The translations under genes and the position numbers were made by a program. 64,000 nt of DNA from an uncultured Lachnospiraceae bacterium (GTDB lineage Bacteria > Bacillota > Clostridia > Lachnospirales > Lachnospiraceae), in NCBI GenBank assembly GCA_950097145.1, contig CATNCF010000003.1:62001-126000 (forward strand), written 5' to 3'. Positions 1-64,000 of the stretch are shown here, in pieces. The notes under the pieces were generated by a model. That model did no database searches. It saw only the letters and a list, made by a program, of their open reading frames with translations, and was not told the origin of the DNA. Within the stretch, counting starts at the first letter, position 1, and every line of letters starts with the position of its first letter.

Positions 1-1
1 T

Positions 2-262
2 AGGAAGAAGTTCCAGGTACAGGGGATGGGAGGCACAGATTTCCGCCCAGCCTTTCAATATGTGAATGATTTACTGGCAAAGAAACAATTCCAGAACCTG
101 CGGGGGCTGATTTATTTTACAGACGGATATGGGACTTTTCCAGTAAAAAAGCCGCCTTTTGACACGGCATTCGTGTTTTTCCGGGAAGATTTTCTGGATG
201 TGGACGTGCCGTCCTGGGCAATCAAGCTGATCCTGGATGAAAGTTATTGCTCCGGCGGATAA
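2..262 (+). CDS. VWA-like domain protein (DUF2201 type), C-terminal end only
   Basis: The frame is open from the first bases of the window, so this is the last 86 codons of a longer gene cut by the edge. The visible part has GGTDF, which fits the threonine-bearing second MIDAS loop of a von Willebrand A fold, and later YFTDGYGTFP, which fits the strand carrying the third MIDAS aspartate. It ends in a hydrophobic strand-rich tail. Such VWA-like proteins usually sit directly beside a MoxR-type AAA ATPase, and one follows here after about 70 bases. In characterised pairs such as RavA-ViaA the two act as a chaperone-like unit. The substrate of this pair is unknown. The family call is fairly safe; the function is inferred from the pairing. 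Confidence 0.7.
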   Translation, partial: RKKFQVQGMGGTDFRPAFQYVNDLLAKKQFQNLRGLIYFTDGYGTFPVKKPPFDTAFVFFREDFLDVDVPSWAIKLILDESYCSGG

Positions 263-334
263 ATAACGGTATTGAAATATCGGAGTAATAGATTGTGCCG
301 CCGCAGAACCTGCGGGGTGAGTTGGAGGAAGCTT

Positions 335-1840
335 ATGAATATCAAACGGACCAAGGAAGAAATTAAAAATACCATAGAAGCGTATCTTTTGAAAGATTCA
401 TATGGGAATTATGAGATCCCGCCGATTCGTCAGCGCCCCATATTCCTGCTGGGTTCGCCGGGGATTGGCAAGACCCAGATTATGGAGCAGATTTCAAGAG
501 AATGCGGCATCGGGCTTGTGGCATATACGATGACCCATCACACAAGGCAGAGCGCCATCGGCCTTCCCTTTATTTCCAACAAGCAGTATCAGTCCCGGAA
601 ATATGCAGTGACGGAATACACCATGAGTGAAATTGTGGCTTCTGTTTATGAAAAGATGGAATCCACGGGCCTTAGGGAAGGTATTTTGTTCCTGGACGAG
701 ATTAATTGTGTATCGGAAACTTTAGCGCCTGCAATGCTTCAGTTTCTTCAGTGCAAGTCTTTTGGAAATCATCAAATACCGGAGGGCTGGGTGATTGTGG
801 CTGCGGGAAATCCCCCGGAATTTAACCGTTCTGTCCGGGAATTTGATATGGTTACCCTGGATCGGGTGAAAAAGATAGAAGTGGAAGCAGATTTCCAGGT
901 CTGGAAGGAATATGCATATGGCCAGGGAATCCACGGGGCAGTGATTTCCTATTTGAATACCAGGAAACAGAATTTCTACCAGATGGAGACTACGGTGGAC
1001 GGAAGGAATTTTGCCACGCCAAGGGGCTGGGAGGATCTCTCAAATCTGATCCAGGTATACGAAAAACTGGAAAAAACAGTGGACAGCCAGGTTGTGATAC
1101 AGTATATCCAGTTTCCTAAAGTTGCCAAGGATTTTGCCAATTATCTGGAACTCTATTACAAGTACCGTACAGATTACCAGATAGAGGAAATTTTAAAAGG
1201 GAACCTGGATGAAATTCTGCTGAAAAAAGTAGCCCATGCTTCCTTTGATGAACGGATCTCTGTGCTGGGGCTTTTGATCTCCCGTGTAAACGAAGTGTTA
1301 AAATCAGCGGTGCAGACAGAACGTTATATGGAACATCTCCAGTCGCTCCTTACGGAATACAAAGAGCTGACACAGGCTGTAAGGGAAGAGCCGGATGGAC
1401 AGAAGTTATTATGTCATGTAGCTGAAACGTGCAGTATAGATTATGAAAAGAAGAAAAAGGCAAAGCTTTTAAGCCGTGAGATGGAAGCGCAGTACCGCAG
1501 GGTACAGGGAACGCTGGAAAAGTTCTGCCATACTTTAAAATTGGAAGATATCCATGAGAAAGAGGGCGCGTTTGACAGGATCAGGGAATTGTTTAGTCAG
1601 GAGAATGATAATTTTGAAAAGCAGCAGACAGAAGCTTCTGAGAAGTTAGAGCATGTTTTTGATTTCCTGGAGGGTGCTTTTGGAAACAGCCAGGAATTGG
1701 TGATGTTTCTGACTGAATTAAATTCTAATTCTTACAGCGTTAGTTTTCTGCAGGAATATGAATGTGAGAGGTATTACTATTATAATAAAGAATTACTGTT
1801 TGATGAGAGACGTAAGAATCTGTTAAAGCGGATGTCTTAG
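335..1840 (+). CDS. MoxR-like AAA+ ATPase
   Basis: A cytoplasmic AAA+ ATPase of 501 residues. Walker A is GSPGIGKT at residues 40-47. Walker B is GILFLDEIN near residues 115-123, and a sensor-1 Asn lies in VAAGNPPE near 157. The C-terminal 250 residues are charged and helical, longer than the lid of a minimal MoxR protein. The frame stays open upstream to a TTG at 272, but the ATG at 335 has GGAGG seven bases before it and is preferred. It follows the VWA-like gene, so the two probably form one ATPase-plus-VWA module that remodels or matures some protein target. The stop codon lies 11 bases before the HAD gene start, so the three are likely cotranscribed. Confidence 0.85.
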   Translation: MNIKRTKEEIKNTIEAYLLKDSYGNYEIPPIRQRPIFLLGSPGIGKTQIMEQISRECGIGLVAYTMTHHTRQSAIGLPFISNKQYQSRKYAVTEYTMSEIVASVYEKMESTGLREGILFLDEINCVSETLAPAMLQFLQCKSFGNHQIPEGWVIVAAGNPPEFNRSVREFDMVTLDRVKKIEVEADFQVWKEYAYGQGIHGAVISYLNTRKQNFYQMETTVDGRNFATPRGWEDLSNLIQVYEKLEKTVDSQVVIQYIQFPKVAKDFANYLELYYKYRTDYQIEEILKGNLDEILLKKVAHASFDERISVLGLLISRVNEVLKSAVQTERYMEHLQSLLTEYKELTQAVREEPDGQKLLCHVAETCSIDYEKKKKAKLLSREMEAQYRRVQGTLEKFCHTLKLEDIHEKEGAFDRIRELFSQENDNFEKQQTEASEKLEHVFDFLEGAFGNSQELVMFLTELNSNSYSVSFLQEYECERYYYYNKELLFDERRKNLLKRMS

Positions 1841-1851
1841 TGGAGGAAAAA

Positions 1852-2502
1852 ATGAAGAAACGTACGATATTGTTTGACCTGGACGGCACACTGGTGAATA
1901 CCGGGGAGGGCGTTACGAAAAGTGTAAAGTATGCCCTGGAACAGTTTGGCATTCAGGAGACAGATCAGAGAAAACTGGAACGGTTTATTGGGCCGCCACT
2001 GATGGAATCCTTTCCAAGAGAATATGGATTTTCCGTGGAAAAATCCAGTGAGGCTGTGAAGTTCTTCCGGCAGCGTTATGAGAGTGTGGGCGTCTATGAA
2101 TGTGCGCTTTATCCTGGTGTGGAGGAATCTTTGAAACGATTGCAGGAACAGGGGCTTCAGCTTGGCATTGCATCCTCGAAACGGGAGGAATTGTGCCATG
2201 TGGTGTTAGAATATCTGAAGATAGAGAACTATTTTGATTTGATTGGCGGTGCAAGGGATGCAGGCGCCAGTACGAAACTGCAGGTATTAGAAGATGTATT
2301 AAAACGTCTCTCCATCAGGGAACGCAGCCAGACTGTGCTGATCGGGGATACCAGGTATGATGCCCAGGGCGCGAAGGAAGCAGGGATCGATTGTATCGGT
2401 ATCACCTATGGATTTGAACAGGATTTTGATGAAATGCAAAAAGCCGGGGTGCTGGGGCTGTTTGATACGCTGCCGGAGGCAGTGGAGTTTCTGCTAAAGT
2501 AA
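1852..2502 (+). CDS. HAD-superfamily phosphatase, phosphoglycolate phosphatase-like
   Basis: A 216-residue hydrolase of HAD subfamily IA. Motif I is FDLDGTL at residues 8-14, with the nucleophile and general-acid aspartates both present. Motif II is the IASSK segment, and motif III/IV is GDTRYDAQGAKEAG. A helical cap of about 65 residues sits between motifs I and II, as in Gph and PgmB relatives. The true substrate of such enzymes cannot be read from sequence; small phosphorylated metabolites are typical. The ATG at 1852 with GGAGG five bases upstream is preferred over the in-frame GTG at 1840, which overlaps the preceding stop. A terminator-like hairpin follows about 80 bases downstream. Confidence 0.85.
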   Translation: MKKRTILFDLDGTLVNTGEGVTKSVKYALEQFGIQETDQRKLERFIGPPLMESFPREYGFSVEKSSEAVKFFRQRYESVGVYECALYPGVEESLKRLQEQGLQLGIASSKREELCHVVLEYLKIENYFDLIGGARDAGASTKLQVLEDVLKRLSIRERSQTVLIGDTRYDAQGAKEAGIDCIGITYGFEQDFDEMQKAGVLGLFDTLPEAVEFLLK

Positions 2503-2581
2503 AGAATCTGTCCTGCCGTCTTGTTCTTCGCTGAGGTTAAGTTTTTCCAGATATTGCCGATATATATGTCAGCTAAGGAAG

Positions 2582-2623
2582 GCGCTTATTTTCAGGGAAG
2601 ATGGAGATAAGCGCTTGTTTTAT
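2582..2623 (+). terminator. Rho-independent terminator after the HAD gene
   Basis: An 8-bp perfect stem pairs GCGCTTAT at 2582-2589 with ATAAGCGC at 2607-2614. The loop is about 17 nt, and a T-rich tail runs 2616-2623. The long loop makes it weaker than most in this window. Confidence 0.55.
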
Positions 2624-2658
2624 GGTATAAATTGACAGATCAGAATGGAGGAAACAGG

Positions 2659-3489
2659 ATGCTGGACAGAGTACAGGGCAGTAACGGAATTGGATATTTT
2701 TCACAGGCTGTGGCAGATTACGCAAAAAACAGAAAGCCAGAGAATGGACAGAAGAATCCCAAAACTATTGAGGAATTTTCAGAAAAAGAATGGGAGAAAC
2801 TCTTAGATAAAGTAGATCGTGCTATTTTGGATGACAGGGATGAAGTGGAACACCGCAGCGCCGAGGCGGCAGATAAGAAGAAGGAACAGGTGGAACATTA
2901 TATTCTGGGAAGCAGCGCGAAGGCTGTGGAAGAATTGGAGCATTTACTGTTCCATGGAACCAGTGCAAAGAGCAGGCATATGATGGAGACTGGTACAGAA
3001 GAAGAAATTGGGGAGCCAAAGAACCCGGATATCCAGGACAGTATCAAGGATTCAGTTTCAGATGAGCTTATTCAGAAATTATTGGGCAGGGATCATCAGG
3101 CGCCTTATTCTGCTATGGCGGGTGAAAACGGCGTCGTTATTTATAACGGAGTAAGTTTTCAATGCGATTATGAAAATAACCGTATCTGCCTGGGGGATGT
3201 GTCAAATCTTAAGGACTGTATTTCAGTTTCTCTGGAAGAAGGCGGATGCCTGGTGTTTAACCGTGACAGTATAGATCAACTGTCCAGGGCAATCGGGATG
3301 TTTTCACCGGAAGATATCAACCGGATTATGCGTGCCATTGCCCAGGATGCAAAATTAAGACAGACCCAGATGCAGATCGAAGATGAGGCCAGCGGCGTGG
3401 AGGTGCTGAAAGATCCTGAGAAAGAGAAGGGCGCAGAGCGCCCGCAGGGTTTCAGGGAAGAAGAAAGAGAAAATGAATGGAAAGAATAA
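2659..3489 (+). CDS. Hypothetical charged cytoplasmic protein
   Basis: I do not recognise this 276-residue protein. It has no signal peptide or membrane segment. It starts with a Gly/Tyr-containing segment, continues with a long Glu/Lys-rich helical region to about residue 115, and then has a compact part (about 140-240) with the hydrophobic pattern of a small folded domain, including GVVIYNGVSFQCDYENNRICLGD. The tail is again highly charged. The ATG at 2659 has GGAGG eight bases upstream, so the in-frame TTG at 2632 is not needed. Its 3' end overlaps the next gene, a CPBP membrane protease, by 17 bases, so the two are translated as a coupled pair. That suggests a shared role, but nothing in the sequence says what. 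Confidence 0.75.
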   Translation: MLDRVQGSNGIGYFSQAVADYAKNRKPENGQKNPKTIEEFSEKEWEKLLDKVDRAILDDRDEVEHRSAEAADKKKEQVEHYILGSSAKAVEELEHLLFHGTSAKSRHMMETGTEEEIGEPKNPDIQDSIKDSVSDELIQKLLGRDHQAPYSAMAGENGVVIYNGVSFQCDYENNRICLGDVSNLKDCISVSLEEGGCLVFNRDSIDQLSRAIGMFSPEDINRIMRAIAQDAKLRQTQMQIEDEASGVEVLKDPEKEKGAERPQGFREEERENEWKE

Positions 3490-4327
3490 CCCTATTCTGG
3501 CGGCTGGAACGGTAATTGTTCCAGCGCTGGTTTATTTTGTAATACTAAATGTTTCGATGTCAGTCCTTACCATGGCGGCCGTTGTGCTGGGGGGAGATCC
3601 TCAGAGACAGTATATGATGCTGCAAGTCCTGGCGTCGCTGGTGGCGATTCCATTTATGTTCCGGTATTACCGGATAGATCAGAAAAATTCTGCCGTATTC
3701 TGGAAATATATGGAATTTGAATGGAGGAAAAAAAACTGGATAGAGCGAACGGCCAATGGAGCGCTCATGTTTTTTGCAGGAGCAGTTTTTGGAATGGCAT
3801 GGAATAATATTTTGATGCTTACCGGGCTGGAAGAGATTTCTGGCAGGTATCAGGAAGCTCAGGCGCATTTTTTTGCAGGAGATGTTCTGTTTGAGATTGT
3901 GGGAGCTTGTTTGTTAACGCCTTTTTTGGAAGAGATTTTGTACCGGGGCGTTGTGTATGGAAGAATTTATGATCAGGCGTATGTAAATCATGGCGGGAAA
4001 AATGGCCGCATAATTGCTATGGGATTTTCAGCCCTTTTGTTCGGTGTGATGCACATGAATCTTGTGCAGTTTCTCTATGCGGGTGTTTTAGGAATTCTGT
4101 TTGCCTGGTTTGTGGAACAGGCAGGACATTTCTATGGGGCGTTCCTGGCGCATACAGGGGCGAATCTAATGGCTGTGCTCCGGGCAGAAACAGGACTGTT
4201 TTCCTGGATGGAGCCTGGGAGTATTGCTTTTTATACAGGTTCAGCAGCGCTTTTTGCAGCAGGAGTGTTTCTGACAGCAGTGATTGCATGTAGTTCTGCG
4301 CGCCAGAGGAACGGAGGTGTGAAATAA
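3473..4327 (+). CDS. CPBP-family intramembrane glutamic protease
   Basis: A 284-residue polytopic membrane protein of the CPBP (Abi/CAAX-like) family. The family motifs are visible: EEILYRGVVYGR supplies the paired glutamates and arginine, FGVMHMN supplies the first conserved histidine, and FLAHTGANL supplies the last conserved His/Asn. About seven or eight hydrophobic segments are seen. Family members cleave prenylated or membrane peptides, or act in bacteriocin self-immunity. No bacteriocin gene is close, so the substrate is unknown. The start overlaps the preceding hypothetical gene, and the stop is directly followed by the MATE exporter start, so all three look like one transcript. Confidence 0.88.
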   Translation: MNGKNNPILAAGTVIVPALVYFVILNVSMSVLTMAAVVLGGDPQRQYMMLQVLASLVAIPFMFRYYRIDQKNSAVFWKYMEFEWRKKNWIERTANGALMFFAGAVFGMAWNNILMLTGLEEISGRYQEAQAHFFAGDVLFEIVGACLLTPFLEEILYRGVVYGRIYDQAYVNHGGKNGRIIAMGFSALLFGVMHMNLVQFLYAGVLGILFAWFVEQAGHFYGAFLAHTGANLMAVLRAETGLFSWMEPGSIAFYTGSAALFAAGVFLTAVIACSSARQRNGGVK

Positions 4328-5662
4328 ATGGAAAGAAATCTCACTACCGGCAGTGTATTTGGCAATCTTGTATATTTTTCGCTGCCGTATTTTTTATCGT
4401 ATTTCCTGCAGACTCTGTATGGGATGGCAGATCTGTTTATCATTGGGCAGTTTCACGGCGCCGACAGCATTACGGCGGTTTCTGTGGGGAGCCAGGTGAT
4501 GCATATGCTGACGGTGATAATTGTGGGCCTTGCCATGGGTTCTACTGTGACCATTGGAAAAGCAGTGGGGGCAAAGCATTTAGAAAATGCTTCTGCTGCC
4601 ATTGGAAATACCATAACACTGTTTCTGGGTGTGTCAGCGGCTTTTACTCTAGTACTTTTATGCTTTGTAAAGCCAATGGTATCCCTTATGTCAACTCCCC
4701 CAGAGGCTGTGGAGGGCACAGTTGCCTATCTTACCATCTGTTTTATAGGAATTCCATTTATCACGGCCTACAATATTATAAGTTCTATCTTCCGGGGGCT
4801 GGGGGATTCCAAAAGCCCTATGTACTTTATTGCAGCGGCCTGCGCTGCCAATATTTTCCTGGATTATCTGTTTATCGGGGTGTTTGGACTGGGTGCGGCC
4901 GGAGCTGCATTGGGCACCACAACAGCGCAGACGTTCAGTGTGATTCTTGCATTACTTGTCATTTTAAGGCAGAAGCATGGGGTGAAGCTGAGAAAGCAGC
5001 ACTTGAAACCATATCCGGGGACTATGGGGCAGATATTAAAAATCGGCGTTCCGGTAGCGCTGCAAGATGGGTTTGTTCAGATTTCATTTATTGTAATTAC
5101 AGTGATTGCCAACCGCAGGGGATTGAATGATGCGGCGGCAGTGGGGATTGTGGAAAAGGTGATAGGCGCAGTATTTTTGGTACCTTCCACGATGCTGTCT
5201 GCTGTCTCTGCTCTTTCCGCGCAGAATATTGGGGCGGGGAAACATGACCGTGCATCTTTGACCCTCCGGTATGCAGTGATTTTTGCAGTGATTTATGGCC
5301 TTGTAATATCTTTTGCTGTACAGTTTACAGCGGCTTCTGTGGTGGGAATGTTTACGGAAGATGGGATCGTCATTTTGATGGGAGAACAATATCTTAAGGC
5401 GTATATCTGGGACTGCATGTTTGCAGGTATTCATTTTGCCTTCAGCGGTTATTTCTGTGCCTATGGCATGTCGGGGATTTCTTTTCTGCACAATGTTTTA
5501 TCCATTGTGCTTGTGCGTATTCCAGGAGCCTTTCTGGCATCCAGATATTTTGCGGATACGCTGTTTCCTATGGGACTGGCGGCGCCAGGAGGCTCCCTGT
5601 TATCTGTCCTGGTTTGCGTGACGGCATTTATCTGGCTGAGACGGCGGATGATTACAAAATGA
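4328..5662 (+). CDS. MATE-family multidrug/cation exporter
   Basis: A 444-residue polytopic protein with twelve predicted membrane segments in two related halves, the expected length for MATE transporters. The N-terminal half shows LPYFLSYFLQTLYGMADLFIIGQFHG, typical of the TM1-TM2 region, and the second half begins near KIGVPVALQDG. MATE proteins export organic cations or metabolites using a Na+ or H+ gradient. The ATG follows the CPBP stop directly, with GGAGG ending ten bases before it, so translation is coupled. The substrate cannot be predicted. Confidence 0.92.
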   Translation: MERNLTTGSVFGNLVYFSLPYFLSYFLQTLYGMADLFIIGQFHGADSITAVSVGSQVMHMLTVIIVGLAMGSTVTIGKAVGAKHLENASAAIGNTITLFLGVSAAFTLVLLCFVKPMVSLMSTPPEAVEGTVAYLTICFIGIPFITAYNIISSIFRGLGDSKSPMYFIAAACAANIFLDYLFIGVFGLGAAGAALGTTTAQTFSVILALLVILRQKHGVKLRKQHLKPYPGTMGQILKIGVPVALQDGFVQISFIVITVIANRRGLNDAAAVGIVEKVIGAVFLVPSTMLSAVSALSAQNIGAGKHDRASLTLRYAVIFAVIYGLVISFAVQFTAASVVGMFTEDGIVILMGEQYLKAYIWDCMFAGIHFAFSGYFCAYGMSGISFLHNVLSIVLVRIPGAFLASRYFADTLFPMGLAAPGGSLLSVLVCVTAFIWLRRRMITK

Positions 5663-5720
5663 GCGGCTGTTGCATAACGAGGAATTATCTACAATATATG
5701 GTACAAATTCTTCTTGCATG

Positions 5721-6167
5721 TTATTTTTTTTGGCTCAGGATGCTGTTATGGTAGTCTGTAGAATAAGTCACGTCTTCTCCAAACCAGTCTGGCGGCAGAA
5801 AATGCTGTGCTTCTTCTTCGGTATGAAATTCCACTTCTGCAAGAATCAGCGGAGCAAGTTCCCCTTCAAATACATCCAGTTCAATGGTAAGGCCGGAATC
5901 CATTGGAATCAGATACCTTCTCTTGGCAATCAGGATGCCGTCTATCTTGGGCAGAAGGTGTTTATATCCTTCCTTTGCCAGGGGCAGATTATATTCTTCA
6001 CGCACCATCAGCCCCTGGGATTTGTACGTGAGATAATATTCGTTGTCCTGCCGGCGGATGCGCACTACAGGATCCGTACACAGATACCCCTGTTCTATTT
6101 GACGGAACGGATAGGAATCCAGATTGCCAGGCAGTGATTTTACTAAAAATTTGCGTTCAATTTCCAT
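5721..6167 (-). CDS. CYTH-domain triphosphate tunnel protein
   Basis: A 148-residue CYTH (triphosphate tunnel metalloenzyme) protein. It opens with the diagnostic EIERKFLV motif, followed by the alternating basic and acidic strands VVRIRRQDNEYYLTYKSQG and IELDVFEGEL that line the tunnel. Stand-alone bacterial members usually hydrolyse inorganic triphosphate. Some cleave other triphosphates, and a minority are class IV adenylate cyclases. Length and motifs favour a simple triphosphatase. It is convergent with the MATE gene. The ATG at 6167 has AGGAG-type pairing upstream on the minus strand. Confidence 0.85.
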   Translation of the reverse strand: MEIERKFLVKSLPGNLDSYPFRQIEQGYLCTDPVVRIRRQDNEYYLTYKSQGLMVREEYNLPLAKEGYKHLLPKIDGILIAKRRYLIPMDSGLTIELDVFEGELAPLILAEVEFHTEEEAQHFLPPDWFGEDVTYSTDYHNSILSQKK

Positions 6168-6211
6168 AAGGTTCTCCTAAGTTATTTCAATAGTTTTTTA
6201 ATACTATTGTA

Positions 6212-6530
6212 TTATAAGGGAGAAGGCAACTGCTGTAAAGTGTTGTATTTATGTTCAATGAACATATCGTATTCCAGAGGTTCTGAAAGAACTGTTACAT
6301 CAACTGATTTTGCCACATCTCCCTGCACCAGACACAAGATAAGAGATGCGTTTTCTGGCAGGAAATTTCAGCGTGGAGCATTTGAGTGTCCGTGTCCTCA
6401 ATGGTCATAATTTGTTCTTTCACGAACCCATCGCTGGCGATAAAGCCCGTCAGACATAGTACCATAAGCGCCATGGTGATAAGATCTGCAGCGATAAATG
6501 GTAAGTGATGAGTTCCTTGTTTTGTCTAAT
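6212..6530 (-). pseudogene. Possible decayed coding stretch, two frames
   Basis: No intact gene is seen in this AT-poor stretch between the CYTH gene and the toxin-antitoxin promoter. On the minus strand one frame reads a hydrophobic segment, LITMALMVLCLTGFIASDG, then KEQIMTIEDTDTQ, and stops. A second frame continues over the 3' part with LVQGDVAKSVDVTVLSEPLE and runs to a stop at 6212. The pattern suggests a short membrane-protein gene broken by a frameshift, but I do not recognise the family and cannot exclude chance open frames. The remaining bases hold only the toxin-antitoxin promoter. Confidence 0.3.
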
Positions 6531-6611
6531 GTTAGAATCCTCCTTGTTTTCAATATATGTTCCACTTAAAAGAGCTGCTTGAAAAACAAGCAGTATATAA
6601 AATAAATATAT

Positions 6612-6640
6612 TGACGTACGCAAAAACGTACGGTATAATA
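6612..6640 (+). promoter_or_regulatory. yefM-yoeB promoter with twin CGTACG operator
   Basis: A -35 TTGACG (6612-6617), a 17-bp spacer and a perfect -10 TATAAT (6635-6640) lie 22 bases before the antitoxin start. Two palindromic CGTACG hexamers at 6616-6621 and 6628-6633 sit inside the promoter with centres 12 bp apart. E. coli YefM binds two TGTACA-core palindromes at the same centre spacing, so this is the likely autoregulatory operator. Confidence 0.8.
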
Positions 6641-6661
6641 TGGCCAAAAGGAGATGAAGAC

Positions 6662-6916
6662 ATGACTGCAATAAGTGTGACAAAAGCAAGGGAAAATATA
6701 TATCAAATCTTATCTGATGTTAATAGCAGCAGCCAGCCAATCACAATTACGAACAATCGTGGGAAAAATGGAGTGCTCATATCGGAAGATGATTGGAATG
6801 CTATTCAGGAAACATTGTATTTAAATTCTATACCAGGTATGACAGAAAGCATTATTAAAGCAGGAGAGGAACCGTTGGAAGAATGTTCTGTATATAATCC
6901 AGATGAGGAATGGTAA
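6662..6916 (+). CDS. yefM: YefM-family antitoxin (Phd/YefM)
   Basis: An 84-residue antitoxin. The N-terminal half, ISVTKARENIYQILSDV followed by PITITNNRG and GVLISEDDWNAIQETLYL, is the classic Phd/YefM DNA-binding fold. The C-terminal 35 residues are acidic and extended, as expected for the part that wraps and neutralises the toxin. The ATG at 6662 has GGAG seven bases upstream. The gene ends directly at the toxin start, the usual order with antitoxin first. Together with YoeB it would bind the promoter palindromes and repress its own transcription. Loss of the labile antitoxin frees the toxin. Confidence 0.93.
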   Translation: MTAISVTKARENIYQILSDVNSSSQPITITNNRGKNGVLISEDDWNAIQETLYLNSIPGMTESIIKAGEEPLEECSVYNPDEEW

Positions 6917-7213
6917 ATGTATATAATCAGATTTAGCAAACAGGCTGACAAAGATAAAAAGCTGCTAAAAAGGGCAAGACTTGAATCAAAAGCAAAAAAT
7001 TTGTTGAATATGATAGCGCAGAATCCTTTTCAAAATCCACCGCCATATGAGGGATTAGTGGGAAATCTAAACGGTTATTACTCCAGAAGGATCAACATAC
7101 AGCATAGGTTGGTTTACCAGGTATATAATGCGCCAGTTACCATTGATGAAATTGATTATGAAGGAACAATAAAGGTTGTTCGCATGTGGTCACATTATGA
7201 TTCAGTGAGATAG
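6917..7213 (+). CDS. yoeB: YoeB/Txe-family mRNA endoribonuclease toxin
   Basis: A 98-residue RelE-fold toxin of the YoeB/Txe type. YoeB toxins bind the ribosome and cut mRNA at the A site. The expected catalytic positions are present: Glu45 in PYEGL, Arg64 in QHRLVY and His93 in MWSHYD, matching Glu46, Arg65 and His83 of E. coli YoeB in motif context. The family segment YYSRRINIQHRLVYQV is intact, so the toxin looks active. The C-terminal part is about 14 residues longer than in E. coli because of a DEIDYEGT insertion before the last strand. It starts immediately after the antitoxin stop with no spacer. Confidence 0.93.
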   Translation: MYIIRFSKQADKDKKLLKRARLESKAKNLLNMIAQNPFQNPPPYEGLVGNLNGYYSRRINIQHRLVYQVYNAPVTIDEIDYEGTIKVVRMWSHYDSVR

Positions 7214-7241
7214 ATGAGAATGGCACCAACGGAGGGAATAA

Positions 7242-7307
7242 ATGAAAGTAATCAATATGCAGTTCAAAGAGATAGAGAAAATAGAAAGCGCCATAAAAAT
7301 TGTGTAG
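7242..7307 (+). CDS. Possible 21-residue peptide ORF after yoeB
   Basis: A short frame encodes 21 residues beginning MKVINMQFKEIEKIES. It is preceded by a strong GGAGGG at 7231-7236, five bases before the ATG. It lies 28 bases after the toxin stop and would be on the same transcript. It could be a real small protein, or the start of a gene whose remainder is lost. The sequence resembles no family I know. Confidence 0.3.
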   Translation: MKVINMQFKEIEKIESAIKIV

Positions 7308-7371
7308 TAAAAATATAGAGAAAGGCAGAAACCCTTGGAAATAAGGGATTTTTGAACAGGTATCATAAGAT

Positions 7372-8469
7372 ATGAAATTGGGAATCGTAGGTTTGCCAAA
7401 TGTGGGAAAGAGTACGTTATTTAACTCGTTGACAAAAGCAGGCGCAGAATCAGCCAATTACCCTTTTTGTACTATAGACCCGAATGTGGGAATTGTGACA
7501 GTACCGGATGAGAGGCTGAAGAAACTGGGAGATTTGTACCAGTCCAAAAAAGTAACGCCTGCAGTGATTGAATTTGTAGATATTGCCGGGCTGGTAAAGG
7601 GAGCCAGCAAGGGCGAGGGACTTGGCAACCAGTTCCTGTCCAATATCCGTGAAGTGGATGCGATTGTCCATGTGGTGCGCTGTTTTGAGGACAGTAACAT
7701 TGTCCATGTGGATGGAAGTATTGATCCAGTGCGTGATATTGAGACCATCAATCTGGAACTGGTTTTTTCAGATATTGAGATTTTAGAGCGGAGAATTGCC
7801 AAAACCAGCAAAGGGGCCAGAATGGACAAGACCCAGGCAAAAGAATTAAAACTGTTGGAGAGGGTAAAGGCACATCTGGAAGAAGGCAGGCTTGCCAAAA
7901 CTTTTGAAGCGGAAGATGAGGATGAAGAAAATTGGCTGAAAGAATATAATCTTTTAACTGCTAAGCCGGTGATTTATGCGGCAAATGTGGCAGAAGAAGA
8001 TTTGGCAGAGGATGGGGCGGGGAATCCATTTGTCCAGGAAGTGAAAAAGAACGCTTCGGAAGAACAGTGCGAGGTCTTCGTAATCTGCGCCCAGATTGAA
8101 CAGGAGATTGCAGAGCTGGACGATGAAGAGAAAGCCATGTTCTTAGAAGAACTGGGATTGAAAGAATCTGGACTGGAGAAGCTTATCAAAGCAAGCTACA
8201 GCCTGCTGGGCCTGATCAGTTATCTCACTTCCGGGGAGGATGAGACACGCGCCTGGACCATCAAAAAGGGAACCAAAGCGCCCCAGGCGGCAGGAAAGAT
8301 CCACTCGGATTTTGAACGGGGATTTATCCGTGCGGAGGTGGTGAATTACCAGGATTTGCTGGACTGCGGATCTTTAGCGGCGGCGAAAGAAAAAGGTCTG
8401 GTTGGCCTGGAAGGGAAAGAATATATTGTACAAGACGGGGATGTGATTTTGTTCCGGTTTAATGTGTAA
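7372..8469 (+). CDS. ychF: Redox-regulated ribosome-binding ATPase YchF
   Basis: A 365-residue Obg-family P-loop protein. The G1 loop is GLPNVGKST at residues 7-15, followed by the YchF hallmark ANYPFCTIDPNVG and by the G3 element VDIAGLVKGASKGEGLGNQF. The usual guanine-specificity NKxD is replaced by the NxxE-type NVAEED, which is why YchF prefers ATP. A coiled-coil insert and a C-terminal TGS domain, ending with GKEYIVQDGDVILFRFNV, complete the standard layout. It associates with the ribosome and affects translation and stress responses. The ATG at 7372 has no strong Shine-Dalgarno sequence. The next gene follows about 105 bases later and may or may not share the transcript. Confidence 0.96.
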   Translation: MKLGIVGLPNVGKSTLFNSLTKAGAESANYPFCTIDPNVGIVTVPDERLKKLGDLYQSKKVTPAVIEFVDIAGLVKGASKGEGLGNQFLSNIREVDAIVHVVRCFEDSNIVHVDGSIDPVRDIETINLELVFSDIEILERRIAKTSKGARMDKTQAKELKLLERVKAHLEEGRLAKTFEAEDEDEENWLKEYNLLTAKPVIYAANVAEEDLAEDGAGNPFVQEVKKNASEEQCEVFVICAQIEQEIAELDDEEKAMFLEELGLKESGLEKLIKASYSLLGLISYLTSGEDETRAWTIKKGTKAPQAAGKIHSDFERGFIRAEVVNYQDLLDCGSLAAAKEKGLVGLEGKEYIVQDGDVILFRFNV

Positions 8470-8574
8470 GTTTTTCCAAATGGAAGACAGGGATGCTGTC
8501 ACAGAAAGGAATCAAAGAGAATGAAATACATTTCCAGAGAATTAAAAAATTCATAATGCAGGAGGAATCAATGT

Positions 8575-10206
8575 ATGGGAAAGGACAAAAATTGGTGGAA
8601 AAGAGCAGTTGTATACCAAGTATATCCCAGGAGTTTCCAGGACAGCAACGGGGATGGAATCGGCGATTTAAGAGGCATTATTCGAAGGCTGGATTATCTG
8701 GAGCATTTAGGCATTGACGCAATTTGGCTGTCCCCGGTCTGCCAGTCTCCCCAGGATGACAATGGGTATGATATTTCTGATTATCAGAATATTGATCCAA
8801 TGTTTGGAAGCTTAGACGATATGGAACAGTTGATTCAGGAAGCTTCCAAACATCATATAAAAATAATTATGGATCTTGTGTTGAACCATTCTTCGGACGA
8901 ACACCGCTGGTTCCAGGAGGCAAGAAAAAGCCGTGAAAATCCATATCATGATTATTATGTATGGCGGGATGGCAAAGAAGGTACGCCTCCCAATAATATG
9001 CGGGCATGTTTTGGGGGTTCCGCGTGGGAATGGGTTCCTGAAGTGGGACAATATTATTTTCATCAGTTTTCCGTAAAACAGCCTGATTTGAATTGGGAGA
9101 ATCCACAAGTCCGCAGGGAAATTTACCAGATGATCAATTGGTGGGCAGACAAGGGTGTGGGAGGATTCCGCCTGGATGTGATCGACCGGATCGCGAAAGA
9201 ACCTGACAGAGAAATTACAGAAAACGGCCCGCGGCTTCATGAATTTATCCAGGAGATGGCCAGGGAGACGTTCCAGAAGTCAGATTTGATTACTGTGGGA
9301 GAGACATGGGGGGCGGATACGGAACTTGCAAAGCGGTACAGCAATCCAGATGGAAGTGAATTTTCTATGGTGTTCCAGTTTGAGCACATCGGGCTGGATC
9401 AGCAGGAGGGAAAAGAAAAGTGGGATCTGGCCCCTCTTCCATTTTTGAAACTAAAAGAAGTGCTGAGCCGCTGGCAGAAGGAATTGTATCAATGCGGCTG
9501 GAACAGCCTGTTCTGGGATAACCATGATCTGCCAAGAATTGTGTCTCGCTGGGGAAATGATAAGGAATACCGGGCAGAATCTGCGAAAATGCTGGCGGCG
9601 CTGCTGCACGGAATGCAGGGCACTCCGTATATTTATCAGGGAGAAGAGCTGGGCATGACAAATGTGCGTTATGCCATGGAAGAGTACTGTGATATCGAAA
9701 CTCTGAATATGTATCAGGAGCGCAGGGAACAGGGAATTCCAGAAAGCAGTATCATGGATTCCATTTATGCCAAGAGCCGTGACAATGCCCGTACTCCCAT
9801 GCAGTGGGATAGTACAAAAAATGCTGGATTTACCCAAGGAGAGCCGTGGCTTAAGGTAAATCCGAATTATGTGGAAATCAATGCCAAGCAGCAGATAGAA
9901 GATCCTGACTCTGTCTTTCGCTGTTACAAAACACTCATTCACTTGCGCAAAAGGTATGATGTTTTTGCAGATGGAAAATTTGAACTGCTGTTAAGGGATG
10001 ACGAGCGGTTCTTTGCCTATACAAGAGAAAATCAGAAGGAAAAACTGTATGTGATTTGTAACTTCTATGGGGAAACCGCCGATTGCAGCCTGAAGGAACC
10101 TTGGGAACAGATGGAGCTTCTGTATAGAAATTACAAAATGCCGGGAAATGCAAGTCTTTATCAGCCTTATGAGGCCAGAATATATTATATCAAAAAGCAG
10201 CCGTAG
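8575..10206 (+). CDS. GH13 alpha-glucosidase, oligo-1,6-glucosidase type
   Basis: A 543-residue cytoplasmic GH13 (subfamily 31-like) enzyme with no signal peptide. The catalytic triad is visible: nucleophile Asp201 in FRLDVID, acid/base Glu243 in TVGETWG, and transition-state Asp318 in DNHDLPR. The residue right after the nucleophile is Val. In this subfamily Val goes with alpha-1,6 (isomaltase) preference, while Thr or Ala goes with alpha-1,4. It therefore probably trims isomalto-oligosaccharides or panose inside the cell. Two ATGs lie four bases apart (8571, 8575); only 8575 is in this frame, with GGAGG nine bases upstream. The terminator hairpin overlaps the last codons. Confidence 0.92.
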   Translation: MGKDKNWWKRAVVYQVYPRSFQDSNGDGIGDLRGIIRRLDYLEHLGIDAIWLSPVCQSPQDDNGYDISDYQNIDPMFGSLDDMEQLIQEASKHHIKIIMDLVLNHSSDEHRWFQEARKSRENPYHDYYVWRDGKEGTPPNNMRACFGGSAWEWVPEVGQYYFHQFSVKQPDLNWENPQVRREIYQMINWWADKGVGGFRLDVIDRIAKEPDREITENGPRLHEFIQEMARETFQKSDLITVGETWGADTELAKRYSNPDGSEFSMVFQFEHIGLDQQEGKEKWDLAPLPFLKLKEVLSRWQKELYQCGWNSLFWDNHDLPRIVSRWGNDKEYRAESAKMLAALLHGMQGTPYIYQGEELGMTNVRYAMEEYCDIETLNMYQERREQGIPESSIMDSIYAKSRDNARTPMQWDSTKNAGFTQGEPWLKVNPNYVEINAKQQIEDPDSVFRCYKTLIHLRKRYDVFADGKFELLLRDDERFFAYTRENQKEKLYVICNFYGETADCSLKEPWEQMELLYRNYKMPGNASLYQPYEARIYYIKKQP

Positions 10207-10216
10207 GCTGCTTTTT
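10192..10216 (+). terminator. Terminator overlapping the GH13 stop codon
   Basis: AAAAAGCAGCC at 10192-10202 pairs perfectly with GGCTGCTTTTT at 10206-10216 around a 3-nt loop. The TAG stop (10204-10206) lies in the loop and stem, so the coding region runs into its own terminator. Confidence 0.9.
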
Positions 10217-10510
10217 GATTGAGTACTGGTAAGGAAATTCTCACATGATTACTTGTATTATTTGCAGTTTTGTCTTACATAGACAATCATAAGAAGAAAT
10301 TAATATATACAGAAAAATGCAGAAATTGCCAAAAAATATAAAAAACTTAATATAAGAAACATTTTCTTGTGCATTTCCTATAGTTTTTGGGGATGAAAAA
10401 AGAGTTGTAGTGTGCAAAAATTATGTTACATTTCTAAAAACCTAGAAGGATTGTGGAAATTTTGTATAAAATTTTAACAATTCCTTCCCCAAAAAGAAAG
10501 GAGCGCTATA
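10217..10510 (+). other. AT-rich leader before the giant GH43 gene
   Basis: About 290 AT-rich bases with no plausible gene. One weak promoter candidate, TTGCCA at 10326-10331 with TAATAT at 10348-10353 (16-bp spacer), would give a long 5' leader. I see no clear riboswitch or operator palindrome. AAAGGAG at 10497-10503 is the ribosome site for the GTG start. Confidence 0.4.
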
Positions 10511-13500
10511 GTGAGGAACGCACTGAGAAACGGATGGAAACGTGTCTGCTCTGTGATTCTGGCGGCGGCAATGGTTTTTACCATGCTTCCGGTAAACATG
10601 CAGGCAGCCACAACATCATCATCGAATGGTGATGGAACTTTCAATAATCCAGTCATTTACGCAGATGTGCCGGATATTGACATCATACGTGTAGAAAACG
10701 CGTATTACATGGTCAGTACGACCATGCATTTATCTCCGGGATGCCCGATTATGAAATCTACGGATCTGGTAAACTGGGAGATTGTAAACTATGTATATGA
10801 TATTTTGGGCGACACAGACGCCATGAACCTCAGAAATGGGGAAAGCATGTATGGCAACGGCCAGTGGGCGGCAAGCCTGAAATATCACAATGGCACTTAT
10901 TATGTGGCGTTCAACAGCAACACCACAGGGACAGCTTATCTCTATACTACGGACGATATAGAGAAAGGCGCATGGACCAAGACCACATTAAACGGTTCAT
11001 TCCATGACATGTCATTGTTCTTTGACGACAATGGCAAAGCCTATATCCTCTATGGAGGCGGGCAGATTAAATGTGCGGAGCTGTCGGAAGATCTGAAAAC
11101 TGTGAAAAAAGAAACGGAGCAGCAGCTTTTTGACGTGAAAACGGAAGAGTGGGGCGAAGATAAGATTGGAACCGGCCTGGCAGGCGAGGGAACACATATT
11201 ATGAAAAAAGACGGATATTACTATGTGTTCAATGTATGCTGGCCGGACGGCGGCGTGCGCACTGAAATCTGCCACAGGAGCAGAACATTCCCCAGTACAG
11301 AATGGGAGAATAAGGTAATCTTAAAAGCTGACTTCCAGAATCACGGAGCAGGCGGCGGAGTGGCACAGGGAGCGGTAATTGATACTGCAGACGGAAAATG
11401 GTACGGCTTTATGTTCCAGGATCACGGAGCAATCGGCCGCGTTCCAGTTCTCACAGATTGTACCTGGATCGAGGACTGGCCAATGCTGGGCAAGGACGGC
11501 GACGGCCAAACAGTGGAAGAGACAATGCCCCTTCCAGTGGCAGGCAGCGACAGCAAGTCATTGGCAAAATCGGATGAATTCTATAACGATGCAGAACACA
11601 GGGTATTTGAAGCAGGGCAGGCAGACGCTGCCGTGGCAAAGACTTATAATTCTGCGGCTGCCTTCAGTTCCGAAGAGGCAGATACCATAGAACTCGTGGA
11701 AAATGGGAATTTTGAAAAAGGAACCGAGGGCTGGGCAGGATTTGAAAACGGAGAAATAGAAACTGTCGTAACGGCTACCGATGGGACAGAGAATAATAAT
11801 CATGTATTACATGTAAAGAATAGAAAAAATTCTTCCTCCAGCGCTATGTATGATCTGACAGGAAAGCTGAAAAAGGGAACTGCATATACGGTGAAAGGCA
11901 AAATGAAATATGCAGGCGGTCCGCAAACAAAGAAATTTACTGTAAGATTACAGCATAACCCAAATGGAGCAGAGAGACCCTTTGAATACCGGACTGGGAT
12001 TGGAGAAATTGAACTTCAGGAAAATAAATGGAAAGCGTTTGAATTTTCTTATACAGCGGCTGATTTGGTAAGTAATGGTAAGACATTTGAGTTTAGTACA
12101 GATAATAACTATTTCTTTATTGAGGAAAGTAAATATGTAGCCGATTCATCAGCAGATGTTAATTCTGGTATGGATTATTATCTGGATGATATCTCCATTA
12201 CTTGTGAAAAACAAGAAGTTATCGAATTGATCCCTGACGGTTCCTTCAAACAGGGTCAGGGCAAGTGGACTGCAAATTCGCCCGCTGTTGTTACAGCAGT
12301 AAGCAATGAGGGGCATGAAGACACAGACTGTCTGAAAATAGCAGGATGTAATGACGGTGGCTGGAGCGGGATCAGCTATAATCCCGATGGTAATCAGCTC
12401 TCTGTGCTTCCAGGTAAGAATTATACCTTTACCGCATGGGTAAAATATGAAGGGACGGGAGAGGAAACAGCAGAGATTGTTACAACCATCAAAGGAGCCC
12501 TGGACGGGAAAGATTCTTATGAAGATATGGCCAGGGTAACGGCTAAGGCAGGCCAATGGGTAAAAATGACAGGCAGCCGGAAGATGCTGAACTATGACGA
12601 CGGCAAAGCGTTTATTTATATACATATGCCCGGCGCCACTGCAGAAAAGCCGCTGAGTTTCTACCTGGACGACGTATCCATGTCAACTCCTTCTGATAAC
12701 CTGATTAAAAACGGCTCCTTTGAAAACGGGCTGAAGAATTGGGAGGCAAAGGGAGGAGAAGGAACGCTTTCCATTGCAGCGGATAAAGTCCATGACGGCG
12801 CCAGCAGCGTGAAAGTTACGGATCGCAAAGACACCGCAAGCGGGCCGGCGCAGAGCCTGGGCAGTAAAATGAAGATTGGAAATCAGTATACCGTTAGCGC
12901 ATGGGTACTGTATGAAGAAGGCCCGGATGAGAAGCAGTTTTACCTGACATTAGAGAATGGGGAGTATAATGCAAAAAATATGGCGGGTAAAATGGTGCCC
13001 AAAGGCCAGTGGACAGAGATTAAAGGAACCTGGACCATGCCGGACGACGCCAGGACAGGCGTAGATAATATTTTGTTTGTGGAAACAGAATGGGTTGAAA
13101 AACCCAGCCAGGAAAATGATCTGATGGATTTCTATGTAGACAATGTAACCATGACGGAGAAAGTGAAGGACAAAGAGCCGCCAGAAGCCGGCGAACATGA
13201 TTACAATGGCTCCAATCTGGATCTTGTATGGCAGTGGAATCACAACCCCAATAACAATAACTGGTCGTTGACAGAACGAAACGGCTGGCTGAGACTGAAA
13301 ACCGGAAGCAAGGCTTCCAGCCTGCTGAATGCAAGGAACACGCTGACCCAGAGAACCTTCGGTCCAGTCTGCTCCGGAGCTGTCAAAATGGATATCAGCA
13401 ATATGAAATCAGGGGATGTTGCGGGCCTTGGTTCTCTCTCCTTTAAATACGGCTATATTGCAGTAAAGAAAGAGGGAGAAAATGCAAAGCTTGTGATGAT

Positions 13501-16500
13501 GGACGCTTCCGGCAATTATCAAAACGAAAAAGATAAAACGCTTGTGGATGCTCCTGTAGAGAAAGCCAGCGTGGACTGTACCAGCAATATTGTCTATCTC
13601 AAAGAGGATTTCAATTTTGCAGGAAACGAGGGCGGCACGGGCAAAGATACTGTAAGTTTTTACTACAGTTTTGACGGAAAGACCTGGAACCAGCTTGGGG
13701 AAGCTATGCAGCTGAGATATGAACTGATACATTTCATGGGAAGCAAATTTGCAATCTTTAATTATGCCACAAAGGTAAAAGGCGGTTATGTAGACTTCGA
13801 TTATTTCCGCGTATCCGATAAGATCACAGGAGCTGAGCAGCCTTCTGGAACCTGGAATGCAACTATGACCGCGTCGCCGGAAGAGATAAGCGGCGTTGCC
13901 GGCAGCGAATGCGAAGTGAAACTGAATTTAGATAAACTGGAATCCGGGAATCATACCGGCCTGAAAGCTTCCATTTCCATACCAGATATCATGACGGTGG
14001 AGGATGTGGTATTTTCAGAAGCAATCAAAGGAGAAGCAAATTATACATTTGCCAACGGCAGGCTGAATATCACGGTGAAAGGAAATGACGTTTCCTTTGC
14101 AGCAGAAGACAAATTGTTTGCCACAATCAAATTGAAGCTCAAAGGCTATGTGGACAAAGACGAGACTGTGACAGTCAGCGCAGACTACATCAGGACCGAA
14201 AGCGGCGCGGTAGAGTATCAGGTGGATAACTGCAGCGCATCTATAAATTTAAAATACCTGGATACCCAGGCGCTGGCTAAGAAACTGGGTTATGGAAATC
14301 CCATTACGACCCATGAATTTGGTGCAGACCCCTATGCCATTATCTATGACGGCAGGGTATATGTGTACATGACGGCAGACGACTATGAATTTTCCGATAA
14401 GGAGAATCCTTATTCCAATAATTTCGGATACATTACTACCCTCCGGGTCGTATCTTCCGCAGATTTGGTGAACTGGACAGATCATGGGGAAATTGACGTG
14501 GCAGGCTCGAATGGGGGAAAGGGTCCTGCAAAGTGGGCCAGCCATGCATGGGCGCCGGCCGTTGCCTATAAGCAGATTGACGGCAAAGATAAATTTTTCC
14601 TGTATTTTGCAAATGACGCTTCTGGAATTGGAGTACTGGAAGGCGACAGCCCGATAGGTCCATGGAAAGATCCCATTGGCGAGGCTCTGATCACTGGACA
14701 GACGCCGGGATGCCAGGGCGTGGTATGGTGCTTTGACCCGGCAGTGCTTGTGGACGATGACGGCAGCGCATACATTTACTTTGGGGGCGGCGTTCCCGAT
14801 GGCCAGCAGGACAATCCTAAGACGGCAAGAGTAGCAAAACTGGGCGAGGACATGATCAGTATCGAGGGCGAGGCAAAAGAAATTGACGCCCCCTGCATGT
14901 TTGAGGACGGCGGAATCTTCAAATATAACGGGAAATATTATTATTCCTACTGCTCTAATTTTGTCGAACCGCACAAGGAAGGGTATCCTGGATATGGAAG
15001 TATCTGTTACATGGTAAGTGATAATCCTATGGGGCCGTTTGAGTATAAAGGAGAAATTTTCAGCAACCCAAGCGTTTGGTTTGGCGTAGGCGGAAATAAC
15101 CATCATGCAACATTTGTATACGAAGGAAAGAGTTACTTTATTTACCATGCACAGACCGTTTCTAAGGCATTGGGAATTGAGAAAGGCTATCGTTCTACTC
15201 ATATTGATAAAATTGACATGAATAGCGACGGTACCATCAAGAGCATTAAAGGAACCTATACAGGAATTCCGCAGCTTCGCGGGATAAACCCCTACGAGAG
15301 AATCGACGCGGAAACCATTGCATGGAACTCAGGGGTAAAGGCGGCTGCTTGTAAAGAGCCCGGAAAATTATTTGATGATTACAACATGGTATTGACGGAT
15401 CTCCAGGATGGCGACTGGACGTCTGTATCACAGTTAGAATTTGGCGATAAGGGAACCGCGCAGTTTGAAGTATATGCGGCCTCCAAAAAAGGCGGAAAGA
15501 TCGAAATCCGTCTGGAAAGTCCCCAGGGCAAATTGGTTGGCACAGTGGATGTTCCGGCAACGAGAGGCAATGATACCTACCAAAAAGTGAGCTGTGAAGT
15601 GGAAAATATTACAGGAACCCAGAACGTGTTCTTAGTATTCCATGGAAATGAGCCCAGTGCCGCCCTTACGGTTTACCGTGAGAAGTTAGACGCCCTCAAA
15701 GGGGCTGTGACAGCGGCAGAACAGACTCTTACAGCCAAACAGCAATTACAAAGGCAGATTGACAAAGCCGGAAAATTGAAGTCGGGAATGTCCCAGGCAG
15801 AAGCAGAAGCTTTTCAAGATGATATCAGGGAAGCAGAGGCAGTACGTGATAAGACGGATGCCACAGATCAGGAAGTGAAAGATGCGATAACGAAGCTGAA
15901 TACTTTAATGGATCAAAAGGATTCTGCAGCCCCCATAGAAGATAAAACTGCCATTCTCAAAGAAAAGCTGGATTACAAAATAGCTGAGGCAAAAACACTT
16001 CTTGAACAGTTGCCAGATACAGAGAAGGCGGCCCTGCAGACGGCGATTGATGAAGTGAACGAATTCCTGAATTCAGATAATATTATGAACGTGGATTACT
16101 ATCAGTTTACACCAGTACCGCCCACAGAACAGCAGATTACAGATATGAATCAGCAGATCACTGCTGCTAAGGAACTTTTAGAAAAACTGAGCGGTGCAGA
16201 TAAGGAAAAACTGCAGGCAGCCATCACAGAGGCAGAAGCAGTTCTCAAGAAAGAAAACCTGGCCAAGGAAGAGCTTCAGGCAGCGTTGGATAAACTTACA
16301 GCGGCAGTAAAAGCGGCAGAGGAAATCATAGAAGCAGGAAAGCCAGTGGATGAGCAGTTAAGCAATAAGATTGCAGAAGCCAAGAAACTCTTGGAAGGCT
16401 TAAGCGCAGAGAAGAAAGAAGCGCTGCAGGCGGCAATTACAAAGGCAGAAGAAGCGCTGAAAAAACCGGGAGTGACAGAGGCAGAGCTAAAAACAGCGTT

Positions 16501-18247
16501 GGATCAGCTAAAAGCAGCAATAGAAGAGGCACAGAAGCCGGGAGGCACAGAGAAGCCAGAACCGCCCACAGAGCAGCAGAAAGCGGAAATGGCAAATAAA
16601 CTCACGGCGGCAAAAAAACTGCTGGAACAACTGAATGAAACAGAGAAGGCGAAACTGCAGGCAGCCATCACAGAGGCAGAAACAGTGCTTAAGAAGGAAA
16701 ACCTGACGAAGGAAGAGCTTCAGGCAGCGTTGGATAAACTTACAGCGGCAGTAAAAGCGGCAGAGGAAATCATAGAAGCAGGAAAGCCAGTGGATGAGCA
16801 GTTAAGCAATAAGATTGCAGAAGCCAAGAAACTCTTGGAAGGCTTAAGCGCAGAGAAGAAAGAAGCGCTGCAGGCGGCAATTACAAAGGCAGAAGAAGCG
16901 CTGAAAAAACCGGGAGTGACAGAGGCAGAGCTAAAAACAGCGTTGGATCAGCTAAAAGCAGCAATAGAAGAGGCACAGAAGCCGGGAGGCACAGAGAAGC
17001 CAGAACCGCCCACAGAGCAGCAGAAAGCGGAAATGGCAAATAAACTCACGGCGGCAAAAAAACTGCTGGAACAACTGAATGAAACAGAGAAGGCGAAACT
17101 GCAGGCAGCCATCACAGAGGCAGAAACAGTGCTTAAGAAGGAAAACCTGACGAAGGAAGAGCTTCAGGCAGCGTTGGATAAACTTACAGCGGCAGTAAAA
17201 GCGGCAGAGGAAATCATAGAAGCAGGAAAGCCAGTGGATGAGCAGTTAAGCAATAAGATTGCGGAAGCTAAGAAACTGCTGGAGAACTTAACTCCAGAAA
17301 AGAAGGAAAAACTGCAGGCGGTAATCAATGAAGCAGAAGCATTATTGAAAAAGCCAGGAGTGACAGAAGCAGAAATTCAGGCTGTCCTTGATAAGCTGAA
17401 AACAGCCATGGAGGAGGCAGCACGACCAGGCGGATCAGAGCAGCCCCAACCTCCAGCAGGCGAAAAACCGGCCCTGAACCAGACGTTCACCGCATCCAGC
17501 GGACTGACCTATAAGGTTACTGCTTACAGTGCGAAGGCTAAGAATGTAACAGTTATTGGAACAAAGAAACAGCTTACCAGCGCCACTGTACCAGATACGC
17601 TGGTATACAAGACAGAAAACTTTAAGGTAACAGCGATAGGTGATTCTGCGTTTGCAAATCAGAAAAACCTTAAGAGTGCGGTAATTGGCAAATATGTTGC
17701 CAGCATTGGAAACAGAGCGTTCCAGAACGACAAGAAATTGGTGAAGATCACCTTTAAAGGAACCGCAGTTAAGAAAATTGGAAAGGACGCATTTAAGAAT
17801 ATCGGCAAGAAAGCTGTATTCAATATGAAAAAGACATTTACTGCTAAAAATCTTAAATACAAAATTACCAAGTGTACAGCGTCTCTAAAACAGGTAACAA
17901 TTACTGGGGCATCCAAGAAGCTTACATCTATAAAGATACCAGCAACAGTAAAATTCAATGGAATGACCTTCAAAGTAACAGCCGTCAATAAGAAGGCATT
18001 TAAGAACCAGAAGAAGTTAAAGAGCGTTGTCATCAGTAAGTATGTCAAGAGCATTGGCAGCGAAGCGTTCAGCGGTGCGAAAAAGCTTGCAAAGATTAAA
18101 TTCAGCGGTACGGCAATTAAGAGTATAGGAAAAAATGCATTTAAGAGTATTAAGAAAAAAGCCGTTTTCAGTGTGAAGAAATCTAAGAGAGCTTATTATA
18201 AGAAGCTGCTGAAGAAAGCAAAAACAAAAAATTATAAAGTAAAATAG
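10511..18247 (+). CDS. Giant secreted two-domain GH43 glycosidase with CBM, FIVAR-like and LRR repeats
   Basis: A 2578-residue extracellular enzyme. The GTG start has AAAGGAG seven bases upstream, and a signal peptide spans about residues 1-32 (cleavage near MQAATT). The first GH43 five-blade propeller (about 40-350) has Asp55, Asp166 and Glu226 at the base, modulator and acid positions. Three CBM4/9-like jelly-rolls start near 395, 573 and 731. A GH43 C2-type sandwich (about 899-1107) and a cohesin-like domain (about 1115-1245) follow. The second GH43 (about 1250-1590) has Asp1273, Asp1409 and Glu1465, then a CBM6 (about 1600-1720). Helical FIVAR-like repeats (about 1733-2307) and a lysine-rich BspA-type LRR tail complete it. 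No LPXTG or SLH anchor is seen. Xylosidase or arabinofuranosidase activity on arabinoxylan is likely; exact linkages are unknown. Confidence 0.88.
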   Translation: MRNALRNGWKRVCSVILAAAMVFTMLPVNMQAATTSSSNGDGTFNNPVIYADVPDIDIIRVENAYYMVSTTMHLSPGCPIMKSTDLVNWEIVNYVYDILGDTDAMNLRNGESMYGNGQWAASLKYHNGTYYVAFNSNTTGTAYLYTTDDIEKGAWTKTTLNGSFHDMSLFFDDNGKAYILYGGGQIKCAELSEDLKTVKKETEQQLFDVKTEEWGEDKIGTGLAGEGTHIMKKDGYYYVFNVCWPDGGVRTEICHRSRTFPSTEWENKVILKADFQNHGAGGGVAQGAVIDTADGKWYGFMFQDHGAIGRVPVLTDCTWIEDWPMLGKDGDGQTVEETMPLPVAGSDSKSLAKSDEFYNDAEHRVFEAGQADAAVAKTYNSAAAFSSEEADTIELVENGNFEKGTEGWAGFENGEIETVVTATDGTENNNHVLHVKNRKNSSSSAMYDLTGKLKKGTAYTVKGKMKYAGGPQTKKFTVRLQHNPNGAERPFEYRTGIGEIELQENKWKAFEFSYTAADLVSNGKTFEFSTDNNYFFIEESKYVADSSADVNSGMDYYLDDISITCEKQEVIELIPDGSFKQGQGKWTANSPAVVTAVSNEGHEDTDCLKIAGCNDGGWSGISYNPDGNQLSVLPGKNYTFTAWVKYEGTGEETAEIVTTIKGALDGKDSYEDMARVTAKAGQWVKMTGSRKMLNYDDGKAFIYIHMPGATAEKPLSFYLDDVSMSTPSDNLIKNGSFENGLKNWEAKGGEGTLSIAADKVHDGASSVKVTDRKDTASGPAQSLGSKMKIGNQYTVSAWVLYEEGPDEKQFYLTLENGEYNAKNMAGKMVPKGQWTEIKGTWTMPDDARTGVDNILFVETEWVEKPSQENDLMDFYVDNVTMTEKVKDKEPPEAGEHDYNGSNLDLVWQWNHNPNNNNWSLTERNGWLRLKTGSKASSLLNARNTLTQRTFGPVCSGAVKMDISNMKSGDVAGLGSLSFKYGYIAVKKEGENAKLVMMDASGNYQNEKDKTLVDAPVEKASVDCTSNIVYLKEDFNFAGNEGGTGKDTVSFYYSFDGKTWNQLGEAMQLRYELIHFMGSKFAIFNYATKVKGGYVDFDYFRVSDKITGAEQPSGTWNATMTASPEEISGVAGSECEVKLNLDKLESGNHTGLKASISIPDIMTVEDVVFSEAIKGEANYTFANGRLNITVKGNDVSFAAEDKLFATIKLKLKGYVDKDETVTVSADYIRTESGAVEYQVDNCSASINLKYLDTQALAKKLGYGNPITTHEFGADPYAIIYDGRVYVYMTADDYEFSDKENPYSNNFGYITTLRVVSSADLVNWTDHGEIDVAGSNGGKGPAKWASHAWAPAVAYKQIDGKDKFFLYFANDASGIGVLEGDSPIGPWKDPIGEALITGQTPGCQGVVWCFDPAVLVDDDGSAYIYFGGGVPDGQQDNPKTARVAKLGEDMISIEGEAKEIDAPCMFEDGGIFKYNGKYYYSYCSNFVEPHKEGYPGYGSICYMVSDNPMGPFEYKGEIFSNPSVWFGVGGNNHHATFVYEGKSYFIYHAQTVSKALGIEKGYRSTHIDKIDMNSDGTIKSIKGTYTGIPQLRGINPYERIDAETIAWNSGVKAAACKEPGKLFDDYNMVLTDLQDGDWTSVSQLEFGDKGTAQFEVYAASKKGGKIEIRLESPQGKLVGTVDVPATRGNDTYQKVSCEVENITGTQNVFLVFHGNEPSAALTVYREKLDALKGAVTAAEQTLTAKQQLQRQIDKAGKLKSGMSQAEAEAFQDDIREAEAVRDKTDATDQEVKDAITKLNTLMDQKDSAAPIEDKTAILKEKLDYKIAEAKTLLEQLPDTEKAALQTAIDEVNEFLNSDNIMNVDYYQFTPVPPTEQQITDMNQQITAAKELLEKLSGADKEKLQAAITEAEAVLKKENLAKEELQAALDKLTAAVKAAEEIIEAGKPVDEQLSNKIAEAKKLLEGLSAEKKEALQAAITKAEEALKKPGVTEAELKTALDQLKAAIEEAQKPGGTEKPEPPTEQQKAEMANKLTAAKKLLEQLNETEKAKLQAAITEAETVLKKENLTKEELQAALDKLTAAVKAAEEIIEAGKPVDEQLSNKIAEAKKLLEGLSAEKKEALQAAITKAEEALKKPGVTEAELKTALDQLKAAIEEAQKPGGTEKPEPPTEQQKAEMANKLTAAKKLLEQLNETEKAKLQAAITEAETVLKKENLTKEELQAALDKLTAAVKAAEEIIEAGKPVDEQLSNKIAEAKKLLENLTPEKKEKLQAVINEAEALLKKPGVTEAEIQAVLDKLKTAMEEAARPGGSEQPQPPAGEKPALNQTFTASSGLTYKVTAYSAKAKNVTVIGTKKQLTSATVPDTLVYKTENFKVTAIGDSAFANQKNLKSAVIGKYVASIGNRAFQNDKKLVKITFKGTAVKKIGKDAFKNIGKKAVFNMKKTFTAKNLKYKITKCTASLKQVTITGASKKLTSIKIPATVKFNGMTFKVTAVNKKAFKNQKKLKSVVISKYVKSIGSEAFSGAKKLAKIKFSGTAIKSIGKNAFKSIKKKAVFSVKKSKRAYYKKLLKKAKTKNYKVK
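16265..17262 (+). repeat. 444-bp tandem repeat inside the GH43 gene
   Basis: Two back-to-back 444-bp units (16341-16784 and 16785-17228) read as identical base for base, flanked by partial copies on both sides (from about 16265 and to about 17262). Each unit is 148 codons, so the frame is kept. The units encode a pair of helical FIVAR-like modules joined by a PGGTEKPEPPTE linker. Identity at the DNA level indicates very recent duplication or ongoing recombination. Confidence 0.92.
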
Positions 18248-18321
18248 TTACAAAAAGAACTGAAGTAACAATGGCTGCCCTCTTTGTGCCGGCAGGCGCA
18301 GAGATGGCGGCATGAATTTAA

Positions 18322-18441
18322 GGTGTCCTCAAAGCTGTAGCTCCCCAAAGCGTATATCGGATAAAAAAGCATCCCTTTCCATTTTATATAGTTTTTCCGA
18401 TATAGCTTTTGGAGTGCTATGGCTTTGAGGACACCCTTTTT
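18322..18441 (+). terminator. Long imperfect hairpin, probable terminator of the GH43 gene
   Basis: A 14-bp perfect outer stem pairs GGTGTCCTCAAAGC (18322-18335) with GCTTTGAGGACACC (18422-18435) and is followed by a T-run. Inside, TAGC/GCTA, TCC/GGA, AAAGC/GCTTT and TATATCGGA (18353-18361)/TCCGATATA (18396-18404) also pair. The structure of about 115 nt is far longer than a normal terminator and may derive from a small mobile repeat. Confidence 0.7.
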
Positions 18442-18496
18442 GACACTGGTATTTTGATAAAAAATTCATTAAAATAAAGAGGGAGGAGGAACCAGG

Positions 18497-20275
18497 ATGA
18501 GAAAGAGAATTATGAAAAAAATGAATGACATCAAACTTGGAGGAAAGTTTCTGACTCTGTTCCTGGTCTGTGTGCTGCTTCCTCTGATAATTACCAATGG
18601 GTATATTATCTGGAGTATGAAAGAAGGTATGGATAAGGAGCAGAGGCAGAGGATTGAAAGTATTGCAGAACGATTAGAATTGGAATTTGTGAGTGATATT
18701 ACCAAGCAGTTGTCCATTGCAGACTATTTGGACCGCAGTATCAATCTGCAGGAATTTCTGGGGAAAAGATATCTGGATGCCTCCGATTATTATGAGGCGT
18801 ACGTGGAGCTGATGGAAAATCAGGTGATTCAATACTATTATACGGCGCAGTCCGCCTATAATATTGTAATTTGTACAGAGAATGAAACAATTACCAATGG
18901 GACCTATTTTGTCAGAAAGCAGAGTGTAGAACACAGCAGTTGGTACCGTGCATTTCAAAACAGCGGCAATAATATTTTTCTGTACAGCTATTTTGAAGAC
19001 GGAACGGAATCTGGCGGCTATATTTCAAAGGGCAGGCGCGTGGTACTGATACAGAAATTATCACATTGCAAAGAAGGCAATCTTATCATGCTGGAGATGG
19101 ATTATTTGTCATTCCTGAAAAAGATGGAACTTATTTGTGAAGAAGTAGACGGGTATCTGTGCAGCAAGGACAAAATTCTATTATCTACCACAGGTAGGAA
19201 CGATAAAGATAAAGAATTTATGGAGTTAACAGAATATCAGGAAAAAGGCTGTTCCCTTACGGTGCCTTTGAAAGTGTACGGGATGGATATGGAACTGCGC
19301 CTGACTGCGGAACCTTCCATAATATTCGATATCGTGAAAGAACAAAAGGCTTCTATTTTTCTTTTATATCTGGCAAACCTGATTCTTCCAAGCCTGTTTG
19401 TATACTTGTTATTCCGCTCGCTGCATGACAGGGTGGAATTGGCAAGAGAGTATCTGGAGCGTATGGAACAAGGGAGTTACGAGGTGATTCCTGCTGAAAA
19501 AAGCACGGATGAGATTGGGGGAATGATTCACAGTTATAATCTGATGGCGCTTCGGATTAAGGAACTGATCGAAGTAGTATTTAAGAACAAGGAACGGGAA
19601 CAGAATCTGGAAATTTCCAGGAAACAGGCGGAACTAAAAGCACTCCAGAGCCAGTTGAATCCTCATTTCATATTTAACGCACTGGAGAGCATTCGTATGC
19701 ACAGTATTTTAAAGCAGGAAACAGAGACGGCAAAGATATTAGAGAGTTTTGCTGTGCTGATGAGGAAAAATATTCAGTGGAATGAAGATTTTGTTACCAT
19801 TGAGGAAGAATGTGACAATGTAAGACGATATTTAGAGATACAAAAATATCGTTTTGGCGAGCGGCTGGAATTTTACCTTTATGTACAGCCAGAGTGCCAA
19901 AAACGCTCCATTCCAAAGTTTACAGTTATTACGTTTGTAGAAAACGCATGCGTCCACGGTATTGAAAAGAGCGTGGCAGGAGGTTCTATCACCGTGATGG
20001 TGTCGGAGGATGAAGAATGCCTGTATTTTGAAATTATGGATCAGGGAAGAGGCATGGAACCAGAGGAACTGGAAGATTTAAAACATTTGGTGCAGCGGGC
20101 GGATATCAATTATATCCAGGAAGCCAAAAAGAGTATTGGTATTGCAAATACAGTGGTGCGGCTGTATCAGTATTATGGAGAACAGGTGCAGATCGATATC
20201 AACAGTACTGCCCAGGAGGGAACAGAAATCTGTATCCAGCTTCCTAAGGCAGTGAAAGCGGGGGAAACAGAATGA
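18497..20275 (+). CDS. YesM-type sensor histidine kinase
   Basis: A 592-residue membrane kinase. TM1 is near residues 21-41, a large extracellular sensor domain (about 42-285) follows, and TM2 is near 290-310. Then come HAMP, the His_kinase core with His390 in QLNPHFIFNALE, and an HATPase domain with Asn/Gly boxes VENACVHGIEK and DQGRGM. This layout is the YesM/LytS-like class, which typically senses sugars or sugar-binding proteins outside the cell and pairs with an AraC-type regulator. The stop overlaps the regulator start as ATGA. It sits directly after the giant GH43 gene, so its signal is probably an arabinoxylan breakdown product. That last step is inference. Confidence 0.92.
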   Translation: MRKRIMKKMNDIKLGGKFLTLFLVCVLLPLIITNGYIIWSMKEGMDKEQRQRIESIAERLELEFVSDITKQLSIADYLDRSINLQEFLGKRYLDASDYYEAYVELMENQVIQYYYTAQSAYNIVICTENETITNGTYFVRKQSVEHSSWYRAFQNSGNNIFLYSYFEDGTESGGYISKGRRVVLIQKLSHCKEGNLIMLEMDYLSFLKKMELICEEVDGYLCSKDKILLSTTGRNDKDKEFMELTEYQEKGCSLTVPLKVYGMDMELRLTAEPSIIFDIVKEQKASIFLLYLANLILPSLFVYLLFRSLHDRVELAREYLERMEQGSYEVIPAEKSTDEIGGMIHSYNLMALRIKELIEVVFKNKEREQNLEISRKQAELKALQSQLNPHFIFNALESIRMHSILKQETETAKILESFAVLMRKNIQWNEDFVTIEEECDNVRRYLEIQKYRFGERLEFYLYVQPECQKRSIPKFTVITFVENACVHGIEKSVAGGSITVMVSEDEECLYFEIMDQGRGMEPEELEDLKHLVQRADINYIQEAKKSIGIANTVVRLYQYYGEQVQIDINSTAQEGTEICIQLPKAVKAGETE

Positions 20276-21876
20276 TCAAAGTATTGCTGGTAGATGATGA
20301 ACAGTTTATCCGCCAGGGGCTTCGGTATCTTTTGGATTGGGAAAAATATGGTTACCAGGTTATAGCCGAGGCAGAAAACGGTATGGACGCGATCCGGATC
20401 CTGGAGGAAATAGAAATTGATCTGGCATTTGTAGATATCAGAATGCCGGGAATGGACGGCATGGAACTGATTTCTTACGTGCAGGAAAATTTAAAACATA
20501 AGGTGAGGTTTGTTATTCTCACGGGATATGCAGAATTTTCTTATGCCAGAAAGGCAGTGCAGATGAATGTCCTGGATTATATTTTGAAACCAGTTCAGGA
20601 GGAAGAGCTTCTGAATTTGTTGAAAAAGATCAACCAGGATTACCAAAAAGAGCAGAAAGAAAAGCGGGAAAACTATGACTTTCATATTTCACAGATTTTG
20701 CTTGGAAAATTTTCATTGGAAAATTTAAGGCAGGTACAGCGTTATCTTCATGGTGAAGGCAGCAAGAAATATGTCAGCTTTGAATTTGATAAAAATCAAA
20801 GAGAATTTAGCCTGCTCACAAGGACTGAAAAGATGGAACAGCAGAAAGGACTGGTGCAGTATCTGCGGGATTTGCTGGAGGAGTTTTCCTATCATGTAAT
20901 TCCCCTGGTAGAGGCGGAAGAGGAAATTTTTGGGGCTGGCCTGTTGTTATCTAAGGAGTTGTATGATTTTTCAGCTTCTGGGGAAGAGCAATTCTTAGAG
21001 AATCTGCAGAACAGGGTGACACAGCATTTTGATTGCCCAGTCCAGATCTATGTTGGGCAGACGGTGGAGGGACTGGAACAATTATCACAATCCTTTTTAT
21101 CTATCCGGGTGGCGCGCTGTTTTCATGGTCTTGCCCAGGAGAAAACACAGGTCAGGGATTATGAGTATTTCCGTCACAGGAAATCTTCTATGAAAATTCA
21201 GGAGGATGATGTAGAGGCTCTTTTGGAAGCTGTGAAGAGTAATAAGGTGTTGGAAATTGCTTCTTGTGCGGAATGTATTTTTTCACAGATTCGCAGCAGC
21301 GATATGAATATGGAAATGGTGAATGCCAGTATTTACCATATTTTATATCGTCTTATGGAGATGGTGCAGGAATTTGATGATGAAACGAATCAGCAGGAGA
21401 TTTTAGAGTACATTGGAAGAGAGTCCTTTAATAAACTGGTGCTCAGTGGAAGTACAGAAGAGATTACTGGATTTTTTTCTGATTATGCAGGGTATCTGGC
21501 CCAGGTGCGTATTCAGGAGTCCAGGAACATATTAGATCGGGTGGATGATTATGTCCAGGAGCACTATATGGAGAAGATGAGCCTGAAATCTTTGGGAGAA
21601 CAATTTTATGTAAATAATGTCTATCTGGGACAGCTTTACAAGAAAAAATATGGTATTGTGTTCCGGGATTATCTGAATAATTTGAGGATGGAAAAGGCGC
21701 AGGAGCTTTTGGAGGGTACAAATCTCAGGATTTATGCCATTGCAGAGGAGGTAGGATTTGGGAAACCGGAATATTTCATCAATAAATTTGTACAAAATTA
21801 TCATATGACGCCAAATCAGTACCGCATTCGCAGCCGAAAGCTGGAACATGGAGAGAAAAGGAATGATGACGAATGA
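20272..21876 (+). CDS. YesN-type response regulator with AraC DNA-binding domain
   Basis: A 534-residue regulator. The receiver domain (1-125) has the acidic pair DD at 8-9, phosphoacceptor Asp55 in FVDIRMPGMDG, and the conserved Lys in YILKPVQ. A poorly conserved middle region of about 280 residues follows. The C-terminal AraC/XylS double helix-turn-helix covers about 425-525, including YLGQLYKKKYGIVFRDYLNNLRM and AEEVGFGKPEYFINKF. It is the cognate partner of the preceding kinase, with a 4-base ATGA overlap. Its likely targets are the neighbouring glycan genes. Its own stop overlaps the start of the binding-protein gene in the same way, so three proteins are made from one coupled message. 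Confidence 0.93.
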   Translation: MIKVLLVDDEQFIRQGLRYLLDWEKYGYQVIAEAENGMDAIRILEEIEIDLAFVDIRMPGMDGMELISYVQENLKHKVRFVILTGYAEFSYARKAVQMNVLDYILKPVQEEELLNLLKKINQDYQKEQKEKRENYDFHISQILLGKFSLENLRQVQRYLHGEGSKKYVSFEFDKNQREFSLLTRTEKMEQQKGLVQYLRDLLEEFSYHVIPLVEAEEEIFGAGLLLSKELYDFSASGEEQFLENLQNRVTQHFDCPVQIYVGQTVEGLEQLSQSFLSIRVARCFHGLAQEKTQVRDYEYFRHRKSSMKIQEDDVEALLEAVKSNKVLEIASCAECIFSQIRSSDMNMEMVNASIYHILYRLMEMVQEFDDETNQQEILEYIGRESFNKLVLSGSTEEITGFFSDYAGYLAQVRIQESRNILDRVDDYVQEHYMEKMSLKSLGEQFYVNNVYLGQLYKKKYGIVFRDYLNNLRMEKAQELLEGTNLRIYAIAEEVGFGKPEYFINKFVQNYHMTPNQYRIRSRKLEHGEKRNDDE

Positions 21877-23540
21877 GAAAGCTGGGAACAAGAAAGCTTG
21901 CAGGGATTGCTGTTCTGCTGCTTGCGGCGGCAGCGGTATATGCGGGAAATCAATATGTACTGCATAATTCCGGGAGTGAAATTAAGAATTTTACGGCTTT
22001 TATGGCAGTGCCTGGGGAAGAAAAAGCGAAGGATAACCGTATCCGTAATAAAATTGCAGAACTTACAGGAGCCAGGGCAGAAGTGGAATGGCTTGGAGGA
22101 CAGACGCCGGAAGAGAAAATTGAAACGATGATTAAGACGGGAGAATATCCTGATTTTTTGAATGGCGCAGACGCATCCAATCTTCTGATTGAGGCCGGAG
22201 CGCTGATTCCTCTGGAAGATTATCTTAAAGATTATCCGAATCTGTATCATTATCTGGAACCAGAACAGTGGGAGTCATTGCGCAAGAAGGATGGGCATAT
22301 TTATTATATTCCGCCTTTTGGAGTGATACAGGGACAAAATACGAAGACGGTGATCTCTGGAGAGGCATTTTGGATTCAAAAAAGGGTTTTGGAGTTTGCA
22401 GGTTTTCCGGAAGTGAAAACACTGGATGAATATTTTGATCTGATCTCATCTTATCTGGAAGAGTATCCGGAATCCGACGGGGTTTCAAATATTGGATTTG
22501 AAATATTATGTGATGACTGGCGGTATTTTTGTCTGGAAAATCCTCCTATGTTTCTTGCCGGATACCCCAATGAAGGATGCGCCATTGTAGATCCCAAAAC
22601 CAGGAAGGCAGAGGTTTATGATACAATTCCAGAAGCAAAACAGTATTATTGGAAATTATGCCAGATGTTCAACCAGGGAGTGATAGATCCGGAAACTTTT
22701 ACCCTGTCATACAGCCAGTATATGGACAAGCTCTCAGAAGGAAATGTTCTTGGGGTTGTAGATCAATATTGGCAGATTATGGATGCACAGGACAGTTTAT
22801 ATGGTGAGGGAAAGGATGACAGAACATACATCCCTCTTGCCATTACAGCCAACGAGCAGATTTCGGGGAAATATAATTGTACAGAGCCAAATCTGAATAT
22901 AGGGGCAGGACTGGGAATTTCTGTGGACTGCCAGGATGTGGAGGGAGCTTTGCAGTTTCTTGATGATCTGCTGACGCCGGAGATTATGGTTCTGAGGTAC
23001 TGGGGGGAAAAAGGAATCGATTATAAAGTGGAGCGGGACGGAAGCTATTACCGTACTGCGGAACAGCGGCAAAAGTGGGGAAACGGGGATTTTCTGAAAG
23101 AAGATACGTGTTCTTATACCTATTTTCCTGCATACGAAGGAATGCTTGCAGACAATATCAACGCCGTACAGCCTGCAGAGCAGCCAGGGGAATATTATGA
23201 TAAACTTTCCGATTATGATAAGAAAGTGTTAGACGCTTATGGATTTCAGACCTGGAAAGAATTTTTGGGAGAAGAGGTGGAGGGAACTCCCTGGTTTCCA
23301 TTATATTCCTGTGTTGCTGACTGGCCGTCGGAAAGTGATTATGGAAGGGCAAGGACAGAGATGGAACGGATAAAGCGGCTGTGGCTTCCAAAGGTCATTA
23401 TGTCCACAGAATCGGAGTTTGAAAAAAACTGGTCCGATTATATGCGGGAATATCGGGAACATGTGGATGTGGAAGCGTATCTGGAACAATTGAACCTGGA
23501 GATTCAAAAAAGGGTGCAGGCGGAAGAAAAGAATGGTTAA
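21873..23540 (+). CDS. Extracellular solute-binding protein, family 1, membrane-anchored
   Basis: A 555-residue binding protein of the large oligosaccharide (LplA-like) class. The N-terminal hydrophobic segment (about 8-24) lacks a lipobox cysteine, so it is either an uncleaved anchor or a type I signal. The mature part has family-1 features, such as ETMIKTGEYPDFLNG near the first lobe and the aromatic-rich YWKLCQMFNQGVIDPETF segment. No permease or ATPase gene is nearby. It is translationally coupled to the kinase-regulator pair by ATGA. It may deliver sugar occupancy information to the kinase, or serve a transporter encoded elsewhere. The sensing role is inference. Its 3' end overlaps the convergent lacI-type gene by four bases. 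Confidence 0.85.
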   Translation: MRKLGTRKLAGIAVLLLAAAAVYAGNQYVLHNSGSEIKNFTAFMAVPGEEKAKDNRIRNKIAELTGARAEVEWLGGQTPEEKIETMIKTGEYPDFLNGADASNLLIEAGALIPLEDYLKDYPNLYHYLEPEQWESLRKKDGHIYYIPPFGVIQGQNTKTVISGEAFWIQKRVLEFAGFPEVKTLDEYFDLISSYLEEYPESDGVSNIGFEILCDDWRYFCLENPPMFLAGYPNEGCAIVDPKTRKAEVYDTIPEAKQYYWKLCQMFNQGVIDPETFTLSYSQYMDKLSEGNVLGVVDQYWQIMDAQDSLYGEGKDDRTYIPLAITANEQISGKYNCTEPNLNIGAGLGISVDCQDVEGALQFLDDLLTPEIMVLRYWGEKGIDYKVERDGSYYRTAEQRQKWGNGDFLKEDTCSYTYFPAYEGMLADNINAVQPAEQPGEYYDKLSDYDKKVLDAYGFQTWKEFLGEEVEGTPWFPLYSCVADWPSESDYGRARTEMERIKRLWLPKVIMSTESEFEKNWSDYMREYREHVDVEAYLEQLNLEIQKRVQAEEKNG

Positions 23541-24556
23541 ATATTTTCCCGGATGCGGATGTCAATGTCCACATACTGCAGTTCTTTTTCGGGCGCTATG
23601 CCTTCCAGAAGATACCGCGAGAGGAGTTCCACAGGACGGAATCCCTGCAAAAAAGGCTGTTGGCAGATGGTGGCTGTGATAACTCCCTGGCGGATTAGTT
23701 CTGCAGTAGCTGGGACATTATCGTAAGTAAATATTTTTATCTGTTCCGAGAGTCCCATGGACAGTACGGCACGGCATCCTCCGTACACCCCGGCTGCGGC
23801 AAAATACAGCGCATTAATCTGGGGATGGTCAGATAACAGTCTGGTTACGTTCTGGTAACTTTCTTCATCGTTATCATGGTTTTCTACTATGTCTTCCAGG
23901 ATCTGGATGTTTGGGTAATTCTCCCGGATAATTTTCCGGAACCCCGCAATCCGGTGAGTATGGCAGAGGATATGGGAAGAACCAGTGACGATTCCAACAA
24001 CAACTTTACCAAAAGTCATGCGTCCCAAAAGTCCGGCTGCTGTCTGGCCGGACAGATAATAATTGCTTCCTACATATGCTATCCGCCGGGAAGGGATGTC
24101 GGTGTTTGTTGTAATTACCGGGATTCCTTCCGCACTGAGCCTGTTTATTTCTCCAGCAATGGAAGGGGCGTTAAATGGAGATATGACCAGGCCGTGAATG
24201 CCTTCCTGGACCAGTTTTTGAATGGCTCTTTGCTGGCAGTTCTCGTCGAAGGGAACCTGGCGTATCAGGACCTGGCAGTTATAGCCTGACAGTTCTTCTG
24301 CCTTGGCATAGACTCCTTTTTGCACTTCCTGAAAAAAGGGATTTGTGTCCTGAAAGAGGATCACTCCAATTTTTATATTTTTTTTCTGTGCGGCCAGCAT
24401 CAGGCCGGCTTTATTGGGCTGGTAATTCAGTTTCTCTGCAATTTCTAATACTTTTGCAGCCGTATCCGGGCTTACAGAACCCCGGTGGTTTAAGACACGG
24501 TCCACCGTGCCCCGTGAAACACCGGATAAGGCTGCGATTTCTTTCATAGTTGCCAT
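23537..24556 (-). CDS. LacI-family transcriptional repressor
   Basis: A 339-residue regulator. The N-terminal helix-turn-helix MATMKEIAALSGVSRGTVDRVLNH and hinge LNYQPNKAGLMLA lead into a periplasmic-binding-protein-like sensor domain starting at KNIKIGVILFQDTNPFF. That opening and the Gly-rich GIVTGSSHI region resemble sensors for pentoses or other sugars. An upstream in-frame ATG at 24574 exists, but the promoter places the transcript start only about 8 bases before it. GGAG sits ahead of the ATG at 24556, so that start is chosen. It is convergent with the binding-protein gene. Its most likely operator is the 12-bp palindrome in front of the xylulokinase gene. Confidence 0.9.
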   Translation of the reverse strand: MATMKEIAALSGVSRGTVDRVLNHRGSVSPDTAAKVLEIAEKLNYQPNKAGLMLAAQKKNIKIGVILFQDTNPFFQEVQKGVYAKAEELSGYNCQVLIRQVPFDENCQQRAIQKLVQEGIHGLVISPFNAPSIAGEINRLSAEGIPVITTNTDIPSRRIAYVGSNYYLSGQTAAGLLGRMTFGKVVVGIVTGSSHILCHTHRIAGFRKIIRENYPNIQILEDIVENHDNDEESYQNVTRLLSDHPQINALYFAAAGVYGGCRAVLSMGLSEQIKIFTYDNVPATAELIRQGVITATICQQPFLQGFRPVELLSRYLLEGIAPEKELQYVDIDIRIRENI

Positions 24557-24588
24557 GGCTGTCTCCATTTTCATAAATATTATGCATC

Positions 24589-24617
24589 ATTATAAAGGAT
24601 TTTAAAATACAAATCAA
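24589..24617 (-). promoter_or_regulatory. Promoter of the lacI-type gene
   Basis: On the minus strand TTGATT (24617-24612), a 17-bp spacer and a perfect TATAAT (24594-24589) form a strong vegetative promoter. Transcription would start near 24582, supporting the internal ATG at 24556 as the real start. Confidence 0.75.
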
Positions 24618-24677
24618 CATCTGAGAACCGGAATTCTTACCCTTATTGTCTGCGATTTTTGAGTTTGATGATAAGGG

Positions 24678-25694
24678 TTATTTCTGTTTTACAATGACGC
24701 GCATCCGGCTTTTGACGCCGTCCTCGCTGGCATAGATATAAGCTTTTCCAACATCATGCGCCAGGATTGTTCCATTTTCATCTACCGTGGCAATACAGGT
24801 GTTGGAGCTTGAGAAGACAGGCTTGTTTCCAGAAGAAACAGATACCTTTACTGTTTTTTTCTTACCTGGAGCAAGGGTTAGTTCGCTTGCCTCGAAGGTG
24901 ACGGTTGGTTTTTTTACGGTAACTTGACAGCTTTTGCTGACTCCGTCTATGGTTACGGTGATGACGGTGGTTCCATTTTTCACTGCAGTTACGGTTCCGC
25001 TGCTGTCCACAGTGGCAACGCTCTTTTTGCTGCTTTTCCATTTTGGGACGCTTTTGGAACTGGATTGAACCGTCAGACAGGCTGTTTGCTTCCGATAAAG
25101 GGAAAGGGAGCTTTTATTAAGACTGACTTTGGGCTTTTTTACAGTCACGGTACAGCTTGCAGCAGCGTTATCTGCGCTTGCAGTGATGGTTGCAGTGCCT
25201 GGTTTTTTGGCGGTAATCGTTCCATGTTCATCTACCATGGCGATGCTTTTTTTATTACAGCGGAATGTAATTGGATGCCCTGTAGAGGCGGAGGCAGAGA
25301 GCCGGGCAGAATAACCGTTTTCCAGAGAGATATGCTTTGCGCTTAATTGAATTTTTGTGGCTTCTACCTTTATGGTGCAGCTTGCCTCGCCGTTTTTGAT
25401 TTTAGCAGTGATCTTTGCCGTTCCAGCTTTTTTGGCAGTGATTTTTCCATAGGTATTGACGGAAGCAATTTTACTGCTGCTGGATTTGAAAGTGGGCTTT
25501 TTTCCATTTGACGTGATAGCGGCCAGATAAAATTCATCTCCGATTTTCATTGTTCTGGAATAAGAATTTAAGACTACAAATCCGATGCTGGAAGCAGCCT
25601 GCACTTGTGCAGACGGAATTACAGAAGTGAATAAAAGGGATGCCATAATCAGCACCACAGTAATTGTGTGTAAAAATTTGTTCTTTGATAACAT
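24678..25694 (-). CDS. Secreted protein with four bacterial Ig-like (BIG_2) domains
   Basis: A 338-residue exported protein. The signal peptide spans about residues 1-34, with a likely cut after AQVQA. It is followed by four Ig-like group 2 repeats of about 75-80 residues. Each shows the pattern SSSKIASV-x-TYGKITAKKAGTAKITA; others read KKSIAMVDEHGTITAKKPGT, KKSVATVDSSGTVTAVKNGT and NTCIATVDENGTILAHDVGK. Such domains are structural or adhesive spacers in surface proteins. No enzyme domain or sortase motif is present, so it is probably released or loosely wall-bound. The ATG at 25694 has GGAGG seven bases upstream. It lies upstream of lacI on the same strand, with its own promoter. Confidence 0.85.
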   Translation of the reverse strand: MLSKNKFLHTITVVLIMASLLFTSVIPSAQVQAASSIGFVVLNSYSRTMKIGDEFYLAAITSNGKKPTFKSSSSKIASVNTYGKITAKKAGTAKITAKIKNGEASCTIKVEATKIQLSAKHISLENGYSARLSASASTGHPITFRCNKKSIAMVDEHGTITAKKPGTATITASADNAAASCTVTVKKPKVSLNKSSLSLYRKQTACLTVQSSSKSVPKWKSSKKSVATVDSSGTVTAVKNGTTVITVTIDGVSKSCQVTVKKPTVTFEASELTLAPGKKKTVKVSVSSGNKPVFSSSNTCIATVDENGTILAHDVGKAYIYASEDGVKSRMRVIVKQK

Positions 25695-25769
25695 TGAAAT
25701 TCCTCCATTCTGGAGGGTAAGAATTCCGGCCGGCATATGGAATGAACGATCCATTGCCGTGAATCAGAA

Positions 25770-25821
25770 ACCACAGAATCTGTGGTGGATTCAATATAAC
25801 ATGGAAACCTGAATTTGTAAA
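25770..25821 (-). promoter_or_regulatory. Promoter and palindromic site of the Ig-repeat gene
   Basis: On the minus strand TTTACA (25821-25816), a 17-bp spacer and TATATT (25798-25793) form a vegetative promoter. Just downstream, a near-perfect palindrome, CCACAGA-A-TCTGTGG (25771-25785, extendable by one A/T pair), covers the expected transcription start, the position of a repressor site. Confidence 0.6.
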
Positions 25822-25906
25822 TATAAATGTAAATAAAAAACTGCACAAAGACAGAGGACAGTCCTTGTTAAAAATTCCTAAAAAAATAAGTTCCTCTGAA
25901 AATCTA

Positions 25907-25957
25907 TTGTAAAATTTGAATATCAGGATTATAATAGACAAAAGCGTGCACGTGCAC
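25907..25957 (+). promoter_or_regulatory. xylB promoter with GTGCACGTGCAC operator
   Basis: TTGTAA (25907-25912), a 17-bp spacer and TATAAT (25930-25935) are followed by a perfect 12-bp palindrome, GTGCACGTGCAC (25946-25957), lying just past the expected start point. The central CG and the symmetry are typical of LacI-family operators, and a LacI-type gene is 1.4 kb away, so repression of xylB by it is likely. Confidence 0.7.
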
Positions 25958-25973
25958 ATGAAAGGAGGAGGTT

Positions 25974-27443
25974 ATGAATTACATAGGAGTTGATCTTGGT
26001 ACTTCTGCCGTGAAGCTCTTGCTGATGCAGGGAGACGGCAGGATTTTAAAGATTGTAAACCGGGAATATCCCATCAGCTTCCCAAAGCCGGGCTGGTCCC
26101 AGCAGGAGCCGGAAGACTGGTACCGGGAAACGATGGCAGGGATTCAAGAATTACTGGAGGGAAGCGATAAAACCCAGGTTGCGGGAATCAGTTTTGGGGG
26201 ACAGATGCATGGATTGGTGGTACTGGATGAGGAGAATCAGGTAATTCGTCCTGCGATTCTCTGGAATGATGGGAGAACAGCAGAAGAGTCTGAATATCTG
26301 AACCAGGAGATTGGAACAGAGACTCTTTCCAAATATACGGCAAACATTTCCTTTGCAGGCTTTACGGCGTCTAAGGTATTGTGGATGAAAAAGAACGAAC
26401 CGAAGCTGTTTGCAAGAATTCATAAATTAATGCTGCCCAAGGATTATTTGGCGTACCGTCTGAGCGGGACCCATTGTACGGATGTGTCCGATGCTTCTGG
26501 GACCTTGTTTTTTGATGTAAAAAACCGCTGCTGGTCCAAAGAAATGTGTGATATCTGCGGAATAAAAGAAGAATGGCTGCCGAACGTATACGAGAGCAGC
26601 GAAGCTGTGGGGATGTTGAAGCCGGAGCTTGCAAAAGAACTTGGCATTTCAGAACATGTAGTCATTGCAGCCGGGGCCGGGGATAATGCTGCGGCGGCGG
26701 TGGGAACCGGAACAGTGGGTGACGGGGCCTGCAATATTTCACTGGGAACCAGCGGGACGGTCTTTATTTCTTCCGATAAATTTGGCGTAGATCAGAACAA
26801 TGCCCTGCATTCTTTTGACCATGCAGACGGAAGCTATCATCTTATGGGCTGTATGCTGAGCGCGGCTTCCTGTAATAAGTGGTGGATGGATGATATTATT
26901 GGAACCAAAGAGTATGCAAAGGAACAGGAAAATATACAGAAACTGGGAGAAAATCATGTGTATTTCCTGCCCTATCTGATGGGAGAGCGTTCTCCCCATA
27001 ATGACCCGGATGCAAGAGGAACGTTTATCGGGCTTTCCATGGACAGCACCCGGGCAGACATGACCCAGGCAGTGTTAGAAGGCGTTGCGTTTGCACTCCG
27101 GGATTCCCTGGAGGTTGCAAAATCTTTAGGTATCCAGATTTCCAGGACAAAAATCTGCGGCGGAGGCGCCAAAAGCCCTTTGTGGAGGAGAATTGTGGCA
27201 AATGCCCTGAATCTTAAAGTGGATGTATTGGAAAATGAAGAAGGACCTGCTCTGGGGGGCGCTATGCTGGCTGCTGTTGCATGTAAAGAATATAGTTCCG
27301 TGGCAGAAGCAGCCCGGGCAATTGTAAAGATAAAAGAAACCGTGGAACCAGAGCCGGAACTTGCAGCTTTGTATGAAGAGCGGTATCAGCAGTTTAAGGA
27401 AATTTATCCTGTGTGTAAACCATTATTTCAAAAATTAAAATAG
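25974..27443 (+). CDS. xylB: Xylulokinase (FGGY family)
   Basis: A 489-residue cytoplasmic sugar kinase. It begins with the FGGY phosphate-1 loop, YIGVDLGTSAVK. The segment GISFGGQMHGLVVLD is the xylulokinase signature around the catalytic region, with LWNDGRT after it. The ATP-binding AAAVGTGTVGDGACNISLGTSGTVF is present, and a second signature lies at KICGGGAKSPLWRRIVANAL. It phosphorylates D-xylulose to xylulose 5-phosphate for the pentose phosphate pathway. Related ketoses are possible because the partner isomerase is not a xylose isomerase. Strong GGAGGAGG precedes the ATG. The isomerase gene follows 17 bases later in the same operon. Confidence 0.93.
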   Translation: MNYIGVDLGTSAVKLLLMQGDGRILKIVNREYPISFPKPGWSQQEPEDWYRETMAGIQELLEGSDKTQVAGISFGGQMHGLVVLDEENQVIRPAILWNDGRTAEESEYLNQEIGTETLSKYTANISFAGFTASKVLWMKKNEPKLFARIHKLMLPKDYLAYRLSGTHCTDVSDASGTLFFDVKNRCWSKEMCDICGIKEEWLPNVYESSEAVGMLKPELAKELGISEHVVIAAGAGDNAAAAVGTGTVGDGACNISLGTSGTVFISSDKFGVDQNNALHSFDHADGSYHLMGCMLSAASCNKWWMDDIIGTKEYAKEQENIQKLGENHVYFLPYLMGERSPHNDPDARGTFIGLSMDSTRADMTQAVLEGVAFALRDSLEVAKSLGIQISRTKICGGGAKSPLWRRIVANALNLKVDVLENEEGPALGGAMLAAVACKEYSSVAEAARAIVKIKETVEPEPELAALYEERYQQFKEIYPVCKPLFQKLK

Positions 27444-27460
27444 AAAGAGAGGAAATTATC

Positions 27461-28936
27461 ATGAACAACATGCCAAAAGAAAAAATTGCAATTGTAGCAG
27501 TGAGCAGAGACTGCTTCCCAATGACATTGTCAGAAAACAGAAGGAAGGCAGTGGTAAAGGCATATCAGGAGAAATATGGAGAGATCTATGAATGTCCTGT
27601 CTGTGTAGAGAATGAAATACATATGCGCAAAGCCCTTGCGGATATCAAAGAGGCAGGCTGCAATGCGTTAGTTGTATATCTTGGGAATTTTGGGCCGGAA
27701 TCCTCCGAAACTCTGTTGATTAAAGAATTTGACGGACCGGCCATGGTGGTTGCAGCGGCAGAAGAAACGGGAGACAATTTGATCCAGGGACGCGGCGATG
27801 CTTATTGCGGTGTGTTAAATGCAAGCTACAACTTAAAGCTGCGTAACCTGAAAGCATATATTCCGGAATATCCGGTGGGAACGGCGGCAGAATGTGCGGA
27901 TATGATCCATGAGTTTGGACCGATTGCCAGGGCTATTATCGGATTAAATAATTTGAAAATTATTTCTTTTGGGCCAAGACCCCAGGATTTTCTTGCCTGC
28001 AATGCGCCTATTAAGCAGCTTTATCATCTGGGTGTGGAAATTGAAGAAAATTCTGAGCTGGATCTTTTTGAGGCATTTAACAACCATGCTGGAGATGAGC
28101 GTATTCCAGAAGTTGTGGCAGATATGGAAAAAGAGCTGGGGGAAGGCAATAAGAAACCGGAAATTCTTACAAAGCTGGCTCAGTATGAGATAACCCTTCT
28201 CGATTGGGTGGAAGGGCACAAAGGAAGCCGGGATTTTGTGGCAATTGCCGGAAAATGCTGGCCGGCATTCCAGACACAATTTGGTTTTGTGCCCTGTTAT
28301 GTCAACAGCCGCCTTACCCAGAAGGGTATTCCAGTGTCCTGTGAAGTAGATATTTACGGTGCATTGAGTGAATTTATCGGAACAGTTATCAGCCAGGACG
28401 CAGTAACCCTTCTTGATATCAATAATTCTGTTCCGGCCGATATGTATGATGCTGAGATAAAAGGAAAACATGAATATACCCTGAAAGATACGTTTATGGG
28501 CTTCCATTGCGGCAACACAGCCTCCAGCAAACTCTCTTTCTGTGAAATGAAGTATCAGCTTATTATGGCAAGAAGCCTGCCGGAAGAGGTGACACAGGGA
28601 ACACTGGAAGGAGATATTGTACCTGGTGACATTACCTTCTACCGTCTGCAGAGCACTTCAGATGCCAAAATCCGCGCCTATATTGCACAGGGAGAAGTGC
28701 TTCCAGTTGCCACACGTTCATTCGGAGCTATCGGTGTATTTGCCATTCCGGAAATGGGCAGATTCTACCGTCATGTATTGATTGAGAAAAATTATCCCCA
28801 TCATGGAGCAGTTGCTTTTGGACATTTCGGGAAAGCGTTGTATGAAGTGTTCAAATATGTGGGCGTACCAGTGGAAGAAATTGATTTCAACCAGCCAAAA
28901 GGCATGATGTATCCCACAGAAAATCCATTTGCATAA
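27461..28936 (+). CDS. L-fucose/L-arabinose isomerase family protein
   Basis: A 491-residue protein of the FucI/AraA structural family. The N-terminal half has a Rossmann-like start, KIAIVAVSRDCFP, and the segment NALVVYLGNFGPE. The C-terminal half has conserved acidic and histidine positions, such as CEVDIYGALSEF, DINNS, GFHCGNTASSK and the terminal HHGAVAFGHFGKALYEVF. These fit the Mn-binding aldose-ketose isomerase fold. It probably converts an aldopentose or 6-deoxyhexose to the ketose that the upstream kinase phosphorylates. D-arabinose, L-fucose or L-arabinose are all candidates. The start has GAGAGG nine bases upstream. A terminator follows, closing the two-gene operon. Confidence 0.85.
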   Translation: MNNMPKEKIAIVAVSRDCFPMTLSENRRKAVVKAYQEKYGEIYECPVCVENEIHMRKALADIKEAGCNALVVYLGNFGPESSETLLIKEFDGPAMVVAAAEETGDNLIQGRGDAYCGVLNASYNLKLRNLKAYIPEYPVGTAAECADMIHEFGPIARAIIGLNNLKIISFGPRPQDFLACNAPIKQLYHLGVEIEENSELDLFEAFNNHAGDERIPEVVADMEKELGEGNKKPEILTKLAQYEITLLDWVEGHKGSRDFVAIAGKCWPAFQTQFGFVPCYVNSRLTQKGIPVSCEVDIYGALSEFIGTVISQDAVTLLDINNSVPADMYDAEIKGKHEYTLKDTFMGFHCGNTASSKLSFCEMKYQLIMARSLPEEVTQGTLEGDIVPGDITFYRLQSTSDAKIRAYIAQGEVLPVATRSFGAIGVFAIPEMGRFYRHVLIEKNYPHHGAVAFGHFGKALYEVFKYVGVPVEEIDFNQPKGMMYPTENPFA

Positions 28937-28963
28937 GACAAGAAATATAGTATAACATATAGG

Positions 28964-29010
28964 AAAACGGCGTCCGTCTGAGTAACAATAATCTTGGCGG
29001 ATGCCGTTTT
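28964..29010 (+). terminator. Terminator of the xylB-isomerase operon
   Basis: AAAACGGCGTCCG (from 28964) pairs with CGGATGCCGTTTT (ending 29010) with one G-T position, around a loop of about 20 nt. The T-run lies within the stem end. It is probably bidirectional. Confidence 0.75.
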
Positions 29011-29155
29011 CGGGCTTTACATATGTAAATGTATGTGATAGAGTAAGTTCAGGATTTCTAATTCATATCTAACAGGCAAAAGAGGAAAAAGCCTGGTCCA
29101 TGCGGCATTCTCGCAGGAATCTTAAAATAAAAATTTTATATCAGGAGGAAGGTCT

Positions 29156-29653
29156 ATGGAAAAAGACAAAAAGAAGAAGCTGACGGGGATGTTTTCTGAA
29201 AAATATCAGACGAATTTAAGTGATTTTGCGCTGTTTCTGGCAGTGATGAAAAACAAACTTTTGGACGGTACGGCCAAGATTTTCCTGAATATGACCAGTA
29301 AAAATGGTTCCAAAGAGTTAGTAAGTCTGTTACAATATTGTAAAGAGAGCACATTGGATAATCCGGAAATTTTAGTGGCAGATAAAAGACTTATTGAATT
29401 AGACAGTATTGTAACAGAAGTAAAAGAAAGTGAAGAATGGGAGGCAGTTCAAATGAATATTCTGGAAATTGGATTAGAGAAGGGAATAGAACAAGGAATA
29501 GAACAAGGAATAGAACAAGGAATAGAACAGGGAGAAAAGCGTCTGGGATTGTTGAGTAAAAAACTTCTGGAGGAGAATCGTTTAGATGATCTCAGACAGG
29601 CGCTGGAGGATGCAAAGTACCGTAAAAAACTGTATAGAGAGTACCAAATTTGA
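29156..29653 (+). pseudogene. C-terminal fragment of an Rpn/PD-(D/E)XK transposase-like nuclease
   Basis: The 165 residues match the C-terminal half of Rpn-family (recombination-promoting nuclease, formerly YhgA-like transposase) proteins: FALFLAVMKNKLLDGTAKIFLN, the LLQYCKEST helix, then a glutamate-rich coiled tail ending in EDAKYRKKLYREYQI. The N-terminal PD-(D/E)XK catalytic half, normally 150 or more residues, is missing. A good ribosome site (AGGAGG at 29142) lies before the ATG, so the fragment may still be made. The EQGI repeat in the tail is typical of these proteins. It is most likely a decayed or truncated copy. Its role, if any, is unknown. Confidence 0.65.
29482..29529 (+). repeat. 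Four tandem 12-bp repeats
   Basis: AGGAATAGAACA or a one-base variant occurs four times in a row, encoding the IEQG period in the Rpn-like fragment. The 12-bp unit keeps the frame, so copy number could vary without breaking the gene. Confidence 0.85.
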
Positions 29654-29750
29654 TTTTTAGACCACCTATATCCTGAAATGAACCGAGTATGCCAAATCTA
29701 TTGAAATAGATGGTTCGCTTCATGTAAGATATCACCAGGAGGTGAAAATA

Positions 29751-30191
29751 ATGCAGGTTGAAATTAAAATCGACAGTTCCTGCACAGAACCTAAAATCAT
29801 TGTAATGACAGCTTCCATGACAGAGGAAATTGCCCATATTGTTCAGAAATTGTCAGAGGATGTTCCGCAGGTTATTTCTGGAAGCAGGGATGGGAAAATT
29901 CAAGTGCTGGAGCCTTCAGAACTGATTCGGATATATGCTAATTCCGGTAAGGTCTTTGCAGTAACCAGCAAGGGAGAATATGTTATGCGCCAGAGACTGT
30001 ACGATTTTGAACAGCGGCTGGATGCCAGCCAGTTTGTCCGTATTTCAAATTCAGAAATTGTGAATTTAAGGAAGGTCAGCAATTTTGACTTGAGTATTAC
30101 AGGCACTATCTGTGTGAAATTATCAAATGGCATGGTGACATATGTTTCCAGGAGATACGTTTCTAAGATTAAAAAAATATTAGGGATATGA
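29751..30191 (+). CDS. LytTR-domain DNA-binding regulator
   Basis: A 146-residue regulator made of a short N-terminal region and a C-terminal LytTR domain (about 50-146). The domain shows the beta-strand pattern IQVLEPSELIRIYANSGKVFAVTSKGEY, then LRQRLYDFEQRLDASQFVRISNSEIVNL and a final YVSRRYVSKIKKIL helix. It lacks a receiver domain, so it is the single-domain form. This form is usually paired with a small membrane partner of the DUF3021 type, which follows after nine bases. Such pairs often control their own operon or adjacent transport genes. The ATG at 29751 is chosen because AGGAGG ends nine bases before it; a GTG at 29742 overlaps that site. Confidence 0.88.
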   Translation: MQVEIKIDSSCTEPKIIVMTASMTEEIAHIVQKLSEDVPQVISGSRDGKIQVLEPSELIRIYANSGKVFAVTSKGEYVMRQRLYDFEQRLDASQFVRISNSEIVNLRKVSNFDLSITGTICVKLSNGMVTYVSRRYVSKIKKILGI

Positions 30192-30200
30192 GGTGGTAAT

Positions 30201-30677
30201 ATGAAGAAAACAATGATAAAGCGCAGTGTGATAGGCTTTCCAATTGGCATTGCAGTGGGTTATCTGATTACAATTGTTATTTCTCTTTGCTGGGCAAAAG
30301 GGTTCTATTCTCCCTGTGTGCCGGAACTTATTTCTGTTATGGGAAACGAAATCAATGCGGTGATTTTACAGACATTGCTTTGCGGTCTGCTGGGGACAGG
30401 GGCGGCGGCAGGCTCTGTGGTATGGGAGAACGAACATTGGAGTATTGTAAAGCAGACAGGGATTTATTTTCTTCTGCTTTCGGCATTCATGATGCCAGTG
30501 GCTTATTTCAATTATTGGATGGAGCACAGTGTCAGAGGGTTTGTCAGTTACTTTGGAATTTTTCTTCTGATTTTTGTCATGATATGGATCATTCAATTTA
30601 TAATCGGTAAGAACAATGTGTATAAAATGAATACGAACCTGTATAAAGCAAAGCAGGGGAAAAAAGAATCGAATTGA
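30201..30677 (+). CDS. DUF3021-family four-helix membrane protein
   Basis: A 158-residue protein with four hydrophobic segments (about 11-32, 52-74, 86-105 and 113-137) and short loops, followed by a basic tail. It matches the DUF3021 family, which is nearly always encoded just after a LytTR regulator. The arrangement suggests the membrane protein holds or modulates the regulator at the membrane, but that is inference from genomic pairing. The start has GAGGTGG eight bases upstream. Transcription probably ends before the CIRCE-controlled hsp20 promoter 50 bases downstream. Confidence 0.82.
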   Translation: MKKTMIKRSVIGFPIGIAVGYLITIVISLCWAKGFYSPCVPELISVMGNEINAVILQTLLCGLLGTGAAAGSVVWENEHWSIVKQTGIYFLLLSAFMMPVAYFNYWMEHSVRGFVSYFGIFLLIFVMIWIIQFIIGKNNVYKMNTNLYKAKQGKKESN

Positions 30678-30728
30678 AATTTCGAAACTGCATAAAATAA
30701 AGGCGTCACAAAAAGTTCACAAATTTTA

Positions 30729-30770
30729 TTAGCACTCACTATTGACGAGTGCTAATAAATGTGTTATAAC
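30729..30770 (+). promoter_or_regulatory. CIRCE operator overlapping the hsp20 promoter
   Basis: A perfect CIRCE element, TTAGCACTC-N9-GAGTGCTAA, spans 30729-30755. The -35 TTGACG (30742-30747) lies inside it, and TATAAC (30765-30770) follows after 17 bp. HrcA bound here would block the promoter directly. Heat or unfolded protein should relieve it. Confidence 0.95.
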
Positions 30771-30814
30771 ACAGATAGAACAAAATGAAAGCAAAGAAAA
30801 AGGAGAGATGACTT

Positions 30815-31291
30815 ATGATGACACCTAGTATTTTTGGAGAAAATTTATTTGACAATTTCTTTGATGGATTCTTTGATTTTCCGGCACTTAATCAAACGGC
30901 AATGCAGAATGTACAGAAGAAGCTGTATGGAAGCAATGCAGCAAATATGATGAAAACGGATGTACAGGAACATAATGATCACTATGAAGTAGACATTGAT
31001 CTTCCTGGTTTTAAGAAAGAGGAGCTTTCTTTAGAGCTGAAAGACGGGTACTTGGTAATCAGTGCGACAAAAGGATTTCATAAAGAAGAGCGTGAGGAGG
31101 AAACAGGAAGATTTGTACGCCGGGAGCGCTATGCAGGAAGTATGAGCAGATCATTTTATATTGGAGAGGATATCAGGCAGGAAGATATCCATGCAAAGTA
31201 TGAGAGCGGGGTACTGAGACTGTGCATTCCAAAGAGGGAACAGAAGAAGCCGGAAATTGAAGACAGAAAATATATAGCAATAGAAGGCTAA
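30815..31291 (+). CDS. Small heat-shock protein, Hsp20/alpha-crystallin family
   Basis: A 158-residue ATP-independent chaperone. The N-terminal region, FGENLFDNFFDGFFDFP, is Phe-rich, as in bacterial Hsp20 proteins. The alpha-crystallin domain starts at MKTDVQEHNDHYEVDIDLPGFKKEELSLEL, and the conserved strand YESGVLRLCIPKRE carries the G-x-L motif. The tail lacks a clear I-x-I but ends EDRKYIAIEG. Such proteins bind unfolding clients during heat or acid stress and hand them to DnaK/ClpB. Two adjacent ATGs are possible (30815 and 30818); GGAG lies about ten bases upstream. Regulation by HrcA through the CIRCE site is directly visible. Confidence 0.95.
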   Translation: MMTPSIFGENLFDNFFDGFFDFPALNQTAMQNVQKKLYGSNAANMMKTDVQEHNDHYEVDIDLPGFKKEELSLELKDGYLVISATKGFHKEEREEETGRFVRRERYAGSMSRSFYIGEDIRQEDIHAKYESGVLRLCIPKREQKKPEIEDRKYIAIEG

Positions 31292-31324
31292 ATATTACTA
31301 TGCCATTTAGGAGTCATATTTTAA

Positions 31325-31363
31325 GCGGGCAGGCAGGAACATCCACAGGTTCCCGCCTGCCGC
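31325..31363. terminator. Bidirectional terminator between hsp20 and the CPBP gene
   Basis: GCGGGCAGGCAGGAAC (31325-31340) pairs with GTTCCCGCCTGCCGC (31349-31363) with one bulged position around an 8-nt loop, and TTTGTTTT follows. It lies between convergent genes and can serve both. Confidence 0.85.
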
Positions 31364-31369
31364 TTTGTT

Positions 31370-32251
31370 TTAATTGCCTAAGTATGCTTCCGGCATAGGA
31401 CTGCGTTTTTTAATCCCTTTCTGGTATAAGAATATTCCAGCGGCTGCCGCGCATACAGCGGCGGCAAAAATGATAAGGTGAATTACAATGGAGCTTCCAG
31501 AATAGGAGAGAAATTCTGGTACAAATGTCCCCCAGAGATTAAACAGCATATGGAATAAAATGGACAGGTAAATGCTGCCGCCCTGATAGCAGACATAGCC
31601 GCAGAATAATCCCACTACGAACGCATAGGCGCCCTGAATGACATTTCCATGAAATACGCCGAACAGAAGTGTCTGCAAAATGTTTGCGGCAAAAAAGGGC
31701 ATGGCTTTTTTTGCGTATTTCAAGGTGACGCCCCGGAAAATCAGTTCTTCACTGATGGGGGCTATCAGGATAGAATATAAAGCAAGCAGCGGCGTTACAT
31801 TCCCAAATCCAATGCTTTTCATCAGTTCTTCATAAGTATTGTACCATTCTGGATGAATGGAGGCAAGAAGCATTACCACATATGTGGATATGTACTGCAT
31901 CCCAAGCATCAGCAGCACAAGTGCAGCAAGGATCCATGGATTGATCAGAGAAGATATTTCCCGCCGGGGCTGTTTTTTGGGTACAAAGCGTTTCCAGTAC
32001 CAGAACCCAAGGGCAAAGGCTGCAATTACTGCGTAAATTGCGGAGATGCCAGCCAGGAATTGGCTGTCCATAAGAAACTCCATAAGAAAATTGGGATCGG
32101 TCATGTCCTGAATAGATTCTGGGTGAGCGGCAATTTCCAGAATTACTTTCAGAAAGACTCCGGCAAAAGACACAATGATCTGAATACCGAAGGCAAGAAG
32201 CACTGGGAGCAGGCAGAATAAAATACGGCCAGTTTTTTTTAATAGTTTCAT
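31370..32251 (-). CDS. CPBP-family intramembrane glutamic protease
   Basis: A 293-residue membrane protein, a second CPBP member in the window and only distantly like the first. Motifs: PISEELIFRGVTLKYAKK (paired Glu and Arg), GVFHGN (His) and LSILFHMLFNLWG (His/Asn). It has eight or so hydrophobic segments and a basic C-terminus. Members process membrane-bound peptides or give immunity to bacteriocins. No peptide gene is visible beside it. It stands alone on the minus strand with its own promoter and a shared terminator, so it is probably a monocistronic housekeeping or stress gene. Confidence 0.88.
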   Translation of the reverse strand: MKLLKKTGRILFCLLPVLLAFGIQIIVSFAGVFLKVILEIAAHPESIQDMTDPNFLMEFLMDSQFLAGISAIYAVIAAFALGFWYWKRFVPKKQPRREISSLINPWILAALVLLMLGMQYISTYVVMLLASIHPEWYNTYEELMKSIGFGNVTPLLALYSILIAPISEELIFRGVTLKYAKKAMPFFAANILQTLLFGVFHGNVIQGAYAFVVGLFCGYVCYQGGSIYLSILFHMLFNLWGTFVPEFLSYSGSSIVIHLIIFAAAVCAAAAGIFLYQKGIKKRSPMPEAYLGN

Positions 32252-32306
32252 TAATTATCATTCCTTTCGTTCTGGGTTCTGCAGGTCTTTAGGATATTAT
32301 TGTACT

Positions 32307-32335
32307 ATTGTAACAGTACAGACCCAGGATTGCAA
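32307..32335 (-). promoter_or_regulatory. Promoter of the minus-strand CPBP gene
   Basis: On the minus strand TTGCAA (32335-32330), a 17-bp spacer and TACAAT (32312-32307) lie about 55 bases before the start. An imperfect TACTGTTACAATAGTA palindrome overlaps the -10. Confidence 0.6.
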
Positions 32336-32383
32336 CGGGCATTTCTGAAAAATAAGGGGAAATCTGTTGCTTTTTTCCCTAAA

Positions 32384-32412
32384 TTGTTATAAGATACAAA
32401 TTGGCGTATAAT
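32384..32412 (+). promoter_or_regulatory. Promoter of the amino-acid ABC operon
   Basis: TTGTTA (32384-32389), a 17-bp spacer and a perfect TATAAT (32407-32412) lie 27 bases before the binding-protein start. Confidence 0.7.
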
Positions 32413-32439
32413 TATACATTAATGTCAGGAGGATTATTT

Positions 32440-33240
32440 ATGAAGAATTGGAAGAGAATAACAGCATTGTTACTGGCGGGAGCCATGATAACCGGTATCA
32501 TGGGATGCGGTGTTCCAGCGAATACAGTTCATGCACCGGAAGATATGGCGGGCAAGAAAATCGGCGTGCAGCTAGGAACCACTGGAGATACATTGGTCAC
32601 AGACGAATTTGAAGGCGACAGCACCACCACCGTGGAACGTTATAAAAAGGGAGCGGATGCAGTTCAGTCCTTAAAACAGGGGAAAATTGACTGTGTAGTC
32701 ATTGATTCTGAGCCGGCAAAAGCATTTACAGACCAGAACAAAGATCTGAAAATTTTGGATACAGAGTATACAGACGAAGATTATGCCATCGCGATTGCCA
32801 AAGAGAATACGGAACTGAAAGAAAAGATCAATGGCGCCCTGGCAGAATTAAAGGCAGAGGGTACATTGGATCAGATTATGGCAAATTATACCGGCGATGA
32901 TACCATGGGGACCTGCCCTTATGAGTCCCCGGCAGATGTGGATACCTCCAATGGCAAACTGGTAATGGCAACCAATGCTGCATTTAAGCCCTATGAATAT
33001 TATGAAGACAATAAGATTGTGGGCATTGATGCAGAGATGGCACAGGCAGTTGCAGATAAACTGGGAATGGAGCTTGAGATTCTGGATATGGATTTTGACG
33101 CTATCATCAATGCTGTACAGTCTGGCAAAGCCAATATCGGAGTGGCTGGAATGACAGTCAACGAGGAACGTCTTCAGAGCATTGATTTCAGTGATACGTA
33201 TGCGAAAGCGAAACAGGTGATCATTGTCCGTGCCAAATAG
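32440..33240 (+). CDS. Polar amino-acid binding lipoprotein, circularly permuted
   Basis: A 266-residue lipoprotein with signal and lipobox ending at Cys23 (GIMGC). Its segments are in swapped order for an SBP_bac_3 protein. Residues 34-152 (EDMAGKKIGVQLGTTGD to LDQIMANYTG) match what is normally the second half. Residues 172-266 (GKLVMATNAAFKPYEYYED to KQVIIVRAK) match the normal first half, with the ligand-binding GIDAEMA and GMTVNEERLQSIDFSD. A 20-residue linker joins them. All parts of a working fold are present, so it is a circular permutation rather than a fragment. The ATG at 32440 has AGGAGG eight bases upstream. Permease and ATPase genes follow. Confidence 0.9.
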   Translation: MKNWKRITALLLAGAMITGIMGCGVPANTVHAPEDMAGKKIGVQLGTTGDTLVTDEFEGDSTTTVERYKKGADAVQSLKQGKIDCVVIDSEPAKAFTDQNKDLKILDTEYTDEDYAIAIAKENTELKEKINGALAELKAEGTLDQIMANYTGDDTMGTCPYESPADVDTSNGKLVMATNAAFKPYEYYEDNKIVGIDAEMAQAVADKLGMELEILDMDFDAIINAVQSGKANIGVAGMTVNEERLQSIDFSDTYAKAKQVIIVRAK

Positions 33241-33254
33241 GAGGAAATCTTGCC

Positions 33255-33944
33255 GTGCAGAATTTTATCAATGAATTTACATTGAATTTTATCGATGACA
33301 ATCGATACCAATACATAATAGAAGGATTTATCAATACGCTGATTATTTCCCTGTTTGCAGTGCTGGTAGGAATTGCCATTGGGTTTCTTGTTGCCATTAT
33401 CCGTTCCAGCCACGATAAGACAGGGCATATGAAAGCAGGGAATTTTCTATGCAGGATTTACCTCACTGTGATGCGTGGAACACCGACTATGATTCAGCTA
33501 TTGATTATTTATTACGTAATATTTGCAACGGTCAATATTCCCAAGGTTTTTGTGGCAGTAGTGGCGTTTGGATTGAACTCCGGCGCTTATGTTGCAGAGA
33601 TTGTCCGCTCTGGAATTATGTCTGTAGATGAGGGACAGTTTGAAGCGGGCAGGAGCCTGGGCTTAAATTACCGGCAGACCATGCAGTTTATCATTATGCC
33701 CCAGGCATTTAAAAATGTTCTTCCTGCATTGGGAAATGAATTTATCGTATTATTGAAGGAAACCTCCATCAGCGGTTATATTGGACTGACAGACTTAACC
33801 CACGGCGGGGACATTATAAGAGGAATCACCTTCTCTGCATTTATGCCTCTGATTGCAGTTGCGCTGATTTATCTCTTATTGGTAACCGGGCTTTCCTGGT
33901 GTGTAAGCAAACTGGAGAGGAGGCTGAGAGTCAATGAGCGGTAA
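33255..33944 (+). CDS. Amino-acid ABC transporter permease (HisM/GlnP family)
   Basis: A 229-residue inner-membrane permease with five predicted membrane segments. The ABC coupling (EAA) motif is [22 protein letters not shown], and the family opening [21 protein letters not shown] plus [19 protein letters not shown] are typical of the His/Glu/Gln/Arg importer class. It forms the membrane channel with the adjacent binding protein and ATPase, probably as a homodimer since only one permease is encoded. The start is GTG with GGAGG nine bases upstream. The end overlaps the ATPase gene by 11 bases. Confidence 0.92.
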
Positions 33945-34671
33945 CGTATTGCTGGAAGTAAAGGAATTAAGGAAAGATTTTGGAGACCACTCAGTGCTGA
34001 AAGGTATCAGCACCCAGATTTCTCAGGGAGAAGTGGTTGCAATTATTGGGCCGTCCGGCTGCGGGAAATCTACTTTTTTAAGATCCCTGAACCTGCTGGA
34101 GACTCCCACTGGCGGGAGCGTGGTTTTTGAAGGAAATGAAATCACGGCGCCAGGGACGGATGTCAATAAGATACGCCAGAAGATTGGTATGGTATTCCAG
34201 CAGTTCAATCTGTTTGCGAATCTCACCATCCAGGATAATATTACACTGGCTCCGGTAAAACTGGGGCTGATGGATAAGGAAGAGGCGCAAAAACGGGCAA
34301 AAGAGCTTTTAGAACGGGTAGGGCTTCCAGATAAGGCAGATGCTTATCCTGCAATGCTCTCCGGGGGCCAGAAACAGAGAATTGCCATTGCCCGTTCCCT
34401 TGCAATGAATCCAGACGTCATGCTATTTGATGAGCCTACCTCAGCGCTGGATCCTGAGATGGTTGGAGAAGTGCTGGGATTGATGAAAGAACTTGCGGCA
34501 GACGGTATGACCATGGTGGTAGTAACCCATGAGATGGGATTTGCCAGGGAAGTTGCAACCAGAGTTATGTTTATCGATGAAGGCGTAATCTGTGAGGAGA
34601 ACGCGCCCCAGGAATTTTTTCAAAATCCCAAAAATCAAAGGCTTAAGGATTTTTTATCCAAGGTATTATAG
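33934..34671 (+). CDS. Amino-acid ABC transporter ATP-binding protein (GlnQ family)
   Basis: A 245-residue ATPase. Walker A is GPSGCGKST, the Q-loop is in VFQQFNLF, the signature is LSGGQKQR, Walker B with the D-loop is [15 protein letters not shown], and the switch is VVTHEMGFA. It energises uptake through the upstream permease. Substrates of this class are polar or basic amino acids or cystine; the exact one cannot be told. It overlaps the permease gene by 11 bases, and a terminator lies seven bases after its stop, closing a three-gene operon. Confidence 0.95.
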
Positions 34672-34678
34672 CTCATAT

Positions 34679-34713
34679 GCGCCGGACAGGAGTGAATCCT
34701 CCGGCGCTTTTAT
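34679..34713 (+). terminator. Terminator of the amino-acid ABC operon
   Basis: GCGCCGGA (34679-34686) pairs perfectly with TCCGGCGC (34700-34707) around a 13-nt loop, followed by TTTTAT. It separates the transporter operon from dnaE. Confidence 0.88.
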
Positions 34714-34735
34714 CGTCAGAGAATGGAGGATTATC

Positions 34736-37700
34736 ATGTCATTTGCACATCTTCACGTCCATACGGAGTACAGTCTTTTGGATGGCTCTAATAAAATTAA
34801 AGAATATGTCTCAAGGGTGAAAGAACTGGGCATGGATGCCGCGGCAATCACAGATCATGGCGTTATGTACGGCGTCATTGATTTTTACCGGGCGGCGAAA
34901 GAGGCGGGAGTGAAACCCATTCTGGGCTGTGAAGTCTATGTGGCGCCGGGTTCCCGGTTTGACAGGGAAAAAGTGGAGGGAGAGGACCGCTATTTTCACC
35001 TGATTCTGCTTGCTGAAAATCATACAGGCTATCAGAATCTGATGAAAATCGTTTCCAGAGGATTTACGGAAGGATATTACTACCGGCCAAGAGTAGACCG
35101 TGAGGTGCTTGAGACATATCATGAAGGGCTGATTGTGTTAAGCGCCTGCCTTGCAGGGGAGGTACAGAAACTTCTGCTGCGGGGAGCTTATGAGGAGGCG
35201 AAGGAGGCGGCTCTTTGGCATGACAGAACCTTTGGGCATGGAAATTATTTTCTGGAGCTGCAGGATCACGGGCTGATGGAGCAGCAGCAGGTCAACCAGC
35301 AGCTCATGCGGTTAAGCCAGGACACCGGAATTGAACTTGTGGCGACTAACGATGTGCATTATACGTATGAGACAGACGTGGATTCCCACGATATCCTGTT
35401 GTGTATTCAGACCGGGAAAAAGCTTTCTGACGAAAACAGAATGCGTTATGAGGGCGGACAGTATTTTGTGAAATCAGAGGAAGAGATGCGCGCCCTGTTT
35501 CCCTATGCGCAGCAGGCGCTGGATAATACCCAGAAGATTGCAGAACGCTGTAATGTGGAAATTGAATTCGGCGTTACCAAACTGCCAAAATATGATGTTC
35601 CAGAAGGTTATAGTTCCTGGGAATACTTAAAAAAACTCTGTCATCAGGGATTGGAACGGCGCTATCCCCAGGAAAATGGCACGGTGAAAATTCCAGGCAG
35701 GGAAGAACCCCTGAAAATGGAAGAACTGAAAGAAAAACTTCAGTATGAGCTGGATATTATAAATCAGATGGGATATGTAGATTACTTTTTGATTGTCTGG
35801 GATTTCATTCATTTTGCAAGGGAAAACGGCATTACTGTTGGGCCGGGGCGGGGAAGCGCGGCAGGAAGCCTGGTGTCCTATACTCTGGAGATTACCAATA
35901 TTGACCCCATTCGTTACAACCTTATTTTTGAGCGTTTTCTAAATCCAGAGCGTGTGACCATGCCGGATATAGATATTGACTTTTGTGTAGAACGGCGGCA
36001 GGAAGTAATTGACTACGTCAGTGAGAAATACGGCAAGGACCGTGTGGTTCAGATTGTCACCTTTGGTACCATGGCGGCCCGGGGCGTCATCCGTGACGTG
36101 GGCCGTGTGATGGATTTGCCCTATGCGTTTGTAGATAATATTGCCAAACAGATTCCCACAGAATTGGGGATAACCATAGACAAAGCATTGAAAATGAATC
36201 CAGAGCTGAGAAATAGTTATGAAAACGAGGAAAGCGTACACAGGCTGATTGATATGTCAAAACGCTTAGAAGGACTGCCCAGGCATACTTCGATGCATGC
36301 GGCGGGAGTAGTCATCAGTTCCGAGGCGGTGGATGAGTTTGTGCCCCTTTCCAGAGGAAGCGACGGAGCTATCACTACGCAGTTCACCATGACTACTTTA
36401 GAAGAGCTGGGACTTTTAAAAATGGATTTTCTGGGACTGCGGAACCTTACTGTGATCCAGAATGCTGTAAATCTGATTCATACCAGCCAGAAAGAGGCTG
36501 ATCCAGGGATAACAGAAGAAAAACTTCTTGACATTGACCAGATAGATTTTGACGATAAGGCGGTGCTTGCATCTCTGGGGACCGGACGGACGGACGGGGT
36601 CTTTCAGTTGGAGAGTGCAGGGATGAAAAACTTTATGAAAGAATTAAAGCCCCAGAGCCTGGAGGACATCATTGCGGGAATTTCTTTGTACCGTCCAGGG
36701 CCTATGGATTTTATCCCGGCATATATCCGGGGCAAGAATAACCATCAGGCCGTTACCTATGATTGTCCGCAGCTTGAGCCGATCTTAGAGCCTACCTATG
36801 GATGTATTGTATACCAGGAACAAGTGATGCAGATTGTCCGGGATCTTGCCGGTTATACTCTGGGAAGAAGCGATTTAGTGCGCCGTGCCATGTCTAAGAA
36901 GAAAGCCTCTGTGATGGAACAGGAGCGGAAGAATTTCATTTATGGGAATCCAGAGGAAGGGGTTCCAGGCTGTATCAGCAACGGCATCAGTGAGCAAGTG
37001 GCAAATAAGATCTTTGATGATATGACAGATTTTGCAAAATATGCCTTCAATAAATCCCATGCGGCGGCCTATGCGGTAGTGGCATATCAGACTGCCTTCC
37101 TGAAATATTATTATCCCCTGGAATATATGGCGGCTCTAATGAGTTCCGTGATGGATCATGTAGGAAAAATTTCTGAATATATTTTTACCTGCCGCCAGAT
37201 GGGGATTGCAGTGCTGCCTCCCAGCATCAACGAAGGAGAGAGCGGGTTTTCAGTGTCGGCTCATGGGATTCGTTATGGATTGTCTGCAATTAAGAGTGTC
37301 AGCCATACTTTTATTGAAAAACTCTGTGAAGAGCGGAACGAACGGGGCAGGTTTAAAAGTCTTAAGGACTTTCTTACCCGGATGGCGGAACGGGAGATTA
37401 ATAAGCGCATGGTTGAGAATCTCATTAAGGCGGGGGCGCTGGATCATCTGGGTGCAACCAGAAAGCAGAGCATGATGGTGTATGCAGGGATTATGGAGGA
37501 TATTACCCAGGATAAGAAAAATACCATGGCAGGGCAGATAACTTTGTTTGACCTTGTGGGAGAAGAAGAAAAAGCGGATTTTGAGGTGAAGCTTCCAGAT
37601 GTGGGAGAGTATTCCAAAGAAGTCTATCTGGGCTTTGAGAAGGAGGTGCTTGGGGTTTATATCAGCGGGCATCCTCTGGAAGAATATGAAGAAAAATGGC

Positions 37701-38275
37701 GGAAAAATATAACCAGGCTTACCACAGATTTCCAGCTTGAAGAGGAGAGCGGCCAGACACGGGTAAAAGAGGGAGAAACCGCAATGGTAGGCGGAATGAT
37801 TGTGGATAAGACCATGAAATATACCAGACAGAATCAGGCTATGGCGTTTATCACCTTAGAAGATCTGGTGGGCACTCTGGAAATCGTTATTTTTCCAAAA
37901 AGTTATGAGAAAAACAGCCGTCTTTTAAATGTGGATGAGAAAGTATTTGTCCGGGGCAGGGTACAGACGGAGGATGAGAAAAATGCAAAACTGATCTGTG
38001 AGAAGATTTATTCCTTTGATGACACAAAAAGAGAATTGTGGCTGCAGTTTCCAACCCGGGAGGCCTATGCCCAGCAGGAAGATGAAATTTTTGAACTGCT
38101 TCGGGAAAGCGATGGCAGAGACGGCATCGTGATTTATATTTCCAGTGGGAAACAGATGAAACGCCTGCCCCCCAGCAGAAATATTTCTGCCCGGCCGGAA
38201 CTTATCAGCAGATTGACGGAGGCTTTGGGAGAAAATAACGTAAAACTTGTAGAAAAGAGTATTGAAAATCTATGA
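34736..38275 (+). CDS. dnaE: DNA polymerase III subunit alpha, DnaE type
   Basis: A 1179-residue replicative polymerase of the DnaE class. The PHP domain opens with FAHLHVHTEYSLLDG. The polymerase core holds GPGRGSAAGSLVSY and the catalytic MPDIDIDFCVERRQEV, followed by the fingers region FATYGTMAARG-like VTFGTMAARGVIRDVGRV. Tandem HhH and OB domains form the C-terminal third, where GGMIVDKTMKYTRQNQAMAFITLEDLVG is the OB fold. In low-GC Gram-positives DnaE works with PolC to extend primers. The ATG at 34736 has GGAGGA six bases upstream; further upstream the frame merely overlaps the ABC ATPase. pfkA follows, a common arrangement in Firmicutes. Confidence 0.97.
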   Translation: MSFAHLHVHTEYSLLDGSNKIKEYVSRVKELGMDAAAITDHGVMYGVIDFYRAAKEAGVKPILGCEVYVAPGSRFDREKVEGEDRYFHLILLAENHTGYQNLMKIVSRGFTEGYYYRPRVDREVLETYHEGLIVLSACLAGEVQKLLLRGAYEEAKEAALWHDRTFGHGNYFLELQDHGLMEQQQVNQQLMRLSQDTGIELVATNDVHYTYETDVDSHDILLCIQTGKKLSDENRMRYEGGQYFVKSEEEMRALFPYAQQALDNTQKIAERCNVEIEFGVTKLPKYDVPEGYSSWEYLKKLCHQGLERRYPQENGTVKIPGREEPLKMEELKEKLQYELDIINQMGYVDYFLIVWDFIHFARENGITVGPGRGSAAGSLVSYTLEITNIDPIRYNLIFERFLNPERVTMPDIDIDFCVERRQEVIDYVSEKYGKDRVVQIVTFGTMAARGVIRDVGRVMDLPYAFVDNIAKQIPTELGITIDKALKMNPELRNSYENEESVHRLIDMSKRLEGLPRHTSMHAAGVVISSEAVDEFVPLSRGSDGAITTQFTMTTLEELGLLKMDFLGLRNLTVIQNAVNLIHTSQKEADPGITEEKLLDIDQIDFDDKAVLASLGTGRTDGVFQLESAGMKNFMKELKPQSLEDIIAGISLYRPGPMDFIPAYIRGKNNHQAVTYDCPQLEPILEPTYGCIVYQEQVMQIVRDLAGYTLGRSDLVRRAMSKKKASVMEQERKNFIYGNPEEGVPGCISNGISEQVANKIFDDMTDFAKYAFNKSHAAAYAVVAYQTAFLKYYYPLEYMAALMSSVMDHVGKISEYIFTCRQMGIAVLPPSINEGESGFSVSAHGIRYGLSAIKSVSHTFIEKLCEERNERGRFKSLKDFLTRMAEREINKRMVENLIKAGALDHLGATRKQSMMVYAGIMEDITQDKKNTMAGQITLFDLVGEEEKADFEVKLPDVGEYSKEVYLGFEKEVLGVYISGHPLEEYEEKWRKNITRLTTDFQLEEESGQTRVKEGETAMVGGMIVDKTMKYTRQNQAMAFITLEDLVGTLEIVIFPKSYEKNSRLLNVDEKVFVRGRVQTEDEKNAKLICEKIYSFDDTKRELWLQFPTREAYAQQEDEIFELLRESDGRDGIVIYISSGKQMKRLPPSRNISARPELISRLTEALGENNVKLVEKSIENL

Positions 38276-38342
38276 AAAACAGATTAGAATGTAATAGATT
38301 AGACAAATGATGTGAAAAATAGAATGACAGGAGGGACATGTT

Positions 38343-39317
38343 ATGGCGAAAGAGATTCAGACAATTGGCGTACTCACCAGCGGTGGCGACGCGCCGGGAA
38401 TGAACGCTGCCATCCGTGCTGTTGTGCGGCAGGCAATTGTAAAGGGCAAGAACGTAAAAGGAATTAAGAGAGGTTATGCAGGCCTGCTTCAGGAAGAAAT
38501 TATAGATATGCGGGCAAATGATGTTTCCGATATTATTCAGAGAGGCGGGACCATTCTGCAGACGGCAAGGTGCAAAGAATTTACCACAGAAGAAGGACAG
38601 CAGATGGGAGCGGAGATCTGCAGAAAACATGGGATTGACGGTGTGATTGTCATTGGAGGAGACGGTTCCTTTAAGGGAGCGCAGAAGCTTGCTTCACTGG
38701 GCATCAATACCATTGGCATTCCGGGAACGATTGATTTGGATATTGCCTGTACAGAGTATACCATCGGATTTGATACGGCAGTAAATACGGCTATGGAAGC
38801 CATTGACAAGGTACGCGACACATCCACTTCTCATGAACGATGCTCTATTATTGAGGTTATGGGCCGGGGCGCCGGATATATTGCACTGTGGTGCGGCATT
38901 GCCAATGGCGCTGAGGATATTCTCCTTCCAGAGAAATATAACTATGATGAACAGTCTTTGGTGAATAACATTATTGCCAATAAGAAGAAGGGTAAGAAAC
39001 ATCATATTATTGTCAATGCAGAAGGTATCGGCCATTCGGCAAGTATGGCGAAGCGTATTGAGTCAGCTACGGGAGTGGAAACCCGTGCAACTATTTTAGG
39101 ACATATGCAGCGCGGCGGCAGCCCCACTTGCAAGGACCGTGTCTATGCATCCACCATGGGCGCCTATGCAGTGGATCTGCTCTGTAAGGGCAAGTCCAAC
39201 CGTGTGGTAGGCTACCGCGATGGAGAATATGTGGATTTTGATATTGACGAGGCTCTTGCAATGCAGAAGGATATTTCCAGTTACCAGTTTGAAATCTGCA
39301 GGAATCTGAGTTTGTAA
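38343..39317 (+). CDS. pfkA: ATP-dependent 6-phosphofructokinase
   Basis: A 324-residue glycolytic enzyme making fructose 1,6-bisphosphate. The nucleotide loop is GVLTSGGDAPGMNAA, GGDGS at 105-109 has the Gly expected for ATP rather than PPi use, and the active-site strand is PGTIDLDI. The common form is PGTIDNDI; here the Asn is Leu, but both catalytic aspartates (131 and 133) and Thr129 remain, so activity is expected. Other substrate motifs, VMGRGAGYIALW and LGHMQRGGSPT, are intact. It follows dnaE by 67 bases with AGGAGG upstream of the ATG, and the methyltransferase gene follows 11 bases later. Confidence 0.95.
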   Translation: MAKEIQTIGVLTSGGDAPGMNAAIRAVVRQAIVKGKNVKGIKRGYAGLLQEEIIDMRANDVSDIIQRGGTILQTARCKEFTTEEGQQMGAEICRKHGIDGVIVIGGDGSFKGAQKLASLGINTIGIPGTIDLDIACTEYTIGFDTAVNTAMEAIDKVRDTSTSHERCSIIEVMGRGAGYIALWCGIANGAEDILLPEKYNYDEQSLVNNIIANKKKGKKHHIIVNAEGIGHSASMAKRIESATGVETRATILGHMQRGGSPTCKDRVYASTMGAYAVDLLCKGKSNRVVGYRDGEYVDFDIDEALAMQKDISSYQFEICRNLSL

Positions 39318-39328
39318 GGAGTACAGGT

Positions 39329-40123
39329 ATGATTACAAGTTCTTCCAATCCACAGATGAAAAATATTATGCAGCTCAATAAAAAGGCAAAAACCCGCTAT
39401 GAACAGCGGGTTTTTGTGGTGGAAGGAATCAAAATGCAGCAGGAACTACCCAGAGAACAGATTCAGGCAACGTATGTATCTCAGGGCTTTTTGCAGGAGG
39501 CCAGGAATTGTTCCTGCCTGGAAGGATGTTCTTATGAAGTGGTAGCAGACCGTGTGTTTCAGGGGATCTGTGATACGAAAACGCCCCAGGGAATCCTGTC
39601 TTTGGTAAAGATGCCGGAATATACCCTGGATGATCTGCTGGGGAAACATGCCCATCTGCTGATCTTAGAAGATATCCAGGACCCCGGCAACTTGGGAACT
39701 ATGCTGCGCACTGGGGAAGGCGCAGGCATTACGGGCGTTATTATGAGTAAGGCCACGGTGGATATTTTCCATCCTAAAGTGATTCGTTCTACCATGGGTT
39801 CTCTGTTTCGGGTGCCTTTTTATATTGCCGAAGATTTGCCACAGACTATCCATGCCATTAAGAAGCAGGGAATTGCTGTTTATGCAGCGCATTTAAAAGG
39901 CACGCTGGCCTATGATAGGCCGGATTATACTGATTCCTGCGGGTTTCTCATAGGAAATGAGGGAAACGGCCTGAGCAGGGAAAGTTCTGCGCTGGCAGAT
40001 ACGTTGATCCGAATTCCTATGGAAGGAAACGTAGAATCCCTCAACGCTGCCATAGCGGCAGCCCTTCTGATGTTTGAGGTAAAAAGGCAGCGCAGTTTAT
40101 TCTTCAATCACATGGATTTCTAA
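39329..40123 (+). CDS. TrmH/SpoU-family RNA 2'-O-methyltransferase
   Basis: A 264-residue SPOUT methyltransferase. An N-terminal substrate-binding domain (ITSSSNPQMKNIMQLNKKAKTR...FVVEG) precedes the knotted catalytic domain. The three family motifs are LILEDIQDPGNLGTMLRT, GFLIGNEGNGLS and IRIPMEGNVESLNAAIAAALLMFE. It most likely methylates a ribose in 23S rRNA, as RlmB-like proteins do. The exact site is unknown. It is probably cotranscribed with pfkA. Its 3' end overlaps the convergent small gene by 27 bases. Confidence 0.92.
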   Translation: MITSSSNPQMKNIMQLNKKAKTRYEQRVFVVEGIKMQQELPREQIQATYVSQGFLQEARNCSCLEGCSYEVVADRVFQGICDTKTPQGILSLVKMPEYTLDDLLGKHAHLLILEDIQDPGNLGTMLRTGEGAGITGVIMSKATVDIFHPKVIRSTMGSLFRVPFYIAEDLPQTIHAIKKQGIAVYAAHLKGTLAYDRPDYTDSCGFLIGNEGNGLSRESSALADTLIRIPMEGNVESLNAAIAAALLMFEVKRQRSLFFNHMDF

Positions 40124-40357
40124 GAAATCAAAATCAATGTCGTCCACAAAATTGTCCTGATAAAACCGGGCTTTGGCATGGCGTTTGAATTCTGATACCG
40201 TGGCATCCAGCCAGAGCGGTTTGCTCAGATCAAATTCATAACAAACCTGCTCCAGGGCATGGAATATTTTGTGGGTGCGGGTGTCGTCACTGTCATCCGT
40301 GATTACAGTGTCCCGCAAAAGATGATTGTCTTTAAAAATTTTAAACCAGATCCGCAT
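40097..40357 (-). CDS. Small conserved-looking hypothetical protein
   Basis: An 86-residue acidic protein starting RIWFKIFKDNHLLRDTVI. It has no signal or membrane segment, alternating strand-like patterns, and a central THKIFHALEQVCYEFDL helix. I know of no function. Similar small proteins with this opening occur in Lachnospiraceae by my recollection, which needs a search to confirm. GAAAGGA lies before the ATG, and a good promoter (TTGCAT/TAATAT) lies upstream on the minus strand, so it looks like a real, independently expressed gene. It is convergent with the methyltransferase gene. Confidence 0.7.
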   Translation of the reverse strand: MRIWFKIFKDNHLLRDTVITDDSDDTRTHKIFHALEQVCYEFDLSKPLWLDATVSEFKRHAKARFYQDNFVDDIDFDFLEIHVIEE

Positions 40358-40400
40358 GGTTAGTCCTTTCTGGGAGATGTTTGTAATATGTTATTTCACT

Positions 40401-41967
<1,567 letters not shown>

Positions 41968-41972
41968 AATGC

Positions 41973-43409
41973 ATGTACGACGTTGTGATTATAGGGGCAG
42001 GCGTGTCAGGGTGCGCTGTGGCAAGAGAGCTTGCCAGATATCAATTGAATATCTGTGTGGCAGAGAAAGAAGAGGATGTGTGCTGCGGAACTTCTAAGGC
42101 AAACAGCGCCATCGTCCATGCAGGCTTTGATGCCGAGAGCGGTTCCCTTATGGCGAGACTAAATGTGGAAGGGAATGAGATGATGGAAGGGCTTTCCAGG
42201 GAATTGGATTTTCCATTCCGGCGAAATGGTTCTCTGGTAATCTGTCTGCGGGAAGAAGAAAAACCAGAATTAGAAACGCTGTACCAGCGGGGATTAAAAA
42301 ACGGCGTAAAGGGTTTAAGGATTATCGGGAGAGAAGAACTGAACACGCTGGAACCGAATAGTTCGGATGAGGCCATAGGGGCTTTGTATGCACCAACCGG
42401 GGGAATTGTATGTCCCTTCGCCATGAATTTTGCATTTGCAGAAAATGCCGCAGAAAACGGCGTAAAGTTTCAGTTTGATACAAAAGTAACTGGTTTTCAA
42501 AGAACGGATAATGATTGGATCATTCAGACAAACCAAGGGGAGCTTAAGAGCAGATACGTGGTCAATGCAGCAGGCGTTTATGCAGACAAAATTCATAATA
42601 TGGTGAGTCCAAAGAAGCTTCATATCACGCCCCGCCGGGGAGAATACTGTCTTTTGGATCGTTCAGCGGAAGGTTTTGTGAAACATACTATTTTTCAGCT
42701 TCCAGGAAAGTTTGGAAAAGGGGTGCTGATTACGCCTACGATCCACGGAAATACGCTGATTGGCCCTACAGCGGAGGATATTGGGGACAGAGAAGGAACC
42801 AATACCACCCGGGCAGGGCTGGAAGAATTAATGTCAAGAGCTGGGAATACTGTAAAAGGGATTCCTTTGCGGGAAATTATAACTTCCTTTGCGGGACTGC
42901 GCGCCCACGAGGACGGTCATGAATTCTGTATTGGGGAAGCGGAAGGAGCGCCGGGATTTATTGACTGTGCCGGCATCGAATCTCCAGGGCTTACTGCCGC
43001 GCCGGCAATCGGGAAACTTGTGGCGGAAATTATCAGGAAACTGGAACACCCATTGGAGAATCCAGATTTTACAGGAACCAGAAAGGGAATCTTAGACCCA
43101 AAGACTTTGAGTAAGGAACAGCATGCGGCGTTGATTCAGGAACATCCGGCTTATGGAAATATTGTCTGCCGCTGCGAGATGATTACAGAAGGAGAGATTC
43201 TGGATGCCGTTCACCGTCCCTTGGGAGCAAAATCTTTAGACGGTGTAAAACGCAGAACAAGAGCCGGGATGGGACGCTGCCAGGGGGGATTCTGCTCCCC
43301 GAAGGTTATGGAAATTCTGGCAGAAGAACGGAAACTGGAATATTCTGAAATTACAAAATCCGGTGGGAAATCCCAGATCATTGTGGGAACCAACAAGGAC
43401 AGACTATAG
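41973..43409 (+). CDS. FAD-dependent glycerol-3-phosphate dehydrogenase-like protein with BFD domain
   Basis: A 478-residue flavoprotein of the DAO/GlpA type. The FAD-binding Rossmann motif is VVIIGAGVSGCAVARELA, followed by CCGTSKANSAIVHAGFDA, typical of anaerobic GlpA-like and LhgO-like enzymes. The C-terminal 75 residues form a BFD-like [2Fe-2S] domain with cysteines in CRCEMITEGE and GRCQGGFC. It probably oxidises glycerol 3-phosphate to dihydroxyacetone phosphate, passing electrons through the Fe-S domain. Its placement directly after glpK supports that. The start lies five bases after the kinase stop. The electron acceptor is unknown. Confidence 0.88.
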   Translation: MYDVVIIGAGVSGCAVARELARYQLNICVAEKEEDVCCGTSKANSAIVHAGFDAESGSLMARLNVEGNEMMEGLSRELDFPFRRNGSLVICLREEEKPELETLYQRGLKNGVKGLRIIGREELNTLEPNSSDEAIGALYAPTGGIVCPFAMNFAFAENAAENGVKFQFDTKVTGFQRTDNDWIIQTNQGELKSRYVVNAAGVYADKIHNMVSPKKLHITPRRGEYCLLDRSAEGFVKHTIFQLPGKFGKGVLITPTIHGNTLIGPTAEDIGDREGTNTTRAGLEELMSRAGNTVKGIPLREIITSFAGLRAHEDGHEFCIGEAEGAPGFIDCAGIESPGLTAAPAIGKLVAEIIRKLEHPLENPDFTGTRKGILDPKTLSKEQHAALIQEHPAYGNIVCRCEMITEGEILDAVHRPLGAKSLDGVKRRTRAGMGRCQGGFCSPKVMEILAEERKLEYSEITKSGGKSQIIVGTNKDRL

Positions 43410-43423
43410 ATAGAGGGAAAAAC

Positions 43424-44689
43424 ATGTTAAAGTATGAGATTGTAATTGTGGGAGGAGGTCCTGCCGGGCTGGCTGCAGCCATAGCGGCAAAGGAGCATGG
43501 AGCGGCGTCCATTCTGGTGCTGGAAAGAGATGGAGAACTGGGAGGAATTTTGAATCAGTGCATTCATAATGGATTTGGGCTTCATACTTTTAAGGAAGAA
43601 CTGACAGGGCCAGAATATGCTGCAAGATTTATTGACAGGCTGTTTCAGGCTGGCATTACATACAAATTAAATACTATGGTGATGGACATTTCTGCTGATA
43701 AGGTAGTAACGGCCATAAACCGTGAAGATGGTATGATAGAGATCCATGCCCGCGCCGTGATCCTTGCCATGGGATGCAGGGAACGTTCCCGGGGAGCCTT
43801 GAATATCCCGGGATTTCGCCCGGCAGGGGTATTTTCTGCCGGAACGGCGCAGCGCCTGGTAAATATAGAAGGCTGTCTGCCAGGGAGGAAAATCGTGATT
43901 CTGGGATCTGGTGATATCGGGCTTATTATGGCAAGGAGAATGGCTTTGGAGGGGGCCAGGGTGCAGGTAGTGGCCGAGCTGCTCCCCTATTCCAGCGGAT
44001 TAAAGCGAAATATTGTACAGTGCCTGGATGATTTCGGCATTCCCCTGAAACTAAGGCATACCGTTGTAAATATTCATGGGAAAAAGCGGGTGGAAGGCGT
44101 TACCATTGCCCAGGTAGATGAGAGACAAAAACCCATTTCGGGCTCAGAAATATATTATGAATGTGATACGCTGCTTTTGTCCTGCGGTCTGATTCCGGAA
44201 AATGAATTATCAAAGACTCTGGGCGTTCAGTTAAATCCGGTGACTTCCGGGCCACTGGTAAATGAGTGCCTGGAAACCAGCGTAGAAGGCATATTTGCCT
44301 GTGGAAATGTGCTCCATGTCCATGATTTAGTAGATTTTGTTTCCCAGGAAGCTGCAGCGGCAGGAACATATGCGGCTTCGTATATAAAAAATAGCACGGG
44401 ACATGAGAAATCCAGAGATATTCCAATCTCGGCAGAATCAGGCGTGCGCTACACAGTGCCAAATACCGTTCATCCACAGCGGATGGAAGAGAAACTGACG
44501 GTGCGTTTCCGGGTGGGAGATGTATATAAAAATTGTTATGTATCTGTTTATGTGGATGAAAAGCGGCTCATTCACAGGAAAAAACAAGTAATGGCGCCGG
44601 GAGAAATGGAAGAAGTGATACTGAACAAGGAGGAATTGGAGGCGTATCCGGGTATGTCAAAGATTACTGTGAAACTGGAGGAGGATTGA
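43424..44689 (+). CDS. NAD(P)/FAD-dependent oxidoreductase of the glp operon
   Basis: A 421-residue pyridine-nucleotide-disulfide-type flavoprotein. The FAD loop is EIVIVGGGPAGLAAAIAA and the second nucleotide fold is IVILGSGDIGLIMARRMALEGA. A family segment, ILNQCIHNGFGLHTFKEELTGPEYA, follows the FAD loop. It lacks the redox CxxxxC of glutathione reductases but resembles the second flavoprotein found beside GlpA-like genes in anaerobes. It likely passes electrons from the upstream enzyme to NAD(P)+ or another carrier. That role is inferred from gene order. It starts 14 bases after the previous gene and is followed four bases later by the DUF1667 gene. Confidence 0.85.
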   Translation: MLKYEIVIVGGGPAGLAAAIAAKEHGAASILVLERDGELGGILNQCIHNGFGLHTFKEELTGPEYAARFIDRLFQAGITYKLNTMVMDISADKVVTAINREDGMIEIHARAVILAMGCRERSRGALNIPGFRPAGVFSAGTAQRLVNIEGCLPGRKIVILGSGDIGLIMARRMALEGARVQVVAELLPYSSGLKRNIVQCLDDFGIPLKLRHTVVNIHGKKRVEGVTIAQVDERQKPISGSEIYYECDTLLLSCGLIPENELSKTLGVQLNPVTSGPLVNECLETSVEGIFACGNVLHVHDLVDFVSQEAAAAGTYAASYIKNSTGHEKSRDIPISAESGVRYTVPNTVHPQRMEEKLTVRFRVGDVYKNCYVSVYVDEKRLIHRKKQVMAPGEMEEVILNKEELEAYPGMSKITVKLEED

Positions 44690-44693
44690 GAGC

Positions 44694-45062
44694 ATGGAAG
44701 TGAGGGAATTAATTTGCATCGGCTGTCCTATGGGCTGTCCTTTAAAGGTGGAACTGGTACAGGGACAGGCTCTTAAGGTTACTGGAAATAACTGCGGGAG
44801 GGGGGAGGCATATGCAAAGAAAGAAGTAAGCCATCCTGCCAGAATTGTTACAAGCTCTGTGAAGGTAGAGGGCGGAACCCAGAAGGTGGTTTCGGTTAAG
44901 ACAAAAGAAGATATCCCCAAAGAAAAAATATTTGATGTGATAAAGTGCCTGAAAGATATAAAAGTACAGGCACCGGTTCATATTGGAGACGTGGTTGTCA
45001 GGAATGCAGCAGGCACTGGCGTGGATATCGTGGCTACCCGGACAGTCACCACAGGCCCTTAA
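44694..45062 (+). CDS. DUF1667-family cysteine-motif protein
   Basis: A 122-residue protein matching DUF1667. The N-terminus has CIGCPMGCPLKVEL followed by NNCGRGEAYAKKE, giving four closely placed cysteines that suit an iron-sulfur or zinc site. The remainder is a compact beta-rich domain ending in VVATRTVTTGP-like strands. DUF1667 genes nearly always end glp-type operons with the two flavoproteins seen here, so it is probably the third subunit, comparable in role to GlpC. The biochemical function has not, to my knowledge, been settled. GGAGG lies before the ATG inside the previous gene. Confidence 0.88.
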   Translation: MEVRELICIGCPMGCPLKVELVQGQALKVTGNNCGRGEAYAKKEVSHPARIVTSSVKVEGGTQKVVSVKTKEDIPKEKIFDVIKCLKDIKVQAPVHIGDVVVRNAAGTGVDIVATRTVTTGP

Positions 45063-45126
45063 AAGCATATGATAATGCAGAGGGATTTTTTTCATATCCC
45101 TGATTACATAATCCGGGAGGAAGATT

Positions 45127-45372
45127 ATGCGTCTGTGTGAACTGAGAGAAAAAGAGGTTATCAACGTCTGCAACTGTAAATGTCTGGGCTTTGTGGCCGA
45201 TATTGACATTGATGTGTGTACGGGAATGGTGCTGGCATTGATTATTCCTGGCTGCGGAAAAGTCTGGGGGATTTTTGGCAGGGGAGGCGAAATGGTGATT
45301 CCCTGGAAACAGGTGGTGAGGATTGGGCCGGATATTATTCTGGTGGAGATTCCAGAACCGGAGCATAAATAA
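45127..45372 (+). CDS. YlmC/YmxH-family PRC-barrel protein
   Basis: An 81-residue small beta-barrel protein. MRLCELREKEVINVCNCKCLGFVADIDID and GKVWGIFGRGGEMVIPWKQVVRIGPDIILVE match the YlmC/YmxH family, which is linked with sporulation in endospore formers. Its molecular role is poorly defined. GGGAGG lies before the ATG. It is 64 bases after the glp operon and 138 before nrdR, so it may be a separate unit. Confidence 0.88.
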   Translation: MRLCELREKEVINVCNCKCLGFVADIDIDVCTGMVLALIIPGCGKVWGIFGRGGEMVIPWKQVVRIGPDIILVEIPEPEHK

Positions 45373-45510
45373 GAAAAGCCACCAAGCTTTTCTATCACAC
45401 AATGGCTGCCGCTATTTTACCAGATTCCATAAAAATACTTTGCTTTTCTACAGAAATATGCTAGTATAAGGACAAAGTAGTTTCAATACCTGTACCAAGG
45501 AGGAATTTCT

Positions 45511-45963
45511 ATGAAATGCCCATTTTGCAGCAGCGATAATACCAGAGTCATTGATTCCAGGCCCGCCGATGATAATAATTCCATTCGCAGGCGCAGGCTC
45601 TGCGATGAATGCGGGAAACGTTTTACCACGTATGAGAAGGTGGAGACAATTCCTTTGATTGTTATCAAAAAAGATAACAACAGAGAGCAGTATGACCGGG
45701 CAAAGCTGGAAGCAGGCATCCTGCGGGCATGTCATAAACGCCCGGTATCTGCGGCGCAGATTGACCAGTTCGTAGATGAGGTTGAAGTTGATATTTTTAA
45801 TAAAGAAGACAGAGAAATATTAAGTTCAAAGATCGGAGAGATTGTCATGAACCGCCTCCAGGCATTAGATCCGGTGGCGTATGTCCGTTTTGCGTCTGTG
45901 TACCGGGAATTTAAGGATGTCAATACCTTTATGGATGAATTGAAAAAAATACTGGACAATTAA
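45511..45963 (+). CDS. nrdR: Transcriptional repressor NrdR
   Basis: A 150-residue zinc-ribbon and ATP-cone protein. Zn ligands Cys3, Cys6, Cys31 and Cys34 are present, followed by FTTYEKVETIPLIVIKKDNNRE, where the ATP-cone begins. The cone continues through GEIVMNRLQALDPVAYVRFASVYREFKD. NrdR represses ribonucleotide reductase genes when dATP/ATP fills the cone. No nrd gene lies in this window, so its targets are elsewhere. AAGGAGG lies before the ATG. A weak promoter (TTGCTT/TAGTAT, 45440-45467) is upstream. Confidence 0.97.
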   Translation: MKCPFCSSDNTRVIDSRPADDNNSIRRRRLCDECGKRFTTYEKVETIPLIVIKKDNNREQYDRAKLEAGILRACHKRPVSAAQIDQFVDEVEVDIFNKEDREILSSKIGEIVMNRLQALDPVAYVRFASVYREFKDVNTFMDELKKILDN

Positions 45964-45990
45964 AAATATTTGATTCAGGAGATTAAGAAG

Positions 45991-46485
45991 ATGCTGGAAA
46001 ATTTTTATCCGGATGAATATCTGGATTCAGCCTATCAGATCGAGTTTGACCACTTATACCGGGAAGGCTACCGGGGAATTATTTTTGACGTGGATAATAC
46101 GCTGGTGCCCCATGGGGCGCCGGCGGATGAACGTGCCAAACGGTTGTTTACATATTTGAAAGAGCTGGGTTATGGGTGCTGTCTCTTGTCAAATAACAAG
46201 GAGCCAAGGGTAAAAATGTTCAATGACGTGGTACAGGTGCAGTACATTTTTAAGGCGGGAAAGCCTAACAGATCTGGCTATGAGCGCGCGATGGAACTGA
46301 TGGGAACCAATCGGAAAAATACTTTATTTGTGGGAGATCAGATATTTACAGACGTATATGGCGCCAACCGCGCCGGAATTCACACCATATTAACGAAGCC
46401 GATTCATCCCAAAGAGGAGATTCAGATTGTATTAAAGCGTTATCTGGAAAAAGTGGTATTATTTTTTTATAACAGAAGGAAATAA
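45991..46485 (+). CDS. yqeG: YqeG-family HAD phosphatase (subfamily IIIA)
   Basis: A 164-residue HAD protein. Motif I is IIFDVDNTLVPHGAP, motif II is LLSNN, and the late motif is LFVGDQIFTDVYGANRAG. The opening FYPDEYLDSAYQIEFDHLYREGYRGI is characteristic of the YqeG/GEP4 type, whose mitochondrial member dephosphorylates phosphatidylglycerophosphate. The bacterial substrate may be the same. The ATG at 45991 has AGGAG eight bases upstream; an in-frame TTG at 45970 is less likely. It follows nrdR by about 27 bases, so cotranscription is likely. Confidence 0.9.
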   Translation: MLENFYPDEYLDSAYQIEFDHLYREGYRGIIFDVDNTLVPHGAPADERAKRLFTYLKELGYGCCLLSNNKEPRVKMFNDVVQVQYIFKAGKPNRSGYERAMELMGTNRKNTLFVGDQIFTDVYGANRAGIHTILTKPIHPKEEIQIVLKRYLEKVVLFFYNRRK

Positions 46486-46516
46486 CAGATCGAAAAAGAA
46501 AATGGAGGAAGAAGAG

Positions 46517-46960
46517 ATGAGAGTAGCAATTGGGAACGATCATACAGCAGTGGACTTGAAAAATGAAGTAATGGATTATGTAAAAAGCCTGGGGCATGAG
46601 GTGGTAAACTTGGGGACAGACAGCTCAGAGAGCTGCCATTATCCAGTCTACGGAGAAAAAGTGGGACAGGCAGTGGCAGCAGGGGAAGCGGACTGCGGAA
46701 TCCTGATCTGCGGGACAGGCGTAGGCATTTCTCTTGCAGCCAATAAGATAAAGGGCATACGCTGCGGAGTATGCTCTGATACTACCACAGCACATTTAAT
46801 CAAGGAACATAATAACGCCAATATCATTGCTTTTGGTGCAAGAATTGTTGGAAACGAGCAGGCGAAGGATATTGTGAAATCATACTTGGAAGCAGAATTT
46901 ATGGGAGGAAGGCACCAGACTCGAATTGACATGATTCATGAGATTGAAGAAAAAGGTTGA
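46517..46960 (+). CDS. rpiB: Ribose-5-phosphate isomerase B (RpiB/LacAB family)
   Basis: A 147-residue sugar-phosphate isomerase interconverting ribose 5-phosphate and ribulose 5-phosphate. IGNDHTAVDLKNEV is the phosphate-binding opening, the catalytic Cys lies in GILICGTGVGISLAANK, and the conserved CSDTTTAHLIKEHNNANI region follows. The loop with His and Arg in GGRHQTRIDMIHEIE is also intact. It would serve the pentose phosphate pathway fed by the xylulokinase operon. GGAGG lies eight bases before the ATG at 46517. A LacA/B-type galactose-6-phosphate isomerase role is less likely because only one subunit gene is present. Confidence 0.93.
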   Translation: MRVAIGNDHTAVDLKNEVMDYVKSLGHEVVNLGTDSSESCHYPVYGEKVGQAVAAGEADCGILICGTGVGISLAANKIKGIRCGVCSDTTTAHLIKEHNNANIIAFGARIVGNEQAKDIVKSYLEAEFMGGRHQTRIDMIHEIEEKG

Positions 46961-47030
46961 AAATTCTTCCATTATAGTATAAAATAAAAAAGTATGCGGG
47001 CTTTGGCCATAGTTTAAGGAGGAAGTTTGA

Positions 47031-47588
47031 ATGATTTCAGCAGGAGATTTTAGGAACGGCATCACCATTGAATTGGATAATAATATTTACCAGATTATTG
47101 AGTTTCAGCATGTAAAACCTGGAAAGGGTGCAGCATTTGTACGGACTAAATTAAAGAATATCAAGAACGGCGGTGTGGTGGAGAAGACGTTCCGCCCCAC
47201 GGAAAAATGTCCCCAGGCGCGTATTGACAGGGCGGACATGCAGTATCTGTATTCTGACGGGGATTTGTTCCATTTTATGGATGTTGAGACTTATGAGCAG
47301 ATTGCGCTGGATGCAGAGGCAATTGGCGATGCGCTGAAGTTTGTAAAAGAAAATGAGATGGTGAAGATGTGTTCTCACAACGGCAGTGTATTTGCAGTGG
47401 AACCGCCTCTGTTTGTGGAATTGAAGATTACAGATACAGAACCAGGCTTCAAAGGCGATACAGCTACCGGAGCCACCAAGCCGGCAGTGGTAGAGACTGG
47501 GGCTACGGTTTATGTTCCTCTGTTTGTGGAGCAGGAAGATGTAATTAAGATTGACACTAGAACCGGTGAATATCTGTCAAGAGTATAA
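47031..47588 (+). CDS. efp: Translation elongation factor P
   Basis: A 185-residue tRNA-shaped factor that relieves ribosome stalling at polyproline. The KOW-like N-terminal domain carries Lys32 in [10 protein letters not shown], the site of modification in many bacteria. The two OB domains follow, ending with the highly conserved [44 protein letters not shown]. No EpmA/EpmB or EarP modification gene is beside it. AAGGAGG lies before the ATG. A long nested inverted repeat follows. Confidence 0.98.
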
Positions 47589-47630
47589 AGCACGCAGAAA
47601 GACAGAAGGACGGCAAGAAGCCTGTTCGTT

Positions 47631-47766
47631 TTCCTGAGAATGCTGTTTTATAAACGTCAATCCAGTTACGGGTTTGTGAGTGTTTGTAGGATTAGGGTGT
47701 CAAAAGATCTGTAAAAGAAATTCAGACCTTTTGACACCCTAATCTTAATAGGAGTATTCTCAGGAA
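47631..47766. repeat. Nested inverted-repeat element (possible MITE or bidirectional terminator)
   Basis: The outer arms TTCCTGAGAATGCT (47631-47644) and AGTATTCTCAGGAA (47753-47766) match at 13 of 14 pairs, and a T-run follows the right arm. The inner arms pair 17 bases perfectly (47690-47706 with 47728-47744), with the core GGGTGTCAAAAG, then four more pairs after one mismatch. The whole element is 136 bp between efp and the chemoreceptor gene. Confidence 0.75.
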
Positions 47767-47854
47767 TTTTTTCTAGTACATCATTATTTGCTAGGAAATC
47801 CTATTAGGTATGTTTATAGATTCTGCTTTATGTTCCAGAGAATGGAGGAATCAT

Positions 47855-49882
47855 ATGAAAAGAAACAAAAGAAATAATCATGGTATTAAGAGCAAAATGA
47901 TGCGTGGAATTATCACTCCTACTTTGGGAGTTTTAATCTTAGTAGCGCTGGTAATTTTGCTGCTGGTGGGAAATTCAGTGGGAAGTCTGCGGACATCAGA
48001 AATCAATGCAGAATCTGCGCAGGTGTCGAATCTGATCAGTGAATACTTTACACGGTATATGGAAGTAACTACCCAGGTTGCAGCGAATAACGAATTGCAG
48101 CAATTATTTTTAGAAGTGAAACCGGGAGATAGAATTGCCGATGCGGTACATTTTGAGTCTGTGCGTAAAACGATGACAAATGTATTCCAATCTGATAAAG
48201 ATAATATATTGGTTTGCTGGATTGCAGACGTGGATTCCAGCCAGTGTGTAGAGGATGAAGCCAGCGGCTATGTATCAGAACTTGGAGAGTGGGATATTAC
48301 TTCAAGGGGCTGGTTTGCACCGGTGTCTGAAGCCGGCGTTACCATTGTGACAGAGCCTTATGAGAATTCGTCTACGGGACAGATGGTTTCCAGTATTATT
48401 ACTCCAGTGTTTGGCGAAGGGGAAGAATTACTGGGAGTGGCGGCAGTGGATGTTTCCGTAGATACTCTTTCTGTGATGATGTCAGAGCATAAATTGGGAA
48501 ATTCTGGCTTTTTTATGCTTTTGTCCCCGGGAGGAACCATCATGTACGCTCCTGATGAAGATATGATTTACCGTTCCATACAGGATGTAAATATGCCCAG
48601 GCAGGTGCTGGACGCTTTTGAAAATAAGCAAAATAAAGTATTTACATACAAATGGGATGGTTCTAAGCAGCATGGATGTTATCAGACAATCGGAGCGACT
48701 GGATGGTCTGTACTCAGTGGAATGCCAAACGGAGAATATAACAATGTGATTATCAGGCTGTCTATGGCTGTGGTGGTATTTTTTGTAGTTGCAATTGCTG
48801 TGTTGGTAGTAATTATAGGTAAGATTTCAGGTGGAATAGTAAGGCCATTAAAAAAATTAAAACAGGCGGCAGAAGAGATTGCACAGGGAGATTTGGATAT
48901 TGCGTTAGATGTTTCCTCAGATGATGAAGTAGGCGCTGTTGCGTCAGCATTAGACAAAACTGTGGTGCGTCTACGTGATTATATTGATTATATTAATGAA
49001 ATTACAGAAGTGATTCAGGAATTGTCAAATGGGAATCTGCAGTTTGAACTTCAACAGGAGTATACCGGAGAATTCCATAAAGTAAAAGAAGGGTTAGAAC
49101 AGCTCTCTGACAGCCTGACTCATACAATCCATAATATAGATCAAGCGTCTATACAGGTGTCTGGAGGTTCTGAGCAGATTGCCAGGGGTGCACAGTCATT
49201 AGCAGAAGGGGCTACCAGCCAGGCTGCTACCATCCAGCAGTTACAGGCTTCTATTACAGAGATTGCAGATCAGGTGTCCTCCAATGCACAGTTTGCTGAG
49301 GAGGTAAAAAATAGTGTAAATGATATGGGGGCTCGCTTAAATTTCAGCAACCAGCAGATGAGCCGTGCGGTTGATGCCATGAAGGAGATTACCAGGTGCT
49401 CAGGTGAGATTGAGCATATTATTACAACCATTGAAGAAATTGCAGACCAGACAAATCTCTTGTCATTGAATGCTTCCATTGAGGCGGCAAGGGCCGGAGA
49501 AGCAGGAAAGGGTTTTGCAGTAGTTGCCGGGGAAGTAGGGGGGCTTGCAGGGGAAAGTATGGACGCAGTGCAGACTTCTACCATTTTGATAAAGAATTCC
49601 ATGGATGCAGTGAAAAATGGAATGGATATTGTGAACCAGGCAGCAGAACAGATGCAGCAGGTTCTTTCCCATACGGAAACAGTGCAGGGGCTGATTGATA
49701 AGATTGCATATGCCTCCAAGACTCAAAGTGACGGAGTGGAACAAATCCGCAGTGCATTGGAACAGGTAACAGAAGTCATATCTGATAATTCTGCTATGGC
49801 GCAGGAGAGCGCGGCGGCCAGTCAGGAGCTGTCTGCCCAGTCTCAAAATCTGACAGAAATGATTCAGATGTTTCGTTTATAA
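47855..49882 (+). CDS. Methyl-accepting chemotaxis protein with Cache sensor
   Basis: A 675-residue transmembrane receptor. TM1 lies near residues 16-40. An extracellular double Cache-like domain (about 45-310) follows, with [37 protein letters not shown], a motif of ligand-binding Cache folds. TM2 lies near 308-332, then HAMP, then a cytoplasmic coiled coil with the conserved signalling tip [40 protein letters not shown]. The last segment is tyrosine-poor and lacks a terminal CheR-tether pentapeptide. The second half of the hairpin reads GLAGES where GL(A/S)EQS is usual. Ligands are probably small organic acids or amino acids. The ATG at 47855 has GGAGG six bases upstream. Confidence 0.93.
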
Positions 49883-49898
49883 AATCAGGGTGCGTTAT

Positions 49899-49936
49899 AA
49901 TCCTGCGGAGAAGCTGGCTTTTCCGCAGGATTTTTT
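49899..49936 (+). terminator. Terminator after the chemoreceptor gene
   Basis: AATCCTGCGGA (49899-49909) pairs perfectly with TCCGCAGGATT (49922-49932) around a 12-nt loop, followed by TTTT. Confidence 0.9.
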
Positions 49937-49950
49937 GTAACTTTTTAGGA

Positions 49951-50002
49951 TTAAGAAATTTTTAAGAAATTCCTTGAGTTTTATTTTTGAAATACTTATT
50001 AT
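49951..50002 (+). promoter_or_regulatory. Promoter and TTAAG direct repeat before the OmpR-type regulator
   Basis: TTAAGAAAT occurs at 49951 and again at 49962, one helical turn apart, as expected for an OmpR/PhoB dimer site. TTGAGT (49974-49979), a 17-bp spacer and TATTAT (49997-50002) follow. Autoactivation by the encoded regulator is plausible. Confidence 0.55.
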
Positions 50003-50038
50003 AATGGCAGGGTAAAAAGATGTAAGGAGCGAAAGGAC

Positions 50039-50743
50039 ATGGAACAACAGACAATTCTGGTGGTGGATGACAACAAGGAAATCGTATTCTCTCTGGGTAA
50101 ACTGCTGGAGTATGAGGGATACCGGGTTCTAAAGGCATATGACGGACTGGAAGCGCTGGAGATACTGAAAGAACATGCTGTGGATCTGATTCTTCTGGAT
50201 GTGATGATGCCCAGGCTCAACGGTTTGTCAGCATTGATGAAAATCAGGGAAAATAACCAGATTCCGGTGATTATTTTATCAGCGAAAACTCAGGAGAGCG
50301 ATAAGGTGTCCGGGCTTGTAATGGGAGCGGATGATTATGTGGAAAAACCATATAATCCGGCAGAACTTACCGCTCGGGTAGCTGCTCAGCTTCGGCGTTA
50401 CCATACCTGGGGCGGCAGTGCACCCAAGGCAGAAGCACAGCAGCTTGTGAACGGAGGCGTGGTGCTGGATAAACAGACGAAGAAGGCTATTGTGGACGGC
50501 GCTGAGGTGAAGCTTACTGCCACAGAGTATAAGATCTTAGAGCTTTTGATGGAACATCCCGGGCAGGTATTTTCAGCAGAAAAGATTTATGAGCGGGTCT
50601 GGAAGGAACTTGCCACGGGAGCAGTGGAAAATACGGTGATGGTGCATATCCGCCATATCCGGGAAAAGCTTGAAATAGACACGAAAAATCCAAAATATAT
50701 AAAGGTGGTGTGGGGGATTGGCTATAAAATGGAAAAATATTAA
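50039..50743 (+). CDS. OmpR/PhoB-family response regulator (VanR-like)
   Basis: A 234-residue regulator. The receiver domain has the acidic pair at residues 10-11, phosphoacceptor Asp54 in ILLDVMMPRLNG, the Thr/Ser switch in ILSAKTQ and Lys in YVEKPYNPAEL. The C-terminal winged helix includes LTATEYKILELLMEHPGQVFSAEKIYERVW and VHIRHIREKLEIDTKNPKYIKVVWGIGYKME. Its gene overlaps the kinase gene by 26 bases. VanR-like pairs in Clostridia often respond to cell-wall stress or peptides. No wall-modifying or export genes lie beside this pair, so its targets are unknown. Confidence 0.95.
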   Translation: MEQQTILVVDDNKEIVFSLGKLLEYEGYRVLKAYDGLEALEILKEHAVDLILLDVMMPRLNGLSALMKIRENNQIPVIILSAKTQESDKVSGLVMGADDYVEKPYNPAELTARVAAQLRRYHTWGGSAPKAEAQQLVNGGVVLDKQTKKAIVDGAEVKLTATEYKILELLMEHPGQVFSAEKIYERVWKELATGAVENTVMVHIRHIREKLEIDTKNPKYIKVVWGIGYKMEKY

Positions 50744-51950
50744 AAACTGGAAAACTTTTGCTGGTGAGATGGCAAAACGGGAAGAAGTCCGCCTGGTTCC
50801 AGGCATTGGCGGCGTGTTTTTTGCATTTTTTATGTTTCAGGATATTTTACATGGACGGTGGTTTTCTACGATGGAAACATTGAAAGAGGGCGGGCTTATG
50901 AACCTTTCTCTGGGAATTGGCATCTGGGGAGTGTTAAGCTTCCTTCTCTGGTTTTGGAACCGCAGGTGGAAACCAAGTCATGATAAATTTTATCAGGAGT
51001 GGAAAAAGAAACTGAAAAAACAGCAGGTTGTTCTGTGCTCAGCGGGAGTGGCCGCATTGTTGGCAGCGCTTATGAGATTTCAATATATTTATGGCAATTT
51101 ATGGGATTATGCCAATTACAGTACGGGATATATATTGGTGATAACAGTCATTATCCAATGGATTTTGTGCGAAGTAATTGTCTTATCCTTTATGAAAAAG
51201 AAACTGGAAGAGTATATGGAGGCGTTAGAGCAGATCAATAAGAAGAACCTGGAGACTGCATTGCGCAGTGAACAGATGAAGGTAGATTTAATATCAAATG
51301 TGTCCCATGACCTGAAAACGCCTTTAACTTCCATGGTTGGTTATATTGAACTGATGAAAAAGGAAGAATTGACAGATGTGCTCAGTGATTATGTGGAAGT
51401 GCTTTCCAGAAAGGCACAGAAATTAAAAGAGATGATTGACAGTCTGTTTGATCTGGCGAAGACCAGCAGCGGAAATGTAGAATTGAAGATAGAACCTCTG
51501 GAAATGAACCGGCTGATTGAGCAGGTATATGCGGATATGGAGGATCGGATTGAACTGAGCGGCAGGGAACTGATCGTGTCTTTGGCCCAAGAAGATACGG
51601 GCTTTCTGGCAGACAGCAGTTATATGTACCGGATCTGCCAGAATTTACTGGAAAATGCCTTGAAGTATTCCCAGGAATATACCAGAATATTTCTGAAAAC
51701 CATTGTACTGCCGGCGCAGGGAGAGAAGCAGAAGGTGCGGTTTGAAATTACCAACACAGCAGGCTACCGGATGGAATTTTCCAAGGAACAGATTGTGGAG
51801 CGGTTTGCCAGAGGAGATGAATCCAGAACCACGGACGGAAACGGCCTGGGCCTTGCCATTGTAAATACTTATACAGCGGCTCTGGGAGGAAGGTTTGATG
51901 TAAAGATAGATTGTGATCAGTTTAAGGCGGCAGTGGAATTTTTGAAATAA
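50718..51950 (+). CDS. Sensor histidine kinase (VanS-like)
   Basis: A 410-residue membrane kinase with about four hydrophobic segments: roughly 32-48, 62-78, 104-119 and 130-155. It has no large extracellular loop. The HisKA box has His197 in NVSHDLKTPLTSMVGYIE. The ATPase boxes are ICQNLLENALKYS (N), RFARGDESRT (F) and DGNGLGLAIVNTY (G). It is the partner of the preceding regulator. The likely start is TTG at 50718 inside the regulator gene, behind a G-rich ribosome site. An ATG at 50769 is possible but has weaker pairing. The small external surface suggests it senses a membrane or wall signal. Confidence 0.92.
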   Translation: MAIKWKNIKNWKTFAGEMAKREEVRLVPGIGGVFFAFFMFQDILHGRWFSTMETLKEGGLMNLSLGIGIWGVLSFLLWFWNRRWKPSHDKFYQEWKKKLKKQQVVLCSAGVAALLAALMRFQYIYGNLWDYANYSTGYILVITVIIQWILCEVIVLSFMKKKLEEYMEALEQINKKNLETALRSEQMKVDLISNVSHDLKTPLTSMVGYIELMKKEELTDVLSDYVEVLSRKAQKLKEMIDSLFDLAKTSSGNVELKIEPLEMNRLIEQVYADMEDRIELSGRELIVSLAQEDTGFLADSSYMYRICQNLLENALKYSQEYTRIFLKTIVLPAQGEKQKVRFEITNTAGYRMEFSKEQIVERFARGDESRTTDGNGLGLAIVNTYTAALGGRFDVKIDCDQFKAAVEFLK

Positions 51951-51954
51951 TGCT

Positions 51955-51982
51955 TTGCATATGGGGAAAAGTGTGTTATACT
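51955..51982 (+). promoter_or_regulatory. Promoter of scfA
   Basis: TTGCAT (51955-51960), a 16-bp spacer and TATACT (51977-51982) lie about 55 bases before the SCIFF start. Confidence 0.6.
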
Positions 51983-52038
51983 AAACCAAAATGGGCTGTT
52001 TTTCATGCCCTGACCAATATTAGAAAGGAAGTAATATT

Positions 52039-52179
52039 ATGAAGCATGTAAAGACATTAAATACAAAAAAATTGCAGAATACAGTAAAGAAGGGCGGATG
52101 CGGCGAGTGCCAGACTTCCTGCCAGTCTGCATGTAAGACAAGCTGTACCGTGGGAAACCAGAGCTGTGAGAACAAATAA
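52039..52179 (+). CDS. scfA: SCIFF peptide precursor (six cysteines in forty-five)
   Basis: A 46-residue peptide precursor. An N-terminal leader, MKHVKTLNTKKLQNTVKKGG, is followed by a core with six cysteines (21, 24, 28, 32, 36 and 43) in CGECQTSCQS-ACKTSC and the QSCENK tail. This is the SCIFF family, found almost throughout Clostridia, in which a radical-SAM enzyme forms a thioether link between a Cys sulfur and another residue. The maturase gene follows 111 bases later. AAAGGAAG is the ribosome site. The biological role of mature SCIFF is still unresolved in my knowledge. Its near-universal link to secDF suggests a housekeeping role. Confidence 0.95.
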   Translation: MKHVKTLNTKKLQNTVKKGGCGECQTSCQSACKTSCTVGNQSCENK

Positions 52180-52290
52180 TTTTCAGAAAATGAACATATT
52201 CCAGGACACAGGCCGTTCGCCAAAGACGAGCGGTCATTTGTGCGTTATATTGATATGGCTTTTTGAAACATTGAAAACGGAAAGAGAGGA

Positions 52291-53655
52291 ATGGCAGTGG
52301 TTCACCAGTATAAGAACAATGGGTATAACATTGTTTTAGATGTAAACAGCGGCGCCGTGCATGTGGTGGATGATGTTATCTACGAAATAATTCCCCTGTT
52401 TGAGAAAAGTACCAAAGAGGAAATCATAGAACAGCTTAAGGAGACTTATTCAGAGAAGGAGATTGCAGAGAGCTATCAGGAGATACAGGAGCTTGCCGCA
52501 AATGGTGAACTGTTTACAGAGGATGAGTATCAGGGGTATATTGAGGAATTTGAGACAAGGCCCACAGTGGTCAAAGCATTGTGCCTGCATATTGCTCATG
52601 ACTGTAATCTCGCCTGCCAGTACTGTTTTGCAGAAGAGGGAGAGTACCACGGCAGAAGGGCCTTAATGTCTTTTGAAGTAGGGAAAGCGGCATTGGATTT
52701 TCTGATTGCAAATTCCGGGAACCGCCGTAACCTGGAGGTGGATTTCTTCGGCGGTGAACCGCTGATGAATTTTGAAGTAGTAAAACAGTTGGTGGCATAT
52801 GGAAGGGAACAGGAAGAACTTCATAACAAAAGGTTCCGGTTTACCCTGACCACGAATGGCGTTCTTTTAAATGATGAGGTTATGGAGTTTGCTAACCAGG
52901 AAATGGCAAATGTGGTTTTAAGTATTGACGGCAGAGAAGAAGTAAATGACAGAATGCGCCCGTTTCGGGGAGGTGCAGGAAGCTACAGGCTGATTGTGCC
53001 GAAGTTCCAGAAACTTGCAGACAGCCGGAATCAGGAACGGTATTATGTGAGAGGAACTTTCACCCGCCATAATTTGGATTTTTCCCAGGATGTGCTGCAC
53101 CTGGCAGATTTGGGGTTCAAACAGATTTCGGTGGAACCTGTGGTGGCGCAGCCAGAGGATGAATATGCCCTGAGAGAAGAAGATCTTCCCAGGCTGTTTG
53201 AAGAATATGACAGGCTTGCCCTGGAACTGCTAAGGCGCCATAAGGAAGGAAAGGATTTTAATTTCTTCCATTTTATGATTGATTTGGAGGGAGGTCCCTG
53301 TGTGGCAAAGCGGTTATCCGGCTGCGGTTCCGGTACAGAATATCTCGCAGTGACGCCCTGGGGAGATTTCTATCCCTGTCATCAGTTTGTGGGGAATGAG
53401 GCATTTCTTATGGGAAATGTGAAGGACGGAATTCAGAATGCGAAGCTGCAGAATGAATTTAAGTCCTGTAATGTCTATGCCAAAGAAAAATGCAGAGAAT
53501 GTTTTGCAAGATTTTACTGCAGCGGCGGCTGCGCAGCCAATTCTTATAATTTTCATGGAAGTATTACAGATGCTTATGATATTGGGTGCCAGCTTCAGAA
53601 GAAGCGGATTGAATGCGCCATTATGATTCAGGCCGCCCTGGCAGAGGAATGCTGA
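52291..53655 (+). CDS. scfB: Radical-SAM SCIFF maturase with SPASM domain
   Basis: A 454-residue radical-SAM enzyme. The N-terminal about 85 residues form a PqqD-like peptide-recognition region (IVLDVNSGAVHVVDDVIYEIIPLF). The CX3CX2C cluster motif is Cys105, Cys109 and Cys112 in HDCNLACQYCFAEEG, followed by DFFGGEPLMNFE and the strand LTTNGVLL. The C-terminal SPASM region holds the auxiliary-cluster cysteines in LSGCGSGTEYLAVTPWGDFYPCHQF, CRECFARFYCSGGCA and the final GCQL. It makes the thioether in the SCIFF peptide. The ATG has AGAGAGG upstream. Confidence 0.96.
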   Translation: MAVVHQYKNNGYNIVLDVNSGAVHVVDDVIYEIIPLFEKSTKEEIIEQLKETYSEKEIAESYQEIQELAANGELFTEDEYQGYIEEFETRPTVVKALCLHIAHDCNLACQYCFAEEGEYHGRRALMSFEVGKAALDFLIANSGNRRNLEVDFFGGEPLMNFEVVKQLVAYGREQEELHNKRFRFTLTTNGVLLNDEVMEFANQEMANVVLSIDGREEVNDRMRPFRGGAGSYRLIVPKFQKLADSRNQERYYVRGTFTRHNLDFSQDVLHLADLGFKQISVEPVVAQPEDEYALREEDLPRLFEEYDRLALELLRRHKEGKDFNFFHFMIDLEGGPCVAKRLSGCGSGTEYLAVTPWGDFYPCHQFVGNEAFLMGNVKDGIQNAKLQNEFKSCNVYAKEKCRECFARFYCSGGCAANSYNFHGSITDAYDIGCQLQKKRIECAIMIQAALAEEC

Positions 53656-53746
53656 CGGCTGCGGTTTCAGTAACTGTTAAAATCCGGCGGAGGTTTAGGG
53701 AGAACTGTGCAGGCCGGTAAGATAAAAGACAAGAGAGGATAAAATC

Positions 53747-55891
53747 ATGAAAAAAAGCAAAGCTTTGGGGATTCTGGTTCTGATTTTAGCAATTATGGCA
53801 GGGATGTCCTGGTATGCTGGAACTATTATCTCGACGGTTGGAGTAGGAGAAAACCGTAACATTAAGCTGGGACTTGACCTTGCAGGCGGTGTCAGCATCA
53901 CCTACGGAGCAGTGGAGGATAATCCATCTGAAGAAGACATGAAGGACACCATCTACAAGCTGCAGAAGCGTGTGGAAAATTACAGTACAGAGGCAAGCGT
54001 ATACCAGGAAGGAAACGACCGTATTAATATTGAAATTCCCGGCGTGTCGGATGCCAACGCTATTTTAGAAGAACTGGGCAAGCCTGGATCTATGGAATTC
54101 CAGAATGAAGATGGCGAGACGCTTGTAAGTGGAACGGATATTCAAAATGCCCAGGCTGGGACTTATAAAGACCAGGTGACTGGCAATACAGAGTATGTCG
54201 TGGAACTTACGCTGACGGACGAAGGAGCTGTTAAATTTGAACAGGCAACCGCAGCCAACGTGGGAAAGACTATGCCGATTGTGTATGACGGAGAGAGGAT
54301 CAGCGCTCCCACGGTAAAATCTGCTATCAGCGGAGGAAATGCGCAGATAGACGGTATGGAGAGCTTTGAAGCGGCGGAAAACCTGGCTTCCACCATCCGT
54401 ATTGGTTCTCTGTCCTTAGAGCTGGAGGAACTGAATTCTAAAGTGGTGGGCGCGCAGCTTGGAGAAGAAGCCATTTCTACCAGTTTGAAAGCGGCGGCTA
54501 TTGGTCTTATACTGGTAATGCTTTTTATGATTATTGTATATTTACTGCCTGGATTTACAGCAAGCCTGGCATTGATCCTGTATTCTGCATTAACAGTATT
54601 TGCATTATGGATTTTTGATATTACCCTTACCCTGCCGGGTATTGCAGGTATTATTCTATCTATTGGTATGGCGGTGGATGCCAATGTCATTATTTTTGCC
54701 CGAATCCGAGAGGAGATTGCAGCCGGGAAGACCGTGAATTCCGCTATAAAACTTGGATATGAGAAAGCATTGTCAGCCATTGTGGACGGCAATATCACCA
54801 CATTGATTGCGGCAATTGTGCTGGGAATGAGAGGTTCCGGCCCTGTAAAGGGATTTGCATATACCCTTGGAATTGGTATTGTATTATCCATGTTTACGGC
54901 ACTGGTAGTGACACGCTGGCTGATGAAATGTTTCTATGCTTTAGGGCTGCAGGATGCAAAGTTCTATGGAAAGGCAAAAGAACTGCAGACTGTAAAATTT
55001 CTCAAGAAGAAAACAATTTTCTTTGCAATATCTCTGATTGCCATTGCTGCTGGATTTGTTGGAATGGGAATTAATGGAGCCAAAGGAAATATGTTGAATT
55101 ACAGTCTGGATTTTGTGGGCGGTACCTCTACCACAGTAACCTTTAAAGAGGATTACACCATTGAGGAGATTGATGAGAAGATTGTTCCGGTTATAGAGGA
55201 AGTGACCAATGATCCCAATGTTCAGACCCAGAAGATTGAAGGAAGTAATCAGGTAGTAATTAAGACACGTTCTTTAGAGCTTAATGAACGTGAATCTATG
55301 AATCAGGCTTTGATAGAGAAGTTTGGTGTGGATGAGGGCGAAATTATTGCCGAGAATATCAGTTCTACCATTAGTTCAGAGATGCGTTCCGATGCTGTCT
55401 GGGCGGTGATTATAGCGACTATCTGTATGCTGATTTACATCTGGTTCCGTTTTAAAGATATCCGTTTTGCGGGAAGCGCGGTACTGGCTTTGGTTCATGA
55501 CGTGCTGGTAGTGCTGGCGTTCTATGCAATTGTAAGGATCTCTGTAGGAAATACCTTCATAGCATGTATGCTGACCATTGTAGGTTATTCTATTAATGCC
55601 ACCATTGTAATCTTTGACCGTATCCGTGAGAATCTGGGCAGCTCCAGGAAGAAAGATCCTGAGGAGATTGAAGAGATTGTAAACAGGAGTATTACCCAGA
55701 CCTTGACCCGAAGCATTAATACCTCATTGACTACCTTTATCATGGTATTTATGCTGTTTATCCTGGGCGTCAGCTCCATCCGTGAGTTTGCCCTTCCATT
55801 GATGGCAGGCATTATCTGTGGTGCATACTCTTCCGTATGTATTACAGGTGCGTTGTGGTATGTATTTAAACTGAAATTTGTTAAGAAATAA
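53747..55891 (+). CDS. secDF: Fused protein-export subunit SecDF
   Basis: A 714-residue membrane protein with SecD (about 1-405) and SecF (about 415-714) joined in one chain. SecD shows the family opening IKLGLDLAGGVSITYGA and the P1-type periplasmic region ending in LRIGSLSLELEELNSKVVGAQLGEEAIS. SecF shows YSLDFVGGTSTTVTF and YSINATIVIFDRIREN. Twelve membrane segments are expected. It uses the proton or sodium gradient to help pull proteins through SecYEG. Its position after scfA-scfB is the usual clostridial arrangement. A strong terminator follows. Confidence 0.97.
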   Translation: MKKSKALGILVLILAIMAGMSWYAGTIISTVGVGENRNIKLGLDLAGGVSITYGAVEDNPSEEDMKDTIYKLQKRVENYSTEASVYQEGNDRINIEIPGVSDANAILEELGKPGSMEFQNEDGETLVSGTDIQNAQAGTYKDQVTGNTEYVVELTLTDEGAVKFEQATAANVGKTMPIVYDGERISAPTVKSAISGGNAQIDGMESFEAAENLASTIRIGSLSLELEELNSKVVGAQLGEEAISTSLKAAAIGLILVMLFMIIVYLLPGFTASLALILYSALTVFALWIFDITLTLPGIAGIILSIGMAVDANVIIFARIREEIAAGKTVNSAIKLGYEKALSAIVDGNITTLIAAIVLGMRGSGPVKGFAYTLGIGIVLSMFTALVVTRWLMKCFYALGLQDAKFYGKAKELQTVKFLKKKTIFFAISLIAIAAGFVGMGINGAKGNMLNYSLDFVGGTSTTVTFKEDYTIEEIDEKIVPVIEEVTNDPNVQTQKIEGSNQVVIKTRSLELNERESMNQALIEKFGVDEGEIIAENISSTISSEMRSDAVWAVIIATICMLIYIWFRFKDIRFAGSAVLALVHDVLVVLAFYAIVRISVGNTFIACMLTIVGYSINATIVIFDRIRENLGSSRKKDPEEIEEIVNRSITQTLTRSINTSLTTFIMVFMLFILGVSSIREFALPLMAGIICGAYSSVCITGALWYVFKLKFVKK

Positions 55892-55917
55892 ATGCCGGAT
55901 ATGAACGGCGACAGAGT

Positions 55918-55957
55918 AAAAATCCCTGTAGAACTTGTAATGTCTGCAGGGATTTTT
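55918..55957. terminator. Terminator between secDF and the TrkA-C gene
   Basis: AAAAATCCCTG (55918-55928) pairs with CAGGGATTTTT (55947-55957), with further partial pairing inside. A-runs and T-runs on both sides allow use by both convergent units. Confidence 0.9.
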
Positions 55958-55985
55958 CTTTACATTAGGAGTTTCTCAAACTTCA

Positions 55986-56174
55986 TTATTTGTAGATTAC
56001 AACCCGGTCATTTTCTTGAATGATGGCGCTGCCCTGGGGAATGATATTTTCATCTCCACGTTTAATCAAGATAATCAAAAGGTTGTCTGGCAGATTCAGG
56101 TCAGCAATGGCGCAGCGGCGCCAGTTGTGGGTAGGCTCAATGAGGATTTCCTTCAGTTTTCCTTTTTTCTTCAT
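55986..56174 (-). CDS. Stand-alone TrkA-C (RCK_C) domain protein
   Basis: A 62-residue protein that is almost only a TrkA-C domain. The strand pattern KEILIEPTHNWRRCAIADLNLPDNLLIILIKRGDENIIPQGSAIIQENDRVVIY is the classical RCK_C fold, which in potassium systems binds small ligands such as c-di-AMP. It lacks any NAD-binding RCK_N part or channel domain. Its ATG shares one base with the stop of the upstream small membrane protein gene (TAATG), so it is made in step with it. A regulatory-subunit role for a membrane complex is likely by inference. Confidence 0.85.
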   Translation of the reverse strand: MKKKGKLKEILIEPTHNWRRCAIADLNLPDNLLIILIKRGDENIIPQGSAIIQENDRVVIYK

Positions 56175-56494
56175 TAAGAAGCGTCAGATTTCTGAAGCGC
56201 TCTTTTTACCACATTTTTTGGATCTTTGAACAGCAGAAGTGCAAGCCAGATGATCAGGCCGAGTGCCACTACAGAAATGCCTAAGAAGAAATCATTCAGC
56301 ATATCCGAGGGGAGCGGGGTGAAATATCCTGCCCCTGTTTCTGCATATTCGAAGAAAGCATCCACCAGCCACATCAGTGCGGCTCCCCAGTACATCAGAC
56401 TGAGAGTGCCTACCCGGAACTGGTTCCCGCCGTCTTTGAAATACCAGACGATGGTGGATGAAATAGCTGCAAATACTGCTGTCAATAGTGTCAT
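56174..56494 (-). CDS. Small membrane protein of the TrkA-C cluster
   Basis: About 106 residues with two to three hydrophobic segments: TLLTAVFAAISSTIVWYF, TLSLMYWGAALMWLVDAFF and FFLGISVVALGLIIWLALLLF. A short hydrophilic loop with acidic residues (EYAETGAGYF) lies between the second and third. I do not recognise a named family. The ATG at 56494 has AGGTGAG eight bases upstream. A GTG at 56506 that overlaps the previous stop is a possible alternative. It is coupled to the genes on both sides, which argues that all three products act together in the membrane. Confidence 0.75.
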   Translation of the reverse strand: MTLLTAVFAAISSTIVWYFKDGGNQFRVGTLSLMYWGAALMWLVDAFFEYAETGAGYFTPLPSDMLNDFFLGISVVALGLIIWLALLLFKDPKNVVKRALQKSDAS

Positions 56495-56502
56495 GACAAT
56501 TC

Positions 56503-56901
56503 TCACCTGCCAATTTCGATGTTCTGCTGGGGCCGCTTTTCAATGAAACTCGATATTGTGGCGATTCCCAGCCAGACGCCAGTTACCAATACCGCCATAG
56601 CAACGCCTGCGGTAGACATTTCATGGAGCATTTCTGCCGTTTCGCTTGCAGAATCTGCAGAAGATAAAAATGGGAACCATGGGGTAACTTCTCCGTGCCA
56701 GATATGTTCAAAGGCGAGGAGGGCAGAACCGCCCCAAAGCATATTGTTCAGCCATTTCAGTTTGTGGGAGAAGGGAATCTTTGTGGATAAATCTCCATGC
56801 TGCTGAGAAGTAATTCCTTCTTTTTTTTCTTTTGCGGTTACTAACTTATGTACTACGGTTGTCACAACGGCTTCCGCAGCGGGTACTACAAAACAAGCCA
56901 T
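56503..56901 (-). CDS. Membrane protein of the TrkA-C cluster
   Basis: A 132-residue protein opening with MACFVVPAAEAVVTTVVHKLV, a hydrophobic helix, then a charged loop and two further hydrophobic segments: KLKWLNNMLWGGSALLAFEHIW and GVAMAVLVTGVWLGIATISSFI. The loops contain HGEVTPWFPF. No named family comes to mind. The gene follows a structured 225-base leader and has AGGAGG eight bases before the ATG. It is the first of three coupled genes that end with the TrkA-C domain. Confidence 0.75.
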   Translation of the reverse strand: MACFVVPAAEAVVTTVVHKLVTAKEKKEGITSQQHGDLSTKIPFSHKLKWLNNMLWGGSALLAFEHIWHGEVTPWFPFLSSADSASETAEMLHEMSTAGVAMAVLVTGVWLGIATISSFIEKRPQQNIEIGR

Positions 56902-57125
56902 ATCTTATCCTCCTTTTTACTTTTAACAGGTAAGGGCATGTGCCGTTCTGCGTCACCTGCTAAATTTGCGTACAAAAAGCATACAATTTCCTTCTGGAAA
57001 TCATATGCTTTCATTCGCATTTTTACATTTCATAGTTCTGTAATCTTTACAGGCACTTCTGTGCTGATGTCGGCTTCCCTATCCGATATTTTCAATAATC
57101 ATTATAATTTTGAAAATATAAAATG
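56902..57125 (-). ncRNA. Structured leader RNA before the TrkA-C cluster
   Basis: Read on the minus strand, the leader contains GCAC-AGAA-GTGC, then CTGTAA-AGA-TTACAG, then a terminator-like hairpin with a T-run (plus coordinates 56974-57011, stem AGCATA..ATTTCC/GGAAAT..TATGCT). A last element, CAGGT...ACCTG, encloses GGCACATGCC close to the ribosome site. This order, with stacked hairpins, an attenuator and a second structure near the start, resembles a riboswitch. I could not match it to a known class. It could also hold the terminator of the DUF3842 gene. Confidence 0.45.
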
Positions 57126-57536
57126 TCAAGGCTCAAATTCAGAGTCAATATATGCCAGGATATGAGCAATCATATCAGGGATCGCTATGTTCTTGACGCC
57201 CAGCACAATATTGTCGCATTGATTGATTGGGATGAGCAGCCGTTTTGCGCTGCTCTGCCCCACAGCGGCAGCCATTTTGGGAGTTACTTCGCCAAAGAGT
57301 GAATCAGCGATTACAATCCCTATGGGGCCGATGATAAGCTCTGCTTTGCGGCAGCCCACAATTACGGCGTTTTCCCCTGTAGCCGCATGGTCTGCCCCTG
57401 CTTTCAGCATGTTGGCAGTGGCGGTGGAGTTTGTTCCCACAGCCGTTATGGAAGCGGCAGGATATGTGTTCTTAATGGCAGATATGATTTGCTTTCCAAT
57501 TCCGCCGCCCTGGGCGTCAATCATTAAAATATTCAA
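57126..57536 (-). CDS. DUF3842-family protein
   Basis: A 136-residue protein matching DUF3842. It has a glycine-rich nucleotide-type opening, MIDAQGGGIGKQIISAIK, then a Rossmann-like alternation with VGTNSTATANMLKAGADHAATGENAVIVGCRKAELIIGPIGIVIADSLFGEVTP. The family is widespread in Clostridia without a known role to my knowledge. It lies upstream of the TrkA-C cluster on the same strand with a 224-base gap, so it may be a separate unit or the first gene of a larger operon interrupted by an attenuator. Confidence 0.82.
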   Translation of the reverse strand: MNILMIDAQGGGIGKQIISAIKNTYPAASITAVGTNSTATANMLKAGADHAATGENAVIVGCRKAELIIGPIGIVIADSLFGEVTPKMAAAVGQSSAKRLLIPINQCDNIVLGVKNIAIPDMIAHILAYIDSEFEP

Positions 57537-57626
57537 ATTTTGTACTCCTTTTACCTTATGAGGATTAGAGCGCCAAAAAGTTTAAAATAAAAGGAATCTT
57601 CTGGCTCTCTAATTCTATGAGAGAAC

Positions 57627-57654
57627 GAAAGCATCTCACAGAGGAGATGCTTTC
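57627..57654 (-). terminator. Terminator of the 197-residue hypothetical gene
   Basis: GAAAGCATCTC (57627-57637) pairs perfectly with GAGATGCTTTC (57644-57654) around a 6-nt loop, just past the stop codon on the minus strand. Confidence 0.75.
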
Positions 57655-57665
57655 CTGTTATACTG

Positions 57666-58259
57666 CTATGCTTTTGGTTCTACACCGGCCCAGTCATCGA
57701 ATTTATCCATAACTGCGTCGTAAGTTCTCTGTGAGATGCTTGGAAGCTCTTTGCCCCAGGACTTGGTAGCTGCCTTAAAACCTTTTTCAAAAGCAGCGCG
57801 CATTTCTTCAGCTTTGTCTGGATCGTCTCCAACGAGAGCTTTTGCAAATTCAACGATACGGTCTGAGGTTTGGTTCACGCCCCAGTAACCGTCGTCTGCA
57901 ATATCTTTCTGAGCCTGAGCTTTGACTTCAGGGCTGACAGTGAAATTACCTTTTGCAAGGAATCTCCACATATCGTCTGCCTGTCCGATTTTGCCTCCTT
58001 GGTTGCCCATCATCTGCTGAACCATGCTTCTGAGCTGATTGGTTCGGTTCTCAGCATCTTTCTTCATACGTGCAACGATATCTTCCTTCGCGTAGACGTT
58101 CTTGGAAGCAGCAGTGCCTTTCTCATATACGACACCCTGATTCTTATCCTTATCTTTGTTATCAGTCTTTGCAGTATCCGTATTATACTTGTAATTATTC
58201 TGATAAACGCTGGATGCATAAGCCGCAGTACTGGTATTACTTACATTGTTTACGCTCAT
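57666..58259 (-). CDS. Hypothetical secretion- or surface-like protein
   Basis: A 197-residue hydrophilic protein with no signal peptide. The first about 60 residues are rich in Asn, Thr, Ser and Lys and look disordered (MSVNNVSNTSTAAYASSVYQ, then KDKDKNQ). The rest is helical with a compact tail: DGYWGVNQTSDRIVEFAKALVG, then FEKGFKAATKSWGKELPSISQRTYDAVMDKFDDWAG. The Ser/Asn start and the C-terminal domain recall proteins associated with flagella or surface export, but I recognise no family. AGGAGGGG lies eight bases before the ATG, a strong site suggesting good expression. It has its own terminator. Confidence 0.75.
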   Translation of the reverse strand: MSVNNVSNTSTAAYASSVYQNNYKYNTDTAKTDNKDKDKNQGVVYEKGTAASKNVYAKEDIVARMKKDAENRTNQLRSMVQQMMGNQGGKIGQADDMWRFLAKGNFTVSPEVKAQAQKDIADDGYWGVNQTSDRIVEFAKALVGDDPDKAEEMRAAFEKGFKAATKSWGKELPSISQRTYDAVMDKFDDWAGVEPKA

Positions 58260-58417
58260 AATGTGCCCCTCCTTGGCAAAAAAATGATGGTTTTCCTTAA
58301 CCTTTGCTTGGGTTTCTATAGTTCTATCATTTATATCGGAAGTGAGAGGAAAAAATTAACACTATTTTTGGAAAAGATTAATGGAAACTTTTCAAAACTT
58401 CAGGATAGAAGAAATAA

Positions 58418-58465
58418 TTGACTTTTTCCAGAAAAAATGTTTAACTATTAGTATACAGTGTATAC
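58418..58465 (+). promoter_or_regulatory. ispE-gntR promoter region with two GTATAC sites
   Basis: TTGACT (58418-58423) with a poor -10 TTAACT (58441-58446) at 17 bp is followed by GTATAC at 58451-58456 and again at 58460-58465. GT-N2-AC cores of this kind are typical of FCD-type GntR regulators, and one is encoded in the same operon. Confidence 0.5.
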
Positions 58466-58484
58466 AAAATACAGGAGAAATACA

Positions 58485-59357
58485 ATGTTAGAGATGAAAT
58501 TAAAGGCGCTTGCCAAAATTAATTTGGGACTGGATGTATTGAGACGCCGGGAAGACGGCTATCATGAGGTGCGTATGATTATGCAGACCGTTAGTCTGTA
58601 TGACAAGATTATAATTCATAAGCTTAGAACACCAGAAATACAGGTAAAGACAAATTTATTTTATGTTCCTGAAAATGAAAACAATTTAGTGTATCAGGCA
58701 GCAAAACTTTTGATGGATGAGTTTGGCCTGGAATATGGCGTACATATTGATCTGCAGAAATTTATTCCAGTGGCGGCAGGATTGGCAGGCGGAAGTTCAG
58801 ACGCAGCGGCTGTCTTATACGGCATGAACCAGATGTTCCATTTGAACCTGTCCAAAAGAGAGCTTATGAAGCGCGGGGTAAAAATTGGAGCAGATGTGCC
58901 CTACTGCATTATGCGGGGAACGGCTTTGGCGGAGGGAATTGGGGAACAGCTTTCCCCTCTGCCTTCTATGCCGGGATGTAAAGTATTGGTGGCAAAGCCT
59001 CCCGTCAGCGTATCTACAAAGTTTGTCTATGAGAATCTCAAGCTGGATCAGCAGACGGCCCATCCGGACATTGACGTACTTTTGGAAGGGCTCAGGCAAA
59101 AGAATCTGAGAAAGATTGCCTCCAATATGGGAAATATATTGGAAACTGTAACAATTCCAAACTATCCAGTGATTAATGAAATACGTGAAGAAATGCTGAA
59201 GTATGGAGCTTTAAATGCCATGATGAGCGGCAGCGGCCCCACCGTATTTGGATTATTTGAAGATGAAAAACTGGCAGAGAAAGCCTATAGCAGTCTGCGG
59301 GAAGGGAACTTGGCAAAACAGGTATATCTGACAGAGATATACAACAACAGACGGTGA
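58485..59357 (+). CDS. ispE: 4-diphosphocytidyl-2-C-methyl-D-erythritol kinase
   Basis: A 290-residue GHMP kinase of the MEP isoprenoid pathway. KALAKINLGLDVLRRREDGYHEVRMIMQTV is the IspE substrate-binding opening. VAAGLAGGSSDAAAVLYGMN is the ATP loop, and KIGADVPYCIMRGTALAEGIGEQL follows. The closing motif AMMSGSGPTVFGLF is present. It phosphorylates CDP-methylerythritol. The ATG at 58485 has AGGAG eight bases upstream. The GntR regulator follows 10 bases after its stop, so they are cotranscribed. Confidence 0.97.
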   Translation: MLEMKLKALAKINLGLDVLRRREDGYHEVRMIMQTVSLYDKIIIHKLRTPEIQVKTNLFYVPENENNLVYQAAKLLMDEFGLEYGVHIDLQKFIPVAAGLAGGSSDAAAVLYGMNQMFHLNLSKRELMKRGVKIGADVPYCIMRGTALAEGIGEQLSPLPSMPGCKVLVAKPPVSVSTKFVYENLKLDQQTAHPDIDVLLEGLRQKNLRKIASNMGNILETVTIPNYPVINEIREEMLKYGALNAMMSGSGPTVFGLFEDEKLAEKAYSSLREGNLAKQVYLTEIYNNRR

Positions 59358-59367
59358 GGTGGAACAG

Positions 59368-60042
59368 ATGACAGAGCAGTTGAAATTGAACATGAATGCC
59401 TACCTTCCTCTGCGGGACGTAGTATTCCATACGCTGCGGGAAGCAATATTAAAAGGAGAGTTAAAGCCAGGGGAACGGCTGATGGAACTTCAGCTTGCGG
59501 AAAAGCTGGGAGTAAGCCGCACACCCATACGTGAGGCAATCCGTATGCTGGAGCTGGAGGGCCTGGCCGTGACCATTCCCAGAAAAGGCGCCCAAGTGGC
59601 CAAGATGACAGAAAAGGATATGGAGGATGTATTGCAGATCCGGCGGGCTTTGGACGAACTTGCAGTAGGGCTTGCCTGTGATAATATGACAGAACACAAA
59701 CTGGCAGAGCTTCACAAGGCTCTGCTCCGTTTTGAAGAGAGCACGAAGACAGGGGACGTCAAGCAGATTGCCCAGACAGACGTGGCGTTTCATGAGGTGA
59801 TTTATCAGGCGACAGATAATCTCAAGCTGGTAAATTTACTCAATAATCTCCGGGAACAAATGTACCGTTACCGGGTTGAGTATTTGAAAAAAGACGATAT
59901 CTACCCCGTGCTGATAGAAGAACATAAAAAGATTTATGAAGGGCTCAAACGCAAAGATAAGAAGACTGTGGTGGAACTTGTGGGCTGTCATGTGGTGAAT
60001 CAGGAAATTATGGTGAAAAATATTATCCATAAACAGGAATAA
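59368..60042 (+). CDS. GntR-family regulator, FCD subfamily
   Basis: A 224-residue regulator. The N-terminal winged helix is LRDVVFHTLREAILKGELKPGERLMELQLAEKLGVSRTPIREAIRMLELEGLAVTIPRKGAQVA. A C-terminal FCD ligand domain of about 140 residues has the metal-binding pattern in QTDVAFHEVIYQATDN and the final histidines in EEHKKIYEGL and GCHVVNQE. These domains usually bind small organic acids. It is in an operon with ispE. The GTATAC pair upstream is a candidate autoregulatory site. The ATG at 59368 has GAGGTGG upstream; an in-frame GTG at 59359 is less likely. Confidence 0.93.
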   Translation: MTEQLKLNMNAYLPLRDVVFHTLREAILKGELKPGERLMELQLAEKLGVSRTPIREAIRMLELEGLAVTIPRKGAQVAKMTEKDMEDVLQIRRALDELAVGLACDNMTEHKLAELHKALLRFEESTKTGDVKQIAQTDVAFHEVIYQATDNLKLVNLLNNLREQMYRYRVEYLKKDDIYPVLIEEHKKIYEGLKRKDKKTVVELVGCHVVNQEIMVKNIIHKQE

Positions 60043-60075
60043 AAAGGAAAAGATGGGAAAACATATAGTAATGAG

Positions 60076-60109
60076 AAAAAGAATAGGAACACATACCTAT
60101 TCTTTTTTT
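60076..60109 (+). terminator. Terminator of the ispE-gntR operon
   Basis: AAAAAGAATAGG (60076-60087) pairs with CCTATTCTTTTT (from 60096), 12 perfect pairs with an 8-nt loop, followed by more T. Confidence 0.92.
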
Positions 60110-60134
60110 ATGAATGAAAATGAAGGAGGAAGCC

Positions 60135-61628
60135 ATGTCAATTCAGATTTCATCTGATTTACAGGAAAATATCAGGAATTTTGAAGAGCTTTTTTCTGAC
60201 TGCGAAGATATCAAAAAGCGCAAGATAAAAGTTGGGGAGCATTTGGATCAAGACTGCTATATTGCTTATATTGAAGTGACGTTGAGCAGTGTGGATTTTA
60301 AAGATTCGGCTGTGGGAAAGCTTTTGGGCAAACTTCGGACACTGCCGGAACAAGACCTTACAGAGTATGTAAAAAACAATGTGATGGATATCTCAGATTC
60401 CCAGCCCTTTGGCACTCTGGAAGATGCGGCTGTTGGGATGCTGACAGGAGATGTGCTGTTTTTTCTGGACGGGTACAATAAAGCGCTGAAAATCCCGGAT
60501 AAGGGATATCCGAGCAGAGGTGTGTATGAAACAGAATCTGAGAAGGTAATCAGGGGTTCCAACGAGGGATTTTCCGAGTCCATCAAATTGAATACAGCGC
60601 TGATCCGAAAACGGCTGCGGAGTCCTCATGTGAAAGTGAAAGAAAGCTTTGCAGGCAGGCGCACCAATACCAACGTGGATCTGGTTTATTTGAAAGATTT
60701 GATTCATCCGGAAATGCTTGCAGAAATTGAAAAGCGTTTGGGTGAATTTGAAATCGACGGCGCCTTGGACAGCGGTATTATAGAACAGCTTACAGAAAAA
60801 CGGAAATATTCCCCCTTTCCCCAGTTTCAGACCACACAGCGTCCAGACCGTGCGGCCATGGCAATTTTGGAGGGGAGGATTGTACTTTTATCGGATAATT
60901 CTCCGGTAGCGCTGATTCTGCCTGCAACTTACAATACATTTATTCAGACCAGTGATGATTATTACAGCCGGTGGGAAATCGCGTCCTTTACCAGGCTGCT
61001 GCGTTATCTGGCTTCTTTTCTTGCTATGGTATTTCCTGGGCTGTATCTTGCTATTACTAATTTTCACACCCAGCTTCTGCCCACAGATTTACTCTTGTCA
61101 CTGGCGGCGGCCAGACAGGGCGTTCCTTTTCCCGCTATGGTGGAAGTTATTTTAATGGAGATTGCCTTTGAATTACTGCGGGAAGCAGGCGTACGGCTTC
61201 CGGGTGCAAACGGCAACACCATAGGAATTGTGGGCGGCCTGATTATCGGACAGGCTGCAGTGGACGCTAATATTGTCAGTCCCATTGTGGTGATTGTTGT
61301 GGCGCTTACCGCATTATGTTCCTTTGCAGTGCCAAATGAGGAATTTGCCACCGCATTCCGGATTTTGAAATTTATGTTTATTTTTCTCTGCGGAACGCTG
61401 GGCTTTTTTGGATTTTTGACAGGGCTTCTTGTGGTTTTGATTCATCTGTCCCATTTGGAAAGCTTTGGGATTCCCTATCTTGCGCCATTTGTGGGCGCAG
61501 ACTTAAACGGTTACCAAGATGAACGGGACACCTTTCTGCGGCTGCCTCTGAATTATCTGAAAAAACGTCCTGTATATACAAGGGAAGGCGCCCGCACCAG
61601 GCTGAAGCTGAATCAGGAAAAGAAATAA
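60135..61628 (+). CDS. gerAA: Spore germinant receptor subunit GerAA family
   Basis: A 497-residue spore inner-membrane protein. The N-terminal soluble part (about 1-270) has family features such as FAGRRTNTNVDLVYLKDLIHPEMLAEIEKRL and RPDRAAMAILEGRIVLLSDNSPVALILPATY. The C-terminal part has about five membrane segments, including IGIVGGLIIGQAAVDANIVSPI. GerA-type receptors sense amino acids, sugars or other germinants and start ion release. The ATG at 60135 has GGAGG eight bases upstream. The AB and AC genes follow in the classic order. Confidence 0.96.
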   Translation: MSIQISSDLQENIRNFEELFSDCEDIKKRKIKVGEHLDQDCYIAYIEVTLSSVDFKDSAVGKLLGKLRTLPEQDLTEYVKNNVMDISDSQPFGTLEDAAVGMLTGDVLFFLDGYNKALKIPDKGYPSRGVYETESEKVIRGSNEGFSESIKLNTALIRKRLRSPHVKVKESFAGRRTNTNVDLVYLKDLIHPEMLAEIEKRLGEFEIDGALDSGIIEQLTEKRKYSPFPQFQTTQRPDRAAMAILEGRIVLLSDNSPVALILPATYNTFIQTSDDYYSRWEIASFTRLLRYLASFLAMVFPGLYLAITNFHTQLLPTDLLLSLAAARQGVPFPAMVEVILMEIAFELLREAGVRLPGANGNTIGIVGGLIIGQAAVDANIVSPIVVIVVALTALCSFAVPNEEFATAFRILKFMFIFLCGTLGFFGFLTGLLVVLIHLSHLESFGIPYLAPFVGADLNGYQDERDTFLRLPLNYLKKRPVYTREGARTRLKLNQEKK

Positions 61629-61649
61629 AGAGAAGGAAAAGAGAACACT

Positions 61650-62759
61650 ATGTTTGCAGATAATTGGAAAATATCGTTACGGCAGATAAGAAGACTGTTT
61701 ATTATGGATATTTTTGGCATGAGCAGCCTGATGATTCCGGGAATTTTGTCTTCCATGTCAGGGGCGGACGGTATATTCTGTCTGCTTCTTGGCATGGCGG
61801 GAGGAGTGGTGCTTTTGTATCTTATGGGGGTTAATCTGAAACATATTAAAACGGATTATTATAGTTATATGAAAGAGACAGCAGGCCAGCTTTTGGGCGA
61901 CATTTTTATGGTATTCTATTTTCTGTATTTTGTTACATTGAGCGGATATGTGCTGTATCATTTGACTACGCTGGTATTAACCTGGCTTCTGCCAGAGGGC
62001 TCCTGGCTGGTAGTCAGCCTGCTTCTGCTTCTTCTTGGCATGTATGGAAGCATCCGGGGCATTGAGGGACGGGCGAGAGTGTATGAAATTGTGTTCTGGT
62101 TTTTGGGAATTCCTCTTCTGGTGATGCTGTTTTTTGCCATGTCGGATGTGAATACAGCATATTTTACACCCATTGCCGCTTCAAGTCTCCCAGCGTTTTT
62201 CAGAGGGAGCGTGGCTGTGCTGGTATTTCTTCTGCCATTAAGCGCGCTGATGTTTTTAAAACCCTTCTGCAGAAAACCGGAAAAAATGCTTTCCTGCGGA
62301 AGGATGGCCATGGCGGCAGTAATTTTCTTAAATGCAGTGATTTACCTGATTCTTTTGGGGGTGTTTGGAAAAAATACCATGGGAATTTTAAACCGTCCGG
62401 TCATTACCCTGATGGGCATGGTGAATCTGCCGGGAGAATTTTTTACCAGACAGGATGTGCTGATGACGGCTGTATGGTTTTTTGCCTTGTTTGCACTGCT
62501 GAATACAGGGATTTTCCAGGGGACGCTGATTCTGAAAGATTTGTGTCAGATGCCTGGGAACCGGCTTGGTCTTTGGATTACGGCAGTCATTATATTTGCT
62601 ATTGGTAAAGGTTTTTTTGAACATGGTTTTCTGACAGAGGTATTTGAAATATATCAGGTCTTTGTAGCGCTGCCGGGGATGTTTTTGATCTTGCTGGTTC
62701 TGTTGTTTCTGCACTGGGCCAGGGCGGGCAGAAAGGCTCAGAAAGGAGTGAGCGGCTGA
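61650..62759 (+). CDS. gerAB: Spore germination permease GerAB family
   Basis: A 369-residue polytopic protein of the amino acid-polyamine-cation fold used by GerAB subunits, with about ten hydrophobic segments. The opening ISLRQIRRLFIMDIFGMSSLMIPGIL, typical of the TM1 gate region, and GRARVYEIVFWFLGIPLLVML are in line with the family. It forms the ligand-sensing and channel part of the receptor. AAGGAAAAGAG lies before the ATG. It overlaps gerAC by one base at the TGATG junction. The germinant cannot be predicted. Confidence 0.94.
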   Translation: MFADNWKISLRQIRRLFIMDIFGMSSLMIPGILSSMSGADGIFCLLLGMAGGVVLLYLMGVNLKHIKTDYYSYMKETAGQLLGDIFMVFYFLYFVTLSGYVLYHLTTLVLTWLLPEGSWLVVSLLLLLLGMYGSIRGIEGRARVYEIVFWFLGIPLLVMLFFAMSDVNTAYFTPIAASSLPAFFRGSVAVLVFLLPLSALMFLKPFCRKPEKMLSCGRMAMAAVIFLNAVIYLILLGVFGKNTMGILNRPVITLMGMVNLPGEFFTRQDVLMTAVWFFALFALLNTGIFQGTLILKDLCQMPGNRLGLWITAVIIFAIGKGFFEHGFLTEVFEIYQVFVALPGMFLILLVLLFLHWARAGRKAQKGVSG

Positions 62760-63847
62760 TGTGGAAAAGAATAGGTGTTTTACTGTCAATGCTCGTTCTC
62801 TGCGGCTGTGAGTCCGTGGAACTGGAAGAGCGCAGTTTTCCCCTTGCTGTGGGGGTGGATCTTCAGAGCGCAGAAGAATCTAAAGAGAAAGACAGAAAGA
62901 TGGTGGTCAGCTTTGATTTTCCAGATTTTACCCAGATCTCGGAAAAAGGCAAAACTACGGATACTCCCATGGGAATGTCTTTAGAGGGGGCGGATATGTA
63001 CCATGTGGAGAAATCATATGAGAATAATACGAACCGGCTTTTGGACTACAATCATATGAAAGCTGTGGTGCTTGGAACAGATTTACTAAAAAATCAGAAG
63101 AAACTGTGCAGTTTTCTTCTTGCCTGGGAGCAGCAGGAGGATTCCGCGAGAAATATCAATCTGTTTTTGGGGGATTCTGCGGCAGAAATCCTTTCCCTTA
63201 CAGAAGAAACCGAAGGCTCTATGGGAAAATATCTGGAGGAAATGTTAGAGAGCCAGAAGGATTTCCGGCAGAAGAAAATTGCCACCCTTGGAAATCTTAT
63301 GAACCAGTGGCATAATCAGGATGAGCTTTTGCTTATCCCACTGCTGACAGATCAGGGGAACCGTCCGGCAGTGACAGGATACGGGGCGCTGCTTAATTTT
63401 GAATACTGCGGGGATTTGACAGTGGAAGAGGCAATGGAAATTTTCTTGTGCCAGAATCTGCTGAGAAAATTCACCTGTGAACTGTCAGAATCTGAAGTTG
63501 TGGAGATTTCAGAACTCCAGGTATCAGTATCAGTGGAAGAGGCGGAACATGTGCCTGTGGTGTCAGTCTCAGTGAGCGGAAAAGGAAGATTGATGACAGG
63601 AAGATCCAGTTCTGCTGCCCAGCAGTACCGGATGGAACAGAATATAGAAAAGCGTCTCACATCAGATTTGCAGGAAACGGCAGAAAAGCTGAGACAGGAA
63701 TATGGAATTGATATGACAAATTCTTATATTTCCTTAGGGGGACTGAACCGTAAGCTTTACAGAACATACCAGGGCAGGCAGGAGTTGTATAACCAAAAGG
63801 CGCAGCATGTTTTTAAGGTGGATATTGATCTTCTCAATTGGGAATAA
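62759..63847 (+). CDS. gerAC: Spore germination lipoprotein GerAC family
   Basis: A 362-residue lipoprotein with a short signal and lipobox ending at the second cysteine of LVLCGC. It continues with the family opening LEERSFPLAVGVDLQ and the conserved MYHVEKSYENNTNRLLDYNHMKAVVLG. Residues ENIEKRLTSDLQETAEKLRQEYGIDMTNSY form the last conserved helix. It completes the tripartite germinant receptor. The start overlaps the gerAB stop, so the three are one transcript. The length is normal, and no frameshift is visible. Confidence 0.94.
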   Translation: MWKRIGVLLSMLVLCGCESVELEERSFPLAVGVDLQSAEESKEKDRKMVVSFDFPDFTQISEKGKTTDTPMGMSLEGADMYHVEKSYENNTNRLLDYNHMKAVVLGTDLLKNQKKLCSFLLAWEQQEDSARNINLFLGDSAAEILSLTEETEGSMGKYLEEMLESQKDFRQKKIATLGNLMNQWHNQDELLLIPLLTDQGNRPAVTGYGALLNFEYCGDLTVEEAMEIFLCQNLLRKFTCELSESEVVEISELQVSVSVEEAEHVPVVSVSVSGKGRLMTGRSSSAAQQYRMEQNIEKRLTSDLQETAEKLRQEYGIDMTNSYISLGGLNRKLYRTYQGRQELYNQKAQHVFKVDIDLLNWE

Positions 63848-64000
63848 TAATTTTAGTAACAGTTCAGCCATAGTCAGCATTATGGGCGAATCATGCTGGC
63901 ATGAATGAGCACATCATGCTGACCATGAGCGGAATGCCCCTTAAGCCTCAGACAGAAGCTGCTCAGCAGCGGATAGTCTGCTTTGCAGGCGGTCTGTGGC
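63848..64000 (+). other. Downstream flank without a supported gene
   Basis: The last 153 bases hold no clear gene. A frame from an ATG at 63901 stays open to the edge but has no ribosome site. GTCAGCAT near 63873 and ATGCTGAC near 63916 form an inverted repeat of uncertain meaning. Confidence 0.4.

Follow-up and report, generated by a model that had tools for sequence, protein, structure and literature searches.

Circularly permuted SBP_bac_3 lipoprotein of a GlnPQ-type operon in a Lachnospiraceae bacterium and repeated chain rotation among its relatives

The window, i.e., the whole stretch of DNA that was analysed, comprises 64,000 nucleotides of a contig from an uncultured Lachnospiraceae bacterium; all window features named below are on its forward (+) strand. 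The gene of interest (32440..33240) encodes a lipoprotein of 266 aa that belongs to the SBP_bac_3 amino-acid binding proteins (PF00497), as judged from Pfam, NCBIfam, the alignment with the structure 4zv1 and an AlphaFold2 model. It is preceded by a sigma-70-like promoter candidate (TTGTTA-17-TATAAT; 32384..32412), which matches the consensus in 10/12 positions within a scan that yields 8 sites in the region versus a mean of 5.7 in its shuffles. A ribosome binding site (AGGAGG; 32427..32432) is located 7 bases 5' of the ATG. The first codons (32440..32508) provide a signal peptide followed by a lipobox, MKNWKRITALLLAGAMITGIMGC, where IMGC covers residues 20-23. That is, signal peptide and lipobox cysteine (Cys23) of a lipoprotein are both present, and the lipobox is intact as an earlier sequence-only reading of this DNA had stated.

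Directly downstream follow the two partner genes which the same reading had named. The first one encodes a GlnP-like amino-acid ABC permease (33255..33944; GTG start), supported by PF00528 (6.2e-21) and HEQRo_perm_3TM (68.7 bits, cut-off 42.2). The second one encodes a GlnQ-like ABC ATPase (33934..34671; PF00005, 8.6e-40). The locus thus combines a binding protein with the adjoining 3TM-type permease and ATPase of a GlnPQ-type importer. Bit scores for the GlnH, GlnP and GlnQ equivalog models are 112, 149 and 317 (the latter being the top NCBIfam match of the ATPase), compared to cut-offs of 303, 303 and 379, such that we do not assign glutamine as the ligand. A structure prediction of the permease alone, computed without an alignment, was poor (pLDDT 53) and is not used here.

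Further observations concern the neighbourhood. A long ORF (34592-38275), by eye presumably DNA polymerase III alpha-like, overlaps the ATPase gene when its mechanical GTG start is taken; the methionine of MSFAHLHVHTEYSLLDG is the likelier start. Upstream, we find an ORF of 165 aa (29156-29653) with IEQG repeats near its end and without Pfam match at E<=0.001, followed by genes for a LytTR regulator and a DUF3021 protein (29742-30677), for which a regulator-target relation is a guess. Independently, locus L005 (1249-3261, +) holds the start of a 1004-aa frame that shows, by eye, SBP_bac_3-like sensor domains and a GGDEF-like region; it sits behind what looks like a dihydrodipicolinate-reductase-like gene.

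The binding protein matches PF00497 with 118.1 bits (gathering cut-off 26.4) in two stretches, where positions 51-131 of the profile are encoded 5' of its positions 1-97. The same reversal is observed for NCBIfam models, where residues 29-150 are matched by TIGR01096 positions 122-249 and residues 169-265 by positions 22-118 of the GlnH model. It is also found for the ancestral glutamine-binding protein AncQR (4zv1), where positions 9-103 align with residues 171-264 and positions 108-232 with residues 29-152. These alignments bear out the central claim of the sequence-only reading, namely that residues 34-152 form the usual C-terminal half and residues 172-266 the usual N-terminal half, that both halves are complete and that the chain is cut at a hinge crossing. 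The linker between both halves, given there as 20 residues, counts 19 (residues 153-171).

For a uniform description, we cut the canonical fold at its two hinge crossings into the segments N, C1 and C2. Here, C1 is lobe 2, while N and C2 together form lobe 1. The canonical order is N-C1-C2. In the window protein, profile and structure alignments place C1 first (residues 34-102; 32539..32745). It is followed by C2 (residues 103-152; 32746..32895), which contributes hinge strand 2 as well as the C-terminal portion of lobe 1. Next comes the linker (32896..32952), which connects the C terminus of the canonical fold to its N terminus within lobe 1, and finally N (residues 172-266; 32953..33237), i.e., the N-terminal part of lobe 1, which closes with hinge strand 1. 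We refer to the resulting order C1-C2-N as type A. Since the canonical order of N before C is not given, we file the protein as a circularly permuted variant of the SBP_bac_3 amino-acid binding proteins and not as an ordinary member.

The residue pattern is that of an amino-acid binding protein. The Arg of AGMTxxxxR, the Asp of VxxDxxPA and the GTTGD motif are invariant or nearly so in an alignment of 52 type A rows (mean column identity 69%), and Arg, Asp and Thr-Gly of the window protein align with the alpha-amino-acid site residues of 4zv1. We take these positions to be the ones that contact an amino-acid ligand. At E<=1, Pfam reports PF00497, PF10613, PF09084 and PF14503 for the window protein and no sugar-binding type I family; the permuted type I sugar-binding fold of Type Ic / Cluster Bc proteins (TpMglB-2-like) is not what is found here.

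AlphaFold2, provided with the 52-row alignment of permuted relatives, yields a single confident model (pLDDT 92.1, pTM 0.86). Within the mature chain, a long strand (88-96) is predicted for hinge 2, and the terminal strand (232-241) corresponds to the old hinge strand 1. The sequence-only reading had named a prediction of two incomplete lobes without a common bilobed fold as evidence against a permutant; the model gives no such picture, where its superposition onto known structures was sequential only. The sequential TM-scores, normalized by query length, range from 0.33 to 0.52 among the 50 Foldseek matches listed, which is what a permutant should give. The top PDB match of the model is 6h30, the SBD1-SBD2 tandem of GlnPQ. 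Profile searches against the PDB single out the same entry: among the best 60 of 80 matches of the type A profile, only in 6h30 does the best stretch span most of the profile, and among 51 matches of a type B profile (C2-N-C1, see below) only the best stretch of 6h30 continues from C2 to N. The type A order is embedded in 6h30 because the C half of SBD1 is followed by the N half of SBD2. That is, 6h30 consists of two canonical domains in tandem, in contrast to the stand-alone permutant of the window.

We studied how widely the reversed order is distributed, which the sequence-only reading had proposed as a check. Using the window protein as query, at least 43/200 family genomes (own genome included) show a collinear full or near-full match, a count that leaves out G195, a canonical triple. 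In a scan of named genomes, we took the best 80 of 170 relatives, and 80/80 of these loci are type A, including one on the complete Blautia parvula chromosome (L101). Among these 80, L110 has no in-frame signal peptide; elsewhere, the gene of L132 is cut by a contig end. The loci L001-L117, some of which overlap, provide 92 ORFs of the C-N type, 21 in which C-N is fused to a permease and one C-N-C-N-permease gene that is recorded 3 times. At class level, the type A profile matches over at least 200/235 positions in 23/391 genomes. The phylum search (299 genomes, E<=1e-40, more than 225 positions) returned the own-family genomes G000 and G311, the stand-alone L188 and the tandem fusion L189.

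We also performed a Pfam search that is not built on permuted proteins. It reveals at least one permuted protein in 10/19 family genomes (9/18 besides the window's own), where unfetched single rows spanning the whole PF00497 profile in order were counted as canonical. Single type A genes are present in G000, G001, G003, G006, G008, G014 and G017, tandem type A genes in G000 and G012, and type B genes in G004, G007 and G017. We therefore reject the idea that the permutation is a unique oddity of the window's genome, since many genomes carry it. Among 30 type A genomes tested (chosen from those found), none contains a full-length close canonical orthologue at E<=1e-40; the canonical profile produces half matches within the permuted gene in 19 of them and none in 11. 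This implies that the rotated gene replaces the close canonical orthologue and does not accompany it. Distant canonical family members coexist with type A genes, e.g., L001 in the window's genome.

Type A is not the only rotation. When the ORFs of L001-L249 are assigned by segment profiles, we find 57 in canonical order, 141 of type A and 46 with the order C2-N-C1 (type B), besides tandems and one ORF with an N match alone. In terms of distinct ORFs, these are 55 canonical, 126 type A and 39 scored as C2-N-C1; both type B counts include L194 and L195, without which 44 ORFs (37 distinct) remain. In type A as well as in type B, a join between the canonical termini (within lobe 1) is combined with a break at one hinge crossing, such that one covalent crossing is left and the otherwise discontinuous lobe 1 becomes contiguous. 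A type B search in 245 genomes resulted in 22/22 loci of type B. The canonical search in 245 genomes found matches in 63, of which some unfetched ones are partial matches in type B genes, while 30/30 fetched loci are canonical. The sequence set was seeded by type A, type B and canonical searches, mostly of one subfamily, and the segments are coarse, i.e., further cut points may exist.

L194 (1393-2214, -) and L195 (585-1547, +), from two genomes of one genus, represent a third rotation that is cut inside lobe 2. Both were scored type B by the segment profiles at first. Their chain begins in the middle of C1, continues with C2 and N, and closes with the initial portion of C1 (C1b-C2-N-C1a). Both are near the type A protein L188: front, N part and tail of L194 are 57%, 57% and 58% identical to L188 residues 63-177, 179-270 and 36-66, respectively, and the pieces also align with the canonical L144 at the corresponding places. 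The assumption that rotations are confined to hinge crossings is thus contradicted by these two sequences.

Within type A, the linker length is nearly constant. Among 116 type A ORFs, the gap between the matched regions of both halves ranges from 13 to 24 aa with 16 being most common (59/116), and the lipobox pattern is found in 99/116. Some genes deviate from the single-copy form. In the window's own genome, L004 (775-3069, -; contig C19) encodes 764 aa with the order C-N-C-N-permease, i.e., two permuted domains in tandem. L296 (G012) shows the C-N-C-N order together with permease and ATPase matches in one frame, and L189 is similar. In L134 (2024-3784, +), two different type A genes adjoin each other ahead of one permease and one ATPase gene.

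To count origins, we used a tree of 99 rows that represent 223 distinct units, with the short units L132, L194 and L195 left out. At least 7 changes are required to explain the three orders on this tree, and from the starred branches a minimum of 4 follows for type B and of 2 for type A. A single permutation event is rejected, since AU tests reject the grouping of all type B rows as one clade (p-AU 1.6e-47) as well as of L127, L180 and L186 (p-AU 1.7e-5). The groups of these tests were named after the tree had been seen, the bootstrap was not settled and five type A rows are long-branched. For these reasons, we did not assign origins of their own to minor type A clades, which may add to the number of events.

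L127 (1734-2555, +; type B) appeared as a fourth type B origin in the concatenated tree. We dropped this origin, since its linker (YISGxxHDLTFQxN) and N segment are like those of the L180 clade. Its C1 segment is like that of other canonical proteins, and the sequence suggests a mosaic that may result from recombination between permuted and canonical genes. We thus count three type B origins, namely the main clade, the L180+L127 group and genus g258. For type A, we count the main clade and L290/L291 (476-1303 and 473-1300, both +), which belong to a second SBP_bac_3 subfamily (VWNGMT type). With the canonical L001 from the window's genome, the latter share 78% (N) and 58-60% (C) identity, compared to 31-37% between L290 and the window protein. 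Including the cut inside lobe 2, this gives at least 6 rotation events in total. For the lobe-2-internal rotation, the starting point may have been a type A protein, e.g., L188.

Genus g258 provides a before-and-after comparison on the DNA level. The type B locus L250 and the canonical locus L253 are collinear from 3 kb upstream to just past the lipobox (70% nucleotide identity). There, L250 continues with 149 bp of C2, which match the 3' end of the canonical L253 gene (81%), followed by 515 bp that correspond to N-C1 of L253 (83%). Downstream sequence, permease and ATPase are again collinear. On the segment level, the identities of this pair are 94% (N), 86% (C1) and 78% (C2; L187 vs. L220). 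The canonical stop context AGGCTGATA and a terminator-like hairpin behind it are kept in L250, where C2 is absent ahead of them. The same pattern is seen on both sides of another type B locus (L252). For a third one (L251), rotated blocks and downstream synteny are observed, with no upstream match to L253 in this comparison. The linker of the L250 type starts like a canonical C-terminus (YIP) and ends like the canonical spacer behind the lipobox (FTTxExG).

A further case is L128 (1313-4231, -). It carries three in-frame N-C1-C2 repeats, 93-94% identical to each other and fused to a permease, i.e., a recent triplication. This implies that in-frame tandem duplication happens in this protein family, where L128 itself, being of canonical order and permease-fused, is not a direct ancestor of the permutants. 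Taken together, the L250/L253 and L128 observations support a duplication followed by two deletions, since this explains them by known mutation types. For the clade of the window protein, our sequence set contains no near-identical canonical/permuted pair. Its closest canonical relative in this set is 66% identical, such that the route of this lineage is assigned by analogy.

Given these observations, we consider the window gene to encode a working binding lipoprotein of a GlnPQ-type importer that was rotated at hinge crossing 1, likely via duplication and deletion (probability of roughly 0.8). In this protein, lobe 2 comes first, directly behind the lipid anchor, followed by the sole covalent crossing (hinge 2) and by lobe 1, whose two once separate pieces are joined by the linker. 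The old hinge strand 1 is now a free C-terminal strand that is probably still packed in the hinge. The conserved Arg, Asp and Thr-Gly would bind an alpha-amino acid, as far as the sequence tells. The lobes would close on the ligand as usual, and the closed protein would dock on and feed the permease. The most likely origin would be an in-frame tandem duplication with subsequent deletion of the front N block and the trailing C block, by which signal peptide and stop would be retained. Similar events, resulting mostly in type A (cut at hinge 1) or type B (cut at hinge 2), were repeated in Clostridia and their relatives.

A broader proposal is that the rotation itself is adaptive. That is, amino-acid binding proteins of Clostridia would be permuted recurrently via tandem intermediates, predominantly at hinge crossings, and the products kept by selection. 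The single covalent crossing and the new anchor position, which is lobe 2 for type A and lobe 1 close to the hinge for type B, would tune opening, stability or docking, or the rotated chain would favour a permease fused to its hinge end. Possible effects on opening dynamics or permease docking had also been suggested in the sequence-only reading. The repeated origin, mostly at the two hinge crossings, and the long retention across many genera fit this proposal. So does the spacing between anchor cysteine and first segment, which is shorter for the permutants (median of 12 residues for type A and 10 for type B vs. 17 for canonical proteins). The same applies to the frequency of permease fusions, found in 24/126 distinct type A sequences compared to 0/55 canonical and 0/39 scored type B sequences (single-copy; 7-16 residues between the matched regions in 21 type A-permease ORFs). 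However, sister genera use canonical relatives of about 60-66% identity (per whole protein or per half) in operons of the same type. Fusions of canonical order exist in the wider family (L271, L274, L293 and the triple L128), such that permease fusion is not upheld as a hallmark of type A and is not special to permutants. Furthermore, one lineage is cut inside a lobe, lobe boundaries are the least harmful cut sites anyway, and the sampling was seeded mostly with profiles of one subfamily. We thus regard an adaptive role as a tentative idea with the odds against it.

The working rotated lipoprotein that we favour might also have arisen in one step, i.e., a segment would have been excised and reinserted within the gene without a tandem intermediate. 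The L250/L253 comparison could be read this way, since C2 immediately follows the lipobox region and none of the other gene blocks is doubled. Against it, no mobile-element signature was seen by eye in the L250/L253 junctions inspected, in-frame tandem duplication is demonstrable in the family (L128), and the linker ends of L250 are those that a partial duplication predicts. A one-step relocation is therefore improbable.

Less probable still is a domain-swapped or two-chain assembly in which each lobe would pair with the lobe of a neighbour. Swapped dimers are reported for a Thermotoga arginine-binding protein (PMC4022495), and the tandem gene of the own genome (L004) could pair lobes between its copies. 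In contrast, the model of the monomer is confident, and the near-constant linker length is as expected if the canonical termini are joined within one lobe.

A chance order, a pseudogene, a frameshift product or a misassembled tandem gene, for which one could name only L110 and L132 with their missing signal peptide and contig end, has a negligible probability in the light of the open frame, residue conservation over 52 aligned rows, many independent assemblies and synteny; neither the assembly error nor the longer tandem protein which the sequence-only reading had considered applies to this stand-alone gene with its own stop.

The rotated lipoprotein can be related to known systems. It is like GlnH/ArtJ/HisJ-type SBP_bac_3 proteins (PF00497, type II fold; which we take to be 'cluster F') in having both lobes, the site-type residues, a lipid anchor and a GlnP/GlnQ-like operon. 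It is unlike them in its chain order (C1-C2-N vs. N-C1-C2), the single covalent crossing, the contiguous lobe 1 and the anchor on lobe 2. Among other known permutants, OpuAC and ProX are presumably type II binding proteins with regard to their fold. These glycine-betaine proteins are permuted relative to each other, which was inferred from structures (CPSARST) at less than 24% identity (PMC2395249); they share the permutation with the window protein, while section 11 of that source mentions no change of order among orthologous operons or inside a genus.

TpMglB-2 (Tp0684) of Treponema is a further natural circular permutant among ABC binding lipoproteins. This 'Type Ic / Cluster Bc' glucose-binding lipoprotein is reported to bind its ligand, to change conformation and to have relatives in Gram-positive gut bacteria (PMC4990184). 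It differs in its type I sugar fold, which gains a fourth hinge crossing where the window type loses one of two. It also differs in that its parts are 13% and 26% identical to EcMglB (PMC4990184), compared to about 60-90% per segment between our permutants and canonical relatives. In addition, lobes were made contiguous by permutation in engineered halves of the ribose-binding protein (PMC9815098); these are designed, separate lobes of a type I fold, unlike the natural window protein. For PF00497 proteins, we found no report of a natural permutation in the open-licence literature. That is, natural permutation of binding proteins is already known, while the PF00497 case with its unusually good material on origins appears to be new.

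Compared to the sequence-only reading, the breadth of the permutation, the further rotations and an origin that can be read from the DNA are additions. The origin and neutrality of natural circular permutations are a long-standing question, mostly addressed with proteins of low sequence identity. In our case, the occurrence of both chain orders within orthologous operons, the syntenic pair L250/L253 and L128, a tandem as one would expect for an intermediate, make the steps and the functional cost directly testable. Profile-based annotation hides the permutation, which affects 10/19 of the sampled family genomes. Natural scaffolds with free hinge ends may furthermore suit biosensor design. If the tentative adaptive proposal were true, chain rotation would be a recurrent adaptive mode of transporter evolution.
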